Source: Rhizophagus irregularis (lineage: Eukaryota; Glomeromycota; Glomeromycetes; Glomerales; Glomeraceae). Taken from it: a stretch of DNA of 64,000 nt. Below, piece after piece: positions 1 to 64,000 of this stretch. The translations under genes were made by a program, and so were the position numbers. The notes under the pieces were generated by a model that did no database searches, was not told where the DNA came from, and saw nothing but the letters and a program-made list of their open reading frames with translations. Position 1 is the stretch's first letter, and each line of letters opens with the position of its first letter. The stretch is taken from positions 3,534,001 to 3,598,000 of the forward strand of contig NC_089448.1 of NCBI RefSeq assembly GCF_026210795.1, read 5' to 3'.

Positions 1-2940
1 GTTTGAAAAGATTATCTTAATAGCGTTGCGTTCTTACAATAAACACAATAAAAAATTTTTTTTCTCTATTGTTCATTTTCAATTGTTTGTGGCTATTGTA
101 ATATATTCTTTCTTTTCTCACCTTCTTTCTTTCATGCCCTCTTTCTTTTCTTTCCTAAATTTCGATCGCAAACAAACTTTTAAATAAAGAGAGCCCCTCA
201 AAAAAATATTACTAATTTAAGAAATAGTCCAAAATTTGATAAACAAACAAAACAAAAAAACGTGTTTCGATATATTCTTATCCTAAAGCGATCAAGATGA
301 CTCACATATATTATGGTTACTGTCTGTCTATGTGATACGCATTCTATACACAAAAACTATATCGATACACTAAGTTATAAAGTGATAATATAAATGAAAT
401 TAATTACAACGAGGTACAAAATATATTTCAGAAAAAAAGAATATTGAGCAATTAATTGAGATTACTAAATGGGGAAATTTTTATTTATAACCGGAAAAAA
501 AAAAACTTGTCGCCCTTCTAAGAAAAAATCACTTTAGGTAAGATAAATATATACGTGATATCTTATCAAATCATTTAAATCATTTACGATAAAAAAATTA
601 TCTATCTGCATCAGATCCGAAAGATTACTAAAATTGTGTAACTTTACCCCTGAATGATCGTTATCTTATCTACCTTACAAGTTATTGCGGTATAGTGGCT
701 AATAAAAAAATTATATATCTATCTCCAATTTTTCTTCTTTTTTTTTTATTTCCTTTTTATATTTTCTGTCATAAAGTAAATCAAATAATTTATAATTCAA
801 ACTAAATTGCGCGTTAAATCCTTTCTTTCTTTTTCAAAAAAAAAAATGTTTTTTTTTATATTTCTTTATTGCATAAAAGAATGACTTTATTTATAAGATA
901 ATAGAGTGATATTACATGTAATAATAATATATAGATATATAGATATAACGACGGTAAGAGATTTATCTAGCTTATCTATGATTTTATATATTAAACTCTT
1001 AAACCAGAACCCTTTATTTGATTAAACTACCATCATTGTAAAAAAAATAAATCGTTATTAATTTGTCTATTACTCATAAGAAAATTTTTTTTAAAAAATA
1101 CTATACAAGTGAAACTACTTTATAATGATTGTAGCTGACAAAAAAAAATCAATATGATTTAATAAAGTTAGAATAAAACCAATCATTAATAGATATTTTA
1201 TAACAATCAAAAAAAAAAAATCTTAATATTTACAACAAGTGACGAAAATATTTTGATAATAAATATAATAATATAAACAATTAATAGCACCGCCACAACA
1301 TTAAATAAAGGCTTTGAAATTATTGAATAAGAATAATTAAAAAAGATAAAATAGGAGAAAAAAAGGAAAAAAAAGAAAATATAATAAGTAAATGAAATTA
1401 TGTTATATATACAACACATAAATGATTACTAATTTAATATATTTAAAGACATAACACTATACTATAAATTGTTTAGTTTCAAAATGTTCAAGTTTTATGT
1501 TTATTTTATAAAAAAAACCATAAAAGCAACGTGTTTATGATCTGATAAAATTTGAATGAAAAAACTACAAAAAAGTCTATGACATAATTTGATCTGTGTT
1601 ACTATAAATATTATCTTCTTGTAAATAGATTATCTTATAGATCATCAAAATCGGATATAACTTACTTTGTTAAATAACCAAATTCAGCTTGTATCACACT
1701 TCTTGAAAGCCATCAAATTAAATATTACTTCATAATAAAAACTACATGAATGAAAAAAAATTAATCGAAGAAGAAAATGCGATAATCCGATAATTTGCAT
1801 TATAATATATTATCAGTATTGCAAACAACTGCATTTGATGAAAGCAAAATTTTGCAAGCGAGTTAAAATGAAACTGATGCAAATTCTTAAAGTAGTAAGG
1901 AACGTCTTCGGATAAACCCGATTTTGTGTATGCTGTATAGTTGTTATATATTGTAGCGTTGTAATGTAATATTTGTATTTGAAACGTCATTCTAAGTTGG
2001 GGTTAAGGGAACCCGAAAAAAATATTTTGCTTTTCTTTTTTTCTTTCTTTCTTTTTTATAAATTAGAAAATAGAAAAGATAAGGTTGTAAAGAAAAAAAC
2101 ATGAACTAGGTAAATGTTACACAAGAAACGTATATCATCATGCGCCACAATTTCGTTAATCGCTAATCATGTTAATCTTAGCCTAAATTATTATTAACTG
2201 TTTCACAAATAAAAATCATTAATATCAAAAGGCTGTTATATAAAATGTTTAAAATATCAAAATTTTAAATTTTAGCATAAAATTTCTGTGTAAAAAAGAA
2301 ACAAAAAGATGTAATAACAATTGTTATTATAACAAAAAATATACAATACCTGCTTATTAATTTTATTTAATCAACTGAGTTTATCAAATTTCTCAAATTA
2401 TGCCCATGAAATCTCTATATAAAACCCTATTAAAATTCAAGAAATAAGTACTTACATGCTTTTCTTTTTTTAATAAAGATATAAAAATATTTTAAAATAC
2501 AATATACTATGTTGCTGTGAAATTTGTAGCAAACAAACCGTAAAAACGCATAGAAAATGTCATGTTGCCAATACTAGCTGACTTTTTGACATTACATACT
2601 AACGCTAACACGTGATTGTAAACGGCAAAAGTTCGCGGAGTGACACATTTAGAGGTGTCTTGTCTTACTAATTGTTATCCAGTCAGTTATCGATAAAATT
2701 ACAACTAATCACTCTTTCACGTCTCTTGAAGGAACGCTTCAAAAAGAATATATATATAAATATAAGAAAATAATTTAAAACTTTTCTTTATTTAATTTAT
2801 CTAATTCACGACGATTAGGTATGTTTCATTCTTACAGTATAGTATATACATTGTACATACAAATTAAGCAAAAATAAAGAAAACAATTTTAAAATCAAAA
2901 ATAAGGATTGTTATATCAAATAAAAGCTATTTTAAATATT
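1..2940. other. A+T-rich non-coding stretch
   Basis: I see no supportable gene here. Open frames are short, low in complexity and rich in Phe/Ile/Tyr/Asn, as expected by chance in A+T-rich DNA. The stretch holds many poly-A and poly-T runs. I found no tRNA with both arms, no long tandem array and no convincing terminal inverted repeats. Confidence 0.6.
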
Positions 2941-3411
2941 TTATTGATTTTGTTGCTGCGGGTAATTATATTGTTGTTCTCGTTGAAACATTGGATTGGA
3001 AGTAGGCTCAACAGTAATTTTTATCTTGAACCCAGAAAATTCGAAGCTAAAGGTTCTAAAAGTTTCAGATTGTGGAGAAGATATAAACTGCTGCGCCAAA
3101 TTGCCGATGCACTGCGCATACGAGAATGAAGCTGAAGCTTCAGTTGTATTAGGGAACATGACCGAATTATTTAGAAAATTTTGTTGTTGATGTTGATATT
3201 GTGTAATATTTATGTTAATTTTTAATCCAGGCGTTTCAAATTCAGTTTGAAAATCGAGCGGTGGAGAAGGAAATTGCGAGTCAAAAGTAGTAAACGTCGT
3301 AGGATAGTTCGTTGTAGCATTAGAATTAATATTTGGTAATGGTTGTAAATTAGGATAACCATTACCAACAAATCCGGAATTGTCGATGTTATTAGGAACG
3401 TTATGGTTCAT
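2941..3411 (-). CDS. Asn/Gln-rich small protein with two PGxKI-type motifs (paralog 1 of 3)
   Basis: This single-exon frame encodes 156 residues. The N-terminal half is rich in Asn, Pro, Thr and Phe and is probably disordered. A short hydrophobic beta-like motif occurs twice: 'FETPGLKININI' near residues 58-69, and 'FEFSGFKIKITVEP' near the C-terminus, followed by a Gln/Asn-rich end. The C-terminal motif recurs in the genes at 7388-7819 and 13000-13437, in the same place and on the same strand. Conservation of motif and frame among three copies argues for real coding. No signal peptide or membrane segment is visible. The ATG is followed by 'NHNVPNNIDNSGF', which resembles the paralog N-termini, supporting the start. 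I do not recognise the family and assign no function. Confidence 0.7.
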   Translation of the reverse strand: MNHNVPNNIDNSGFVGNGYPNLQPLPNINSNATTNYPTTFTTFDSQFPSPPLDFQTEFETPGLKININITQYQHQQQNFLNNSVMFPNTTEASASFSYAQCIGNLAQQFISSPQSETFRTFSFEFSGFKIKITVEPTSNPMFQREQQYNYPQQQNQ

Positions 3412-3601
3412 CTTTTTTTTTTAAACGATACGTTGTTTATATTTATGAATTGGAAATTAATCGATTTTTTTATTTTCAAATCTTCGAAAGAAATTTGATT
3501 ATTTTATATTAAAATTTTTTCCTAAAATTTATTAATTTCTTTATAATTCATTGAAATTCGTTATTTTTTTCTTTAATTCATTGATTTTTTCATTGATTCT
3601 T

Positions 3602-3722
3602 TGATTTTGTCTTTCAATATGCTGTATTAATGTATTACAATAGTATGGATAAATCGAGTATATGATTTTGTCTTTCAATATGCTGTATTTAATATATTAC
3701 AATAGTATGATAAATCGAGTAT
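3602..3722. repeat. Tandem duplication, two ~60-bp units
   Basis: The sequence from 'gattttgtctttcaatatgc' to 'gataaatcgagtata' is present twice head to tail with a few differences. It lies 190-310 bases upstream of the paralog-1 start. Its end ('gataaatcgagta') is also found upstream of the 7.4-kb paralog. Confidence 0.85.
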
Positions 3723-3748
3723 ATATGAATGAAGGCAAGTGTAATGTT

Positions 3749-3769
3749 CTTTGTCAAAATTTCCATTTT
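3749..3769 (-). promoter_or_regulatory. Conserved upstream block of the three-paralog family, copy 1
   Basis: The plus-strand string 'ctttgtcaaaatttccattt' lies about 340 bases upstream of the start of the gene ending at 2941. Near-identical strings lie upstream of the two paralogs (8022-8042 and 13627-13647). It may be a shared regulatory element, or only the best preserved part of a duplicated upstream region. Confidence 0.35.
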
Positions 3770-4424
3770 ATTAGTTATTTGAATTATAAATAAAATAATC
3801 TTCTATATTAAGTAATTTAAGAAACAGTATTAAATCATTTGATATTTTACATAAAAGGTAATTCATTTATATTCGTAATGCACTTCTTTCTTTGAAAGTT
3901 GAAAGCATTTTATTTATTACCATTTTTAAATATTTACAATGAAGAAAAAGATATGAAAGTAAATTGAGAATGAATGAGTTCAATTATTTTATTTCAGTCA
4001 GTATCACGCGATATACTAATTATTTTGTTTTTATGCTTATGAACAAAAATATGAAAGATTATTAAGTAGTACTATCACATGCTGCTTAAAAAACATGCGC
4101 CGAATTCACCAAGACACTAACTTCATATTTTGGGAAATGAATGGTTGCGAAACTTCTCAAATCACATTACCTACATGAACTAACCAATCAAAAAAAATCT
4201 CTATTGCAAGATGAAATTAAAATTTTCATCATAATTACATTACATTGTGGTTACTGGTTTGTTATAATTTGAAGAATAATTTGAGAAATAATTCGAGGAA
4301 TGAATAGAGGTTATTTGATTACGAGATATTATATTAGGGTTAAAGCGAGAAGTAATAGTTGATTGAAGAGTATTTTTTATAAAATCAAATTCTCTTAAAC
4401 TATTTATTATATGATTAAGGCTTA

Positions 4425-4830
4425 CTTGGCTGCCTTGGCGGTAAAGATGGTCATCGGTTTTGCGGTCCTCGTGATCATCCGATGGATCAACAAGACCGAC
4501 GGTCTTTTTTAGGACCGCAGTCTTCAAAAGACCGATCAATATTATTAATACTTATTTATTTTTTTAATCACTTTTTTTAGGTAGTAGGAACGGGACTATA
4601 AAGAAATCTAAAATAAAGAAATTAAAAATATATAAAAAAAAAATAGCCAATAGGTACTACCTTCTTAGTATATAGTATAAGTATATTATTGTTTTTTTGT
4701 TTAATACAAGAAACATTTACTAGAGTAATAATAAAAAAAAATTTATAAGACGGACCGATGGTCGGTCCCCAAAAGCCACAAATAATCAGGACCGTGGTCC
4801 GGTCCCGTAGACCATCTTTACTTGGTGGCG
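4425..4830. repeat. GACCG-rich segment with inverted ends (possible MITE)
   Basis: 'GGTAAAGATGGTC' at about 4440 recurs inverted at about 4808-4820. Both arms contain several GGACCG/CGGTCC blocks, GC-rich against the background. The arms are imperfect and no target-site duplication was found, so the element status is tentative. Confidence 0.35.
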
Positions 4831-4839
4831 TCTTCATCT

Positions 4840-6790
4840 TGAGTACCAAAAATTTTTGATCTTATTCTTGGGGCGTAATTTACCGAGCCGTTGTTGAATA
4901 TCATTAATTAATTTTCCCCAATTAATTGGACTTGATTTTTAATCCATGTATATATTCTTCTTCTTCTTTTCCAAACGACTGCGATTTACTATAATAAAAG
5001 AAGATAATTTAATATTATCGATTAATTGAAAAGAAAATAAGTCGTAAAAAAAGAAATTTACTTACATCTTGGATTGAGTTTATTTTTCCAGCTAAAATTT
5101 ACAAATTAAAAGTAAATATATTTTCAAGAAAATAATAAAGTGGAATTAAATTAACTTCTTATCACGCCTATATATAAAATTTACAAACCAGTTCTCGTGA
5201 TCAATTACTTTGATTAAACATCTTGAAAATCTTTGTTTTCTTAATTTCTATATTTAGTTAATTGAAAGCATTAATAATATTGATTATTCTATAAAAAATT
5301 ATTTAATTTTTCATATAAACTTGTCGTACAAAACTATTATTTTGGGTAGTAATGAATGATCATATATATAAATGGACGGAATTTGGGAAAATCCACAATC
5401 AAACTATAAATAGAGGAGTTAAATGGAAAATCTAAGTAAATAATTAAGGAATATCAAACAACTATGAATAAATTCATTCACTTTTTTACACTTTTTTATT
5501 TTTCCAAATAAATCAAAATTAATCATTTATTGCAACGAGAAAAGGTTGAAAGACAACTAGAATAATTAATCAACAAATGAATACTATCATTCTAATATGA
5601 CTAAATGGAGTGTGCAATATCCTTCCAATTTTAGTATGCATTGAAAGTCTACAAAATATCAATTATTCAATAAAAAAAATAGTAATACTAATACTCTTTC
5701 AAAATAAACTCTTTTAATGAAAGAAATTAGTAATATGAAAGGGACTGTTTTTGGTATAAACACAAGGTTAAGGGGAATAATAAAAATTTTGAAATGCTTT
5801 GTTATTTGTTCATTTTGGGTAATCAATGAATGATCATATAAAGTATTGACGATAACTTTGTAAAAGACTAATTTAGGTAAACTAGTGAAAACGTCTAACA
5901 AAAGTTCATGTTCAAGGTAACCCGGTACCAAAATTGGCGATCATATCAGTATTACGTTCTATGGGGTACTGATCACAATGTGATTTCGCAAAATTTTTGA
6001 ATCACTTTAAGGTAGCACAAGGGTCGACGTCATTTTAGAGAGGATATAGTATTAGCCATCTTTTTTTTTGTAAATATTTTGGTTTTTTGTTTGGGGATTA
6101 GATTATTGGTTTTTTTCAGGGTAGTCTAGCTTGGCTTTAAACTGGAATTTTTTGTTAGGGTGTCTACTAGAACAGATTAGAGAACGACGTCAGGTCTGAC
6201 GATAGGTCGGGACCTTTTTTTCCGGGCTCCATCCAGACATATTTGGGTTTCAGGGATTATCCTTTTTTCATTTTTTTTTGATGTATTTAGATGGCGTCTG
6301 GTGTCCGTAGTATTAGATTTTTTATTAGTTTATTAGTTATTTAGATTAGATAGGGTTAGTTATAGCGTCATTAATGGTCTCTCGTTAATGGTTCTAGGTA
6401 TTTTGATTTAATTATGTATCATTTTGGTTTAAATAATTAATAAAATGCATTACTAACTTTTTTAAAAAAAAGAAAGAAAGAAATATGAGTACTGATCATA
6501 TAATTAAATTTCCAACCAATTAAATTAAATATTATGCCAGTCACGTTACTTTCGAAAATTTTGCAATTTGATGATTTATCGTGTCCCCAACTATACTGTA
6601 CATAAATGTAAAAATTATCAACTCGCTATAATTAATTAACTAAATACTGTTACCTGATGTTTAAAAGATCCTTTGGAGCCATACTCCTCGTCGACTCACC
6701 GAGCAACTGCATAATTTTCCCGGAGGGTGAACTTCAGTATTATTGAAATAAATCAATCCATTTCATATACAATTGGTCCAAATAGAGGAT
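4840..6790. other. Intergenic repeats, no gene
   Basis: I see no supportable gene. Segments near 5690-5935 ('ggtaatcaatgaatgatcat' and flanks) are relatives of the repeat seen at 9.4 and 9.7 kb. The section 6060-6480 differs in composition and is listed separately. Confidence 0.5.
6060..6480 (+). mobile_element. Possible 3' end of a retroelement
   Basis: This ~420-base section is richer in G and T than its surroundings ('gtctgacgataggtcgggac', 'ggcgtctggtgtccgtag'). It runs into an A-rich tail 'ttttttaaaaaaaagaaagaaagaaa'. An unusual GC-richer body ending in an A-rich tract resembles a 5'-truncated non-LTR retrotransposon. No reverse transcriptase frame is present and no target-site duplication was identified, so this is inference from composition only. 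Confidence 0.25.
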
Positions 6791-7387
6791 GAATGATTTT
6801 TATTATATTACTAAAATTAGAAAGGTGATTTAAGCCATTTCCTAACGTTTTAATCATCATTATATTTTTCCATTTGAATTAATAAATTATGATTAACGTA
6901 CATAAAATAATAAATATTTAGTAATTGTTTGATATTAATTAATTGTTTTATTGATCTACTGCATTGTGTATTGGTCCAATAGTTTACGATATATTATTAT
7001 GGTCATGTGTCGTTCATATGATCTTTATTGGTCGACGCTTGATGATGACGTCTGTCGTTGTCCAAAATTCCTTAGCGCCACTTCGGACTTAATACCAGGT
7101 CCCGTTTCTCTAGTCGTCACAATTAGATGTATTATTAAACTGCGAAAATTTTTCGCTAAACTTGAATTTTTTAATTTCTGGACAAATTTCACATAAAATA
7201 TGACTAAATAGGATTAAATTTATCTTTATTCTAATTGTAATTACTACAAGTGGGTATGTTTTATTCTAAATATTGTACATATTATAAATTTGAGTTTATA
7301 TACTACAAAGATAGAAAAAAAACAAAATTTAAAGTTAAAACTATTTATTAGTTTAATTATAAATTCGAAATGTTTATTAATACTGTA

Positions 7388-7819
7388 TTAAAATGGATTA
7401 TTATTAGTCAAATGTTGTTGATTAGAAATAGGCAAAATAGGTTCAATGATGATTTTAATTTTAAACCCAGGAATGGAAAATTCCCTTTGAGTGACAAACG
7501 GAAGAGAGGTATTTCCAAATGAATTTCCGGATGTATTTCCTATATAATTTGGTGAAATCTGTTGGCCAAAATGACCAACGTTCTGCGGAGGTGCATATGA
7601 CGTAGGGTAGAATTGTGAATTGTTCTTATTAGAAAACATGTTCATATTTGCGTGTTGTAATGAAAAAGTATTGTTGTACATCATAAAATCATTGTTGTAA
7701 TTAGGAATAGTATTTACGTTAGTATTTTGAATATTTTGAATATTTTGCATATTTTGCGCAGTTGGCGGTTGTAAATTATAATAACCATTATTGATGTTAT
7801 CAAAATTATTAGGATCCAT
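7388..7819 (-). CDS. Asn/Gln-rich small protein (paralog 2 of 3)
   Basis: This single-exon frame encodes 143 residues, starting 'MDPNNFDNINNGYYNLQPP'. It has short Gln-Asn-Ile repeats near residues 23-34 and a Met/Asn-rich middle. The C-terminal motif 'REFSIPGFKIKIIIEP' is followed by an Asn-rich end. It is nearly collinear with the 145-residue protein at 13000-13437, differing by substitutions and small in-frame indels, so the frame has been kept open since duplication. Similarity to the 2941-3411 protein is mostly confined to the C-terminal motif and the N-terminal 'NNIDN/NFDNINNG' start. No signal peptide, membrane helix or catalytic motif is visible. Function unknown. Confidence 0.72.
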   Translation of the reverse strand: MDPNNFDNINNGYYNLQPPTAQNMQNIQNIQNTNVNTIPNYNNDFMMYNNTFSLQHANMNMFSNKNNSQFYPTSYAPPQNVGHFGQQISPNYIGNTSGNSFGNTSLPFVTQREFSIPGFKIKIIIEPILPISNQQHLTNNNPF

Positions 7820-8021
7820 TTTTGAACGAAGTGATGAATTTGTAAATTTTATGTTTAAAAACCAAAACTACTTTACAATTTTATTTTAGTTTGTAAATTT
7901 GATTTCAGTTTATTTTTTAAAACTTCGAAATATTAGCACTTATTTATAAAAAATTATCCTAGTTTTACTATAAAGATAAATCGAGTATTAAATGAATGAA
8001 CCTATACATGATGGCTTGCAC

Positions 8022-8042
8022 CTTTGTCAAAATTACCATTTT
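8022..8042 (-). promoter_or_regulatory. Conserved upstream block, copy 2
   Basis: 'ctttgtcaaaattaccattt' lies about 200 bases upstream of the 7819 start. It matches the blocks upstream of the other two paralogs. A 'gataaatcgagtattaaatgaatga' string precedes it, as at the first paralog. Confidence 0.35.
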
Positions 8043-8520
8043 TGAAAAAGAAATAAAATTGTTTGATATTTACTATAAAGGGCAATTAATCAATCATTTC
8101 AGTATTATTTTAAAGTATTTTTATTGTCATTTTCAATTATGTACAATGAAAAAAAAAATGAAAGCAATATAGAAATTGGGGAGAATTATTTTTTATGTTG
8201 TGTGTTTGTCTTGTTCGCTCTTCAAAATAAATAAAAGTCTTCATCAAGAAGCATGTATGAAACAACATAAATTATTACATTAATAGTGTATACATGTATA
8301 TATATATTATACATAATCTAAGGATTCTACCAACAAAATTCGAGTCTTATCATAGTAACATCCTTTCTAACGATTGACTGACAATATTTACTTACATTCT
8401 GGATTCAATTCGTTTCGTTGTAAATAGAAACATTCGAAACGTTAAAAATATTTCAATAAAAAAATTAAAAAATCGGAACTTAACAAACGTAAAGATGTCT
8501 AATTTGTCTCATTTGAACTT

Positions 8521-8767
8521 TATTTTTTTTAAAGAAGAAAAAATATTTTTTTTTTATTTTTTTTCTGAGAAAATCATGAGGATATTTATAACTTCTTTGT
8601 CAGTTAAGATGTGATAGGTGTGATTATATAAAAGTTGATTTTGAATATTTTTTTTAAAGAAGAAAAAATATTTTTTTTTTATTTTTTTTTTGAGAAAATC
8701 ATGAGGATATTTATAACTTTTTTGTCAAGGATGTGATAGGTGTGATTATATAAAAGTTGATTTTGAA
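8521..8767. repeat. Tandem duplication, two ~123-bp units
   Basis: Two head-to-tail units each begin with 'ttttttttaaagaagaaaaa' and end with 'gattatataaaagttgattt'. They differ by a few substitutions and small indels, so the duplication is recent. No coding potential. Confidence 0.85.
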
Positions 8768-8805
8768 AAGACTAAAAAAGGAAAAAGGTAAATTAAAATA
8801 TGCAT

Positions 8806-9368
8806 GGCGGACATGCTCATATCACCGATCATTTGCCGATCACTAATTCTGGATTTTAAAAACTATTGCAAAATCACAAATAATGTGACAAAAAAATAAT
8901 GGAAATCTAAGTAAAAACACCAAATTATCATATGACTTTAATAATGTAATTATTAGCACAATTTTTAATAACATTATAAATATATTATTCGTATATGATA
9001 ATTCACTAATTATTGCCGATCATCAGACAAAAATTGAAGTGCGAAGATGAATATGCGAGTGCGAAACTTAAGAATGTGCACAAATATTCTTTATGTTATA
9101 TAAAATTAATAGTAAAAATAAAACAGTGATCCGGTCCATAATACAGGTTTTTTATTAGTAACATATTTAGTGAATAATTTCGTAAAATGAATAAATATAT
9201 ACCAAATAATAATAAAAGCTAAAAAGTTTCTAATGAAATTTAATATTTTAACTAAATTTATATATTATTATGTAAATTTTTTTAGCAACGGTATTTATAT
9301 TATGTGATATAATGAATAAATGATCGGCAAATGATCATCAGTATTGTGATAAAACAGGGATGTCCGCT
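8806..9368. mobile_element. Candidate MITE with long imperfect terminal inverted repeats
   Basis: The left end has 'GGCGGACATG' and then 'GATCATTTGCCGATCA'. The right end has the inverse complement of both, 'TGATCGGCAAATGATCA' and 'GATGTCCGCT'. The ~560-base interior has no open frame. The right arm has extra bases between the two blocks. No clear target-site duplication. Confidence 0.45.
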
Positions 9369-9398
9369 ATACTGAGTTTACTATATAATTTACACCTC

Positions 9399-9930
9399 GG
9401 CTTTCCAAAATTGGAGTTATAGACAGGCAATATATAGAAATGAAGGGTAACAGTGAAAACGCCTTCATTTAAAAATTTTTTTGTGGTAATCAATGAATGA
9501 TCATAAAAATCAATACAATTTTGGAAAGTACACAAAGGTAACTTTGAAAAAGACTAAAAAAGGTAAATAAAAAATGATGAAAATAAACCAACTAGAATAA
9601 CGCTAAACAGTATGAGATTTTCTTTTTGTGTCACAACACACTATAATTTTATTATATGTTTATATATGGAGTTGACTATATAATAATCACACCTATCTAT
9701 TATCATCGATTTTTGGCTTTCCAAAATTGGAGTTATAGACAGGTCTGGATGTTCTCTTTCAAAATGAACCCTTTTGGTAATGAAATGAAAAGAAATAGTG
9801 AAAAACGCCTTCATTTAAAAATCTTTTTGAGGTAATCAATGAATGATCATACAAATCAATACAATTTTGGAAAGTACACAAAGTAATTTTGAATAAAACT
9901 AAAAAAAGGGAATAAAGATGAAAAAAAAAT
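9399..9930. repeat. Direct repeat pair (two ~200-bp copies)
   Basis: 'ggctttccaaaattggagtt' starts copies at about 9399 and 9715. Each continues through 'ggtaatcaatgaatgatcat' and 'aatacaattttggaaagtac'. A diverged relative lies near 5690-5935. The open frames in these copies on the minus strand are short and not consistently maintained. Confidence 0.7.
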
Positions 9931-11196
9931 TTGAATGGTAAAATCAAACAACGTTAAACAATATGATTTATAAAAGATTTTTTTTTCTTTTTTTCTCGAT
10001 GAAACTATCAAATTTAGAAAATTGACAAACGGTCCAAAAATACTAACTTCTTCTGGAAATTTATCCTAGGAGTTATAAATAGAATTAATACCGTTTCTGC
10101 ATATAGTTATGTAGACTACAAATTACATACGATTCATGATAATCCGGTGTCACAAGAACTCGTCCCACACAGGTTTGATTTTCGATACATGTAAATATTA
10201 AAATTTAAAGTCGTTACTGGTTTTAATTTTTTTTACATTTTATAGGGAATCGTGCCATTTATTGGTCAACTTCTTCTAAAGTAATCAATTACTAATTACA
10301 CATTTAAAATTTTTTTTTTATTCCAATATTTTTTAAAGTTAAAATTTTTCACCATAGATGTACGAATAACAAAATAAGATTTTATTGATTGAGATATATC
10401 GACACACCTGATTTGTAAGAAGCAGATTTGTAGCGTAATTTAGTCCATCAAAACAAGAAAATAATTTTTTGTCTCAATTCCTTTATTAAAAAATATACTT
10501 TGATCAAGCCAATCATGCTATTTTCATGCTCAATCATTGAATAAAAAAAGTTTCAGTAACAATTACATAGATGCTACATGACAGAATCAAAAGTAATACA
10601 AATATAAATCTGTAAAATAAGTCACCATAAAGATAACTTCACTCTGGTGGAAAGAAAAAAAGCGCGAATTGAGAATTCATGAGTGATCTTCAATCACGTG
10701 ATATTCACCCAATCAAATACATAACATGTGATCGATTAAAGCGTGATCTTGAGTCTTGGAAAAATAATATTAGTTTGGTAGAAATTTGAACTTTTTTCCT
10801 TTAACTTCCCACTTTTAATATTTACTATTTACTTATTATTGATGGACAAGCCAAAGTTAAGAAAATCTGAAGGAAATTCAAATAATTCTAAAAATGGGAA
10901 ATTTAACTAATTATTTTAGTGAAAAGTTAGCTTGACATACTAATTATGTTCTGATAAAAATTACTTTGGATGAAGTTAAAGAGAAGATTTTGCAAACTTT
11001 AGAAAAAAAAAATAAATAATCAGTATTAAAATTTATTCGAATTTATGCAAAAATTAAACCATATAATACTCAAAAGAGAATTATTAACCTTACTTTTCTT
11101 TTTTTTTCTCATATTTGTGGATTAAACCATTTTATGCCATCGTAAGATTGGTTACTCGCTGCAACCAACAGTCGTTATCGGCAGGTGTCAAATTTA
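9931..11196. other. Intergenic, nothing recognised
   Basis: A+T-rich sequence with no supportable frame, RNA gene or clear repeat structure. Confidence 0.5.
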
Positions 11197-12110
11197 AACT
11201 AAAATTTAATCAAATAAAATGAACGTTTACATTAGGATGGTAAATGAAGAGGAGAGTCCGATACATGCATTTTATTTACATCATATGTCAATGCTAAATA
11301 ATCCATCATGTACAATATTTCGGTAGGTATAAATACAATAAACACATTAAATGATAAATATTTCATTTTCAAGTTTATTACTAAAAAAAAATAAAAAAAA
11401 TTTATTTCAATAAACTAATTTTAAGTTGCGCAAAAATTATACATTATTGAACTCAATTTATCACGATATTTCGCTGAAAGCCATTTCGTCGAAAAATAAT
11501 CTCTGGCCTGAACTATTTATTCATAATATGTTGGCCCTATTTTTCGGCGTAATGTCCTTTTGCAAAATGGTCCGTACCCAAACAAAATATATATATATAT
11601 TTTTTATATTAATCAATAAATTAAAGGATAAAAACTAAACTCAGACCATTAAGTTAAAATAAACCATTTGATCAGCTGATGTATTTAATCAGCTGATAAA
11701 AAATTATGATATGATGAGCTACAAATATTTAAATTTTAAAATTTAAACTTGCGAAACTTTGCAAGCTAATAGTTATAATTAATTGGCAAGTTACATACAG
11801 TATATCCAAAAATTATTATGAAGTATTACTTAATGAAATGAGAATTTTTATTAATATCTTTTTTTTTCAATGTTTGTATATTACTTTGGGAACCAATAAT
11901 TAAATTACTGTAATTTTATAATGAAATGTAAGAAGTAAAGTAGTAAACCAAGATGTTCATAACAAGTAAAAATTATAATAATTTATTAGAATGATATTAA
12001 TTTTTTTTAAGAAAATTCATTTGATGGTTAATGATTTGTAAATTTATTATTTTTTTTTTCGCTTGATTTCGGGTCGCGTGATCTTAATAAATTTATCGAT
12101 AAAATTTTCT
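11197..12110. repeat. Segmental duplication, shorter copy of 15702-17880
   Basis: From 'actaaaatttaatcaaataa' onward, this segment matches 15702-17880 in the same orientation, ending near 'gatcttaataaatt'. The longer copy carries an LTR-like insertion at 16863-17620 and other extra sequence. This copy preserves the uninterrupted site ('ttcataacaagtaaaaatta' near 11957), which defines the insertion boundaries. Confidence 0.75.
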
Positions 12111-12377
12111 CATAAACCTTATCAGTTATATTGAGATAATAGTTTGACTAGAATAACCGCACTTCTAAAATAAAATAAAATAAAATCATTTATATTGAGC
12201 AGAAGGCGGCCAACAAACGCAGGAAAAACCACCGCAGCAGACAATACTTGAAAGTTACCCGTCTGAAAAATGAAAGACAGGAAAATCGAACAAGAAAACC
12301 GAGAACGGAAAAAAGACCCTGCTGTTATGGCAGAAAAAAAGAAAATATATCTTGAACGACGCGCTAGCCGGTTCAAT
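12111..12377. other. Short GC-richer segment of unknown origin
   Basis: Between two duplicated blocks lies a ~180-base stretch (about 12195-12375) with higher G+C. Its minus-strand frame is open for 84 codons and its plus-strand translation is rich in Lys/Arg/Gln. It has no homologous copy here and no recognised motif. I do not call a gene. Confidence 0.3.
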
Positions 12378-12999
12378 ATATATTACTAAAATTAGAAAAG
12401 TGGTTTAAGCCATTTTCTAACGTTTTAATCATCATTATAATCATTTTTCCATTTGATAATAATGAATTAATAAATTATGATTAACGTAAATAAAATCAAG
12501 GATACCTGTTCTAAGTTTTACTAGTGTATCTAATTCGTCATCGAGAGTTTTAACTTTGTGAAAATAATATTTAGTAATTGTTTGATATTAATTAATTGAT
12601 TTATTGATCTGCTGCACGTGTATTGGTCCAATAGTTTACAGATCTTTATTGGTCGACGCTTGATGATAACGTCCAAAATTCCTTAGCGCCACTTCGGACA
12701 TAATACCAGGTTCCGTTTCTCTAGTCGTCACAATTAGATGTATTATTAAACCTGCGAAAATTTTTCGCTAAACTTGAATTTTTCAATTTCTGGATAAATT
12801 TCGCTTACATAAAATATGACTAAATAGGATTAAATTTATCTTTATTCAAATCGTAAGTAATTACAACAATTATGTATGTTTTATTCTAAATATAGTACAT
12901 ATTATAAATTTGAGATTATATACAAAGATAGAAAAAACAAAATTTAAAGTTAAAACTATTTATAATAATTAGTTTAATTATAAATTCAAAATGTTTATA

Positions 13000-13437
13000 T
13001 TAAAATGGATTATTATTATTATTATTAGTCAAATGTTGATCTTGTTGATGAGAAATAGGCAAAATAGGTTCAATGATGATTTTAATTTTAAATCCTGGTA
13101 TCTCAAATTCCCTTTGGGAGACAAAGGGAAGAGAGATATTTCCAAATGAATTTCCGGATGCATTTCCTATATAATTTGGTGAAATTTGTTGGCCAAAATG
13201 ACCAACGTTCTGCGGAGGTGCATACGACATAGGATAGAGTTGTGAATTGTTCTTATTGGAAAACATGTTCATATTTGCGTGTTGTAATGAAAAGGTATTG
13301 TTGTACGACATAGAATCATTGTTGTAATTGGGAATAGTATTTACGTTAATATTTTGAATATTTTGCATATTTTGCGCAGTTGGCGGTTGTAAATTATAAT
13401 AACCATTATTGATGTTATCAAAATTGTTAGGTTCCAT
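13000..13437 (-). CDS. Asn/Gln-rich small protein (paralog 3 of 3)
   Basis: This single-exon frame encodes 145 residues and is the close duplicate of the 7388-7819 protein. It starts 'MEPNNFDNINNGYYNLQPP', has a shorter Gln-Asn-Ile repeat, the same Met/Asn/Tyr-rich middle, and the C-terminal motif 'REFEIPGFKIKIIIEP' followed by an Asn run. Length differences are whole codons in repeat tracts (QNI and N runs), consistent with slippage under coding constraint. No targeting or catalytic signal is visible. It may be a low-complexity protein with a short beta-strand tail. Function unknown. Confidence 0.72.
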   Translation of the reverse strand: MEPNNFDNINNGYYNLQPPTAQNMQNIQNINVNTIPNYNNDSMSYNNTFSLQHANMNMFSNKNNSQLYPMSYAPPQNVGHFGQQISPNYIGNASGNSFGNISLPFVSQREFEIPGFKIKIIIEPILPISHQQDQHLTNNNNNNPF

Positions 13438-13626
13438 TTTTGAACGAAGTTTTGAATTTGTATATTTTATATTCTAAACCGATATACTTTACAGATTTAT
13501 TTCAGTTGTAAATTTGATTTCAGTTTTTTTTTTTAGGGCTTGATAAAATTTGACTCTTTTATAGGATATAATTCTGCCAAGTGTTAAATAAATAAACTCA
13601 TAAGTGACGTAACAGTGACGTAACAC

Positions 13627-13647
13627 CTTTGTCAAAATTTCCATTTT
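13627..13647 (-). promoter_or_regulatory. Conserved upstream block, copy 3
   Basis: 'ctttgtcaaaatttccattt' lies about 190 bases upstream of the 13437 start. Further upstream, 'gatattttacta' and 'caatcattt' strings are also shared with the 7.4-kb paralog. Confidence 0.35.
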
Positions 13648-13870
13648 TGATTCTAAAATTCTCTATAAAGAGTATTTTTAAAAAAGAAATAACATTGTTT
13701 GATATTTTACTATGAAAGGGAATTAATCAATCATTTCGTGTATAGAAGAAATTTTTACAATCAATTATTTCACTATTGAGGTTTTAAGAATTTTTATTGT
13801 TTATTTTCGTACAATGAAAAATCAAAAATATGAAAGTAATATAGAAATAGATGAATGAAAATTTTTTTTC

Positions 13871-15701
13871 TATGATTTTCTTTATTTGGTCTATAAACAT
13901 ACATGAAAGCGCCTTGATAGTATCTTCTCTTATAATAGAAGGCATTTTGATTCTATAAGAATGGTTCTTTCATCTTATTCTATATATAGCATATTGATAT
14001 GAGTATTTTGTTAATATATTAATATTAACAATTTCATTGTATTCATTGTTTAATTTAATATTAACAATTTAATATCCATCACGTGTTAATTTTGGCGCTT
14101 GACCGTCTGTACTCAAGTCATCCATTATTCCATTGCAGTTAACGATAATCCTAAAAACCTAAAAAAGTAAGTTAGGTCACATCCATTCTGTCAATACAGT
14201 TTAGTCTTGAATGAACGTTAGGGGAAACCAATGGATAGTTCAATAATCTATTCAGAGTAAAATATACAACATGCATAAAATACTTTCTTGGTATACTTCC
14301 TGTAACCATGACGCCTCAATACTCAACTCATCCTTCATCCATACTATGGTAACGTATTCTCGGTATAGCCCATATGGGGACTTTCGCATAGTTGTAACGG
14401 GCCATCATCTTTAAACCTTTCCATACAAACGGACCATCTCCATAACACATTGTTAGATACGATTATCTAGTTCAGTAAATGAGAAGATTCCATGGGGATA
14501 AAATTTTTAATTATATTTATATAAATAATATATTTTTTACAAAATATTACAAATAATCATATTATAGTCGAATCTGTTGATTGGGTAAGCGAAGTAGCTG
14601 GTCAAGAAATAGCTCGCGTGTAGCTAGTCGAGATCATATATAGCAAACGTAGACTCCCCGGGATAATTGCAAAAAGTACCAAAAATTTTTGACGATATTT
14701 TCGAAGGAAAAAATTTTTGAAAATATTTCAAAGGAAAATAATTCAATGAAAATAATTCAATGGAAAAAATTTATGATATTTATATTTTTTACACAATTAT
14801 TTGCAAAAATAATATTACGAAGTAATTGTATTATTTGCAAAAAAAATATTACAAATAATTGTATTATTTGGTCCGTCATACAAACATGTATAGATAATCC
14901 ATATTAATCAATCAAATTGGAAAGTTTACAATCGATAAAATGAAATGATTTTTATAGTACGCTTTATTAGGAATATGCAATCACAAATAATTTCATTAGC
15001 AATAGTAATGCAATATAACTTCATTATCAAAAGTATACTCCGTTAAATAAATCCGTCATACAAACGAATTTCATTAAAGCGTCTAGGCGATCCAGTTACA
15101 TAGAAGGAAAAAAAATTGTAAGGATCATCCTGATTATTATAGCATGATTGTTCTATAAAAGAAAAATCGTGAAACAATGATGTAATGAAAGGAAAAAATG
15201 CTGGTTTTGGTATAAACACAATGAATATTAATACTATTTACAAAGTAACTTTAAACTAATTTAGGTAAAAAAAAAATCAAACTAGAGAAGGAAAATTTTG
15301 AATGAGTTCAAAGAAATTAACGATACACAACATGAATTTTCAATTAATTCAATAAAACAACTAAATTTAGATTACAAGAAAAGTTATGACGACAAAACAG
15401 TCCATAAAAGAACTTTATGTTAGGAGTTATAGACTTATTAATATCCTTTTTTGCGTATAGTACCGGCTAAAATTTTCATTTTTTCACGTACATTTTTTAT
15501 TTCTGTCAAAAAAATCCACGTGAACCGAGTGGGTACGGATTGAAATAATTATAGTGTATTACTTTTTTCATGGATGACCTATAATTTTTGTTTGTGTCAA
15601 TTGTCAAAAATAATACGCATGATTAGACTATGTATAATAAAAACTAATAAATATAAAGACGACAATTCCGCGCGATGGAAATTAATCTTTTTTTTGTCTT
15701 A
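13871..15701. other. Intergenic, no gene
   Basis: No supportable gene. A GC-richer piece at about 14290-14500 has no open frame or recognised signature. A segment near 15190-15310 distantly resembles the repeat at 5.7 kb. Confidence 0.45.
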
Positions 15702-16281
15702 CTAAAATTTAATCAAATAAAATGAACGTTTACATTCGATATGTGCATTTTATTCAAATCACATGTTAACGCCAAATAATATCTTTTGTAGCGAATAATA
15801 CAATAAAGTACACATTAAATGATAAATATTTCATTTTCAAGTTTATTACTAAAAAAAAAATAAAAAAAAAACTTATTTCAATAAACTAATTTTAAGTTCG
15901 CAAAAAATTATATATTATTGAACTCAATTTACAGTACTGTCAAAATATGTTCATTTTTCCGTTTTTATCGCTTAAAAAAAAAGGTATCGGGACATTTTGC
16001 TGAAAGCCATTTCGTCAAAAAATTATCTCTGGCCTGAGTTATTTATTCATAATGCTGCATAATGTTGGCCTTATTTTTCGACGGAATGTCCTTTTGGCGA
16101 AATGTTCCGTACCCAAACAAAAAAATGTATATATATATTTTCGCTTACGGCGACAGGACATTTTCCTGACAGCCTAACGCTGGCCGTTTGATCACGTGCT
16201 CGTGCATAACTCTGCATAACTCTGGCCAAACTTGGCAGGCAAATGGTCTTGTCGGGAAATCATCCGTGCCATATTAAATAA

Positions 16282-16315
16282 TAGTGATTGGTTATGGCAT
16301 CATAACCAATCACTA
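16282..16315. repeat. Perfect 15-bp-stem palindrome
   Basis: 'tagtgattggttatg' is followed by a four-base loop 'gcat' and the exact inverse complement 'cataaccaatcacta'. It lies in sequence absent from the shorter duplicate at 11.2-12.1 kb. There is no poly-T tract or gene end nearby to suggest a terminator. Confidence 0.8.
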
Positions 16316-16862
16316 GATTATTGCGTCAGTCACGCAAGATCATGCTATTATTATAGTAAGAGTATATAAAAAGTATAATTAAACTGCAAATATATTTGAT
16401 ATTTAGCCAATAAAAGAAAAATATTAATTATTTAGCCATCAACAAAAAATATCAGTCCGTCAAAATTTGCATGATCCTATTAGACTGACCAATAATCAAT
16501 AAATTAAAGGGCAAAAACTAAACTTAGACCATTGAGTTAAAATCCATTTAATTTCGTGAAATTCGTGATACGTCAAGCTATAGTAATATTACCGTATAAA
16601 TAGTATAAATAGGTACAGTACGGTATAATAAAAATTATATACACAATTAAAAAAAATAAAATAAAAACCTGCGAATCCGTTTAATAACGTAAATTTAAAT
16701 TTTAAAAATTTGAACTTGCAAAATTTTGCAAGCTAATAGTTATAATTAATTGGCAAGTTCATATATCCAAAAACCATTATTCAAATACTTTGGGAACCGA
16801 TAATTAAATTACTGTAATTTTATAATGAAATGAAAGAAGTAAATCAAGATGTTCATAGCAAG

Positions 16863-17620
16863 TGTTACCACCGATTTATGACGTTTGGTCGTTTGGTAGG
16901 TAGTAACAGAAATAAATATAATGATCGGTTGATGAACGATAAAGTAATATGACGATATATAACTGATGATAAAGTGAAAGTCTATACGGTAAACGATAAT
17001 GGGCGATTATAAACGATAATTAATGATATAATGGATTAGGGGTAAATCGGATAGTATGTTCAGTTTATAATAACAATTAATTAGCAAATGTATAACGAAA
17101 GTTAACAAGTGATAATAAATGATAATAAAACGATAATAAACAATGTGATAACTAAAATGTGATAAATCGTGTATCAATAATTCGGAAGCAAATCGACAGG
17201 TTTATTCGTTAATAAAAGAATACGATATTACTACCTCAACCGGCGCTCTGTAATATCCAGATATCTATCTTATAACAATAAAACTAGACGAATTCTAAAC
17301 TGAACTAGAACTTTTATCCTCCAACATCGGCCCTTTATATAATATTAAATTTTTAGGACGAATCTGTCCTTCGGACATAATTGTCTCCCGGCCAATATCG
17401 TCTCCCGGCCAATTGTGGCGATCTGGGCACATTTGTCTATACAGCCACTTATATTCAGCCACTTTATATCGCTAAGCTTCCGCTTTTTTATCTAATCTAT
17501 AAACAACTAAAAACAACTACAGGTTATATAACTAAAATAACTAAAAATAACTAAAAGATAAAAATAGAATTAAAAAAATAAAAATAAAATAAATAGAATA
17601 AAAAAAAATATCCCGTGAAA
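16863..17620. mobile_element. LTR-like insertion (candidate solo LTR), 758 bp
   Basis: Comparison with the empty site in the shorter duplicate (about 11957) defines an insertion starting 'TGTTACCACC' and ending 'ATCCCGTGAAA'. It is flanked by CAAG on both sides (16859-16862 and 17621-17624), a 4-bp target-site duplication. The TGTTAC start matches the other LTR-like element at 32123-33022. The interior is non-coding, with GATAAT-type repeats and GC-richer patches. The right terminus does not end in the canonical CA unless the boundary shifts by two bases, so a DNA element is not excluded. Confidence 0.5.
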
Positions 17621-18254
17621 CAAGTAAAAAATTATAACAATTTATTTAGAAAATATTTTTCAAAAAAAAAAATTTCTTATTTTTTTTTTATAAGTTATTT
17701 TTATAAATTATTTCTTATTAAATTTTTTAATGAATAATAAAAGCAAACTTTCGCCTTCATTTTAAATGTAAATTTAAGAAAATTTATTTTGATGGTTAAT
17801 GGATTTTTTATAAATTTCATTATTATTTTTCGCAAATTTCGCTTGATTTCGTGGTCACATGATCTTAATAAATTATCTTCGCCATATAAATCTTTAATAT
17901 ATCAATTATATTGTTCATATAGGTGAACCCTACTTTTATCGTGATACGGAAGCCAGTTTTTCTTTTTTATTTTGTAATTTTGTATTAATGGTCTCGTACT
18001 ATTAACTTTATTAGTACTCTTAATAAAGTTGAAACGCAATCTTTGCAAATACTTTTATCGTGGAATTGGGAAATTTATTTTATAAATAGATTGACGTAAC
18101 ATGAATGAAGGTGCACATAATTTAAATTATCCACCGGTATTAACCCATCTCGAAAATTAAAAACATAAAATTGTCTTACATGATTAATACTTTCTTTAAT
18201 TTAATAATTGATATTAATTGTCGTGTTAAATACAATCTATATAGAGAATAAATT

Positions 18255-19142
18255 TCATATCATGAAAAGAAAAGTAAGTGAAAAACAACAAGAAAAGAAA
18301 AGAGGAAAGAAAAATGATGAAAAAATGGAAGAAGAGGAAGAATTTAAGCAAATTAAAGAAGGAGAAGGCGTAGAGGTAATTATGGTATTAGATGGTGCAG
18401 TACTAGTGGGAGTATAATTATAATAGCAATATGGAGAGTCTGAATCAGGGGAATTAGGAGGCTTGGGAAGCTTGGGAGATGGAATATTTTCGGACGGTTT
18501 ATTTGGAGATTGAGGAGGGATTTTTCCAGGAGGAAATGGAATTCCTCCCGGAGATGGAGTAGAATTAGGACAATCCGATATAATATTTCCAGCCTTTGCA
18601 CAGGGTTGTAAATACGTTACAGTATATTCTGGTGGAGCGTTAAAAGAAAAACACATTTCAGCCCTGGCCAAAACTCCAAGTCCATCATCTGGAGCATTAA
18701 GACATTCTGAAGGGTCCGCACTGAGTAAAAAACTATCAATAATAGATGATCCAATAGTTTTAGGAATTCCTACACTTCCTAAATTCTTCATAGAAACACC
18801 CGTCATACTAACCCACTGAACGTTTGTATCGAATTTTTCTAATGAATACTTAGTAACAGCAACTTTTACTGATTTAACATTACATTCTATAGTAAATTTT
18901 GCAAAAATTGTATTTTGAGGTACTCCAACATCAAGAGTAGTAGATTTATGAACATTATCAATAGCATAATAACAACTTAATTTTGAGGGTCCAGTTTGTC
19001 GAGTTACCAATTTTTTATCATTAATATCTGCTTTTAACATTGCTTTGATAGTTATTTCAGCATTAACATTAAAATTATTATTAATAAAAAAAATAAATAT
19101 CATAAGGACCAAAAAAAGGTTCGTAAAAATATGATTTCTCAT
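18255..19142 (-). CDS. Secreted, probably GPI-anchored Pro/Ser-rich surface protein
   Basis: This single-exon frame encodes 295 residues. Residues 1-28 form a signal peptide: a short polar start, a long Phe/Leu/Ile core, and a plausible cleavage after 'NVNA'. Residues 29-195 form a folded-looking extracellular domain with several Cys. Residues about 200-250 are Pro-rich. The C-terminus is Ser-rich and then strongly hydrophobic to the last residue, the layout of a GPI-anchor signal. Asn-X-Ser/Thr sequons occur near 'CPNSTP', 'NYTPT' and 'LNSSS'. It therefore probably acts at the plasma membrane or cell wall. I do not recognise the central domain. A secreted effector or wall protein are both possible. 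No intron is needed to explain the frame. Confidence 0.75.
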   Translation of the reverse strand: MRNHIFTNLFLVLMIFIFFINNNFNVNAEITIKAMLKADINDKKLVTRQTGPSKLSCYYAIDNVHKSTTLDVGVPQNTIFAKFTIECNVKSVKVAVTKYSLEKFDTNVQWVSMTGVSMKNLGSVGIPKTIGSSIIDSFLLSADPSECLNAPDDGLGVLARAEMCFSFNAPPEYTVTYLQPCAKAGNIISDCPNSTPSPGGIPFPPGKIPPQSPNKPSENIPSPKLPKPPNSPDSDSPYCYYNYTPTSTAPSNTIITSTPSPSLICLNSSSSSIFSSFFFPLFFSCCFSLTFLFMI

Positions 19143-21090
19143 GATTGAAAAGATGAATAAATTATGAGAATCACGATAAAAACCAAAGTAAAAAAAAAAT
19201 GCGTTTAAATAAAAAAAAAATGAGACGAAACAAATTTGTTACACGAAATCTAAACCGTTTTGAACGCAAATATTATAAAAGTGATACAAATATAATAATT
19301 AATTCACAAATGATTTTTACACAATGCTTCCTAAATTTTTTTTTTCTTTTTTTTGAAAAAAAAAAATTCACGAGATCATCTATTTGTCACGTACAATCAT
19401 AATATAATTTATTATTTAATGCAATGCATTAGATTGTATAACGAAACGCTAAAATTTTCTTCTTTAGGGATAACAAAGAAATATTAAATTTTTGATAGGC
19501 TGAAAGGAAAAAAAAAAATATTTGTGTTCGGCAATGATCGGACATCGGATTACCCACATTTCTAAAAAAAGACAGACATTGAATTTTCAAAAATTACACT
19601 AATTCTGAAAAAGACTAGTCGTAATATATTTATTTCATATAATTTGCTAATTTGTATTAAATATTTTTCGCTAATTTGTTCTATTTGTTCTATGAAAATA
19701 TTCTAAAATTTAAAAAAGTCAATTGATGTTTGGTTACACAAAGTATTAACTAATTGATATTTTTTTCACCACAAAAATGAATAAAGAAAATCTGAAAATT
19801 TAATGGTATGTCAAGCAAGTCTACAATGAAAACGAACTAAAATTATTTTTTCTTTTAAAGTCCAAATATGGCAACTAAAACTAACCAAAATTGATATTAT
19901 TAAATTTTTGTCTTGACCAAATAAGAATTTTTTGATATTTTATTACCCAAATCGTATATAAAGATATCTATTTTAATAAAAAGATACATTGCCTTTTGAA
20001 TTCTAGATCAAGCTTTTTACTAACCCAAAGAGGGTATGGCTTTAATTTGATTTCACGCGATAATTGCATAATTGTATATTCGGAAATATCCATATTAAAT
20101 TTCATTATATTCCATTTAACCGGTCGAATTCTAAATTGTCGCAACGTCTGGCCTATATTTCAACTATTTACATGCAACAGTTGCAACACGCCCGTATTGT
20201 AAGCTTGATTTACGGTTTCGTTACCTAAGTCACAATCTATTATTACTTACGACCAGCAACAACTCTGACTTTTATATTTGTCTTATAAAACTTTGATTTC
20301 ATGATTGATATTTGGTGGTATTATAGCAAGTATACATAAACTCGCAAAATTCTTATCTGTTATCGATAGTTGCTTCAAAAAATTCTTATTAGTAATTATT
20401 AATTACGTGACATCTACAATTTTTTCGTAAACTCCGCGTTTCCTTCAGCCTATAAATCCGTCTGCCAATGATTGATGATCCTTTTATTTGGGCTTTTATA
20501 ATGAATATACATTCTTGAATTATACATTTTATCATGTGAATGTAATTCGGTGATGTTTCCTATAATTATTTAAGATTATATTTATTAATTAGAAAACTAA
20601 AAAAAAACAGAAGAAAAATGTTAATAAATAAAGAAATAATGATCTTTTAACTTTATTTTATTATTTTTATTTTATTTTTTTTTTTGAGAACGAAAGGTTG
20701 CATTATTTGTATATTCACTTACATAAGTAGTAATTATAAAAAAAACAAAGTATTACTTTCTCAAAATATCGACCATCCCGACTAAACTCGTATTAAAGTG
20801 CAGAACAGAACGTAACGTCTGGGTCGCCATTTTGGAAAGTTACTTTAAACCCAAAATATCGCAAAATATATAATATCTATTGTAATATAATTATCAGAAA
20901 ATTTTAAAGTCATTAAAAGAATTATACAATGCAAGTATTTGTGATTGATAAATTAATAAATTATAAGTTATTGAATTATAAATTGTCTTTTTTTTTAACA
21001 TGATTTGGATCCTAAGTATCGTAAATTGAACCGATGAAATGTGTTTCAAAATGGATATAGCTGGTGAAGGGACTTTAGGGTATTTCCGAA
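19143..21090. other. Intergenic, no gene
   Basis: No supportable gene. Open frames are short and low in complexity. Poly-A/T tracts are frequent. Confidence 0.5.
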
Positions 21091-21092
21091 AC

Positions 21093-22505
21093 ATCTGAAA
21101 TTTTCAGATAGTAGATGCAAGTGAAATGTCTATTAATCAACCGAAGCTATATTTACAAAAAAAATCGGCTAAAAATTTCAAAATTATTAAAAATGTTAGA
21201 TATTTACAAATATTTACAGATATTAAAAAATAAATTTTAAATGACTCTTTTTCTATTACCGTTATATACAATAGTACTGTTAAAGATGTTTATAATATAT
21301 CTTTTCATAGATAACTTACATAATCTTCAACTTCAGCTGAGCTTGTACTTATGATCATCACACGTAATCATCATATTTAATAGATTAATAAGGAAATTAT
21401 TGTCATGAGAAAAATTTTCCCATAATCAACTCAGCCACATAACCGTTATACGCGTTATACGAAAAAATAGAGTTCTTTGTCTCTACTTTTTTCTAACTCT
21501 TTTAGAGGTTCTTATCTCTACTAAGAGTTCCCTTTTGACTGTAAGGGTTTAAAACGGTCGCGTTCTATTAAAGGTCCAAGTTACCTTTCCCTTTTCGGCT
21601 GTGAGGGTTTAAAACGGTCGCGTTCTATTAAAGGTCCAAGTTACCTTTCCCTTTTTCGACTGTAAGGGTTTAAAACGGTCGCGTTCTATTAAAGGTCCAA
21701 GTTACCTTTCCCTTTTTCGACTGTAAGGGTTTAAAACGGTCGCGCCCCAGGTTACCTTTGAGTTGCACCCGTTGTAAGGTCTACTGACTCCGTAGCAGGA
21801 GTTGGTTATGTGCCTTCCTTACCGGTCAAAGGCCTTGGTAAAAAAATTTTTTTATTTTCGGGAATTTTTTCCTTTTTCAAGATATACAAAGTGAAAGAAA
21901 ATGTCACTACTTGTGGATAGGATAACGGTCCCTCTCGGTCTTATGGAACACTGAAAAGAACATATACTACACTTGTATTGCACTGAAAAGAACTTATACT
22001 ACACTTAATACTGCACTGATAAGAACATATATTACACTTAAGTAGTTGTACTTGTAATTTAGTTGCAGTACACTATTATATTTTTTTGGGTCGCAAATGG
22101 TACTGACGTCCTCGCCGTGCGGCCTGGGTGCTATTTTTTTTTTAAAATAGCAGCAGACAAGTACCAAAATATGAAAAATTACTAATACAAAAAATATTCT
22201 TTGCTACGTTTTGACGTAGTTAGATTCAAACAAAACTCTGATATACGTCAACGCTACGATTGTAGCCAAATACTTGATTTTTACGCTTACACAGCTTGAT
22301 TCATTTAATGGACCTGAACATGGAAATTACTGCTATTCTTACAGAAAATATTACGCCTAACGTTCCGCCAGATGTTTCTTACGAAATTTCTCCACAAGAT
22401 CAAGCACTTTTTATCACGACCGTATGTTTTCCTCTGTCACACGCCTCCTTTGGGTAATAAGTCTATAGCCACCATATCCAAACTTTTTGTCATGTGCTGA
22501 GACTA
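21093..22505. repeat. Dispersed ~1.4-kb repeat, copy A
   Basis: From 'catctgaaattttcagatag' to about 22505 this matches 39409-40705 in the same orientation. It contains the 61-bp tandem array (21530-21745), a GC-rich block with 'gtcctcgccgtgcggcc', and a short plus-strand frame of 45 codons (22320-22457). The last 190 bases also hold a minus-strand frame ('SAHDKKFGYGG' region). Differences between the copies change amino acids freely in the plus-strand frame, so selection for protein is not evident. Confidence 0.75.
21530..21745. repeat. 61-bp tandem array, four units
   Basis: The unit 'gactgtaagggtttaaaacg' ... 'ccaagttacctttcccttttt' is repeated about four times with near identity; the last unit is truncated into 'gcgccccagg'. 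The second copy of the dispersed repeat has about three units (39787-39940). G+C is well above the surroundings. Confidence 0.85.
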
Positions 22506-22745
22506 TTACGCCTCCCATGCCCAGTCCGCCGCCAGTCATAATTAATTCATGTTTTATTTTAGAATCATCAATATAAGACAAGAACATTAAAAAAAGTTCA
22601 TGATATGAACGTATGTTTTTATTTGATGATACTGTCAAAATTTTTGTAAATACTAAATCAATAAAGAATTCATTATATTATAATCTGAGAAACTTAATAA
22701 TTATTAATTAAATTGATTATTTATTGAGTATTAACTATTCTAGTC

Positions 22746-23133
22746 TTATTGCTGTTTTCTAATTACTGTGATCTAACATTATTTAATAAAAAAAAAAAAA
22801 TTTTTGAGAAAATATGTGAAAATAAAAATTTTATTGCATTTTCAAATAAAGGAGGTTTGATTATAAGCTAAAATTATAATTTTAAGAAAAAATTTTCAAT
22901 CTTTAAATAAGTTTACTTTTTAAAAAACGATTTGTTACACAAAATTTAAAAAGTTACTTATAAGTAAACTTATTTAAAAATTGAAAATTTTTTCTTAAAA
23001 TTGTAATTTTCAGCTTATAATCATACCTCCTTTATTTGAAAATGCAATAAAATTTTTATTTTCACATATTTTCTCAAAAATTTTTTTTTTTATTAAATAA
23101 TGCTAGATCACAGTAATTAGAAAACAGCAATAA
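22746..23133. mobile_element. Fold-back element (MITE-like), 388 bp
   Basis: Two arms of about 165 bases are nearly perfect inverse complements, beginning 'TTATTGCTGTTTTC' and ending 'GAAAACAGCAATAA', around a loop of ~40 bases near 22930-22965. The whole element could fold into one long hairpin. There is no open frame. A clear target-site duplication was not found. Confidence 0.8.
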
Positions 23134-23451
23134 TATATTTCCAGTCGCGTCAATATTTAATTTTTTTACTTATGTATTACGTCATTCCACATAAAATGTT
23201 TGTTTATTAATCAAAACAGCCGATATAAAGTTGTGCAAAATTGGTGTAAGAATTGTTATTTGCTATCCAAGATTTCCGCTAAGAAAAAATATATGACAAA
23301 TTATGTGTGGTGTAGTTTCTTTATTATGTCAATAATGTAAGTTGTTTCAGTCTGAGTCATATTATACACAAATAATTTTATTTAAATATTAATCTTACAT
23401 CTTTTCTTTCTTTCCTTATCTTCACAAGATTCAACTATATTTGGTACAACT

Positions 23452-24093
23452 ATGAAAACAGGATCTAGAACAAGCTTTACTCGTCCAAAACGTGGACGAC
23501 CAAAGAATATTTTGTTTGAACAATCATCTAATGAATTACATCAAACTCTTTCAAGTGACACCTCTCCTAGGATCGAATTTCAAGAATCAATACCCCCTTC
23601 TGAAGATGAACAGGAAGTGCTTAAAGCATTGTTTGCATATAAAGCATCTCTTAAAGATTCGCTTTTCTTTATAACTTCAACACCTTCCTCGCGTGATATT
23701 CAACGATATACTGATCAATTCAAAAAAAAGAAAACTCAACGTTCATTACAAGATGTTAAAACAGATTTAGCATATTTTCCACAAGAGTTACATATTGTTA
23801 AAGATAAATCAATAAAAGTAACAAATTCCATTGATACAAATCAAAGGAAAGTTCAATCTGACCTAAATTTAACATTTGGACAATTATTAGAGCAAGAAGG
23901 TAGAGAAAAGACTAAAAATGTGGAACATGAGAACGAAAATGAGTTTGAAAAAGATTCAAATATGGAACAAGATCTAGAGGATGAAGAATATGAAGAAGCT
24001 GCGGATTATTTTGAAAATTATTTTGACGATGGAGATGATGATGCATTTGATGATGATGGAGGAGGAGGTGAAGGGGAAGCATATTTTGATTAA
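23452..24093 (+). CDS. RNA polymerase III subunit RPC7/Rpc31-like
   Basis: This 213-residue protein is a likely subunit of the Pol III-specific RPC3/RPC6/RPC7 subcomplex, which acts in transcription initiation in the nucleus. The case rests on three features of the RPC7 (POLR3G/Rpc31) family in order. First, a 'KASLKDSLFFITS...SRDIQRYTDQF' segment near residues 66-90 corresponds to the family's 'PFFI ... DIERY' helix. Second, a 'YFPQELHI' segment matches the family's 'LPKEL' region. Third, a C-terminal Asp/Glu-rich tail with 'DYFENYFDDGDDD' matches the family's 'NDYINSYFDDGDDFG'. The N-terminus contains 'KRGRPKN', an AT-hook-like basic patch. A GTAAGT at 23336 and an acceptor 'cttcacaag' just before 23430 suggest an intron in the 5' leader. 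A coding upstream exon did not give a consistent frame. Confidence 0.72.
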   Translation: MKTGSRTSFTRPKRGRPKNILFEQSSNELHQTLSSDTSPRIEFQESIPPSEDEQEVLKALFAYKASLKDSLFFITSTPSSRDIQRYTDQFKKKKTQRSLQDVKTDLAYFPQELHIVKDKSIKVTNSIDTNQRKVQSDLNLTFGQLLEQEGREKTKNVEHENENEFEKDSNMEQDLEDEEYEEAADYFENYFDDGDDDAFDDDGGGGEGEAYFD

Positions 24094-24540
24094 AATTTTC
24101 TGTCAAATTTAAATTATTAATAATAGTACTATTCAAAAAGAATATTTAAGTATGAGATTTACTGTTGGTTGCGAATTTATAGATTTTATTGACTGAATAG
24201 TAATAAGATTTTAAATTACCTGGATACTATATAGTGAAAAGTGTGCCACATTGATTTTCTTAATACTAGCAGATATTAGCAGATATACTAAACGATAGGA
24301 GAGAACATCATTTTTTCCAAGTTTTTCGTTAATTTCATCACATTATTTAAGATTCACATCGTACTCATTCCGTAATAAATGTTCATAACCGAATCAGGGT
24401 ATTTTCTTTATGGATAATCTCAGAATTTTAATCATGTGCTCCCACATTTACAGCATTTTAAAAATACTCATTTTATTAATATTAAATAATGCTCTTACAT
24501 ATATAAATAATGATAAATAATTATTAAAAATAAAATAAAT
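24094..24540. other. Convergent intergenic spacer
   Basis: This is the 3' spacer between the RPC7-like gene (plus) and the Sel1 gene (minus), which converge. 'aaataaat'-type A-rich strings just below 24540 could serve as polyadenylation signals. Nothing else is seen. Confidence 0.5.
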
Positions 24541-25902
24541 TTAAGGAAGATGTTTATACGTTTCTATTTCAAAGGCATTAATATCTAAACCTTCCAAAAA
24601 ATTATTCAAAGTAATCAATTTACATCCATAAATTTTTGATAATTCATATTTACTAAACCATTTTGAAGCTTCAATCAAATTTTTATCAGTTCCATTACCA
24701 TCTCTATAATATTTTGCAACTAAATAAATAGCTCTTATAAAATTTTTATTGGCTAATTTTAAATACCATTTAAATGCTTTCTTCTCATTCTTATTATTAA
24801 AATAATATTCAGCTAATTTATGTTGAGAATCATAATGACCATTTATTGCAGCTTTTCTATTCCAATAAAATCCTTTCTTTTCATTTTTTAATACATAAAT
24901 TCCTTCATAATAATAATTTGATATTAAATATTGACAATGACTATCACCTTTATTTGCAGCTTTTAAATACCAATCAAAAGCTTTCTTCTTATCTTTTAAA
25001 ACGCATATACCATTTTCATAAAATTCACCCAATTTATGAGAAGCATATTTATGACCTCCTTCAGCAGATTCTAAAATTAATTCAAAACCTTTTTCTTCGT
25101 CTTTCATAATATAATATCCATTTTGATAACGTAAACCTAACATATATCTTAAACCTAATACATAAGTTGCTTTAATATTTCCACCTTCTGATGATTTTAA
25201 ATACCATTCAAATGACTTTTCATAATCTCCATCAATATTTTTACCATAATGACAACAAATACCTATATAATATTGTGATACTGGATCACCATTTTCAGCA
25301 TTTCTCTTATGTAATTTATAATTATCTTTTCTAAATAATATAATATCTTTATAAAGAAATAATGAATAAAAATATTGTACAATTATTTCATTTATATTAT
25401 TATTATCATTACAATAAAATGAAATAGAATCATTTTCTTGATCTGTTGATTTTGATTTTGATTTTGATCTTTGATTATTATTTTTAACAGCATTAGAAAA
25501 TATTTCATATGCTTTAATTTCATCTACATTACAACCAATACCATTTTGATAAAAAAATCCAACCAAACTTGAATAATAATAAATATTTTGAGAATTACTT
25601 GTAATAATTTCAAATACATTTTTAGGATCTAAATCATACTCAAATAAAAAATTATTTATAAATTCATTTAATTTATCTTTTTTAGAATCACAAATTTCTT
25701 CAACTTCTGCGTTTAAAAGGATTATATATAATTCTTGTAATAATTCTTTAAAAAGTTTTGACATAAAATCATTAATAAAAATTATATTAGGACTTTTAAT
25801 ATTAAATTTAAATGTTGATTCATAATTTATAATATTTGAATTTTTTGATAAAAAAATATTATTATTATTATTATTATTTTGTGAATCGGATATATCGGAC
25901 AT
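24541..25902 (-). CDS. Sel1-like repeat protein
   Basis: This 453-residue single-exon protein has an Asn run near residues 10-16 and a helical N-terminal part (about 45-145) ending in one Sel1-type unit ('YYYSSLVGFFYQNGIGC ... KAYEIFSNA'). A run of Sel1 repeats follows from about residue 205 to 430. Units such as 'QYYIGICCHYGKNIDGDYEK' and 'ASHKLGEFYENGICVLKDKK' show the family pattern of small residue, Leu, Gly-x-x-Tyr-x-x-Gly and 'KAFxWYLKAAxxG'. Sel1 repeats form alpha-solenoids that scaffold protein complexes, often in signalling or ER quality control. In Glomeraceae they are greatly expanded and often linked to kinases; no kinase domain is present here. No signal peptide or membrane helix is seen, so it is probably cytosolic. 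Binding partners cannot be inferred. Confidence 0.88.
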   Translation of the reverse strand: MSDISDSQNNNNNNNIFLSKNSNIINYESTFKFNIKSPNIIFINDFMSKLFKELLQELYIILLNAEVEEICDSKKDKLNEFINNFLFEYDLDPKNVFEIITSNSQNIYYYSSLVGFFYQNGIGCNVDEIKAYEIFSNAVKNNNQRSKSKSKSTDQENDSISFYCNDNNNINEIIVQYFYSLFLYKDIILFRKDNYKLHKRNAENGDPVSQYYIGICCHYGKNIDGDYEKSFEWYLKSSEGGNIKATYVLGLRYMLGLRYQNGYYIMKDEEKGFELILESAEGGHKYASHKLGEFYENGICVLKDKKKAFDWYLKAANKGDSHCQYLISNYYYEGIYVLKNEKKGFYWNRKAAINGHYDSQHKLAEYYFNNKNEKKAFKWYLKLANKNFIRAIYLVAKYYRDGNGTDKNLIEASKWFSKYELSKIYGCKLITLNNFLEGLDINAFEIETYKHLP

Positions 25903-27892
25903 AATGAAATATTTAAAAAAGTAAATAATAATAATCAGGAGTAAAAAAAGTCGTTATTATATATACTTTATTATTGGTCGTGTAATGTTACATACGGTTG
26001 CATAGCAAACATGCGCAATAAATTGTTGATCAGCCGTCATATTTCTCATAATTTATAATGTGGCGCTTTGTGTAACATTTCTCATTTGTAATTCTTTCAT
26101 TTATGAGAATGTTAAATAATAACAATAACACGAAATCAATAATCGTTGATTTTGATGATAACATTACCGCTTTATTAGATAGTTAAAATAATTTTTACCG
26201 ATATAGTTTCTAATTTAATTACATTATAATTTTTTTTTTATCTTTTTAATCAAATTTCATTAACTGTTAACTGTTTAACATCCAATATTATTATGCATGT
26301 TGAAAATCATGAGATTCAGCAAATATCGGGATATACAAAATTTTTTTCCTAATTAAATTGATTGTTTCCATTATTCTCAAAATCTTAAATCTTTTTTTGG
26401 TAAGAATCAAATACAGTATTAATATTTTTTATAATCCTTAATCCTTATTAATGTACTTACGTATACAAAACGAACGATCATCGTATTGTTGTCGATATCA
26501 GAAGGTTATCATACCATTTTTGTTGTTATTTTAACAGTCATTCCGAATTTTATAAATTTGAAACAATAGGTTATTAGGTTATTAAAAAAAATGGTTATTA
26601 TTAAATTTTTTAATTTTTTAGATTATTTTAAAGGTATAAAAAGTCCACTAAATATTTTTGTACAAGTAATCTAAAAGCCCACCATATTTTCATATGATGA
26701 TGCAAAATCATGTGAATATCTCGACATCAGCAAGAAAAGAATTTGAAAGGATTTAAATTACGTTTGGATTTGAGCAAAAAATTCAACACCCCAATTATCA
26801 TTTACAATTCAGAGATAATTAGTCGGGTTTTATTATTTTAACGGTAGACAAATTATATTATATATATATATATATTTTATAATTTTTCTATTTAATTTTA
26901 AAGTAATAATTTTTTTTTTATTAAAAGCCTTTGTTGAATTTTTTGACAATTAAATTGTGTCTATGAGAATATGCGCTTTAAGAGTATTCGCACATAATAT
27001 ACAGGTAATATTTTAATAATATTTTGTACTTTCAGTGTTGTTGCTTGGTTCGTATTTCGGTCCGTATTCAGATTGGAATGTTGAAGAATTAACTTGATCA
27101 ATTTACAACAGAACAAATGTATTCGTCATATCATATGCTTAATCAACACTAAAATTTTCAATTAATGGTAAGTATCGTCAAACTCGATAGTGCTAGTCGG
27201 AATTACTATTATATCGGCCGCCACTATTGATCCCGTGACCAAATTCTGTAGATGCCTGATCCACCACCGAATTTGATTGGACAATATATATCGTGAATCA
27301 TTGTTCAGATTACCGTACACATTTTTCCTTCTCTCTTTTGTAATACTCATGTTTTTATTTTTCATTTTTTTTATTTTTATTAAAAAAATAATATTTTTAG
27401 TTATATCATAGTTGAATAATAATATTGCTGATATTGCTATTTTTATCATGGAGCTATGGCATTTTCATGATTATACTAACTCTATTGACATAATTTTTTA
27501 CATTGGAACACCAAACACTATTGGGACTGATTCTGAAAGATAGAAATATTTTAATAATAATTTATTTATATTTATTTATGAAATTATGACTATAGTATTT
27601 TGTAACAATAAAATGTAATTTTTTTTAAAAAAAATATTATTAAAATATGAATAAAGAGTACAAAATTTTATTTACAATCTATTCTAGAATATTTTACTAT
27701 TTTGCGTATAAAATACGAATAAAATTTTCTTATTCAAACATAAAGTTTGCTGGCTAATTGCTAATAGATGACAAATTGTTAATTGTTTTAAAAATAGCAT
27801 CGCTGGTAAATAGAATTCTAAACTTTCATAAGGGCAATCTTAAAACTTTTTTGATATTTCCTATATATTTGAAACCAAATAAATACTTTATC
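25903..27892. other. Intergenic, no gene
   Basis: No supportable gene. There is a TA microsatellite at about 26860-26875. A 95-codon minus-strand frame at 27162-27449 has no coding character. Confidence 0.5.
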
Positions 27893-28376
27893 CAGTGTAT
27901 TGATTGTATCCGGATTCAGCACATCCGGTTAAGCTAAAGGATATCCGATAAAAATGGATATCCGGATAAATTTTTTTTTTAGTTGGCAGGTCCGAATGAG
28001 TATCACGTGACCCAGATACACATTTAAATTTTTTGGATTACTTTAGTTTTGTGACTTAATTCTTACTTATACTCAAACTTTTTAAACTCGTGTTTAAGTC
28101 CGTGACTGATTTCTTTTTTTATTTTATTTAACTCTTACTAAACAATAATACTAATTAAATTACTTGGCTTTAAAATTCATACAATTGGATACATGATATT
28201 GACGGATTATTTTCGGGTAACCTCTAATAAACTCATTAAAAAATCCTTTAGCACTCCGCGAAATTAACGTATTTATCCGATACTATCCGGATGCTATCCA
28301 GTTTATTTAAAACAGATATCCGGATATGAAAATCCTTAACGGTGACGAATTTTTTTATCCGGATAGACAATTACTG
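27893..28376. mobile_element. Candidate hAT-type MITE with TATCCGGAT repeats
   Basis: The left end 'CAGTGTATTGATTGTATCCGGAT' and the right end, inverted, 'CAGTAATTGTCTATCCGGAT', form imperfect terminal repeats starting with CAGT. Subterminal regions carry many copies of 'TATCCGGAT', as expected for transposase-binding repeats. No open frame. A matching 8-bp target-site duplication is not visible. The element ends 14 bases from the stop codon of the neighbouring gene. Confidence 0.5.
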
Positions 28377-28390
28377 TAAAATAAGAACAT

Positions 28391-29192
28391 TCACAAGGGA
28401 ACTATATCATTCTCATAACTAATTTCATGGTGAATCAATTCTCCTTCTACATTTTTTTCTACATTTAAAAAAATACCATTTTTAGTTATTTTGACCGCAA
28501 TAACCTCAACATCATCATTGTAAAGTTTGATTTTATGGCCAATAAGTTGAATCGCTTTGCCAACTGAAGGCTGTAAAATTGCAAAAAAAATTAATAAAAT
28601 GTTACCACTGTCACTTCGTGAAAAGTAATTTTGATTAGTATTTACATTATTATCTGGATATGGAATTTCTGGACCTGGTCCATGGAGATAATTGAATGGC
28701 TTTGGCCTAAAAAGGGATGACATAAGTATTCAATGAATCTGTGTTTTCATTCTGAAAATAATATGCAACATACAAATTATTGCTGTAGATTAGAGTAGCT
28801 TTCAATTCTTCCCGTGCAAAAGGAGCTCCTCTTTCTTCTTTAACTTTGTTGAATTTTTCTATAAATGAAAGGATTCTTTTTTCTTGCTCTTTAGCTACTC
28901 TGTATAAAAGGGTGATGTTAATAGTGACTTGAACAGGAAGTGTCAATGAAATTACTTACTTTTTTGAATCAAAGTTTTTGGCCTCGCATTTCACTGGATC
29001 CAGATATGTTAAACCAGACTCATTGATGGATAGACAGTCATAATAAGCTACACAAGCCTCATGGCTGTCTTTGAAAAAGCTTTTAAATTCTTTCATAGAG
29101 CAAAATATTGTGTTAAATACGACCCAGTCTGTACTTTGTTAGTCATTAAAATGCCCATACTTACCAGACAATTCATTTTCTGCGTGCGACAT
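28391..29192 (-). CDS. Four-exon orphan protein, 212 residues
   Basis: Splicing by consensus sites gives exons 29165-29192, 28960-29128, 28774-28899 and 28391-28706. Frame is continuous across all three junctions. Donors are GTAAGT, GTAAGT and GTATGT; acceptors are TACAG (after a CTAAC branch-like site), TACAG and TTTAG. Introns are 36, 60 and 67 nt; the first is unusually short. The protein starts 'MSHAENELSDWVVF', has a helical middle with 'AKEQEKRILSFIEKFNKV', then a Pro/Gly-rich link 'GPGPEIPYP', and a C-terminal hydrophobic-plus-charged part. No signal peptide. I do not recognise a domain. It lies head-to-head with the truncated helicase copy at 29.6 kb. Confidence 0.62.
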
Positions 29193-29514
29193 TTTTATTT
29201 TTTGTCCGAGTTTGATATTAGAAACGAGAATGTATTTATAAATAAGTTTAATCTACGTGTCCAAAATTTATATGTTCAAAAACTGGTACATGAAAATCTG
29301 ATTACGTCGTGATGTTGTCATGTGGTCAATGTTAGCAACAGCGATATTTATACGTCACTCTATCTGTACGTCTGTACGTCATTCTATCTGTAATTATTCA
29401 AATTTAATCAATTTAAATTTATCAAATTTACAAACATATTTTGGTTATAACTTTTACAATTTTGATTTCATTATCCCATCCATCAAATAACTTCCTCCTT
29501 GTCAAATATTTAAG

Positions 29515-29593
29515 ATGGCCACTGTCAATGAAGGACTCAATCGTTTCGGAAATTGGATCATTATGTATGATCTTGGTGCAAGTTTAAGGGATA
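29515..29593 (+). CDS. Possible first exon ('MATVNEGLNRFG...') upstream of the helicase relic
   Basis: An ATG opens 26 codons and ends at a good donor 'GATA|GTATGT' just before the homology with the helicase gene begins (about 29600). Joining it in phase 1 to the acceptor 'caattttcag' at 29700 continues in frame into the helicase-derived sequence at 29703 ('MKYRADYSK'). This sequence has no counterpart in the intact helicase gene. It could be a captured promoter and exon of another gene, or chance. It lies about 320 bases from the divergent gene start at 29192. Confidence 0.3.
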
Positions 29594-29599
29594 GTATGT

Positions 29600-31853
29600 T
29601 AAAAATCTTGATTTTATAAAAATTGCAAACATATTATGATAAATATTTTATAATTTTTATCAAAAAAAATAGCCCGTCTTAAAGGCAGTTCAATTTTCAG
29701 ATATGAAGTATCGAGCAGATTATAGTAAATCTCCTTTATTGTTTGTGGATATTCTTGAAGTTGATGACAGTGACCTACAAAAAAAAATGCCATCAATTTA
29801 TTTGAAAGGAATCTTCTCAACAAATTTTAAGAAAGAGATAAAATATCGTCTTTACAAACGATACTATGATATTAATCTTGATAGAGTTTTAGATACGCTT
29901 ACTACAATGGATGAAAGGAACGAACATGAATCAGTATTTATGGTAAATTCCTTTTTTTTTGTTCGAAATATTTTTGCAGAAAATAAATAATTAAATCTAA
30001 TTAAATTACATTCATTAATTTAGAATCTTTTAAAAGATCCAAATGAGTGGGCACTAACTGGAGAAGTAGAACAATTTAAAAAGATCAAATTACAAATATC
30101 TCCATCACAAGAAGAAATTTCAAAAAAAATATTGGAAAGAGACTTCAAATTGTTTGGGGACCACCTGTAATTATATTTACATTTTGCGTATATATTATTA
30201 TTTTATTAACAACCTTTTCCATTTAATAGGGTTCTGGTAAAACACATTTCCTTTCGCTGTTTACCACATGGTACTTAAGTGAATATAAGTGTAAGTTGAC
30301 AAAGAATTATATAGTCGGTGTAACTACTGTAACGGCTTTTACTAGGGCTGCTATCAAAAATTTACTGGATAGAATTTCAACTGTACAAAAACAACACCAT
30401 AAGACGAGTGATTTGACATCATTGATTTAGCTGATGATTCAAAAAAGAATCACTTTAATGGAATAAAAAAATGTAGAGCATGGAGTTTATGGAATAAAAT
30501 TGGAATTAATGATAAACCAACTGTGATTGGAAGTACAGTTTGTGATTGGTTTAAAGTAAGAAAGAGTTGGAATTCTGGTTGGGTCGGATGTGATATAATG
30601 ATAATCGACGAAGGTTCTCAGGTACGTTCAAGTACTACTTAAAATTCAAAAATATTATATTCATAATTTAAAATTGAATTAAATTTTCTATGTTGTTTTT
30701 TAAATAGTTATTGGTATCAGATGCTAGCATTGCAATTGAATGTTTGAATCCAAAAACAGGAAAGTTAATTGTTGTCAGAGATCATATGGTAATTACGTAA
30801 ATTTTATAAACAAATCAAATCTGTGTTTAGTGTTTACCCTTTTTTATTCTAAATAGCAATTTGGACCAATTCTTCAAGCCACTTATCCTACATTTTCACT
30901 CAATCATTTTCTCATATTTGGGTCAATCCTACAATGTTTAATGCGTAAAGAGAATGGTAACGTTATTCATGAGGAAAATTTAATCTTACGAGAAGAGCAA
31001 AAACATAATTTTGGACCTCTTACGGCACAACTTAAAGAAAATTGGAAAATGGTCTGTTTTGTCATAATACTTTTTTATTTCAATTTTAATTGAATTAATA
31101 ACATCATTCCTATTTCAGAATGAAAAATCGAATAGTTTTTTTCAAATGATATATGGTAAAGATTATAAAATTTCACCGCTAAAAGAAACAAAATTATTGC
31201 CATCATTATTATTTGAAGATCCAGATTCACGAATTAAAAGAATTTTATCACCAGACTCAGCAATTATACTAGTAAAACTTATGGCTAGAAACAAGGGACT
31301 AAGAAATAATCCAAGAACATTAGAAGATAAATTTTTACAAACTGAAGTCGAAGTTGTGGAAAAAATTTATATTTCTATAAATAATGTGGAAGAAACCAAG
31401 AAGCAATCATTACTTGTAGTAACACCGTCTCATCGACAACGAATTGCAATTCAATTAAAGCTTAAAAGATATCCAAATATTAATTTACAAATAATTGATA
31501 CAACAGAAAAAATGCAAGGAAAAGAAACAGATATTGTTATAGCATGTTTTGGATTTTATAATTTGGATAAAACATCCAAAAAAGAATTTGTGTTTAAAAT
31601 AAATAGATGGAATGTAGCAACAAGTAGAGCAAGATCTAAAGTAATTATTATTACAACTGATAAAATGCTTGACCCTGAAGATATAGAAATATCCACCAAT
31701 AAGAAAATGAGAGAAGGACGTGCATTTCTTAATATGATTGAAAACTGGGTACAAAATAATGATAATAATATCGGAGAGAAAATAAAGAGAGAGAATATTG
31801 GCATTATTAAATGGACAATTAGTGGTGATGAAAAAAAACAAAGAAATGATTAA
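29600..31853 (+). pseudogene. 5'-truncated, frameshifted copy of the RecB/RNase H/SF1 helicase gene
   Basis: This segment is homologous to introns and exons 5-10 of the intact gene at 41371-46077, in inverted orientation. The nuclease and RNase H parts are absent; homology starts inside the intron before exon 5. Damage relative to the intact copy includes one base missing near 30137 in the exon ending at Walker A, and one base missing near 30412. In addition, helicase motif III reads 'VRDHMQF' instead of 'AGDHMQF' near 30775. Splice sites are still recognisable and the last exon (about 31120-31853) remains open, with 'NRWNVATSRARSK' (motif VI). A functional helicase is not expected. A chimeric transcript is possible (see 29515). 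Confidence 0.85.
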
Positions 31854-32122
31854 ATTTTTTTAATTTTCAATGATAGTAAATGGAAGATGTTTTAATTTAT
31901 TCATGCTAATACTTTTGTTATATCTTGGATATCTTGAACTTTATTTATGCATTTATATCATTATCTTAATGATTTAGTATTATTCGTACTATTTTTTGTA
32001 TTTGGACTAAAGTAATAAATGCTTCTTAAATGAAATTTGCAAATAAAGCTTTTATAACCTAATTGCATTATGTAGCTACAAAATTTTCAATACGTCATTC
32101 ACAGTAAATAGGATTTACCCAG

Positions 32123-33022
32123 TGTTACGTGATAAATTGCACACATGACTTCCGATGATATATGACGATCCAATGTAGTTTGTACACATGTCGATTTTCG
32201 ATATTATATAACGATGTATGACGATTATGACCGCAGATTATTGTACATGAGATTAACTAAATAGAAGATATTGATTTTATTGGTTACATTTACAAATGTA
32301 GCATTAGTATAGTTATTATACTTATTATTTTTATTATTGTTATGTTATTTATTTTCTATATTTGTATTGATTATGTATATATAAGATAATGTAGGATAAT
32401 TAGCTCAATGGTAATTTAGCCGATAGAATTTTATTATTTATGGTTTAATAACCGTGGCTTATAATGAAGAAATATTACTATTGTAAATACGAAGTAATAT
32501 TACACTGAAACATTAACGATTATGACAATAAGATAATAATAGATTTAGATATTTATCTTGATGATAGAAAAAAAGAGATGGGAATTAGATATAAATACAC
32601 CTTTTGTTAGCTCGTTGATAAACGGATAGTATAAGGTCATATTACGAAAAATAATATTATCCTTAGTTATCTATAGTTATATTTCCTTTAGACATATACC
32701 TTTATCCTCTTTCTGCCATTTTTTTTTATCGTGTTGTTATATTCTCATAATCCTACGTTGTTAATAAAATCATTATTTTTCGGTCTATAATATAACCTGT
32801 TGTTTCTGTATATTCTACTATAAGATTCGTCTTATAACCATCGGGTGTTGTTATTTATCGTATTTTGTAGTTATTTACCGTGACGATTCTTAACGAACAA
32901 TACCGGAATACCAGGATAGGTAGTATTGAGTAAGGATTTCGTCGTAATCGTGTGATTGTGTAGATATACGATATAATATCTTTAGTTATCCGATAATTAT
33001 TTGCCGATATATTTCGGTAACA
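32123..33022. mobile_element. Candidate solo LTR, 900 bp, with 4-bp target-site duplication
   Basis: The element begins TGTTAC and ends GTAACA, canonical TG...CA LTR ends with a 6-bp inverted terminus. It is flanked by CCAG at 32119-32122 and 33023-33026. The right arm of the inverted duplication has the empty site 'ttacccagcgtaccctac' (about 41090-41115), so the boundaries come from direct comparison. No open frame and no internal retrotransposon genes, as expected for a solo LTR. It inserted after the inverted duplication formed. Confidence 0.68.
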
Positions 33023-33030
33023 CCAGCATA

Positions 33031-33195
33031 CCCTACAAAAATGTCACGAAAAGTCACGTGACTGTTTGTCACATGTGTCACACCCTCCTTTTTCATATCT
33101 GGGTTTTTGTGAAATCCGATTTGTCACACATTATTTGTCACATAGTTAATTTCTTAATTTCTTAATGCCGGCCGTTTCGTGACATTTTTGTAGGG
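33031..33195. mobile_element. Short TIR element with TA flanks
   Basis: The left end 'CCCTACAAAAATGTCACGAA' and the right end 'TTTCGTGACATTTTTGTAGGG' are inverted repeats of about 20 bp, each next to TA, which would fit a Tc1/mariner-like target. The ~165-base body is rich in 'TGTCACA'. The other arm of the duplication keeps only one end ('gacatttttgtaggg' near 41080-41095). Confidence 0.55.
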
Positions 33196-33575
33196 TACGG
33201 CAGTACGGCGGTACGGTACGCTGGGGTAGTCCAGTAAATAGTATTGCGCCGGGTTTTATATTTCCCGGGACTGCTGCACAAGGTGCTTATTTTCGCTGGT
33301 GAGGGCGCCAAAAATGTAACGACTAATACATTTCGGGAATCATTTTTGCAAATTATTTATAGAAAGGATACCATAGACTTTCCGCCAGTATCATCTCCGT
33401 TAGTAAAATCAAGCTCAAAACCCATTTAATAATTAAAGGTCGCTTATATATTTCTATAAGATGATCAATTTCTTGATTCTTCGGATAAATGTAAAAGTAT
33501 TTTATTAAATAAAATATTGCATCGTCAGTTAGATTGGCTAATTAAAAACGATAAGAGTTTTTACGAAGTTTAAAA

Positions 33576-34977
33576 AAGTTTATGACGTTGTAACCCTACT
33601 GATATTTAAATCCAGATACTATTAATTAAATTCAAGTCATCTGAAATCTTTGCTTTTAAGAAGTACCTTTTTAGTATGAGACTTTTTATCAAATATTGAG
33701 CGGTATTTTTATTAGCGTTAGCGTGTAAAATAAATTATTGAGTTGGCAGGCATTACAGATTATTATCACAAATTTTATATTATAAAAAATAAGAACGAAA
33801 AAAAGGAATGATTATTTATTTAAATTTAATATTTAATAAAAGACTATGATATTTAACATCTGAGATAATAAATATAACTATATATAAAATATATCGATAA
33901 ATTTTCTGAGCAATTTTTCAAATAAAATTTTATATATATTTATAGAGCATTGATTTATAAGATTGCTAGGTTTTCTGTTGCTTCAGAAGTAACAATGATG
34001 ACAGGTTTAGTAGTAGCATTGATTTTTCTTGGATTCATTTTGATGTGCTTTAGGTTTGTTTTGAAAATTCTTTTTTTATTTGTTTGAATCTTTTAGTTTC
34101 TTATTTGATTTTTTTTTTGAAATTTGTTATCCGATGAAGAAGAAGCGATTAATCAAATATTTATAACATATTAAAACAAAAAGAATTCTCAAAATAGGGG
34201 AAAATGTTAATATTTCACGTTATTATTTAAAACAATTGATATGCATGTCATCATAATCATATCTTAATGTTTCAAAATCCGATAAATTGATTTTCCTTTT
34301 TGAGTTGAGTATTGTTTTAAAAGTAAAAAAGAAATATAACAAATAGTAAGGTAAAATATTTTGTTATCGATTTATTTTATATGATTTTCATTCCATATTT
34401 ATCGTCAATTGTCATAATTGTTATTATAATGATTGATTGTGACGTAAGTACTTGACACATTTTGGTTAATTAGTTCAATTATTATCGATGATTGATCCCA
34501 ATTATGTAACAATATTATGCTATTATTCTATAAATCATAAAAATAAACAATAATAAAGCTAAATATTATACGCAAACTTTTCTTATCGACCGAAAACGAA
34601 TTTCGCGCTATTTGGATTATCTGCTTCATAAAAAAAATAAAATAATTAAAATAATCACTAATAATTACTATTATTAAATGATGGTTTAAAAGGGTAATAA
34701 TAAAGGGTAATTAATACTGTAACTTTTTTATCTCCTTTTTATTACAAAAGATTAACGTTTCATTATTCTTTTTTTTTGTAGGTTTCTTCGGTTTCGTTTT
34801 GCTATCTCGGATTCTTGATAAGTTTCGTTTCAAAACATCTTTAATTTCCTTTTTTTTAATCTTGAGAAACCTTCTAACGGTTCAATTTTTTTCTTTCTAT
34901 AGGTCCCTCGCTTTGATTTGCATGGGTTTATTAGTATTTAAAAAGTAGGACCAAATTCTTTCCAATCATTGTTAATT
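33576..34977. other. Intergenic; one short hydrophobic exon-like stretch
   Basis: No complete gene. At about 33945-34052 (plus) a ~36-codon open stretch encodes a membrane-helix-like segment ('MMTGLVVALIFLGFILMCF'), preceded by 'tttatag' and ended by AG|GTTTGT. It could be an exon of a decayed membrane protein, but I found no partner exons with confidence. Confidence 0.25.
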
Positions 34978-35010
34978 CAGTGTTGGACCATCTGTCCAAC
35001 TGAACATTTG
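34978..35010. mobile_element. Possible hAT terminal end
   Basis: 'CAGTGTTGGACCATCTGTCC' resembles hAT transposon termini (CAGTGTTGG type) and is followed by GGACA/TGTCC repeats. It lies about 450 bases beyond the 3' end of the decayed hAT transposase. The matching inverted end was not found. Confidence 0.35.
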
Positions 35011-36458
35011 GACACCCGGATACCAAATTTGACATCCAATTGGACGTATATCCACAATGTCCAATAAATTATGTATTTGGACATAACAGATAAGAAATAT
35101 GTTCAGTAATTAATTTTATTAAAAACTTTAATTTAACAAATTACTTTTTATTTAAAAAAAACAAGAAAATGTCACTTTATTTAATATATAATGAAGAAAT
35201 TATTTGAAAATTTTTTTTTCATATTCAAAAATTACTATTATATAAACAAATTGGATAATCAAAATATAAATAATTTTCATCGAACATTAGACATTTTCTT
35301 TAAGCCAGCATAAATATTTATTCCATCTCATCTGCAAATTAACAAAATATATTAATTCAAAATAAAAAAAAATAAACTTTTTCAATAATGTCAAATATTC
35401 GGGAGGCTGAAATTTTTCAAAATCAAATATATCACCTAACTTCCATTTAGCATTTTTGTAATAAGTGGGTGTTGTTACGCAAAATCTGGTCTAGATTCAT
35501 AACACGTTCAATAAGTGGTTCTAAATTTTCGCTATTTTCTTCATTCGTCTGATTTATTTGTTCATCTTCATCTACCATTTCAATCCATTCATTTATTAAA
35601 TTTCTCCACTCGCAAGATGATTCAATATCACGTTCAGGATCTTGATCATCATTATCATTAGATACTTGGAATAGGCCATCTTCCTGGCTGCTCTTGAATT
35701 ACTGGAATTGCAATGATCGTGGTCTTGAACTTTTTATCTGCATGTAAAAAACCTTTTTCGACTGAAATAGATAATTAATTATATTTAAGAAAGTAAAAAA
35801 TAAATAAATAATTCAAAATATTAAAATGCATACGGCCAAACGTTTTCTTTTGTGAAAAATTCCCATAGCAGAAAATAGTTTTTCAACTGAAGTAGTGTTA
35901 ATGCAATTTGCATACATTTTGGTACAAAAAGCACTTAAATCTGGTGTGTGCGCAGATACAAAGTCCCAAAAGCCAAGTATACCACGTCAAAATTGTATTA
36001 ATGAAATATTATTAAATGGAAAATCTTGCTTTCGATAACTTTGTAAATTTGGTAGGCATCCGTTTAAACCAAGCACAATAATAGTAAATCATCCATTGAT
36101 TCAGTTGAACAAAAGAAAAATGATTGATTACTTTTAATGAAAAAATTATCTCGATATTCAGGGTGTAAAAGAAAAGAAATTAATAATAAAGGTTGTTCCC
36201 AGATATACCACCATATTTCCAAACATGAAATCATTTTTCCCCCAAATCTTGGTCAGCCATATTTTATAAAAATAGCCAAAACTATGAAGCACATCATGAA
36301 GACGAGCATTTTCTGATTGTAATTTGTTTAACGCTTCATAAAAAGGAAGTAAAAGCTTTTCTAATTGTCTAATTTCCTTCCACCAAACTTCACTATCAAT
36401 AATTTTACAAATATCAAGTAGCAATTTCTTGTTATTACTTGTTTCAGATTCTTTATCC

Positions 36459-37109
36459 CTATAAAAAATAAATGTCCAGAAAATGTCTACGAAAATGTCC
36501 GGAAATTGTCCAGAATAAATCTGGAATGTCCAGAAATTGTCCAGAAAATGTCTATTTTTTGCTACAAATTTTGATACCTAAAATTTTGACATATCCGGAC
36601 TTTGTCCAGAATATATCCAGAATTTGTCCAGTATAAAATTTTGGACAAATTCCGGACATAGTAAAAATTCAGATAATTTGAGCTGGACAAATTCCGGACA
36701 TGAAAAAATTCTGGACAAATTCTGGACGCTACTTCCAAAAAAGGATAAATTAATTTTGTAAAAAAATGCAAAAAGCACAAGACTGACATTCATAACCTTC
36801 TTTGTCATACTAATTAAATTTGCTGAGCAGGCAAAAATACTATATATCTATGATATAAAACTTTAAGTTAAAAGCAATTATAATGATGGTCACCTGTTGA
36901 TCATCTTTTTGTGCCAAATTTTATGAAAAAATATTTCAGGTCAATTTCCGGACAAATTCTGGACAAAATGAGTGTCCGGAAACGAGTGTGTTTTCGGAAC
37001 AATTTCCGGACATGGTACCTGGCATTTTCTGGACATTTTCTGGACAATTATTTAGACAAATTTTCTGGACAATTTCTGGACAATTTCCGGACACTTATTT
37101 TTATAGGGT
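36459..37109. mobile_element. TIR element packed with TCCGGACA/TCTGGACA repeats, ~650 bp
   Basis: It starts 'CCCTATAAAAAATAAATGTCC' and ends with the inverse of 'CCCTATAAAAATAAGTGTCC'. TAT lies on each side (36456-36458 and 37110-37112). The interior carries dozens of GTCCAGAAA/GTCCGGAAA and inverse motifs at both ends. It sits inside the hAT transposase relic, separating coding segments. No open frame of its own. The ends resemble the shorter element at 33031-33195 (CCCTA-Y-AAAAAT). Confidence 0.65.
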
Positions 37110-38379
37110 ATCAGAATAGTGAATTTCTTCGTCTTAATCTTAATTAAATTTTTCAGGAGCATATTTAGAAATAAGCACCTAAAAAATATAGAAAAAAAAA
37201 GTTATTTTTATTTAACAAAAATATTTATAAATTATAATTGTAAATACCTTTAAAGCTAATTTGTTCGTAATAAAATAAAATAGCAATAATAATGAGAATT
37301 CCAACGAGTAGCACATGGAAGAAGTAACGCAAAATATTTATTATATTTAATTTCTTGTCAATCGTGTAATCTAGCCATAAAGTAACTGATTTGTTAAGAT
37401 ATGCAATAATACGAATAGCCTTTTCAATTGCAATAACCAAATTAGGAAATTCTTTAAAATCTCTCTGACAATTAAATTTGTTTGATACTTTGATGATGAG
37501 CAAAGTAGGGGCCAAGAAATACATCCCGCCATTCTGATACCAAACGTTTTCTGCAAAATAGAAGAATTAAAATTATATATCAATATTAATTAATAATTTA
37601 CAAATTTAAACTCATTAACTTACCTTGCAGCTTGATTTTGAGACGCGGAATCAGTAATTATAGCATTATATTATATATTTTTTTTTTGATCTAAATCTCC
37701 TAAAAATTTCAATGAAAATTTTTTAATTTCCTTCCATTGAAGATAATTTTTTCTTACATCTTCTCCTCCCCATACTAAAACTTGCCCTTCAGAAGTGACT
37801 AAAACTGAACCCAGAATTTCTTGTTTTTTGGCATTTTTCCATCCATCAAAATATACAGCAACTCCAAATGAATCTTTTTGTACAATATCAATTAAAGTGT
37901 TTTTAATATTTTCTGAATTTTTATAATTTTATTTAAAATACGACCTGCTAATGCTTTGCGAGTAGGTAATTTCAACCCAGGATTTTGCAAAATTAATCAT
38001 TTTTTGACTTGATGGATTTTCAACCCATCTAAATGACCACCCATTATTTATAGTAGAACTTAATACTAAATTTTCCAAACGTGCATCATCTTGCTTAGAA
38101 AGAAGAGTTGGTAGAGGCGTATAAGTTACTGTCACAACATCGATAGATTTTTCCTCAACTAATTATAAAAAGTGAATTAATATCAATAATTCCATTTAAC
38201 AAATTTCAAAAGTATCATTACTGAAAATTTACCACATGGAGGAGGAGCAATTTGAGTTTTCTCCTCATATTTTCGGAATAAAGTATTCTATCTCGTTCAT
38301 CCTCATTATGCTGTTCTTCAAATTTTGTACAATATTTTAAATGGGAAGTTACTAACTTTTTTGTGTTAGTAATTCTGGT

Positions 38380-39063
38380 TAGTACTCCTACCGGGTCAAG
38401 TTGGGTCGGGGTTTGAGGAAATATTCGACCCGATCTGAATAAAAAAATATAAGACTCGTATTTATTTGGGTCTCATATTTTCGTAACCCGACCCTTGACT
38501 CGACCGAGTATAATTTAACTTGTGTAACCTGGGTTAGACCCGAACATTTAAGTAAAATGGGTACTAACTTATATTATGTGAGATTTTCTTATAATAATAA
38601 CAAAATTAATTTTTTTTATTTGAAAAAAAGGCAACTTAGTGATTAACCACTAGTAGCCACCTGAAATTTGTATCATGAATGGTTATACAAAACATGTAAC
38701 ACTAGTTCTTATTTTCTCCTAGACTAATTAAATAAAATAAAATTAAAAATACGAATTTTGAACCTGGTTTAATATAATAAAAGTCAAAGAATTAGGCAAA
38801 ATAATTAGCAGATATTCAAATCAAAGATAAATTGGAATTCTAAAGCTATCAGAAAAATATTATTCTCAAAAGCCAAAGGTTAACTTTTTTATTTTTCTGA
38901 TTAAGCTATGTTAATATTTGTTAAAACTAATTCTTGGCTTAATTTTGGCCAAAATTATAATTTTCCCAGAATTAAAAACATCCGGGTCGATCTGGGTCAA
39001 CCCCGGGTCAAACCCAGGTCAAGGAAATTTATAACCTGACCCGGCAGGTCATTCGGAGCACTA
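38380..39063. mobile_element. Non-autonomous hAT-type element (684 bp) with 8-bp target-site duplication
   Basis: It begins TAGTACTCC and ends GGAGCACTA, with subterminal CCGGGTC/GACCCGG repeats. It is flanked on both sides by ATTCTGGT (38372-38379 and 39064-39071), an 8-bp duplication as made by hAT transposases. Removing the element and one duplicate rejoins a BED zinc finger in frame (Cys pair to His/Cys pair) in the surrounding transposase relic, which independently confirms the boundaries. No open frame inside. Confidence 0.85.
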
Positions 39064-39408
39064 ATTCTGGTTCTACAATAATGACATAATGCAAAATGGT
39101 TATATTTATTTGACTTTTAGTTAAAACAATGAGAATGTTTTCTGGGTGGCATTTTTTTTTGAATAAAGAACAAAGAATAAAACTAGAAAAGGAAATTTTT
39201 TTTTTTTCAAAATAAAGATTATCTCTGTTACGCAAGTATAATCGGCGTACAGTGGAGTGTACAATATTAACAAAGTTTAGGAGTTATATTCTTGACGTGA
39301 TAGTGTTAACGTTAGCTCCGGCCATTTCGTATAGGATTTGATCGACCTAAAAATAGCATTTGTGAGACCGATATAGGAGATTATACTATGTAGATCGTCA
39401 GAGCTCAT

Positions 39409-40705
39409 CTGAAATTTTCAGATATAATCATAGCAGTAGAGGGCTGCAAATATTAATCAATCGAAAGCTATATTTACAAAAAAAAATGGTTAAAAATTTC
39501 AAAAATATTAAAAATATTAGATATTTATAAATATTTACTCTTTTATTACCGTTATATACAATAGTTATTGCATGTTTATATTATAATCTTTATTTAATAG
39601 ATTAATAAGGAAATATTGTTATGAGTCATTATACATTTTCCCATAATCACATTGAACAACATAACCGCTATACGCGTTATACGAAAAAATAATATATAAA
39701 TAGAATACCCTTTTTCCTAAGGTCTTTATCTACTTTTTTCTAACTCTTTTACTAGAGGTTCTTATCTCTACTAAGAGTTCCCTTTTGACTGTAAGGGTTT
39801 AAAACGGTCGCGTTCTATTAAAGGTCTAAGTTACCTTTCCATTTTCGGCTGTGAAGGTTTAAAACGGTCGCGTTCTATTAAAGGTCCAAGTTGCCTTTCC
39901 CTTTTTCGTCTGTAAGGGTTTAAAACGGTCGCGCCCAACAGGGTCCAGGTTACCTTTGAGTCGCACCCGTTGTAAGGTCTACTGACTCCAGAGCAGGAGT
40001 TGGTTATGTGCTTTCCTTACCGGTCAAAAACCTTGGTAAAACTTTTTTTATTTTTGGGAATTTTTTCCTCTTTCAAGATATATAAAGTGAAAGAAAAAGT
40101 CACTACTCGTGGATAGGATAACGGTCTCTCTCGGTCTTTCGGTCTTATGGAAAACTGAAAAGAACATATACTACACTTATACTGCACTGAAGAGAACATA
40201 TATTACACTTAAGTAGTTGTACTTTGTAATTTAGTTGCAGTACACTACTATATTTTTTGGGTCGCAATGGTACTGACGTCCTCGCCGTGCGGCCTGGATG
40301 CTATTTTTTTTAAAAATAACAGCAGACAAGTACCAAAATAAGAAAAATTACTAATACAATATCGTAGTTTATACTACAAAGAATATTCTTTGCAACATTT
40401 TGATTTAGTTAGATCAAAACAAAACTCTGATATACGTCAACGCTACGATTGTAGTCAAATACTTGATTTTTACGCTTGAACAGCTTGGTTCATTTAACAG
40501 ACCTGAATATGGCAATTACTCCTATTCTTACAGAAAATATTGCGCCTAACACTCCGCCAGATGTCTTTTACGAAATTTCTCCACGAGATCTAGCAATTTT
40601 TATCACGACCGTATGTTTTCCTCTGTCGCACGCTTCCTTTGGGTAATAAGTCTATGGCCACCATATCCAAACTTTTTGTCATGTGCTGAGGCTATTAAGC
40701 CTCCT
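39409..40705. repeat. Dispersed ~1.4-kb repeat, copy B
   Basis: This is the direct-orientation copy of 21093-22505. It has about three 61-bp tandem units (39787-39940), the 'gtcctcgccgtgcggcctgg' block (about 40277), and a 45-codon plus-strand frame ('MAITPILTENIAPN' start, 40509) ending in FITTV next to a GTATGT. A fragment near 39310-39370 duplicates part of 40720-40790. Confidence 0.75.
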
Positions 40706-40789
40706 CCCACGCCTATAGCTCTGGCCATTTCGTATAGGATTAGCAGGTCAGTGATCAACCTAAAAATAGCATTTGTGAGACGATATATT

Positions 40790-43625
40790 TTGTTTACACG
40801 TAAAACTCGTAAAAACTCATCGTTTTTTAATTTTTCAATTCTCGCAGATAAGTGAAGGTGACAATTAGCCAATCTAACTGACGATGCAAGTAATATTTTA
40901 TTTAATAAAATACTTTTACATTTATCCGAAGAATCAAGAAATAAATTGAAGAATCAAGAAATTGATCTTCTTATAGAAATATATTACAAGCGACCCTTTT
41001 TAAGAAATTAACTATGTGACAAATAATGTGTGACAAATAGGATTTTGAAAAATGGGAATAAACCAGTCACGTGTTTTTGTGACATTTTTGTAGGGTACGC
41101 TGGGTAAATCCTATTTACTTCGAATGACGTATTGAAAATTTTGTAGCTACATAATGCAATTAGGTTATAAAACTTTATTCGCAAAATTTATTTAAACAAG
41201 AAGCATTTATTACTTTAGTCCAAATACAAAGAATAGTACGAATAATACTAAATCATTAAGATAATGATATAAATACATAAATAAAGTTCAAGATATCTAA
41301 GATATCTCAAAAGTATTAGCAGAATAAATTAATAAATATTCCATTAACTATCATTGAAAATTAAAAAAATTTAATCATTTCTTTGTTTTTTTTCATCACC
41401 ACTAATTGTCCATTTAATAATGCCAATATTCTCTCTCTTTCTTTTCTCTCCGATATTATTATCATTATTTTGTACCCAGTTTTCAATCATATTAAGAAAT
41501 GCATGTCCTTCTCTCATTTTCTTATTGATGGATATTTCTATATCTTCAGGGTCAAGCATTTTATCAGTTGTAATAATAATTACTTTAGATCTTGCTCTAC
41601 TTGTTGCTACATTCCATCTATTTATTTTAAACACAAATTCTTTTTTGGATGTTTTATCCAAATTATAAAATCCAAAACATGTTATAACAATATCTGCTTC
41701 TTTTCCTTGCATTTTTTCTGTTGTATCAATTATTTGTAAATTAATATTTGGATATCTTTTAAGCTTTGATTGAATTGCAATTCGTTGTCGATGAGACGGT
41801 GTTACTACAAGTAATGATGGCTTCTTGGTTTCTTCTACATTATTTATAGAAATATAAATTTTTTCCACAACTTCGACTTCAGTTTGTAAAAATTTATCTT
41901 CTAATGTTCTTGGATTATTTCTTAGTCCCTTGTTTCTAGCCATAAGTTTTACTAGTATAATTGCTGAGTCTGGTGATAAAATTCTTTGAATTCGTGAATC
42001 TGGATCTTCAAATAATAATGATGGCAATAATTTTGTTTCTTTTAGCGATGAAATTTTATAATCTTTACCATATATCATTTGAAAAAAACTATTCAATTTT
42101 TCATTCTGAAATAGGAATGATGTTATTAATTCAAATAAAATTAAAATAAAAAAAGTATTATGACAAAACAGACCATTCTCCAATTTTCTTTAAGTTGTGC
42201 CGTAAGAGGTCCAAAATTATGTTTTTGCCCTTCTCGTAAGATTAAATTTTCCTCATGAATAACGTTACCATTCTCTTTACGCATTAAACATTGTAGGATT
42301 GACCCAAATATGAGAGGATGATTGAGTGGAAATGTAGGATAAGTGGCTCGAAGAATTGGTCCAAATTGCTATTTAGAATAAAAAAGGGTAAACACTAAAC
42401 ACAGATTTGATATGTTTATAAAATTTACGTAATTACCATATGATCTCCGGCAACAATTAACTTTCCTGTTTTTGGATTCAAACATTCAATTGCAATGCTA
42501 GCATCTGATACCAATAACTAGTATTTAAAAAAACAACTTAGAAAATTTAATTCAATTTTAAATTATGAATATAATATTTTTAAATTTTAAATAGTACTTG
42601 AACGTACCTGAGAACCTTCGTCGATTATCATTATATCACATCCGACCCAATCGGAATTCCAACTCTTTCTTACTTTAAACCAATCCCAAACTGTACCTCC
42701 AATCACAATTGGTTTATCGTTAATTCCAATTTCACTCATTAAATTCTGTGCTCTACATTTTTTTATTCCATTAAAGTGATTCTTTTTTGAATCATCAGTT
42801 AAATAAATGATGTCAAAATCGCTCGTCTTATGGTATTGTTTTTGTACAGTTGAAATTCTATTCAGTAAATTTTCGATAGCAGCCCTAGTAAAAGCCGTTA
42901 CACCAACTATATAATTCTTTGTCAACTTACACTTATATTCACTTAAGTACCATGTGGTAAACAGCGAAAGGAAATGTGTTTTACCAGAACCCTATTAAAT
43001 AGAAAAAGATGTTAATAAAATTACAAAATATACGCAAAAATGTAAATATAATTACAGGTGGTCCCCAAACAATTTGAAGTCTTCTTTCTAATATCTTTTT
43101 TGAAATTTCTTCTTGTGATGGAGACATTTGTAATTTGATCTTTTTAAATTGTTCTACTTCTTCAGTTAGTGCCCACTTATTTGGATCTTTTAAGAGATTC
43201 TAAATTAATGAACGTAATTTAATTAGATTTAATTTTTTATTTTCTGCATAAAATATTTCAAACAACAACAAAAAAAAAAAAAAGGGAATTAACCATAAAT
43301 ACTGATTCATGTTCGTTCCTTTTATCCATTGTAGTAAGCGTATCTATAACTCTATCAAGATTATAATCATAGTATCGTTTGTAAAGACGATATTTTATCT
43401 CTTTCTTAAGATTTGTTGAGAAGGTTCCTTTCAAATAAATTTTTTTTTGTAGGTCACTGTCGTCAACTTTAAAAATATCCACAAGCAATAAAGGAGATTT
43501 ACTATAATCCGCTCGATACTTCATATCTGAAAATTGAATTGCCTTTAAGACGGCCTATTTTTTGATAAAAATTATAAAATATTATCATAATATGTTCGCA
43601 ATTTTTATAAAATCAAGATTTTTTA
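40790..43625. repeat. Right arm of large inverted duplication
   Basis: This is the inverse of 29600-33575. It carries the 3' half of the intact helicase gene and its 3' flank. Lacking the LTR-like insertion of the left arm, it shows the empty target site. Confidence 0.85.
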
Positions 43626-46077
43626 AAATAATAATTATTTGTTACTTCAGAATTATCTTCAACGAGAATAAAACTCTTGTATAAGCTACTTTCCAACTCT
43701 TTTCCATTATTACTTAGAAGAGTGAATCGTGCAGTTTCTGAATTACAAAATTCTTCAAATTTAAGTTTACTTCCATATACAGCTTCGCCTTGCATAAAAT
43801 CTCTAATCCTATCATATTTATTTTGGTTACATTCAGTTATAGCTTCAAATTGTTTAAAAAAACATAATTTACCCAAATAATTATGTTTAAATTCTTTAAA
43901 TTTAGTTAAGGTAAAAATTGGCGGAGTAAATATTAATATAGAAGAAATATAATTTGTTGAGTTTTCAAGTAGTTTATAATAAGCTCTTATTGTAGCATTG
44001 ACAAAATTAGTTCTTAATGAATGAAGTTTATTAATAATATTTAATTTTGGATCTAAACGTCCAGAAACCCATAAAGCAAAAATATTTTCTAACTCAATAT
44101 CCTCAATATCTTTAAAGTTATATTCATCTTTTAATGTTGGCTTCACCAGTTGGTTCCATATATCAATAAATCGGTAAAATCCGGGTACATGAATCGCAAT
44201 ATTTTCACTTATCGCATGTTCTAAAATGATCAATCTTGGAAAATCTCTCCATTCTTTCCATTCTTTTGATATATTTGGAAACTTTGTAGAAGACTCCGCG
44301 ACGTTGTTTTGAGTTGCTAATAATGAAGAATCTTCAAATAAATTAAATAAACAGCTTGTAGCTTTTTGCTGAATCTCTCCTGAAATATTACTCTCATCCA
44401 TAGAAATGATCTCTAATAAAGCATCTTGAATAACTTTTTTTTCTTGATCAGAATAGACAAAGACACAAGCTCTTGACTTATTTTCTTGTAAATATTTAAA
44501 ACTTTCTTCCAATTTAGTCACAAAAATATTCATTAGTTCGATAAATGACTTTAATGAATATTTATCCTTTGAAATTGATACAGTGTGCCTATGACCCTTT
44601 ATAAACCGCCCACTAATAGTACAATAGAGGCATATTCCCCATGCAAAAGGACGTGATAAAGAATAATCTAAAGACATTGTGATTATCAAATTATGATCCG
44701 TTTTTCGGGGAAAATTTGCTGTTGGAATTTTAATAAACTTTATTATATTAAAGAAAGGAATTTATTTTTCATTAGTAGGAAAAAGAAATTATTTTGATAA
44801 ATAAATAATGAAAGAAATCTTTTATACCTGTGCTTGGTTAGTTTCTTTAGCCTTAAGATATGGCGACGAACTTTTTAATCTTTTATCATATTTAACAATA
44901 TGTTTAATTCTTCTATTTACATCTTTTTCACTGGAACTGAAATTATCACTTCTAATATCTAATTCCTTTATCACTTCAACTACATCTTCAATATCAACAT
45001 CATCATTACCTGATTTTCTATCACTTATAAAAGTTTTCAAATCCTCAGCTTTCACAAGCGATAAATAAGGAATCATTGAAATAGAACCTATAGCATCTTT
45101 TCTACAAACATTTACAAAATCACAAGTTCTGCATCTTGAATTATAGTGCCAAGTGGATGTTTTTGCGTTTATAATTTCTGGTAATTTATTTCTAAAAAAT
45201 TTCTTTACTTCTGGAAGAAAAAAGTCTAAACGAAATTTTTCTAATTGAAATGGTGTATTTGATTGTGATGATGGTAGAAAAATTCCGCCTGTATTTGAAA
45301 TGGAGAGTCCACTAATTTTTTTAACTATGAATTCAAGAAGAAGCGCATACGAAGCTACTTGAAACTATTTATAATTAAGGAGAAAAAAAGTTATTTATTT
45401 TATTCATTCTATACTTTAATTTTTAATAAACAACTACATATTTTATCGTACCTGATGAGAAGTATGTGTACTTTTTGAAGCCTTAGCATCATAAATAATT
45501 ATCTCTTTCTTACCATGATCTCTTTCTTTAACTTCAATAAAATCTGGCACAAAAGCTCCTAGTTTAATATTATCCATTTTCATTTCATCATAAAATTCAT
45601 CTGGTACATCGAACTTCATTTGATAGAATATTTGATCATTCTTAGCATTTTTTAAGTCATGAATCATTATATCATCATTACAATTAATCACATCCTTTCC
45701 TTTCTTTATTAATTCATTTATAACTTTTAATTCAAAATCTAATCCACGTTTTTTTATTGCCATTTTGTAATTTTTTATTTCCCCGTTATTCTTATACTTT
45801 AATTTGTTACTATTACCTTTGTCTTTGTTACTCCGACCATTGTCTTTGTTACTGTTACCTTTGTCTGATATAAGTCGTATCAATTTCTCACAATTATAAA
45901 AATAATATTGTGATAACTCGGATATTGCCAGCGGTTTCTTTTCCTGCATTATAATATAACATATATTAATTATATCGATAAAAGATAAAATTTTATTATG
46001 TGTACAGTGTATATACAATATATTATAGAAAGAGACATTAACATTACGCATATATATATTTAACTGACCTGCGGCAT
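41371..46077 (-). CDS. RecB-like (COG2251/TM0106) nuclease - RNase H-like - SF1 helicase fusion, 1309 residues, ten exons
   Basis: Inferred exons: 46069-46077, 45452-45943, 44828-45364, 43646-44737, 43294-43554, 43056-43199, 42608-42991, 42437-42517, 42174-42368, 41371-42105. Every exon is a whole number of codons, so all nine introns are phase 0. Residues 1-260 form a Cas4/RecB-like PD-(D/E)xK nuclease: Cys21, 'VPD' (Asp137), 'YDAK' (Asp155, Lys157), Q169-x3-Y173, and C245-x2-C248-x5-C254. The four Cys fit an iron-sulfur cluster as in Cas4. From about residue 360 to 560 is an RNase H-like region of the COG2251 type, with Asp370 in 'TMSLDYSL'. The helicase has Gln826, Walker A GPPGSGKT (843-850, split by an intron), DEGSQ (969-973), GDH..Q (997-1001), 'EKMQGKEADIV' (about 1195) and 'NRWNVATSRARSK' (1227-1239). 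This is a Dna2/Nam7-type SF1 helicase. The role is probably nucleic-acid end processing; the cellular pathway is unknown. Confidence 0.85.
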
Positions 46078-46919
46078 TATTTAAATTATTTTTATGATAA
46101 TAATTTTATGGTCAAAAAAACATGAATTAGAAAGACAACCCCTATATTTATTGATCGGCAAACAAATAGGCAAGCTAGATGTAACACAAAATGTTTTTTT
46201 ACACATGGCTTTTTGTAAAACAAAATGGAAACAAATCATTTCATAATTGTCTTTTTTAGTAGTCAAGACGGTCACAAGAACCGGTCCATCATTCATTTTT
46301 AAAATTAGTAGGTAGATCAGTATACAGTATATAACATATAGCGCAGTAATAATTTAAATAACCCAGTGATAACCCAGTGATCATCACATGACGTCAAGGC
46401 ATTACTGCATGGTTACAGTAATACATTAGAAGTTAATAACCCTAAAATAAATTAGTTATATAGTATAAGGGCGTCGTCACTCACCACTCCGAGAAATAAA
46501 AATAAAAAAAAATAAAAATATTTTCTGGATACCATATATTTTAAAAAACTCATTTGTTAAATGTTAAATATATAATTAAAATTACAAATTTCAAACGTTA
46601 TAATAAATCAATAATAATAAAAAGTATTTAATAACACTTAAAATTTCATCAATTTGAAATTTCTTAATTGCGCGGGTTTTTCACTTACACCTTCATCTAT
46701 ATGGGACGCATTTATTTCGCCGAAATCGTCTCACCGATAATCTTTTACCTTCATTTGATTTTTACCGACGTTCATTTCACCGATATGGTATATATTTCCA
46801 TATACTCTTGACAAAACAATGCATCTCTAAGTCCATAATAGCTGGTGTATCTTAGTATCTAATATACTCCCTTTTAAATATCTTCCAGCCCAAACTAATT
46901 ATGATTCCAAGAGTTGAAT
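46078..46919. other. Upstream spacer of the nuclease-helicase gene
   Basis: No gene recognised. It presumably includes the promoter of the nuclease-helicase gene. A short pattern 'atttcgccgaaatcgtctcaccgat' near 46715 resembles phrases in the 11.5 and 16.0 kb repeats. Confidence 0.4.
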
Positions 46920-47580
46920 CTAAGAAATTATCAAACTTATTCTTAATATCCAAAGGAAATGGTTTCTGTGGAGAGGATTTCTCGGAATTGTTTCTGTAAA
47001 TGTTCCCCACACAATATAAATGATCTGAATCTCTCCGATCACTTGTAATTTCATTGCCGGAGTGTTATTCACCACGATATACAGTTTTTTGACATTATAG
47101 TGTGGAGGTTCGATACAAAAGTAAATATCTCGCACGTTCAGATCTTTTAGAATATATTATAGCTCATTCTTGATGAACATTACAGATTCCATAAATATTA
47201 CCTTTTCACAAAAATCTTTCCAAGATACATCATTAATTTTCAATTTCGAATATTGGTTTTCATCCAGTTCCGGTTTTGTATAATCTGTCACTTTTCGAAT
47301 AAACTCAGCAAAGGATATACACTCATGATCAACATAAACTAAACGTAACTTATTGTTGATGGTTTTAAACACTGCATCATAGTCCTTGCCTTTATGCTCA
47401 AACTTGACTTTATCTCCTATCATCAAACACCTGTTTTGTACGCAACCAAGAGTGTTCTAAAAGGATAATGATAAGTTAAAAAATATGAAAAAATATTATG
47501 AATATCTAAGAGAATGTTTGAATACAAAACCTGAATAATTTTTATCTCTCGATTCAATTTCGCTTGATTTATGTGCGATT
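46920..47580 (-). pseudogene. Broken gene of unknown family
   Basis: The minus strand reads from a probable exon at about 47527-47580 ('EKSHINQAKLNREIKIIQ'), across an intron (GTTTTG...CTTTTAG), into an exon at 47456. That exon encodes 'NTLGCVQNRC', then 'MMIGDKVKFEHKGKDYDAVF' and so on to a TAA at about 47157. The same frame then continues open to 46920 with protein-like sequence ('RDIYFCIEPPHYNVKKLYIV'). A single in-frame stop therefore splits one coding region. The first exon could not be fixed: a candidate ATG at about 47683 gives an incompatible phase. The layout (two short alpha/beta segments before a possible transposase) faintly recalls MuDR N-termini, but I do not identify it. Confidence 0.4.
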
Positions 47581-47683
47581 TCTCAACTTTATAAATAAAA
47601 TAATAAATATATATTAAGAATAAGTAAATAAATAGCGATATAAAAATATCATCCAATTCTTACCAGTTTGATAATTCCATATT

Positions 47684-48930
47684 TTGATAATATTTGTATT
47701 TATCAAGAAAAGTGAAAATATCAGATGAAACAATTCAGTAGAATTATTAAATATTGAACAATAGTTACCAAAAATATAATATATTTTCATTATTATTTAT
47801 CTTAATAATATGTTAAGTAAAGGATTTATAAATTATGACTACACTGATTATAGAGGATATGTAAACTTATTTTTTACATAATGAAAATCAGTTTATAATT
47901 GATCAAATTTATTCTATTAAAATGTTAAGATGATTTATATTATGTTAATTCTTATTGAGCAATTTATGAAGGGTAGGATGTTCGACATGATCCTATTTGG
48001 CTCGCCTTTCTAAAGCTATTTATATGTTTAACATGTGATGGTGAATTTTATCTTTGTGCTTGTGCATGATAATTTTGATACTTTATAAACAGTACTTTTT
48101 CTTTGCTAGTAACAAGTATCTCTTTATTAATATTCATAAAAAAATATATACTGTACATTCATAGAAATACATAGTATTGAAACCGTTCGTTTTAAAACTA
48201 TCAACTAACACAATACTTCACATATTATAATATTTTATGTACAGTACGTTATACGAGGACCCTGAACAATGCACAAAACTAATGTTAGCTCTTAATGCGT
48301 AATTTTGACCCTGAATAGCTAATAAGCTAATAGTAAATGACATCTATAGAATTTGAATTATTCTTTTTTTAACGTACAATGTATTTTATTATATAACGTC
48401 TGAGTAAAATTCAAACAATTATGCTATAGGAGCAAAAAAAAAATTGTGAAATGCAAAACGTGAAGATTAAAAAGTCTAACAAAACTTGAGGAAAGCCACT
48501 GAAAGTTATTTAAACATACTGTAAACATTTGAATGATTTGATGATTAACATTTTATTTATAAACGGTTTAAAATTTATCTGTTATTTGTTAAAATTAAAA
48601 ACATAGTTGCGATATAGTATAAATAATTATTTCAATTTATGGGAAAAGACTCATAATTTTAAGTTTAAAAATTTAAAATACCAAATTATCCAGGGGTTAT
48701 AAATTGAGTGTTTAAAATGGAATTAAAATTTTTACGCAAAAATAAATGAATTTTTGTAATACAAACATTTTCTACTATACTATTCTATTTATAATAGAAT
48801 TTATACTTAAAAGAAACAGAAATTGAGAAAGAAGCTTGTTCTTCGCAATTTTCGCAGCAATTATAGTTGGGTGGTCAGTTACCAATTATGTGGTAACATA
48901 AAATAACAAAAAATGTAAACTGAAAAGATT
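47684..48930. other. Intergenic, nothing recognised
   Basis: A+T-rich sequence with no supportable gene or repeat. Confidence 0.5.
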
Positions 48931-49060
48931 AGAACTGATTTAATTTCTTGAAGTCCTGGAATTCTCTTTGTTGCATTTCTTTCCGCCACACAGGTCCCTA
49001 TAAATTAACATTGAAAGCTTATATTAGTTCTAGCTCATTCACTTCAGGCTATAATAGTGA

Positions 49061-49330
49061 ATACCAAAATGGTATTGTAAACAGTGGCCATTTTGACAAG
49101 TGGTTGTACACCATGACCCAACTACCTTAGGGATAAGCATACGTTTCGGGAATGACTATATATATAGTATCCTTCGCTACTATCTAAGTCCGATTGGACA
49201 CCAAAATGGTATTGTAAACAGTGACCATTTTGACAAGTAGCCATACACCATAACCCAATTACCTTAAGGGTAAGCATACATTCAGGAGTGACTATATATA
49301 TTATGGTATCCTTCACCACCATCTATATTC
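49061..49330. repeat. Tandem duplication, two ~138-bp units
   Basis: 'accaaaatggtattgtaaac' begins units at about 49063 and 49201. Both run through 'ccattttgacaagt', 'aagcata' and 'gtatcctt', with about 10-15% differences. Confidence 0.85.
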
Positions 49331-49640
49331 TCTATTATGACCATCAGATCCTTTGCAAGAGTGGCTCCAGAACACTTGGCAGACCAACTACTATATCTTC
49401 AAGACGGTGAACTTGAATCTGATGACTTATATCAGGTACCTTAACCAAGGCTCCACTTTCAAAGATACAACCTTGGGGTGGGTTCTCGTATGATGGGCCC
49501 CAGTCATCTGTTTACAGCCCTTTAAAGCCATCCGGTCAGCCCTCATAAACCTTCGCACGTTGCTTTCGCGGTGTGCGTCAAGGATTATGGCCAGTGGGTG
49601 ATAGAATACTCTTAACCCATCTTTTTAAAAATTCCAGTTA
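49331..49640 (+). other. GC-richer segment with a short protein-like frame
   Basis: An ATG at 49337 opens 35 codons ('MTIRSFARVAPEHLADQLLY' onward) up to 'TATCAG|GTACCT', which could be an exon end. The next 200 bases are unusually GC-rich and closed in all frames. This may be a relic of a transposon or gene. I do not recognise it. Confidence 0.25.
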
Positions 49641-50086
49641 GGCGATATAAAGTTAAAAAATTGGTTCTCATATCAAAATTTGCTTCAATTTAACCCGGCC
49701 GCACGGCCTTTTATTTTTTTTTTAGAATAAAATTTTTTTTCATCCGATCATGTACTAATACGGAAAATTTCATATGTAACGTTTATATTAATATAACAAT
49801 TCAATAAAAAGTCAGACAGATTTTATATATCAAGTTAATTACAAGTTTATTTCTCATGTTTAATTGTAGTTTTTTAAAAAATTTTTTTTTTATTGTTCGT
49901 TAAATGTTAGGCATTTACATAGCAGATAGTATTACGATATATCAGATATGCGTACAAATTTAATTTATCATGTGATATAGTTTAGAGCAATTTAATTGGT
50001 TAACAAAAAAAAAAATAAAAATTTAAGATTCCCGCTCTGGTGACCCGGCCGGGATATGAGAACCAATTTTTTAACTTTATGTCGCC
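49641..50086. mobile_element. TIR element with TTA target duplication (PIF/Harbinger-like MITE), 446 bp
   Basis: The left end 'GGCGATATAAAGTTAAAAAA' and the inverted right end 'GGCGACATAAAGTTAAAAAA' continue as terminal repeats for about 35 bp through 'TTGGTTCTCATATC'. TTA lies on both sides (49638-49640 and 50087-50089). A 3-bp TTA/TAA duplication is the PIF/Harbinger hallmark. The interior is non-coding, with GGCCG-rich blocks next to each arm. Confidence 0.68.
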
Positions 50087-50104
50087 TTAGGTCGGAGGCA
50101 ACAT

Positions 50105-50235
50105 TATCATCCATAAAAACCTTCTGTTGTTCCTATGGACCGTCCTGTCATCTTTTTTTTGTTAGAAGATTTTAGTTTTATCCATAAAAGCCTTTTGTTG
50201 TTCGTATGGACCGTCCTGTCGTCCTTTTTTTGTTA
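50105..50235. repeat. Tandem duplication, two ~65-bp units
   Basis: 'ttatcatccataaaaacctt' and its near copy at about 50175 both continue through 'tatggaccgtcctgtc' and 'tttttttgtta'. Confidence 0.8.
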
Positions 50236-50481
50236 GGAAATAATCTTTATAGTTTATTAACCCAAAACTCATGTCTTATTTTTATGTAATAATAACTGAG
50301 ACCAAGCAATGATATTTATTTAATAAAGTTTTTTTATATTATTAAATTAATTTTATACCACTTGTCAGGAGAGAAGGTGGCAGCTTCTTTTGCAAACTTT
50401 AAAACGTTATAGTTTATAAATTTAGATAAAATATTTAAAATGGTTTTCCGTTGCGAAGGTGAACGTAATGTTGCCATAAAT

Positions 50482-50725
50482 TTAATCACTGTCGCTGTCA
50501 TCGCGACTACCCTGTGTCATCACGATGCGTTTTTGTCTACGTACTGTTTCAACTTCTTTTGCTTTCCCTTTAATTCTAATGATCTTTTCCGTCGATTAGT
50601 TGTATTCTGCCACTAAATTCTTGGTTAAGTTGAAATTCTGTATGACTTCGTTGGTAGGAATGGTCTGAGTTGTTATAGCCGTTGGATGTCCTGTCGCTTT
50701 GAAAAATTGGTAGTCTCCCTAGCGG
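50482..50725 (-). pseudogene. Degraded coding fragment, charged C-terminus
   Basis: The minus strand has a protein-like frame of about 80 codons ('DYQFFKATGHPTAITTQTIP' at the start, 'KRIVMTQGSRDDSDSD' at the end) interrupted by one in-frame TAA near 50600. The G+C is higher than the background. The Asp/Ser-rich end followed by a stop looks like a real protein C-terminus. No family recognised. Confidence 0.4.
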
Positions 50726-53240
50726 TGTTAGGAATTACCTTCTGGCTTTTCAGTTTCATAACGAATGATAAAAAATAATTAATAATTTTTAAAATTAAAA
50801 TTATAAATGTATTGTTTTTTGACTTCCGAACTGAAAGAAAGAACAAAAAATTAATAGAACAATATTTTAATTTTTAAATCTATTTACCTACTTTCGCACT
50901 CGATTGTATTTTATATTAGCTAATATTAGAACGCAAAGTATTGGATTCTTATTCCTAGTTTCGCAGCGCAAAATTCACTGAAATATGAGCAAATAAATTC
51001 TTAAAATATCGCTAGATTATACTATCGGAATAGCGTGTACTATAAATCTAATATTTTCTATTGAGATATTTTTTACTCTGACATGCATGCAAATCATATT
51101 TAAAAAACACTATTAATATTCAAAAATGAAAAAAATGGCAGGACTGATATGAGTAATGAAAGTAACACGCAATACTTGATCGTTAGTACTGCGGAAGCAT
51201 ATGGATACTAAATCACATGATACCACTTCTTGGTTATTCCAATCACCTGATTTACGCGTATTATTTGGATAGGTCAGTTGACTCCGCTTTACATATGATT
51301 TCCCTTAAGGGCAAACCTTTGATATTTACTAATATTTGTACAAAATTTTCATCAGGCGTAAATGATAAAACTCATGTTAATATAATTAGGAGAGAGTATT
51401 AGTATTACGTAATGACAAGTATAATTACAAACATGTATCCGTCCATAAAGATAATCATATCTTCATTCTATGTCTGATCCACTGTTCGTTTTTCTTGTTC
51501 ATGATGTGGAAAGATCTTTCGATGCTTTGTGATTTATATTTAATACAAAAGGACTTTAATTCTACCTACTGCATAAACAAATTGGACGGATGCTGCTTCC
51601 CTGGACATATTCTTTACACTCATATTTATTTCTTTATTGGTTATTAACCTTTTCATTATTGCAATTAATTGTATTTAAATAGATTCGCAACACGTTGTTT
51701 CATTAGTATTGGTCATTACGTTTCGTTATCTGCTGTGTAAAAATAAATCAGTTATTCTAAATTCCATACATAAAAATAATGCATACGCTCCTTAATTTCC
51801 TGATACTCAGACACTCAGAAAAAGTCAATGATGAGAAAATCTCCACAGTTTTATACGTTGAGAAATCGTATTTTTGGTACTTTTATATTTGCAATAAATT
51901 TTGTAATTCTTTTTTAACCAGCCCTAATATGAGATAAATCCTGTACTACAAAACATTGTTTTTAAGAAAGGCAAGACAAGTAATAATTTCTCTGCTAAGA
52001 ATTTGGTATCATCATCATCAAGTTTTAAGCTTCCTCCTACAAATTTTTACATATCCACCATTGTTCGAACCGAACTTCTCTGTCGAATGATATATCAAAG
52101 CATTGTATCACGTGCATATTACGTCGACCGTAACTGACTGTATCGTGCTTTATATACTTTCAAGTAAAATCGAACTAATTAAAATTAGAATTAATAACCA
52201 ATTAATTGAGATTACAATAGTTGGTTAATAAAATTCTGATATGGGAAAAAATTAAGGTCCTTCAGAAAAAACAAATAAAAAGAATACAGTAATAAATTAA
52301 TGAACACAAAAAAAAATTAAGAAAGTATATAATTAATTCTTATCACCTACAACAAGTAAGATATTTCAAAATACATTAATTGCTTATTTAGTGAAGAAAT
52401 GTTGACTTTTATTTAGCTATGGATAAAGTAAAGGACAAGAGAAATAGTAAACCACATTTAATAATAAAAAGTAAAGTAGAAAGTAGAAACATCCTTTCTA
52501 GAAATGCAAAGCTGCAATCTCGTGATTCCTGTTATGGAGGAATACTATGGAAAAGATTTGGTAAAGTTATTTCGAAAGGCAAAACGTGATGAGAAATAGG
52601 AAGTTGAGTATGCAGAGATTAAAGATCAAAAGATCGCGGCCTTTTTATGATCTAAATATTAAAAATTAATATTTACGAATTTAAGAATACTCTTGGAAAA
52701 TAAATTTGTGAATCTGACCTTATTGGTTAATGGAGTATAAACTTTTTGCCAATTAAATTTCAATCGTATTAGATAATAAATAAACAAACGTTTACATTGA
52801 TACCATAACGGTAAACGCTCATCAGTAGTTAAACGAATCATTTAACTCGGTTACCTTAAATATCAATAACTATAAAATGAAATAGAGATGTAATAATAAT
52901 TATAGACTTTCTAAAGCTCCAAGAATCATACTATAATACGTTATTCTTTACGGCAATACACCTGCAATTATCCTTAGTATGAACGAAATATTATGAAAAG
53001 TTATAAAATGGACCTTTCATTACGAAGAAAACGTTTATAAAATTGATAATCTAATATTTATTTAAACAATATTAATAATGATACGGCAGTTCTTATACCC
53101 ATGTTTTTCTACTTTTAGTGATACAACAAAAAAAAATAATAAATAAAAAATAACTTCATGCTACATTATATCTATGTATAACAAAGTATTAATTAGTGGC
53201 GATAGGTATGATGATAATTTTGAAGCCTGGAATTTCTAGA
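50726..53240. other. Intergenic, no gene
   Basis: No supportable gene. Short open frames lack composition bias or motifs. Confidence 0.5.
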
Positions 53241-53245
53241 ATATA

Positions 53246-53600
53246 ATGATTAGTCATTCCTTTTCGTCTCCCATCATTCCTCTTCATCTTCTCATCACTC
53301 TTTTTCGTCTCCTGTTACTCCTTTTTGTCTTCCCATCACTTCTTTTCGTCTTCCATCACTCCATTTCGTCTCCCATCACTCCTTTTTGTATCCCATCACT
53401 CCTCTTCATCTTCCCATCACTTCTCATCACTCCTCATCATCTTCTCATCACTCCTTTTCATCTACCATCACTCCTCTTTATCTACCATCATGTCCTATTT
53501 CTCCTTTTTGTTTCCTATCACTTCTCACTACTCTTTTTACTCCCTTTCATCTTTTATTACTTTCCATTACTCCATTGTTTTTTGTGTTTTTTTTATTAGC
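53246..53600. repeat. CATCACTCC(T)TTTCGTCT minisatellite
   Basis: About 15 imperfect units of ~18-24 bases built on 'cccatcactcctcttcatct' run through this interval. All three plus-strand frames are open only because the repeat lacks stops; the translations (His/Ser/Leu/Phe repeats) are not taken as proteins. Confidence 0.8.
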
Positions 53601-53926
53601 ATCTTTCTCCTTATCAATGTAATTTACTTATCTTTTTTATTTATTGTTATTGTTTCTTTTATTTGTACACTTCAATAAAAATAAATATGGTGATTTTTTT
53701 TAAATCATAAATGTGTGACTTAAATTTTAATATTTGCAAATAAAATTTCATTAAATAAGATTATTTTGAATAAATATGTTTGCAAAAAAAATTTTTAAAA
53801 AAATATCTTTTGCAGTAAAATTTTAAGTTTAGCCGATCAAAAATTAGCTAAGTTAAAAAAATCCGATTAATAAATTTACTCTATATATCGTACATCATGT
53901 GACATGTTTGTCAGGGACGACGACCA

Positions 53927-54198
53927 TAGCGTCGCCTCCAAAAAATGGTAGCCGGATTATTTTGCCGGTTCTTTAGTGTTAGGGTTAGGATTAGGGTTGG
54001 GATTAGGGTAAGGGGATTAGGGTTAGGAATTCGTCACATAATGTCACACCCTAACGTTTCTTTAATTTTATAATTATTCTGAGGACTTAAAATTTTTTAT
54101 ACGTAAAGTACTAAATGTCACGTATTATTTATCACCTATCAATAATATATGTAACCCGGCAAATTAGAACCGGCTACCATTTTTTGGAGGCGACGCTA
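53927..54198. mobile_element. TIR element containing telomere-like TTAGGG repeats, 272 bp
   Basis: 'TAGCGTCGCCTCCAAAAAAT' followed by GGTAGCCGG at the left is exactly mirrored at the right ('CCGGCTACCATTTTTTGGAG' ... 'GCGACGCTA'). The inverted repeats are ~29 bp. The interior at about 53978-54030 holds roughly eight TTAGGG-like units ('gttagggttaggattagggt' and so on). Flanking 'tttgtcaggga' and 'ttgtcagggg' may be remnants of a duplicated target. No open frame. Confidence 0.72.
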
Positions 54199-56092
54199 GG
54201 GTGGTTGTCAGGGGCAATCGCCCAGACGATGTTTATCATAATTATCAATTTCCCTAAATTTTTACTATTTTATTATTTTAACTTATAATAAACCAAAATT
54301 TGCCATTTCTCTATACTTAATTTACTCATTATAAATAAAAAACAACATTTGTTTATTCTTTTATTTAAGAAAAAGATAGTTTTAAAAAATTTATTTATTT
54401 TAACGAAGCTTGATTGTAAAAGAGAGATCAACAATTTGCATATTTATAAATTGAAGTCATTTTTTTTTTTTTTACAATAACTTCCACTTAAAAGATCTTT
54501 CAAAAGTATGTCAAGCTCCTCCATGAAAATGACTTCTTGTTGGTTTCCTAATGTTTATCAATCAAACCAAAATTGAGCTTTGATCATGAGATTAGTGCAA
54601 CCTGACCAAAAAAGCCGATCAAACAATTATGAACTGGCCTAATGTCAACAAGAAAGGAATTATTGTGATCACAGCAGTAATTGGTTAGAATATAGCTTCT
54701 ATTCGATGTAATCAGATTATATGTTTTGTTACACTTACAGTATAATCGAAGTATAAAAATATAAAAGTTAATATCATTTATATGAATGAAATTCAAAACA
54801 TCATTAAAATAATTACGGTAGAAGCTTTATCCATAACTAACTTTTAGTTTATAGTATAATTTACCTAAAATTTAGGATCAATTGTAATAAATGAGTTTAT
54901 AATACATAATAATTTTTATAATTTATTATGCACCTTTTTTTTTATCATATCAAAAATCGATAATTTGCTAGTTACTCTTGCTTTATCATTTAGCTTGTTA
55001 GAAAATTATATATTATTTGTTTTCCAAAACGTAATACTACTACTGTCTTACTAGTTACTAGTATAAAGAAAATGTTTATGTAAGACATATATATTTTTTT
55101 ATGTCATGATAATATAGCGCAAATATAACTAGAGCAGTGAGCTTGATAAATAATTATTCATTTTTTTCATTTTTTTTTCTTTAGGTTCGGTCAGGGATCT
55201 GCATATGACACAGAATTTTTATCTTTTTTTTTTAGCAATAATTGATTACTAATCAGTTTATCCTTCAATTAATATTTAAAATTTTATTTTTTCAGAACTT
55301 TAAATCTAGTTGTTAAAGCTTACTGTCATATTTTACAGTAATCTTTGAGCGTAACTACTTTTTAACGCTATTAAATTATTATATTTTTGAATTTTAAGAA
55401 AATATTTAGTATGTCATTAAAATACCAAAATTGTTTTAAAATAAAAATTTCATGTTATTAAGAAAATGATGTTAAATAGATGGAAATTTTAATAATTTAT
55501 TGTTTTGTCATAATAATAATAATTATTTTTTTATTTACAGGCAGATTGAAATATTTTTTTTTATAATTATTAACTACTTTAATGATGAATTATATTATAA
55601 CTGAACTCCATTTGTTAATACGAATTTCCTTTATATAATAATAATTATAAAATATTTCTTTTAGTTTTGTATAGAATTTAAAACAAACTAAACTAATTGG
55701 ATAATACATTTTTTTAATCTAACAATTTTAACGCGATTTTAATTATCATAATTTTCGATACATGTTGTTACTTATAACGATATTGATTGACTGTACTATA
55801 TTTTTCAAAGTTTCAATAAAGTACCTTTATACTGTAGTATAATTTTACTAACGAATAATATTTTGGTGTTGGATGACAAAGCTTTATAGTCAGGGATTTA
55901 TAAAAAAGGAAATTTCTTACTTAAATGATCCGTGATTTCTGTGATCATCAGCTGACTTCTTGAACACTTTATAAAATTTGTCAATCGCTGCTGTGCAACT
56001 GTAATACTTTTTAATGCCTTTTTTTTTTAAAAAAAAAAAAAAATTTCTATTCTGTTTAAACATAAAATTGAAGTCACATTTATTAATCCAAT
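54199..56092. other. Upstream spacer of kinase 1, no gene
   Basis: Very A+T-rich sequence without a supportable frame. A poly-T/poly-A palindrome (about 56020-56043) lies ~50 bases before the kinase start. Confidence 0.5.
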
Positions 56093-57801
56093 ATGGAAGA
56101 ATTTATGATCACTGATGATGTATTTGAGCAAATAAAATATTTTGACCGTAGGGACCTAACTGAAGAACAAAGTTTGTTAATTGATAAGTTAATATTAAAT
56201 GAAGAATTAAAAAAACGTTATAAAAAAAATGGTTTATGCAAGGAATGTAAGCAGCTTAATACTAATAAATATTGGTGTAAATCATGTAATACTAAGCATT
56301 TTCAACAAAATTTCAAAAATTGGACTAGTGGAAATCATGAAGTTGATGGGTTTATTCAAAAAACACAACTTAAAGCTAAAAATCATAGGGAAATTTTAGA
56401 ATGGATTGAATATGATAGATTTGAAAATATTGAATACTTGACAAAAGGAGGATTTGGAACTATTTATAAAGCAATTTGGAAAGATGGATATATAAGAAGT
56501 TGGGATTTTGAGAATAATAAATGGACAAGAAGTAAAATTTATTGTGAGACATATGAGAATTTTCCAGTTGTTTTAAAATGTTTACATAATTCTCAAGATA
56601 TTACATCCGATTTTTTAAGAGAAGTAAGTTACTTATTTTGTATATAATTTCAAGATATTGTCCTATTATAAATGTTAAACTATCTATTAATTATTATTAT
56701 TATGGATTCTTTTTTAGATTGAAACACATATGATTTTGTCAGAATATATAGGTGATAGTATAACATGGTGTTGTGGCATTACTAAAGATCCAGAATCTAG
56801 AAATTTTATGATAGTAATGGGATATGTACAAAATGGTAGTTTAAGACAACATTTAAATAATAGTTTTAATTCAACAAAATGGGATGAAAAGTTGTATATT
56901 TTACAAAGAATTGCACAAGGCCTCGATTATATTCATCAAAAAGGGTTAATTCATCGTGATTTTCATTGTGGTAATATATTAAAAGATAGCGATTTTATTT
57001 TTATTACTGATTTAGGATTATGTCGACCAGCAAATGTAAAATCATCTCAAAATGAATGTAAAGAACTATATGGAGTATTACCCTATGTAGCACCAGAAGT
57101 TTTAAGAGGAAAAGGATACACTCAAGAAAGCGATATTTATGGTTTTGGAATTATTGCATATGAAGTCTGTACAGGGCTTCCTCCTTATCATGATATTACT
57201 CATGATAAATTCTTAGCTATTAGCATTTGTCAAGGACTTAGGCCAAAATCAAATTACAAAATTCCCCAATTAATTTTAAACATAATTAAACAATGTTGGG
57301 ATGCTGATCCTTTAAAACGACCTAAAGCAAATGAATTACAAAAGTTATTATTGGATTTATATTATTATAGTAAATATCAGAGTGATCGTGAAATCTATAA
57401 GCAAATTAAAGAAGCAGAAAAAATTAATGAAAAGTTAACATCATCATCATCATTATATACTGGACCTACTCTTTCATATACTACAAATCCTCAAGCGGTT
57501 TACACGAGTAGACTTTTAGATTTTAAAAATCTTCCAGAACCAAAAAATGCTATTGATAACAAGGATGATGATAATTCATTTGGAGAATATTCAGGTAATT
57601 AATTTCCTAATTTACTTTACAAAAGCATTCTTTAAATATTTTATTTGACGTATATAATTATTTTTTTTTTATATTATAGAATCAATAGAAGCAATAGATT
57701 TTACTAAACTAGACCTAGGTACTTATTTCAGTTTATATGATTTATTTTATTAATAATATTATTTAATAATTTATTTTTCACTTATAGATAAAAGCAGCTG
57801 A
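56093..57801 (+). CDS. Protein kinase with N-terminal double-CxxC module (486 residues, four exons)
   Basis: Inferred exons are 56093-56623, 56718-57594, 57680-57718 and 57788-57801, with continuous frame. Residues 40-80 hold a zinc-ribbon-like module (C49-x2-C52, C62-x2-C65) followed by 'NWTSGN', typical of the expanded Glomeraceae kinase family. The kinase domain runs from about 112 to 400: Gly loop 'TKGGFGTIY', Lys162 in 'VVLKCL', HRD (256-258) in 'HRDFHCGN', DLG instead of DFG (275-277), APE (302-304), and 'CWDADPLKRP' before the end. Core catalytic residues are present, so activity is plausible; the family is closest to TKL/receptor-like kinases. The tail has the 'NLPEPKNA' motif and two tiny exons. 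Cytosolic; substrate unknown. It lies in tandem with the kinase at 61.4 kb. Confidence 0.9.
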
Positions 57802-60800
57802 ATAAAAGGAAGGAAGGGTATAAATTTCTTTATTATTTATTATTTATTTTCTTTAACATTATTACAGATATGATATTTTATTGGAATGTATTTTTTATGA
57901 TTAAATAAAGTATTATTATTTATAAAATTATATGAAAAATAAATAGAATGAATTGTATGTAATATGTTATAAAATTGCAACAAAGTAAAAAATTACAATT
58001 GTATTTTATGTTAATCTTTAAATATTGTAAAGTTAACCAACTCAAATGGAAGTCAAAAACTTATTATGACCTGGCCCAGATTTTTAAGTTCGGGTTGGAT
58101 CATATTTAAATCAATCAACAAATCTTTTAGTGATGTAAATATTTTGAAAGAGTAATATTATAAGAATTATATATATATTGTAAATAGTAAAAAAAAAAAA
58201 TTGTTAAAATTATTGGTTTTATATTGAGATATTCTTCTGTCTAATAATGTTTATAAAATTTCTCAAATGAAAAGTTATATAAGATTTTGAACTATTATAT
58301 CTTTATGTCTTTATGTAAAAAAACAACCTACTTTTAATATTCTTAACTTAATATGTAAAGAAAAAAAATATTATTAAAGATGAAAAAAACGGAATGGGAT
58401 ATCGATATATAATATATAGTATGTATAATGAATTATCAATAATGATTGCATTTATTTAAAATTGAAAGAAGATGTAACATATATCCATATGTGGTAAATC
58501 GAGATACATACAAATCAGAAATTGCAAAATATCGTTATAAAATCTAAACCATTGGAAAATGATATAATGAAACATTGCGAATATATTAACGTTAATTTTC
58601 ATTAATTCTGTTAATGAAACATATTATCAAATAAATTTATGGTTAAAAATCGAATTTTTCCAATTTGAAAACAACTTTTAAATACAACGGAATATTTATA
58701 AGTGGCGAAATTGACTCGTGCGATAGTTACTCGTTACACGTATAATTTACACCAAGTATAGTTTGCCTTTTTTAACCATGTATTAATTTTCAAAGCTATG
58801 ATAATACTACAAATCAACTTGTATGTAATTCAGTGTTGAAATTAATTTAATTAAAAAAGTCTAAATTTGGGAAATAATATAATATATTGATAGTACAAAA
58901 ATGACGTAAAAAGGTTTGTACTTACTTGATGGAAAAAATCTGATTAATCTGAAATTTCGAATCATCTGAAACTTTAGCAACATTGACTTCCACGGTATGA
59001 AACTTCAAATATCAACGATAAAAAATATCTGTTTGCTTCATTGGCAAATAATTTAACTATATTCAGTGAGTATATATAAAATTTTTACTATATTGTTAGT
59101 TATTTTAAAAATCAAAAACAAAAATACAATTTGTTAAATATTATATATTACTCAAGATTTTGTAATATAAAATTATATTTTAATAAAGGAATATGTGAGT
59201 GATAACAATTTACACTTATTTTATAAAGAATTTTACAAATATTGAAGTGGATCGCAAAATTAGTTATTTTGAGCCAAATTTTGGATGGGTATTTACATTT
59301 ATATTATTTTTTACTACGTCAACTAATAAATATTCGAATAATATTAAATTATTTAATAATTTGTTTCCTAAAAATTTTTATTTATTCTACTTATTCTCCA
59401 AAAAAGTAAATTTTATGGTAGATGGTTATCTTCATTTGTCGAGTTACATCACGTATCTTCTAACCAGACAGTAGTTCCAAACATCATACAAGAATCCAAT
59501 AATCAAAAAAAAAAATTGAGTAGAAAAATTTCTGAAATCTAAATCCTCTATGAAAACGTAATTGAAAATGGGCTAAGATTCCTCTCTCCGTCTCTCGTCC
59601 ACGCATCTAATACCTCTTTACTGGATCCAAATTCTCCACAGGTCGTATGTTTGGTTTCAATTTTCATCATCACAATCCTCTAATTAAACTAAAAAAGACT
59701 TTATATTTTTCTTTTGAACAATTTTTACATGAAATCATGTAAAAATCTCCTTTTTCAAGGACGTTAACCTAACTCCCTTGAAAATTAAATCCAGACTACC
59801 ATAAAAATAATGATCCGCTGTAGCTAAAATCCAAAAGTGTTAATATCTAAATCTTTCACGTGATAATTGCTGCGGTCATTTGCCATCAGATTCTAGCAGA
59901 AAATGGAAAATTTTTTGCCGAATTATGTATCACAAATATCAGTCTTTGAGAAATGTAAACAAGATCTCCAGCGATCCGCCAGCTATGATTATCAATGACC
60001 GGGAGGTATTGAGGATGAACGCCTGACAATTTGACTGCGTGCTGAATTCTTGCTGCGCCGATCGAAAAAAAACATGGCGAAAATTCCAAAAGACCGAAAA
60101 AAACAGAGCAAAAAATCCTCAAAATATAGCTATTAGTCATCTTATTTTGTAGTCCTAAATCTCTCTTAGTTACTTGGCCCTTTTTTGGGTTTACACTTTA
60201 CATTTTTGGCAACATATACGAGCCAAAATAACTTTTTGGAAAGAAAGATTTCAAACTACTATAAGCTAACGTGAAAAATTTATATTTACGTGTTCATAAA
60301 AGAGTGAATAAACAGTTTGTGATGTCGAAATGCGTTAAAAAATGTAAATTCTACATACTTTTTTAAACTCTTCCACCATTTGTTCAGTCTTAAAATTTTT
60401 GGACATCAGTCCCCTATGAAAATTTCCCAACTCCATTTTTACAATTCATGAACTATACATATTCCGCCAATTTCTGTTTTATCAAAAATTATTAATATTT
60501 TAAGATTTTTCAATTAAACACCTTTTTCAATAATAAATTAATTTTGTAAATTTTTTTGAATGCATCAATTACTTGATGCAGAAATTTCTTAAAAAATTTC
60601 TCTCATTAATTTTCTCAAACAAAAATCTATATCAAAAATTCAAATGGATTTTATTAAAAAATTTCCATAGACTTTATAAAAAAAATTTCTCATTAAAAAA
60701 AAGATTTTTAAAAATGAATTTTATTAAATAAAAAGATTATAGCTTGAACCATTAAAAAAATAAATATCTTAAATGGAATCTACAGTAAATCGTTATATAA

Positions 60801-61368
60801 ATATTTGACAGTTATTTAAATAGTAAGTCTCTGACGTTTAAAATAGTCTCCATATAAATAATTTGAATTGTGTAACATGAAACCAAGTACATTATGACGT
60901 AATGATTTCTTTCATTTATAAACATAAAAATAATAAATTGAATGTTTCTTATAACCTTTCATTTGAATTATTCACCACGTTGTTTATTTAAAATAAATTC
61001 AACTGAAAATGACTAAAGAAAATTGGCTTTTCATCAATCATGTTTATATTGATTTTTTAAGTGAGATTTAAAAAATAATTACAAATTATTTAATATTCAA
61101 TAAGTTTGACAATCAAATTTGTTAAACACAAATTGTATTCATTGTATTCGTTGTATTCGCTGAAAAAAAAAAAAATAAATTATTAATTTTAAATTATCAT
61201 ACTAAATAAAATTGGGAATAGTAAATGATTTTCTTTTTTTGGGTATGAGGCGTAAAATATTACGCCTCAAGTTTATGTGGGCACAACATGAAGTTTTGAT
61301 CATCAATTTGCATTTTACTAATTTATCACGGAATTCGAGTGAACCGAACTTAAAATAATTCATTCATT
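57802..61368. other. Spacer between the two kinase genes
   Basis: No gene is called. A GC-richer section at 59880-60175 contains an 84-codon minus-strand frame (59886-60140) with a varied composition ('VIDNHSWRIAGDLVYISQRL'). It could be a relic, but it has no recognised motif. Confidence 0.45.
61247..61268. promoter_or_regulatory. 9-bp-stem palindrome upstream of kinase 2
   Basis: 'gaggcgtaa' - 'aata' - 'ttacgcctc' is a perfect inverted repeat about 100 bases before the kinase start, GC-rich in an A+T-rich context. It could bind a dimeric regulator. This is structural inference only. Confidence 0.3.
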
Positions 61369-63635
61369 ATGTCCACCCTTCGATATGAATTAATTTATGC
61401 AGCAAATAATGGAGCAGAAACATTAACAGATACTAGTATTTACAATGATATACACAAACAATTTGAATTTAAGAAACAAACAGTCCTTACTGATAAAATT
61501 CTTACAAATGATGAAAAAACTTATGCAATAAGATTATTAACTGTAAATTATGATCGAGATAGAGTTATGTATAATGATGGTACAAAAAGAATTTGTGAAA
61601 ATTGTAACCAAGAATGTTTAGCCACATTATATTGTGAATATTGTGTCCAAAATTATTTAAAAGAAGATTTTTCAAATTGGACATCTGGAAATGATGATAT
61701 TGATAATTTAATACAGAAATGTCAAATGGAATCACTCATACCGAGTCAAATAGTTGAATGGATCCCATATAGTAATTTAGAAAATATTAATTATTTAACA
61801 AAAGGTGGATTTTCTGAAATTTATACAGCAGTTTGGATTAACGGAAGGTATGAAGAATGGGATTCTGAAAAAAAACAATTAAAAAGATTCGGAAAACATA
61901 AAGTAATAGTTAAAAAATTAGAAAATGTTGAAAGTGCAAATCAAAGTTGGTTTGAAGAGGTTTGTATTATTGTATTCTATATTTTATAAAACTGTTGTAA
62001 TTTTTTGTATTAACACTACTAGTATTTTACAAATTATTATCTTTTAGGCTAAATCACATTTAACTATAAGTAATAAATGGCCGAGAGTTCTTCAATGTTA
62101 TGGTTTAACACAAAATCCATCAAATGGAAATTATATGCTTGTAATATTTGAAATGAATATCGATTTGAGAGAATATTTACAACAAAATCATAAACAACTT
62201 ACATGGAAAGATAGAATTATGATTATTAATGAAATAACTGCTGCACTTTATTTTATTCATAAAGAGGAAGCAATTCATAGAGATTTGCATTCTGGAAATA
62301 TATTATATTCTCAACTTAATAATTTTTGGCGTATTAGTGATCTTGGATTTTGTGGACCTGCTGATAAACCATCAGAAAGTATATATGGAAATCTTCCTTA
62401 CATAGCACCCGAAGTTATTGTTGGAAAAGCATATACTTTTGCATCTGATATTTATAGTGTTGCAATTCTTATGTGGGAAATTTCATCTGGACAACCACCA
62501 TTTAAAAATTATGAACATGAAAATGATATTGTAATGAATATTATTAACGGTATAAGACCAAAAATTGTGCCAGGAACTCCATTAGAATATAAAAATTTAA
62601 TGAAAGAATGTTGGGATGCTGATCCATTAAAAAGACCTGATATTTATGCATATAGGAAAAGAATGAGAAGAATTAATTTAGATTATCAAAATATGTCAGA
62701 TGAATTATTCAAATCAGAAATGGATAATTTAGAAATGAATAAAGTAGAAGAAAATTATATGAGCAGCAGATTATTTACAAGTAAAATTCACAACTTTGGA
62801 AATTTACCTGAACCAAGAAATGCAACAGAAGGTATAAGTGTATAATATTTTATTAATGAATATATTTATTTAAAATACATTATTAATGTTATCTTTTTTA
62901 TTATAATAGAAGAACAAGAAGGTATAACCGTACAAATAATAATTTCTACCATTTTTTAGTTACTATAATAATTTAGTTTTAAACACTTTATTTTACTGCT
63001 AATAGCGTTTCATAGTAAATTGTATGATTTTAACATTCCTAACAATAGTAAGTATTTAATAACATTATAGCGTTGAATTATAATATATTAATGTTAATAA
63101 TTAATTTTTATTTTAGTTAACGACTTTAATAAATCAAATGAGCAGAATAGTAACAAATCATCAGAAGTAATTACAGGTAATATATTTTAATTATTGACAA
63201 ATCGAGATTGATTTATAGATTAATTCTATATCTTAATTTTAGGTGATACTAGTGAAAAATTACCCGAAGAATTTAAAAAGTTGCAAATAAATTCAAATAG
63301 TAAGTAAATTACTAACAAATAAAGTTACTATATCAATTTCATTTATTAAACGCAACTTTTATTTAAAATTTAGATGATGAAAAAGAAAAAACTCAAAAAT
63401 ATGTCGATGGTAGGTGAAAATTTTACGTAATAATGAACAATTTTAATACTGTTTTAATTCTATTTACTTATCTCTTACAGATGATGACGATGTATATAAT
63501 AATCCAAACCTTCATTCAAAAGAACAAGATGAACTGGAAATTCCTGATGGTAAGCTCTTAAAATAAAGTAATTTATTTATAAAGCAAATAATTAATCTAT
63601 AATTTGTTATCTTTTTATCTTCAGATGGAATTTAA
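61369..63635 (+). CDS. Protein kinase with N-terminal double-CxxC module (539 residues, eight exons)
   Basis: Inferred exons are 61369-61959, 62048-62831, 62910-62921, 63117-63176, 63243-63299, 63374-63409, 63481-63549 and 63625-63635, with continuous frame. It is a paralog of the kinase at 56.1 kb. The Cys module is C76-x2-C79 and C89-x2-C92 followed by 'NWTSGN'. The Gly loop is 'TKGGFSEIY' (third Gly replaced by Ser). Lys182 is in 'VIVKKL', HRD at 274-276 in 'HRDLHSGN', DLG at 295-297, APE at 317-319, and the same 'CWDADPLKRP' and 'NLPEPRNA' tail motif. The tail is spread over six small exons, one of 12 nt, which encode an acidic, Asn/Ser-rich region. The N-terminal extension is longer than in kinase 1. 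Probably active, cytosolic; substrate unknown. Confidence 0.9.
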
Positions 63636-64000
63636 ATTATCTTTAGATAAATCAAATTAACAATATTTTTTTTATATTTTAAATTATTATCACTTATTTA
63701 CTTATTTATCATGGATTATTTAAACACTAAGACTAGAATAGACAAAATTAGTATTAGTTTGTAATTTAAATTATTCTAATAAATTTATTCAAATTATTAC
63801 ATGTATAAATACCGTATATTGACTGATTTAGGCGAAAATTAAGTAATTTAAGTCTTAACGTAAATTTTGACAGATTATTTCATTCGTTATACATGAATTT
63901 ATTAAAACAAGTTGAAAGAATAATCATGAAAGTATGACAATAAAATATTTGTATACACGTTCTATTTATAAAAATAGGTTAGATTGTCAAATTTTTTACA
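63636..64000. other. 3' flank of kinase 2
   Basis: A+T-rich sequence with no gene. 'aataaa' strings near 63778 and 63940 could be polyadenylation signals. Confidence 0.5.

Follow-up and report, generated by a model that had tools for sequence, protein, structure and literature searches.

What kind of protein is encoded where a prokaryote-type nuclease and helicase appear fused within a spliced nuclear gene, and how did it come to lie there? The locus in question belongs to the fungus Rhizophagus irregularis and was analyzed within a 64,000-nucleotide stretch of contig NC_089448.1 (positions 3,534,001 to 3,598,000), referred to here as the window. A preliminary description had spliced the gene by hand, and re-splicing reproduced its 1309-residue frame exactly: the gene occupies 46077..41371 of the minus strand, and its ten exons are separated by nine introns that are all GT-AG and all phase 0. 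We favor, with a probability of roughly 0.7, the reading that this locus is one intact copy in a fungal family of five, whose ancestor was a prokaryotic nuclease-helicase that arrived through an old horizontal transfer and subsequently acquired introns and duplicated.

The N-terminal part is a predicted Cas4/Dna2-type nuclease, with both its activity and an Fe-S cluster held by four cysteines predicted from sequence. Exon 1 (46069..46077) encodes only MPQ and reads ATGCCGCAG followed by GTCAGT; comparable short first exons, starting ATGTC(A/G/T)CAG and measuring 9 bases in two copies and about 24 in two, were recognized by eye in the four paralogs described below. Exon 2 (45452..45943, residues 4-167) carries the PD-(D/E)xK nuclease with G70/E74, Asp137, Asp155 and Lys157 as well as the first Fe-S-type cysteine, Cys21, while exon 3 (44828..45364, residues 168-346) supplies the C-terminal nuclease part with Cys245, Cys248 and Cys254. 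The positions originally given for the two aspartates, the lysine and the four cysteines were confirmed. Four cysteines and PD-(D/E)xK residues, the sequence marks of a Cas4-type domain, are thus both present, Pfam places Cas_Cas4 at residues 121-254 (1.4e-5, above its cut-off), and all 25 clade members share, without variation, the nuclease residues that were checked. At the level of fold, the N-terminal half of a Methanoculleus relative has Dna2 as its top Foldseek match (5.6e-5), with MGME1, Cas4 and EXO5 next at 0.008-0.03, and aligns with a Cas4 structure at Z 10.0 (rmsd 3.5, 192 aligned).

Exon 4 (43646..44737, residues 347-710) is predicted to adopt a DEDD-exonuclease-like (RNase H) fold, an assignment resting on comparison of its AlphaFold model with the pol-alpha exonuclease domain (Z 13.5), as Foldseek alone gave a weak best match (E 0.011). 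The RNase H-like region of the preliminary description stands as a predicted fold, but the window protein lacks the catalytic D-x-E, a point absent from that description, and Pfam finds no RNase_H_2 (PF13482) match in it. The same motif is missing from all 33 readable non-TM0106 rows and retained by all five readable TM0106-type rows, and with its loss the exonuclease-like domain is probably dead.

The remaining exons encode what is by its motifs a predicted intact UPF1-like SF1 helicase, preceded by a linker region in exon 5 (43294..43554, residues 711-797). Re-splicing begins the helicase in exon 6 (43056..43199, residues 798-845), which ends in WGPP, and continues it through exon 7 (42608..42991, residues 846-973; Walker A GSGKT and Walker B DEGSQ), exon 8 (42437..42517, residues 974-1000), where motif III begins, exon 9 (42174..42368, residues 1001-1065), with motif III up to NWRM, and exon 10 (41371..42105, residues 1066-1309), with motifs V and VI, a basic C-terminal tail and the stop. 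Motifs I, II, III, V and VI were all found where they had been placed, with GPPGSGKT at 843-850, DEGSQ at 969-973, GDHMQ at 997-1001, MQGKE at 1197-1201 and NRWNVATSRAR at 1227-1237; Pfam matches to AAA_12 (2.8e-15) and AAA_11 (4.1e-10) both exceed their cut-offs.

Four further complete paralogs, 54.6-78.6% identical to the window protein, lie on four other contigs of the genome. Exons 2-10 are free of stops in all four, which supports the exon joins, and eight of the nine introns occupy exactly the same codon-boundary sites across the five copies. Because the model builder considered AG/GT sites at codon boundaries only, phase 0 and GT-AG are to some extent presupposed in the paralog models; the sites of introns 2-9 coincide exactly with the position predicted by homology in every paralog (32 of 32), and the acceptor of intron 1 does so in two, lying 21 bases upstream in the other two. 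A TAA was reported in the homology match of the C9 copy, whose exon model contains no stop, consistent with a match that extends into an intron. Values of dN/dS from 0.335 to 0.54 within the family indicate purifying, though loose, selection, and together with the open frames they rule out a pseudogene reading of the window copy. Contamination is likewise ruled out by contigs of 3.6-5.9 Mb, the shared introns and the five copies. The window also holds a truncated inverted duplicate (29601..32125, plus strand) of exons 5-10 and downstream sequence, which matches 41097-43623 at 82-98% and lacks the nuclease part.

Relatives were sought in prokaryotic, viral and phage, and PDB collections and in the fungus' own genome. 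Among the tblastn matches listed are a Planctomycetaceae MAG (residues 11-1231, 24% identity, 5e-55) and Methanoculleus (residues 136-1242, 26% identity, 3e-46), with E-values relative to candidate stretches. Used on its own, the fungal alignment brought up no relatives in the prokaryotic genomes and IMG/VR; mixed alignments were required, and their scans yielded at least 45 prokaryotic loci (33 of those 45 were left out) and at least 15 viral ones (4 of 15 left out). An HMM of the fungal helicase scored 154-202 bits for 20 rows of one prokaryotic clade and 146-187 for four rows added later. Other prokaryotic and viral rows reached 36-116 bits (one of them 19), and four AAA_12 helicases of the fungus' own genome 11-39, being shorter pieces and scoring lower for that reason. 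None of the Pfam, NCBIfam and PADLOC models that gave matches is specific to the prokaryotic clade. Product names of the prokaryotic relatives include 'AAA domain-containing protein' and 'bifunctional RecB family nuclease/DEAD/DEAH box helicase'.

Phylogeny places the five fungal genes beside this patchy prokaryotic clade both in the helicase tree (support 98/98, starred) and in the tree of the N-terminal half (100/99, starred), as sister to its members (L028, L089-L092, L103-L117) and not nested within them; in the helicase tree, the two nodes just outside the joint group are unstarred (92/94 and 87/93). Homology extends along the whole protein and is accompanied by grouping in the trees, and the prokaryotic affinity first proposed holds for the entire fusion. 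The helicase tree left out L030, L034, L050, L067, L083 and second copies of L015, L017, L018 and L029; the N-terminal tree left out L018, L031, L032 and L082 and took in 10 of the 20 prokaryotic clade rows, to which an enlarged version added the four later rows, bringing the donor no closer. The fungal stem is long (1.29 changes per site in the helicase tree, 1.75 in the N-terminal tree and 1.99 in its enlarged version), and the programs warned of long branches and of an unlike amino-acid make-up in the fungal rows. Phylum samples were also scanned at E<=1e-60. The phylum to which a gammaproteobacterial MAG belongs gave 0 of 398, at a cut-off that drops even this MAG's 4.5e-54 match; that of a genome titled Myxococcales gave 8 of 377, and that of a Chitinophagales MAG 1 of 385, over query 746-1256 only.

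The long stem, the lack of a close prokaryotic donor among the matches listed and the eight introns exactly common to five copies, which indicate long residence in a eukaryotic nucleus, would also suit a family of ancient eukaryotic standing, either handed down vertically or passed between eukaryotes (a virus being one possible source), with its other members outside the searched collections. We consider this unlikely, as both trees set the fungal genes among prokaryotic families and the viral evidence is unfavorable. No relative emerged from two viral scans, that with the fungal alignment and a further one based on a fungal/Planctomycete/Methanoculleus profile, and of the at least 15 matches in the mixed-alignment scan, 10 entered the helicase tree and grouped with proteobacterial or TM0106-type proteins (five are unplaced). 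The phages collection gave one weak match (2e-6) to the helicase part, and a eukaryote-virus intermediate is unsupported by these scans.

Far less probable is a diverged Dna2, UPF1 or ZNFX1-type helicase of ordinary eukaryotic kind. A PDB sequence search does return Dna2 as the best match (1.8e-5), ahead of SMUBP-2, UPF1 and ZNFX1, and Dna2 also leads the Foldseek matches noted above. However, the genome already has its own Dna2 at C31, the sole PF08696 match found in it (1.9e-47), whereas the window protein has no match to this nuclease model at E<=1; moreover, Dna2 is not known to carry an exonuclease-like middle domain. Four of the genome's own AAA_12 helicases fall well below the 146-202 bits of the prokaryotic clade, and their union with the fungal genes in one clade, an outcome of the kind that would have told against the original proposal, is rejected by the AU test (p-AU 0.00066). 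The comparison with UPF1-like helicases consists of these four rows, one a Dna2 and three without a named type (eight loci were fetched and four fragmentary ones left out), in a tree without a named UPF1 or ZNFX1.

Least tenable is membership of TM0106/COG2251 proper, the family to which the preliminary description had pointed, with an active RNase H: domain order is identical, COG2251 joins DUF83, PF13482 and tandem AAA according to PMC3985635, and TIGR03491 matches five of nine tested prokaryotic relatives at E<=0.01, but these matches reach 18-34 bits where the cut-off is 97.45 and two TM0106-type proteins have 222 and 124, PF13482 is unmatched, D-x-E is lost, and TM0106-type proteins fall outside the fungal-prokaryotic family in both trees. 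TIGR03491 has no match to the window protein at E<=1, and none was found in the whole fungal genome, by a search that weak matches may escape. By sequence, the family is best described as a cousin of TM0106/COG2251 rather than one of its members.

The reading of prokaryotic descent leads to the question of function, and the suggested role in DNA ends or defence is plausible, with the relatives' gene context bearing on defence. One of seven clade neighbourhoods examined is a defence island; elsewhere the surrounding genes belong to repair or metabolism or have no assignment. PADLOC, applied to seven neighbour proteins from four neighbourhoods, matched three of three strongly at L131, one of two weakly at L132 (LmuB, 2e-10) and none of one each at L129 and L134, while Pfam assigned 20 neighbour proteins from seven of eight fetched neighbourhoods mostly to repair, metabolism and transport or left them unassigned, with an integrase in L132. 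Members of the wider prokaryotic family adjoin restriction enzymes and a Piwi (Argonaute-type) gene, the latter preceding a more distant relative in gene order. Since the nearest relatives found are bacterial or archaeal and at least one sits in a virus-defence cluster, the fungal enzyme is probably a DNA-processing machine adopted from a microbe.

A prokaryotic nuclease-helicase would have entered the fungal nucleus long ago by horizontal transfer, then gained spliceosomal introns and duplicated. Dna2 and UPF1 move 5'->3', and by analogy the UPF1-like SF1 motor would travel in this direction along single-stranded nucleic acid and feed the strand to the predicted Fe-S Cas4/Dna2-type nuclease for cutting. 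The middle domain, having kept a proofreading-exonuclease fold and not its D-x-E, would probably serve as a scaffold or nucleic-acid clamp. Such an enzyme may process DNA ends, or foreign or transposon DNA, in the nucleus, possibly in genome defence. More tentatively, a mycorrhizal-type fungus might have captured a nuclease-helicase that served a prokaryotic mobile element or defence system; once it had gained introns and a basic tail of nuclear type and expanded to five copies with intact active sites, it might constitute a nuclear DNA-degrading defence against transposons or DNA viruses.

Fused nuclease-helicases of this kind are already known from prokaryotes. We found no description of such a family in a fungus in the literature consulted, mostly outside subscription papers, and PMC11291939, which surveys transfers into early-diverging fungi, has the words helicase and nuclease nowhere in its main text. 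If our reading is correct, the five-copy, intron-rich eukaryotic branch, with its nuclease and helicase residues kept, would clearly exemplify how a fungal nucleus can acquire a large prokaryotic DNA-processing enzyme whole, and it would allow one to test directly if defence enzymes of prokaryotes act as fungal genome guards. The analysis also delimits a prokaryotic clade with a degenerate exonuclease module.

Among known systems, TM0106/COG2251 shares the RecB/Cas4-like nuclease followed by an SF1 AAA_11/AAA_12 helicase and the RNase H-like domain, but its members keep D-x-E (e.g. FFDIEGDP) and exceed the TIGR03491 cut-off, and the window family does neither. Dna2 similarly joins an Fe-S Cas4-type nuclease to a UPF1-like helicase in one chain, and differs in the middle domain, in PF08696 and in being separately present in this genome. 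DpdJ (PADLOC PDLC02895) resembles the SF1 helicase part (7e-22 for the window protein, 2e-55 for Methanoculleus), a match to about the first 480 of 2112 model positions; the fungal protein stops after this part and lacks the long C-terminal part of DpdJ, and in a two-gene alphaproteobacterial form the gene upstream of the DpdJ-like gene has the nuclease and exonuclease-like parts. The similarity to Mokosh MkoA (6e-27) is confined to the SF1 helicase. The prokaryotic fused nuclease-helicases share domain order, four cysteines, PD-(D/E)xK residues, a degenerate exonuclease-like domain and the SF1 helicase; whereas their genes are uninterrupted, the fungal genes have ten exons, exist in five copies and make up a separate clade with a long stem, and four of the five proteins, as judged by eye, have a basic tail at the C-terminus, KRKR or GRKRTK.

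Re-splicing of the minus-strand gene at 46077..41371 reproduced the 1309-residue, ten-exon frame of the preliminary description, with nine introns that are all GT-AG and in phase 0. A search of the same genome (146.7 Mb, 32 contigs) recovered four other complete copies, located on C21, C5, C9 and C24, along with small fragments and one truncated inverted copy within the window; the gene is real and one of several copies. Exons 2-10 are stop-free in all four complete paralogs, the sites of introns 2-9 fall exactly at the homology-predicted position in each, and the intron 1 acceptor lies at its predicted position in two and is displaced 21 bases upstream in the remaining pair, the paralog models having been built from codon-boundary AG/GT sites only, so that phase 0 is partly built in. 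The all-phase-0 pattern, which paralog loci L007-L010 also fit with only such sites considered, stands without explanation if the gene arrived intronless. Pairwise identity among the five fungal proteins is 53.8-78.6% (ten pairs), and selection on the copies, judged from dN/dS values of 0.335-0.54 (ten pairs) and 0.26-0.70 by domain (16 comparisons), is purifying, though loose.

The inverted copy, 5'-truncated and spanning exons 5-10, occupies 29601-32125 on the plus strand, its arms matching 41097-43623 on the minus strand, 9 kb away, at 82-98%; it is probably a pseudogene, and a transcript spanning it and the intact gene could form a long hairpin. By eye, open frames at 24541-25953, 56087-57602 and 61354-62845 resemble a Sel1-repeat protein and protein kinases. 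In the wider genome, C26:2450617-2823177 carries ten PF13087 (AAA_12) helicase matches in ~373 kb, so that UPF1-like helicases are locally expanded there.

The Pfam domains Cas_Cas4, AAA_11 and AAA_12 all exceed their cut-offs in the window protein. The middle domain, exon 4, was modelled by itself with 24 aligned sequences as input (mean pLDDT 70.7, with ten-residue blocks of residues 11-130 at 85-96 and 94 residues below 50), and its best structural neighbour is the DNA polymerase alpha exonuclease domain (Z 13.5, rmsd 2.9, 175 aligned), followed by the DEDDh enzyme 3'hExo (Z 13.3, rmsd 3.4, 178 aligned); Foldseek alone gave no match for exon 4 with E <0.01. This fold agrees with an excerpt of PMC3985635 that clusters PF13482 near PolB exonucleases. 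In place of the intron-split fungal protein, a 663-residue stretch from the N-terminal half of a Methanoculleus relative was modelled (mean pLDDT 75.1), for which Foldseek returned Dna2 (5.6e-5), then MGME1, Cas4 and EXO5 (0.008-0.03), and VIA-align both the polymerase alpha exonuclease domain (Z 12.4) and Cas4 (Z 10.0).

Among 25 aligned rows, 5 of them fungal and 20 prokaryotic, no variation occurs in the four cysteines, in G70, E74, D137, D155, K157, Q169 and Y173, or in 16 of 19 helicase positions checked, the exceptions being H999 (H in 8, D in 17), A1232 (A in 8, S in 16, one gap) and R1235 (24, with one gap in a truncated row). The first exonuclease motif, D-x-E, is present in all five readable TM0106-type rows, while the wider family of the window protein has its glutamate in none of 33 readable rows and its aspartate in one; the fungus reads IITMSLDY, Methanoculleus VLTIQKDP and a haloarchaeal plasmid YLNVQRDH. 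Because the motif is lost across the wider family, the middle domain is probably a dead exonuclease. By eye, every fungal protein except that of C24 has a basic C-terminal tail, KRKR for the window gene and the C21 and C9 copies and GRKRTK for C5, which suggests a nuclear location for these four.

Used by itself, the fungal alignment recovered no relative from prokaryotic genomes or from the viral sequences of IMG/VR. A profile widened with haloarchaeal and Chloroflexota plasmid proteins found at least 45 relatives in 84,980 species genomes, those listed including long matches to a Planctomycetaceae MAG (5e-55) and Methanoculleus (3e-46), and at least 15 in IMG/VR. When phyla were sampled with a profile that includes these two proteins, matches occurred in 6 of 392 genomes of the MAG's phylum (1e-130 or better) and 28 of 392 of that of Methanoculleus (2e-99 or better), centre genomes counted. 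At 1e-60 or better, the phylum represented by a genome titled Myxococcales gave 8 of 377, the one represented by a Chitinophagales MAG 1 of 385 and the one represented by a gammaproteobacterial MAG 0 of 398. The prokaryotic distribution looks patchy.

A helicase tree of 57 rows places the five fungal sequences as the sister group (98/98*) of 20 rows drawn from the phyla of the Planctomycetaceae MAG and Methanoculleus; proteobacterial and viral rows (node 92/94), Chloroflexota and haloarchaeal rows (87/93) and TM0106-type rows fall outside, and beyond these branch four helicases of the fungal genome itself, its Dna2 and three more of AAA_12 type. The tree carries warnings of long branches and of unlike amino-acid make-up, the fungal rows being among those flagged for it. 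A constraint that unites the fungal rows with those four helicases lowers the log-likelihood by 64 units (p-AU 0.00066) and is rejected. A tree of the N-terminal half (35 rows) repeats the grouping, with 15 rows at 100/99*, which argues that nuclease, exonuclease-like domain and helicase moved as one unit. After the addition of four rows of the Myxococcales phylum, of which two have over-long N-termini, the fungal clade still lies outside the prokaryotic clade (100/98*), on a stem of 1.99, and the three prokaryotic phyla interleave. The fungal family may be part of a wider eukaryotic one. Of the earlier proposal, the prokaryotic direction is borne out by both trees, but assignment to COG2251/TM0106 itself is not, with TM0106-type rows outside and D-x-E lost.

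Seven clade neighbourhoods were examined of eight fetched, and one is a defence island: at L131, in genome G335 of the Planctomycetota sample, three neighbours of the nuclease-helicase gene match PADLOC mREase_IV (1.9e-127), PDC-S11 (8e-22) and ZacC (2e-296). The others hold HhH-GPD and UvdE repair genes, a phage integrase, sulfatase, transporters, peptidases or unassigned genes, and one weak LmuB match. Ten fused relatives encoded on plasmids are more distant, and 3 of them adjoin a restriction endonuclease or a Piwi gene: on a Salinigranum rubrum plasmid (L135:6559-17503) the nuclease/helicase gene directly follows Piwi in a four-gene run continued by a metallophosphoesterase and a Rad50-like AAA_23 protein, and two others have a restriction endonuclease downstream, Mrr_cat in one. 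In Methylobacterium the protein is divided between two genes, of which the second encodes a DpdJ-type protein (1e-288 over the portion searched) that shares the SF1 helicase, and an integrase adjoins. On three alphaproteobacterial plasmids (L027, L019, L014), the nuclease and the exonuclease-like domain are encoded by a gene (768-774 aa) immediately upstream of the DpdJ-like helicase. Apart from a single weak Cas4 match, PADLOC gives this gene no label, and for L027, the sole locus searched, Pfam shows no match at 1e-5; it stands as an unlabelled system component.

The window protein has intact residues, a predicted fold and kinship to the prokaryotic nuclease-helicases. By analogy with Dna2, its UPF1-like motor would feed single strands to the predicted Fe-S nuclease, and the probably dead exonuclease domain could serve as scaffold or clamp. 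Our literature search found no description of the present fungal family. Published accounts describe COG2251 proteins as joining DUF83, PF13482 and often tandem AAA domains (PMC3985635), name DpdJ a YprA-family helicase (PMC12458937) and report nucleases and helicases within Argonaute operons (PMC6299218). TM0106-type proteins keep the D-x-E motif (FFDIEGDP, for example), whereas the family described here does not. The PADLOC matches of the window protein, MkoA (6e-27) and DpdJ (7e-22), point to kinship of the SF1 motor only.
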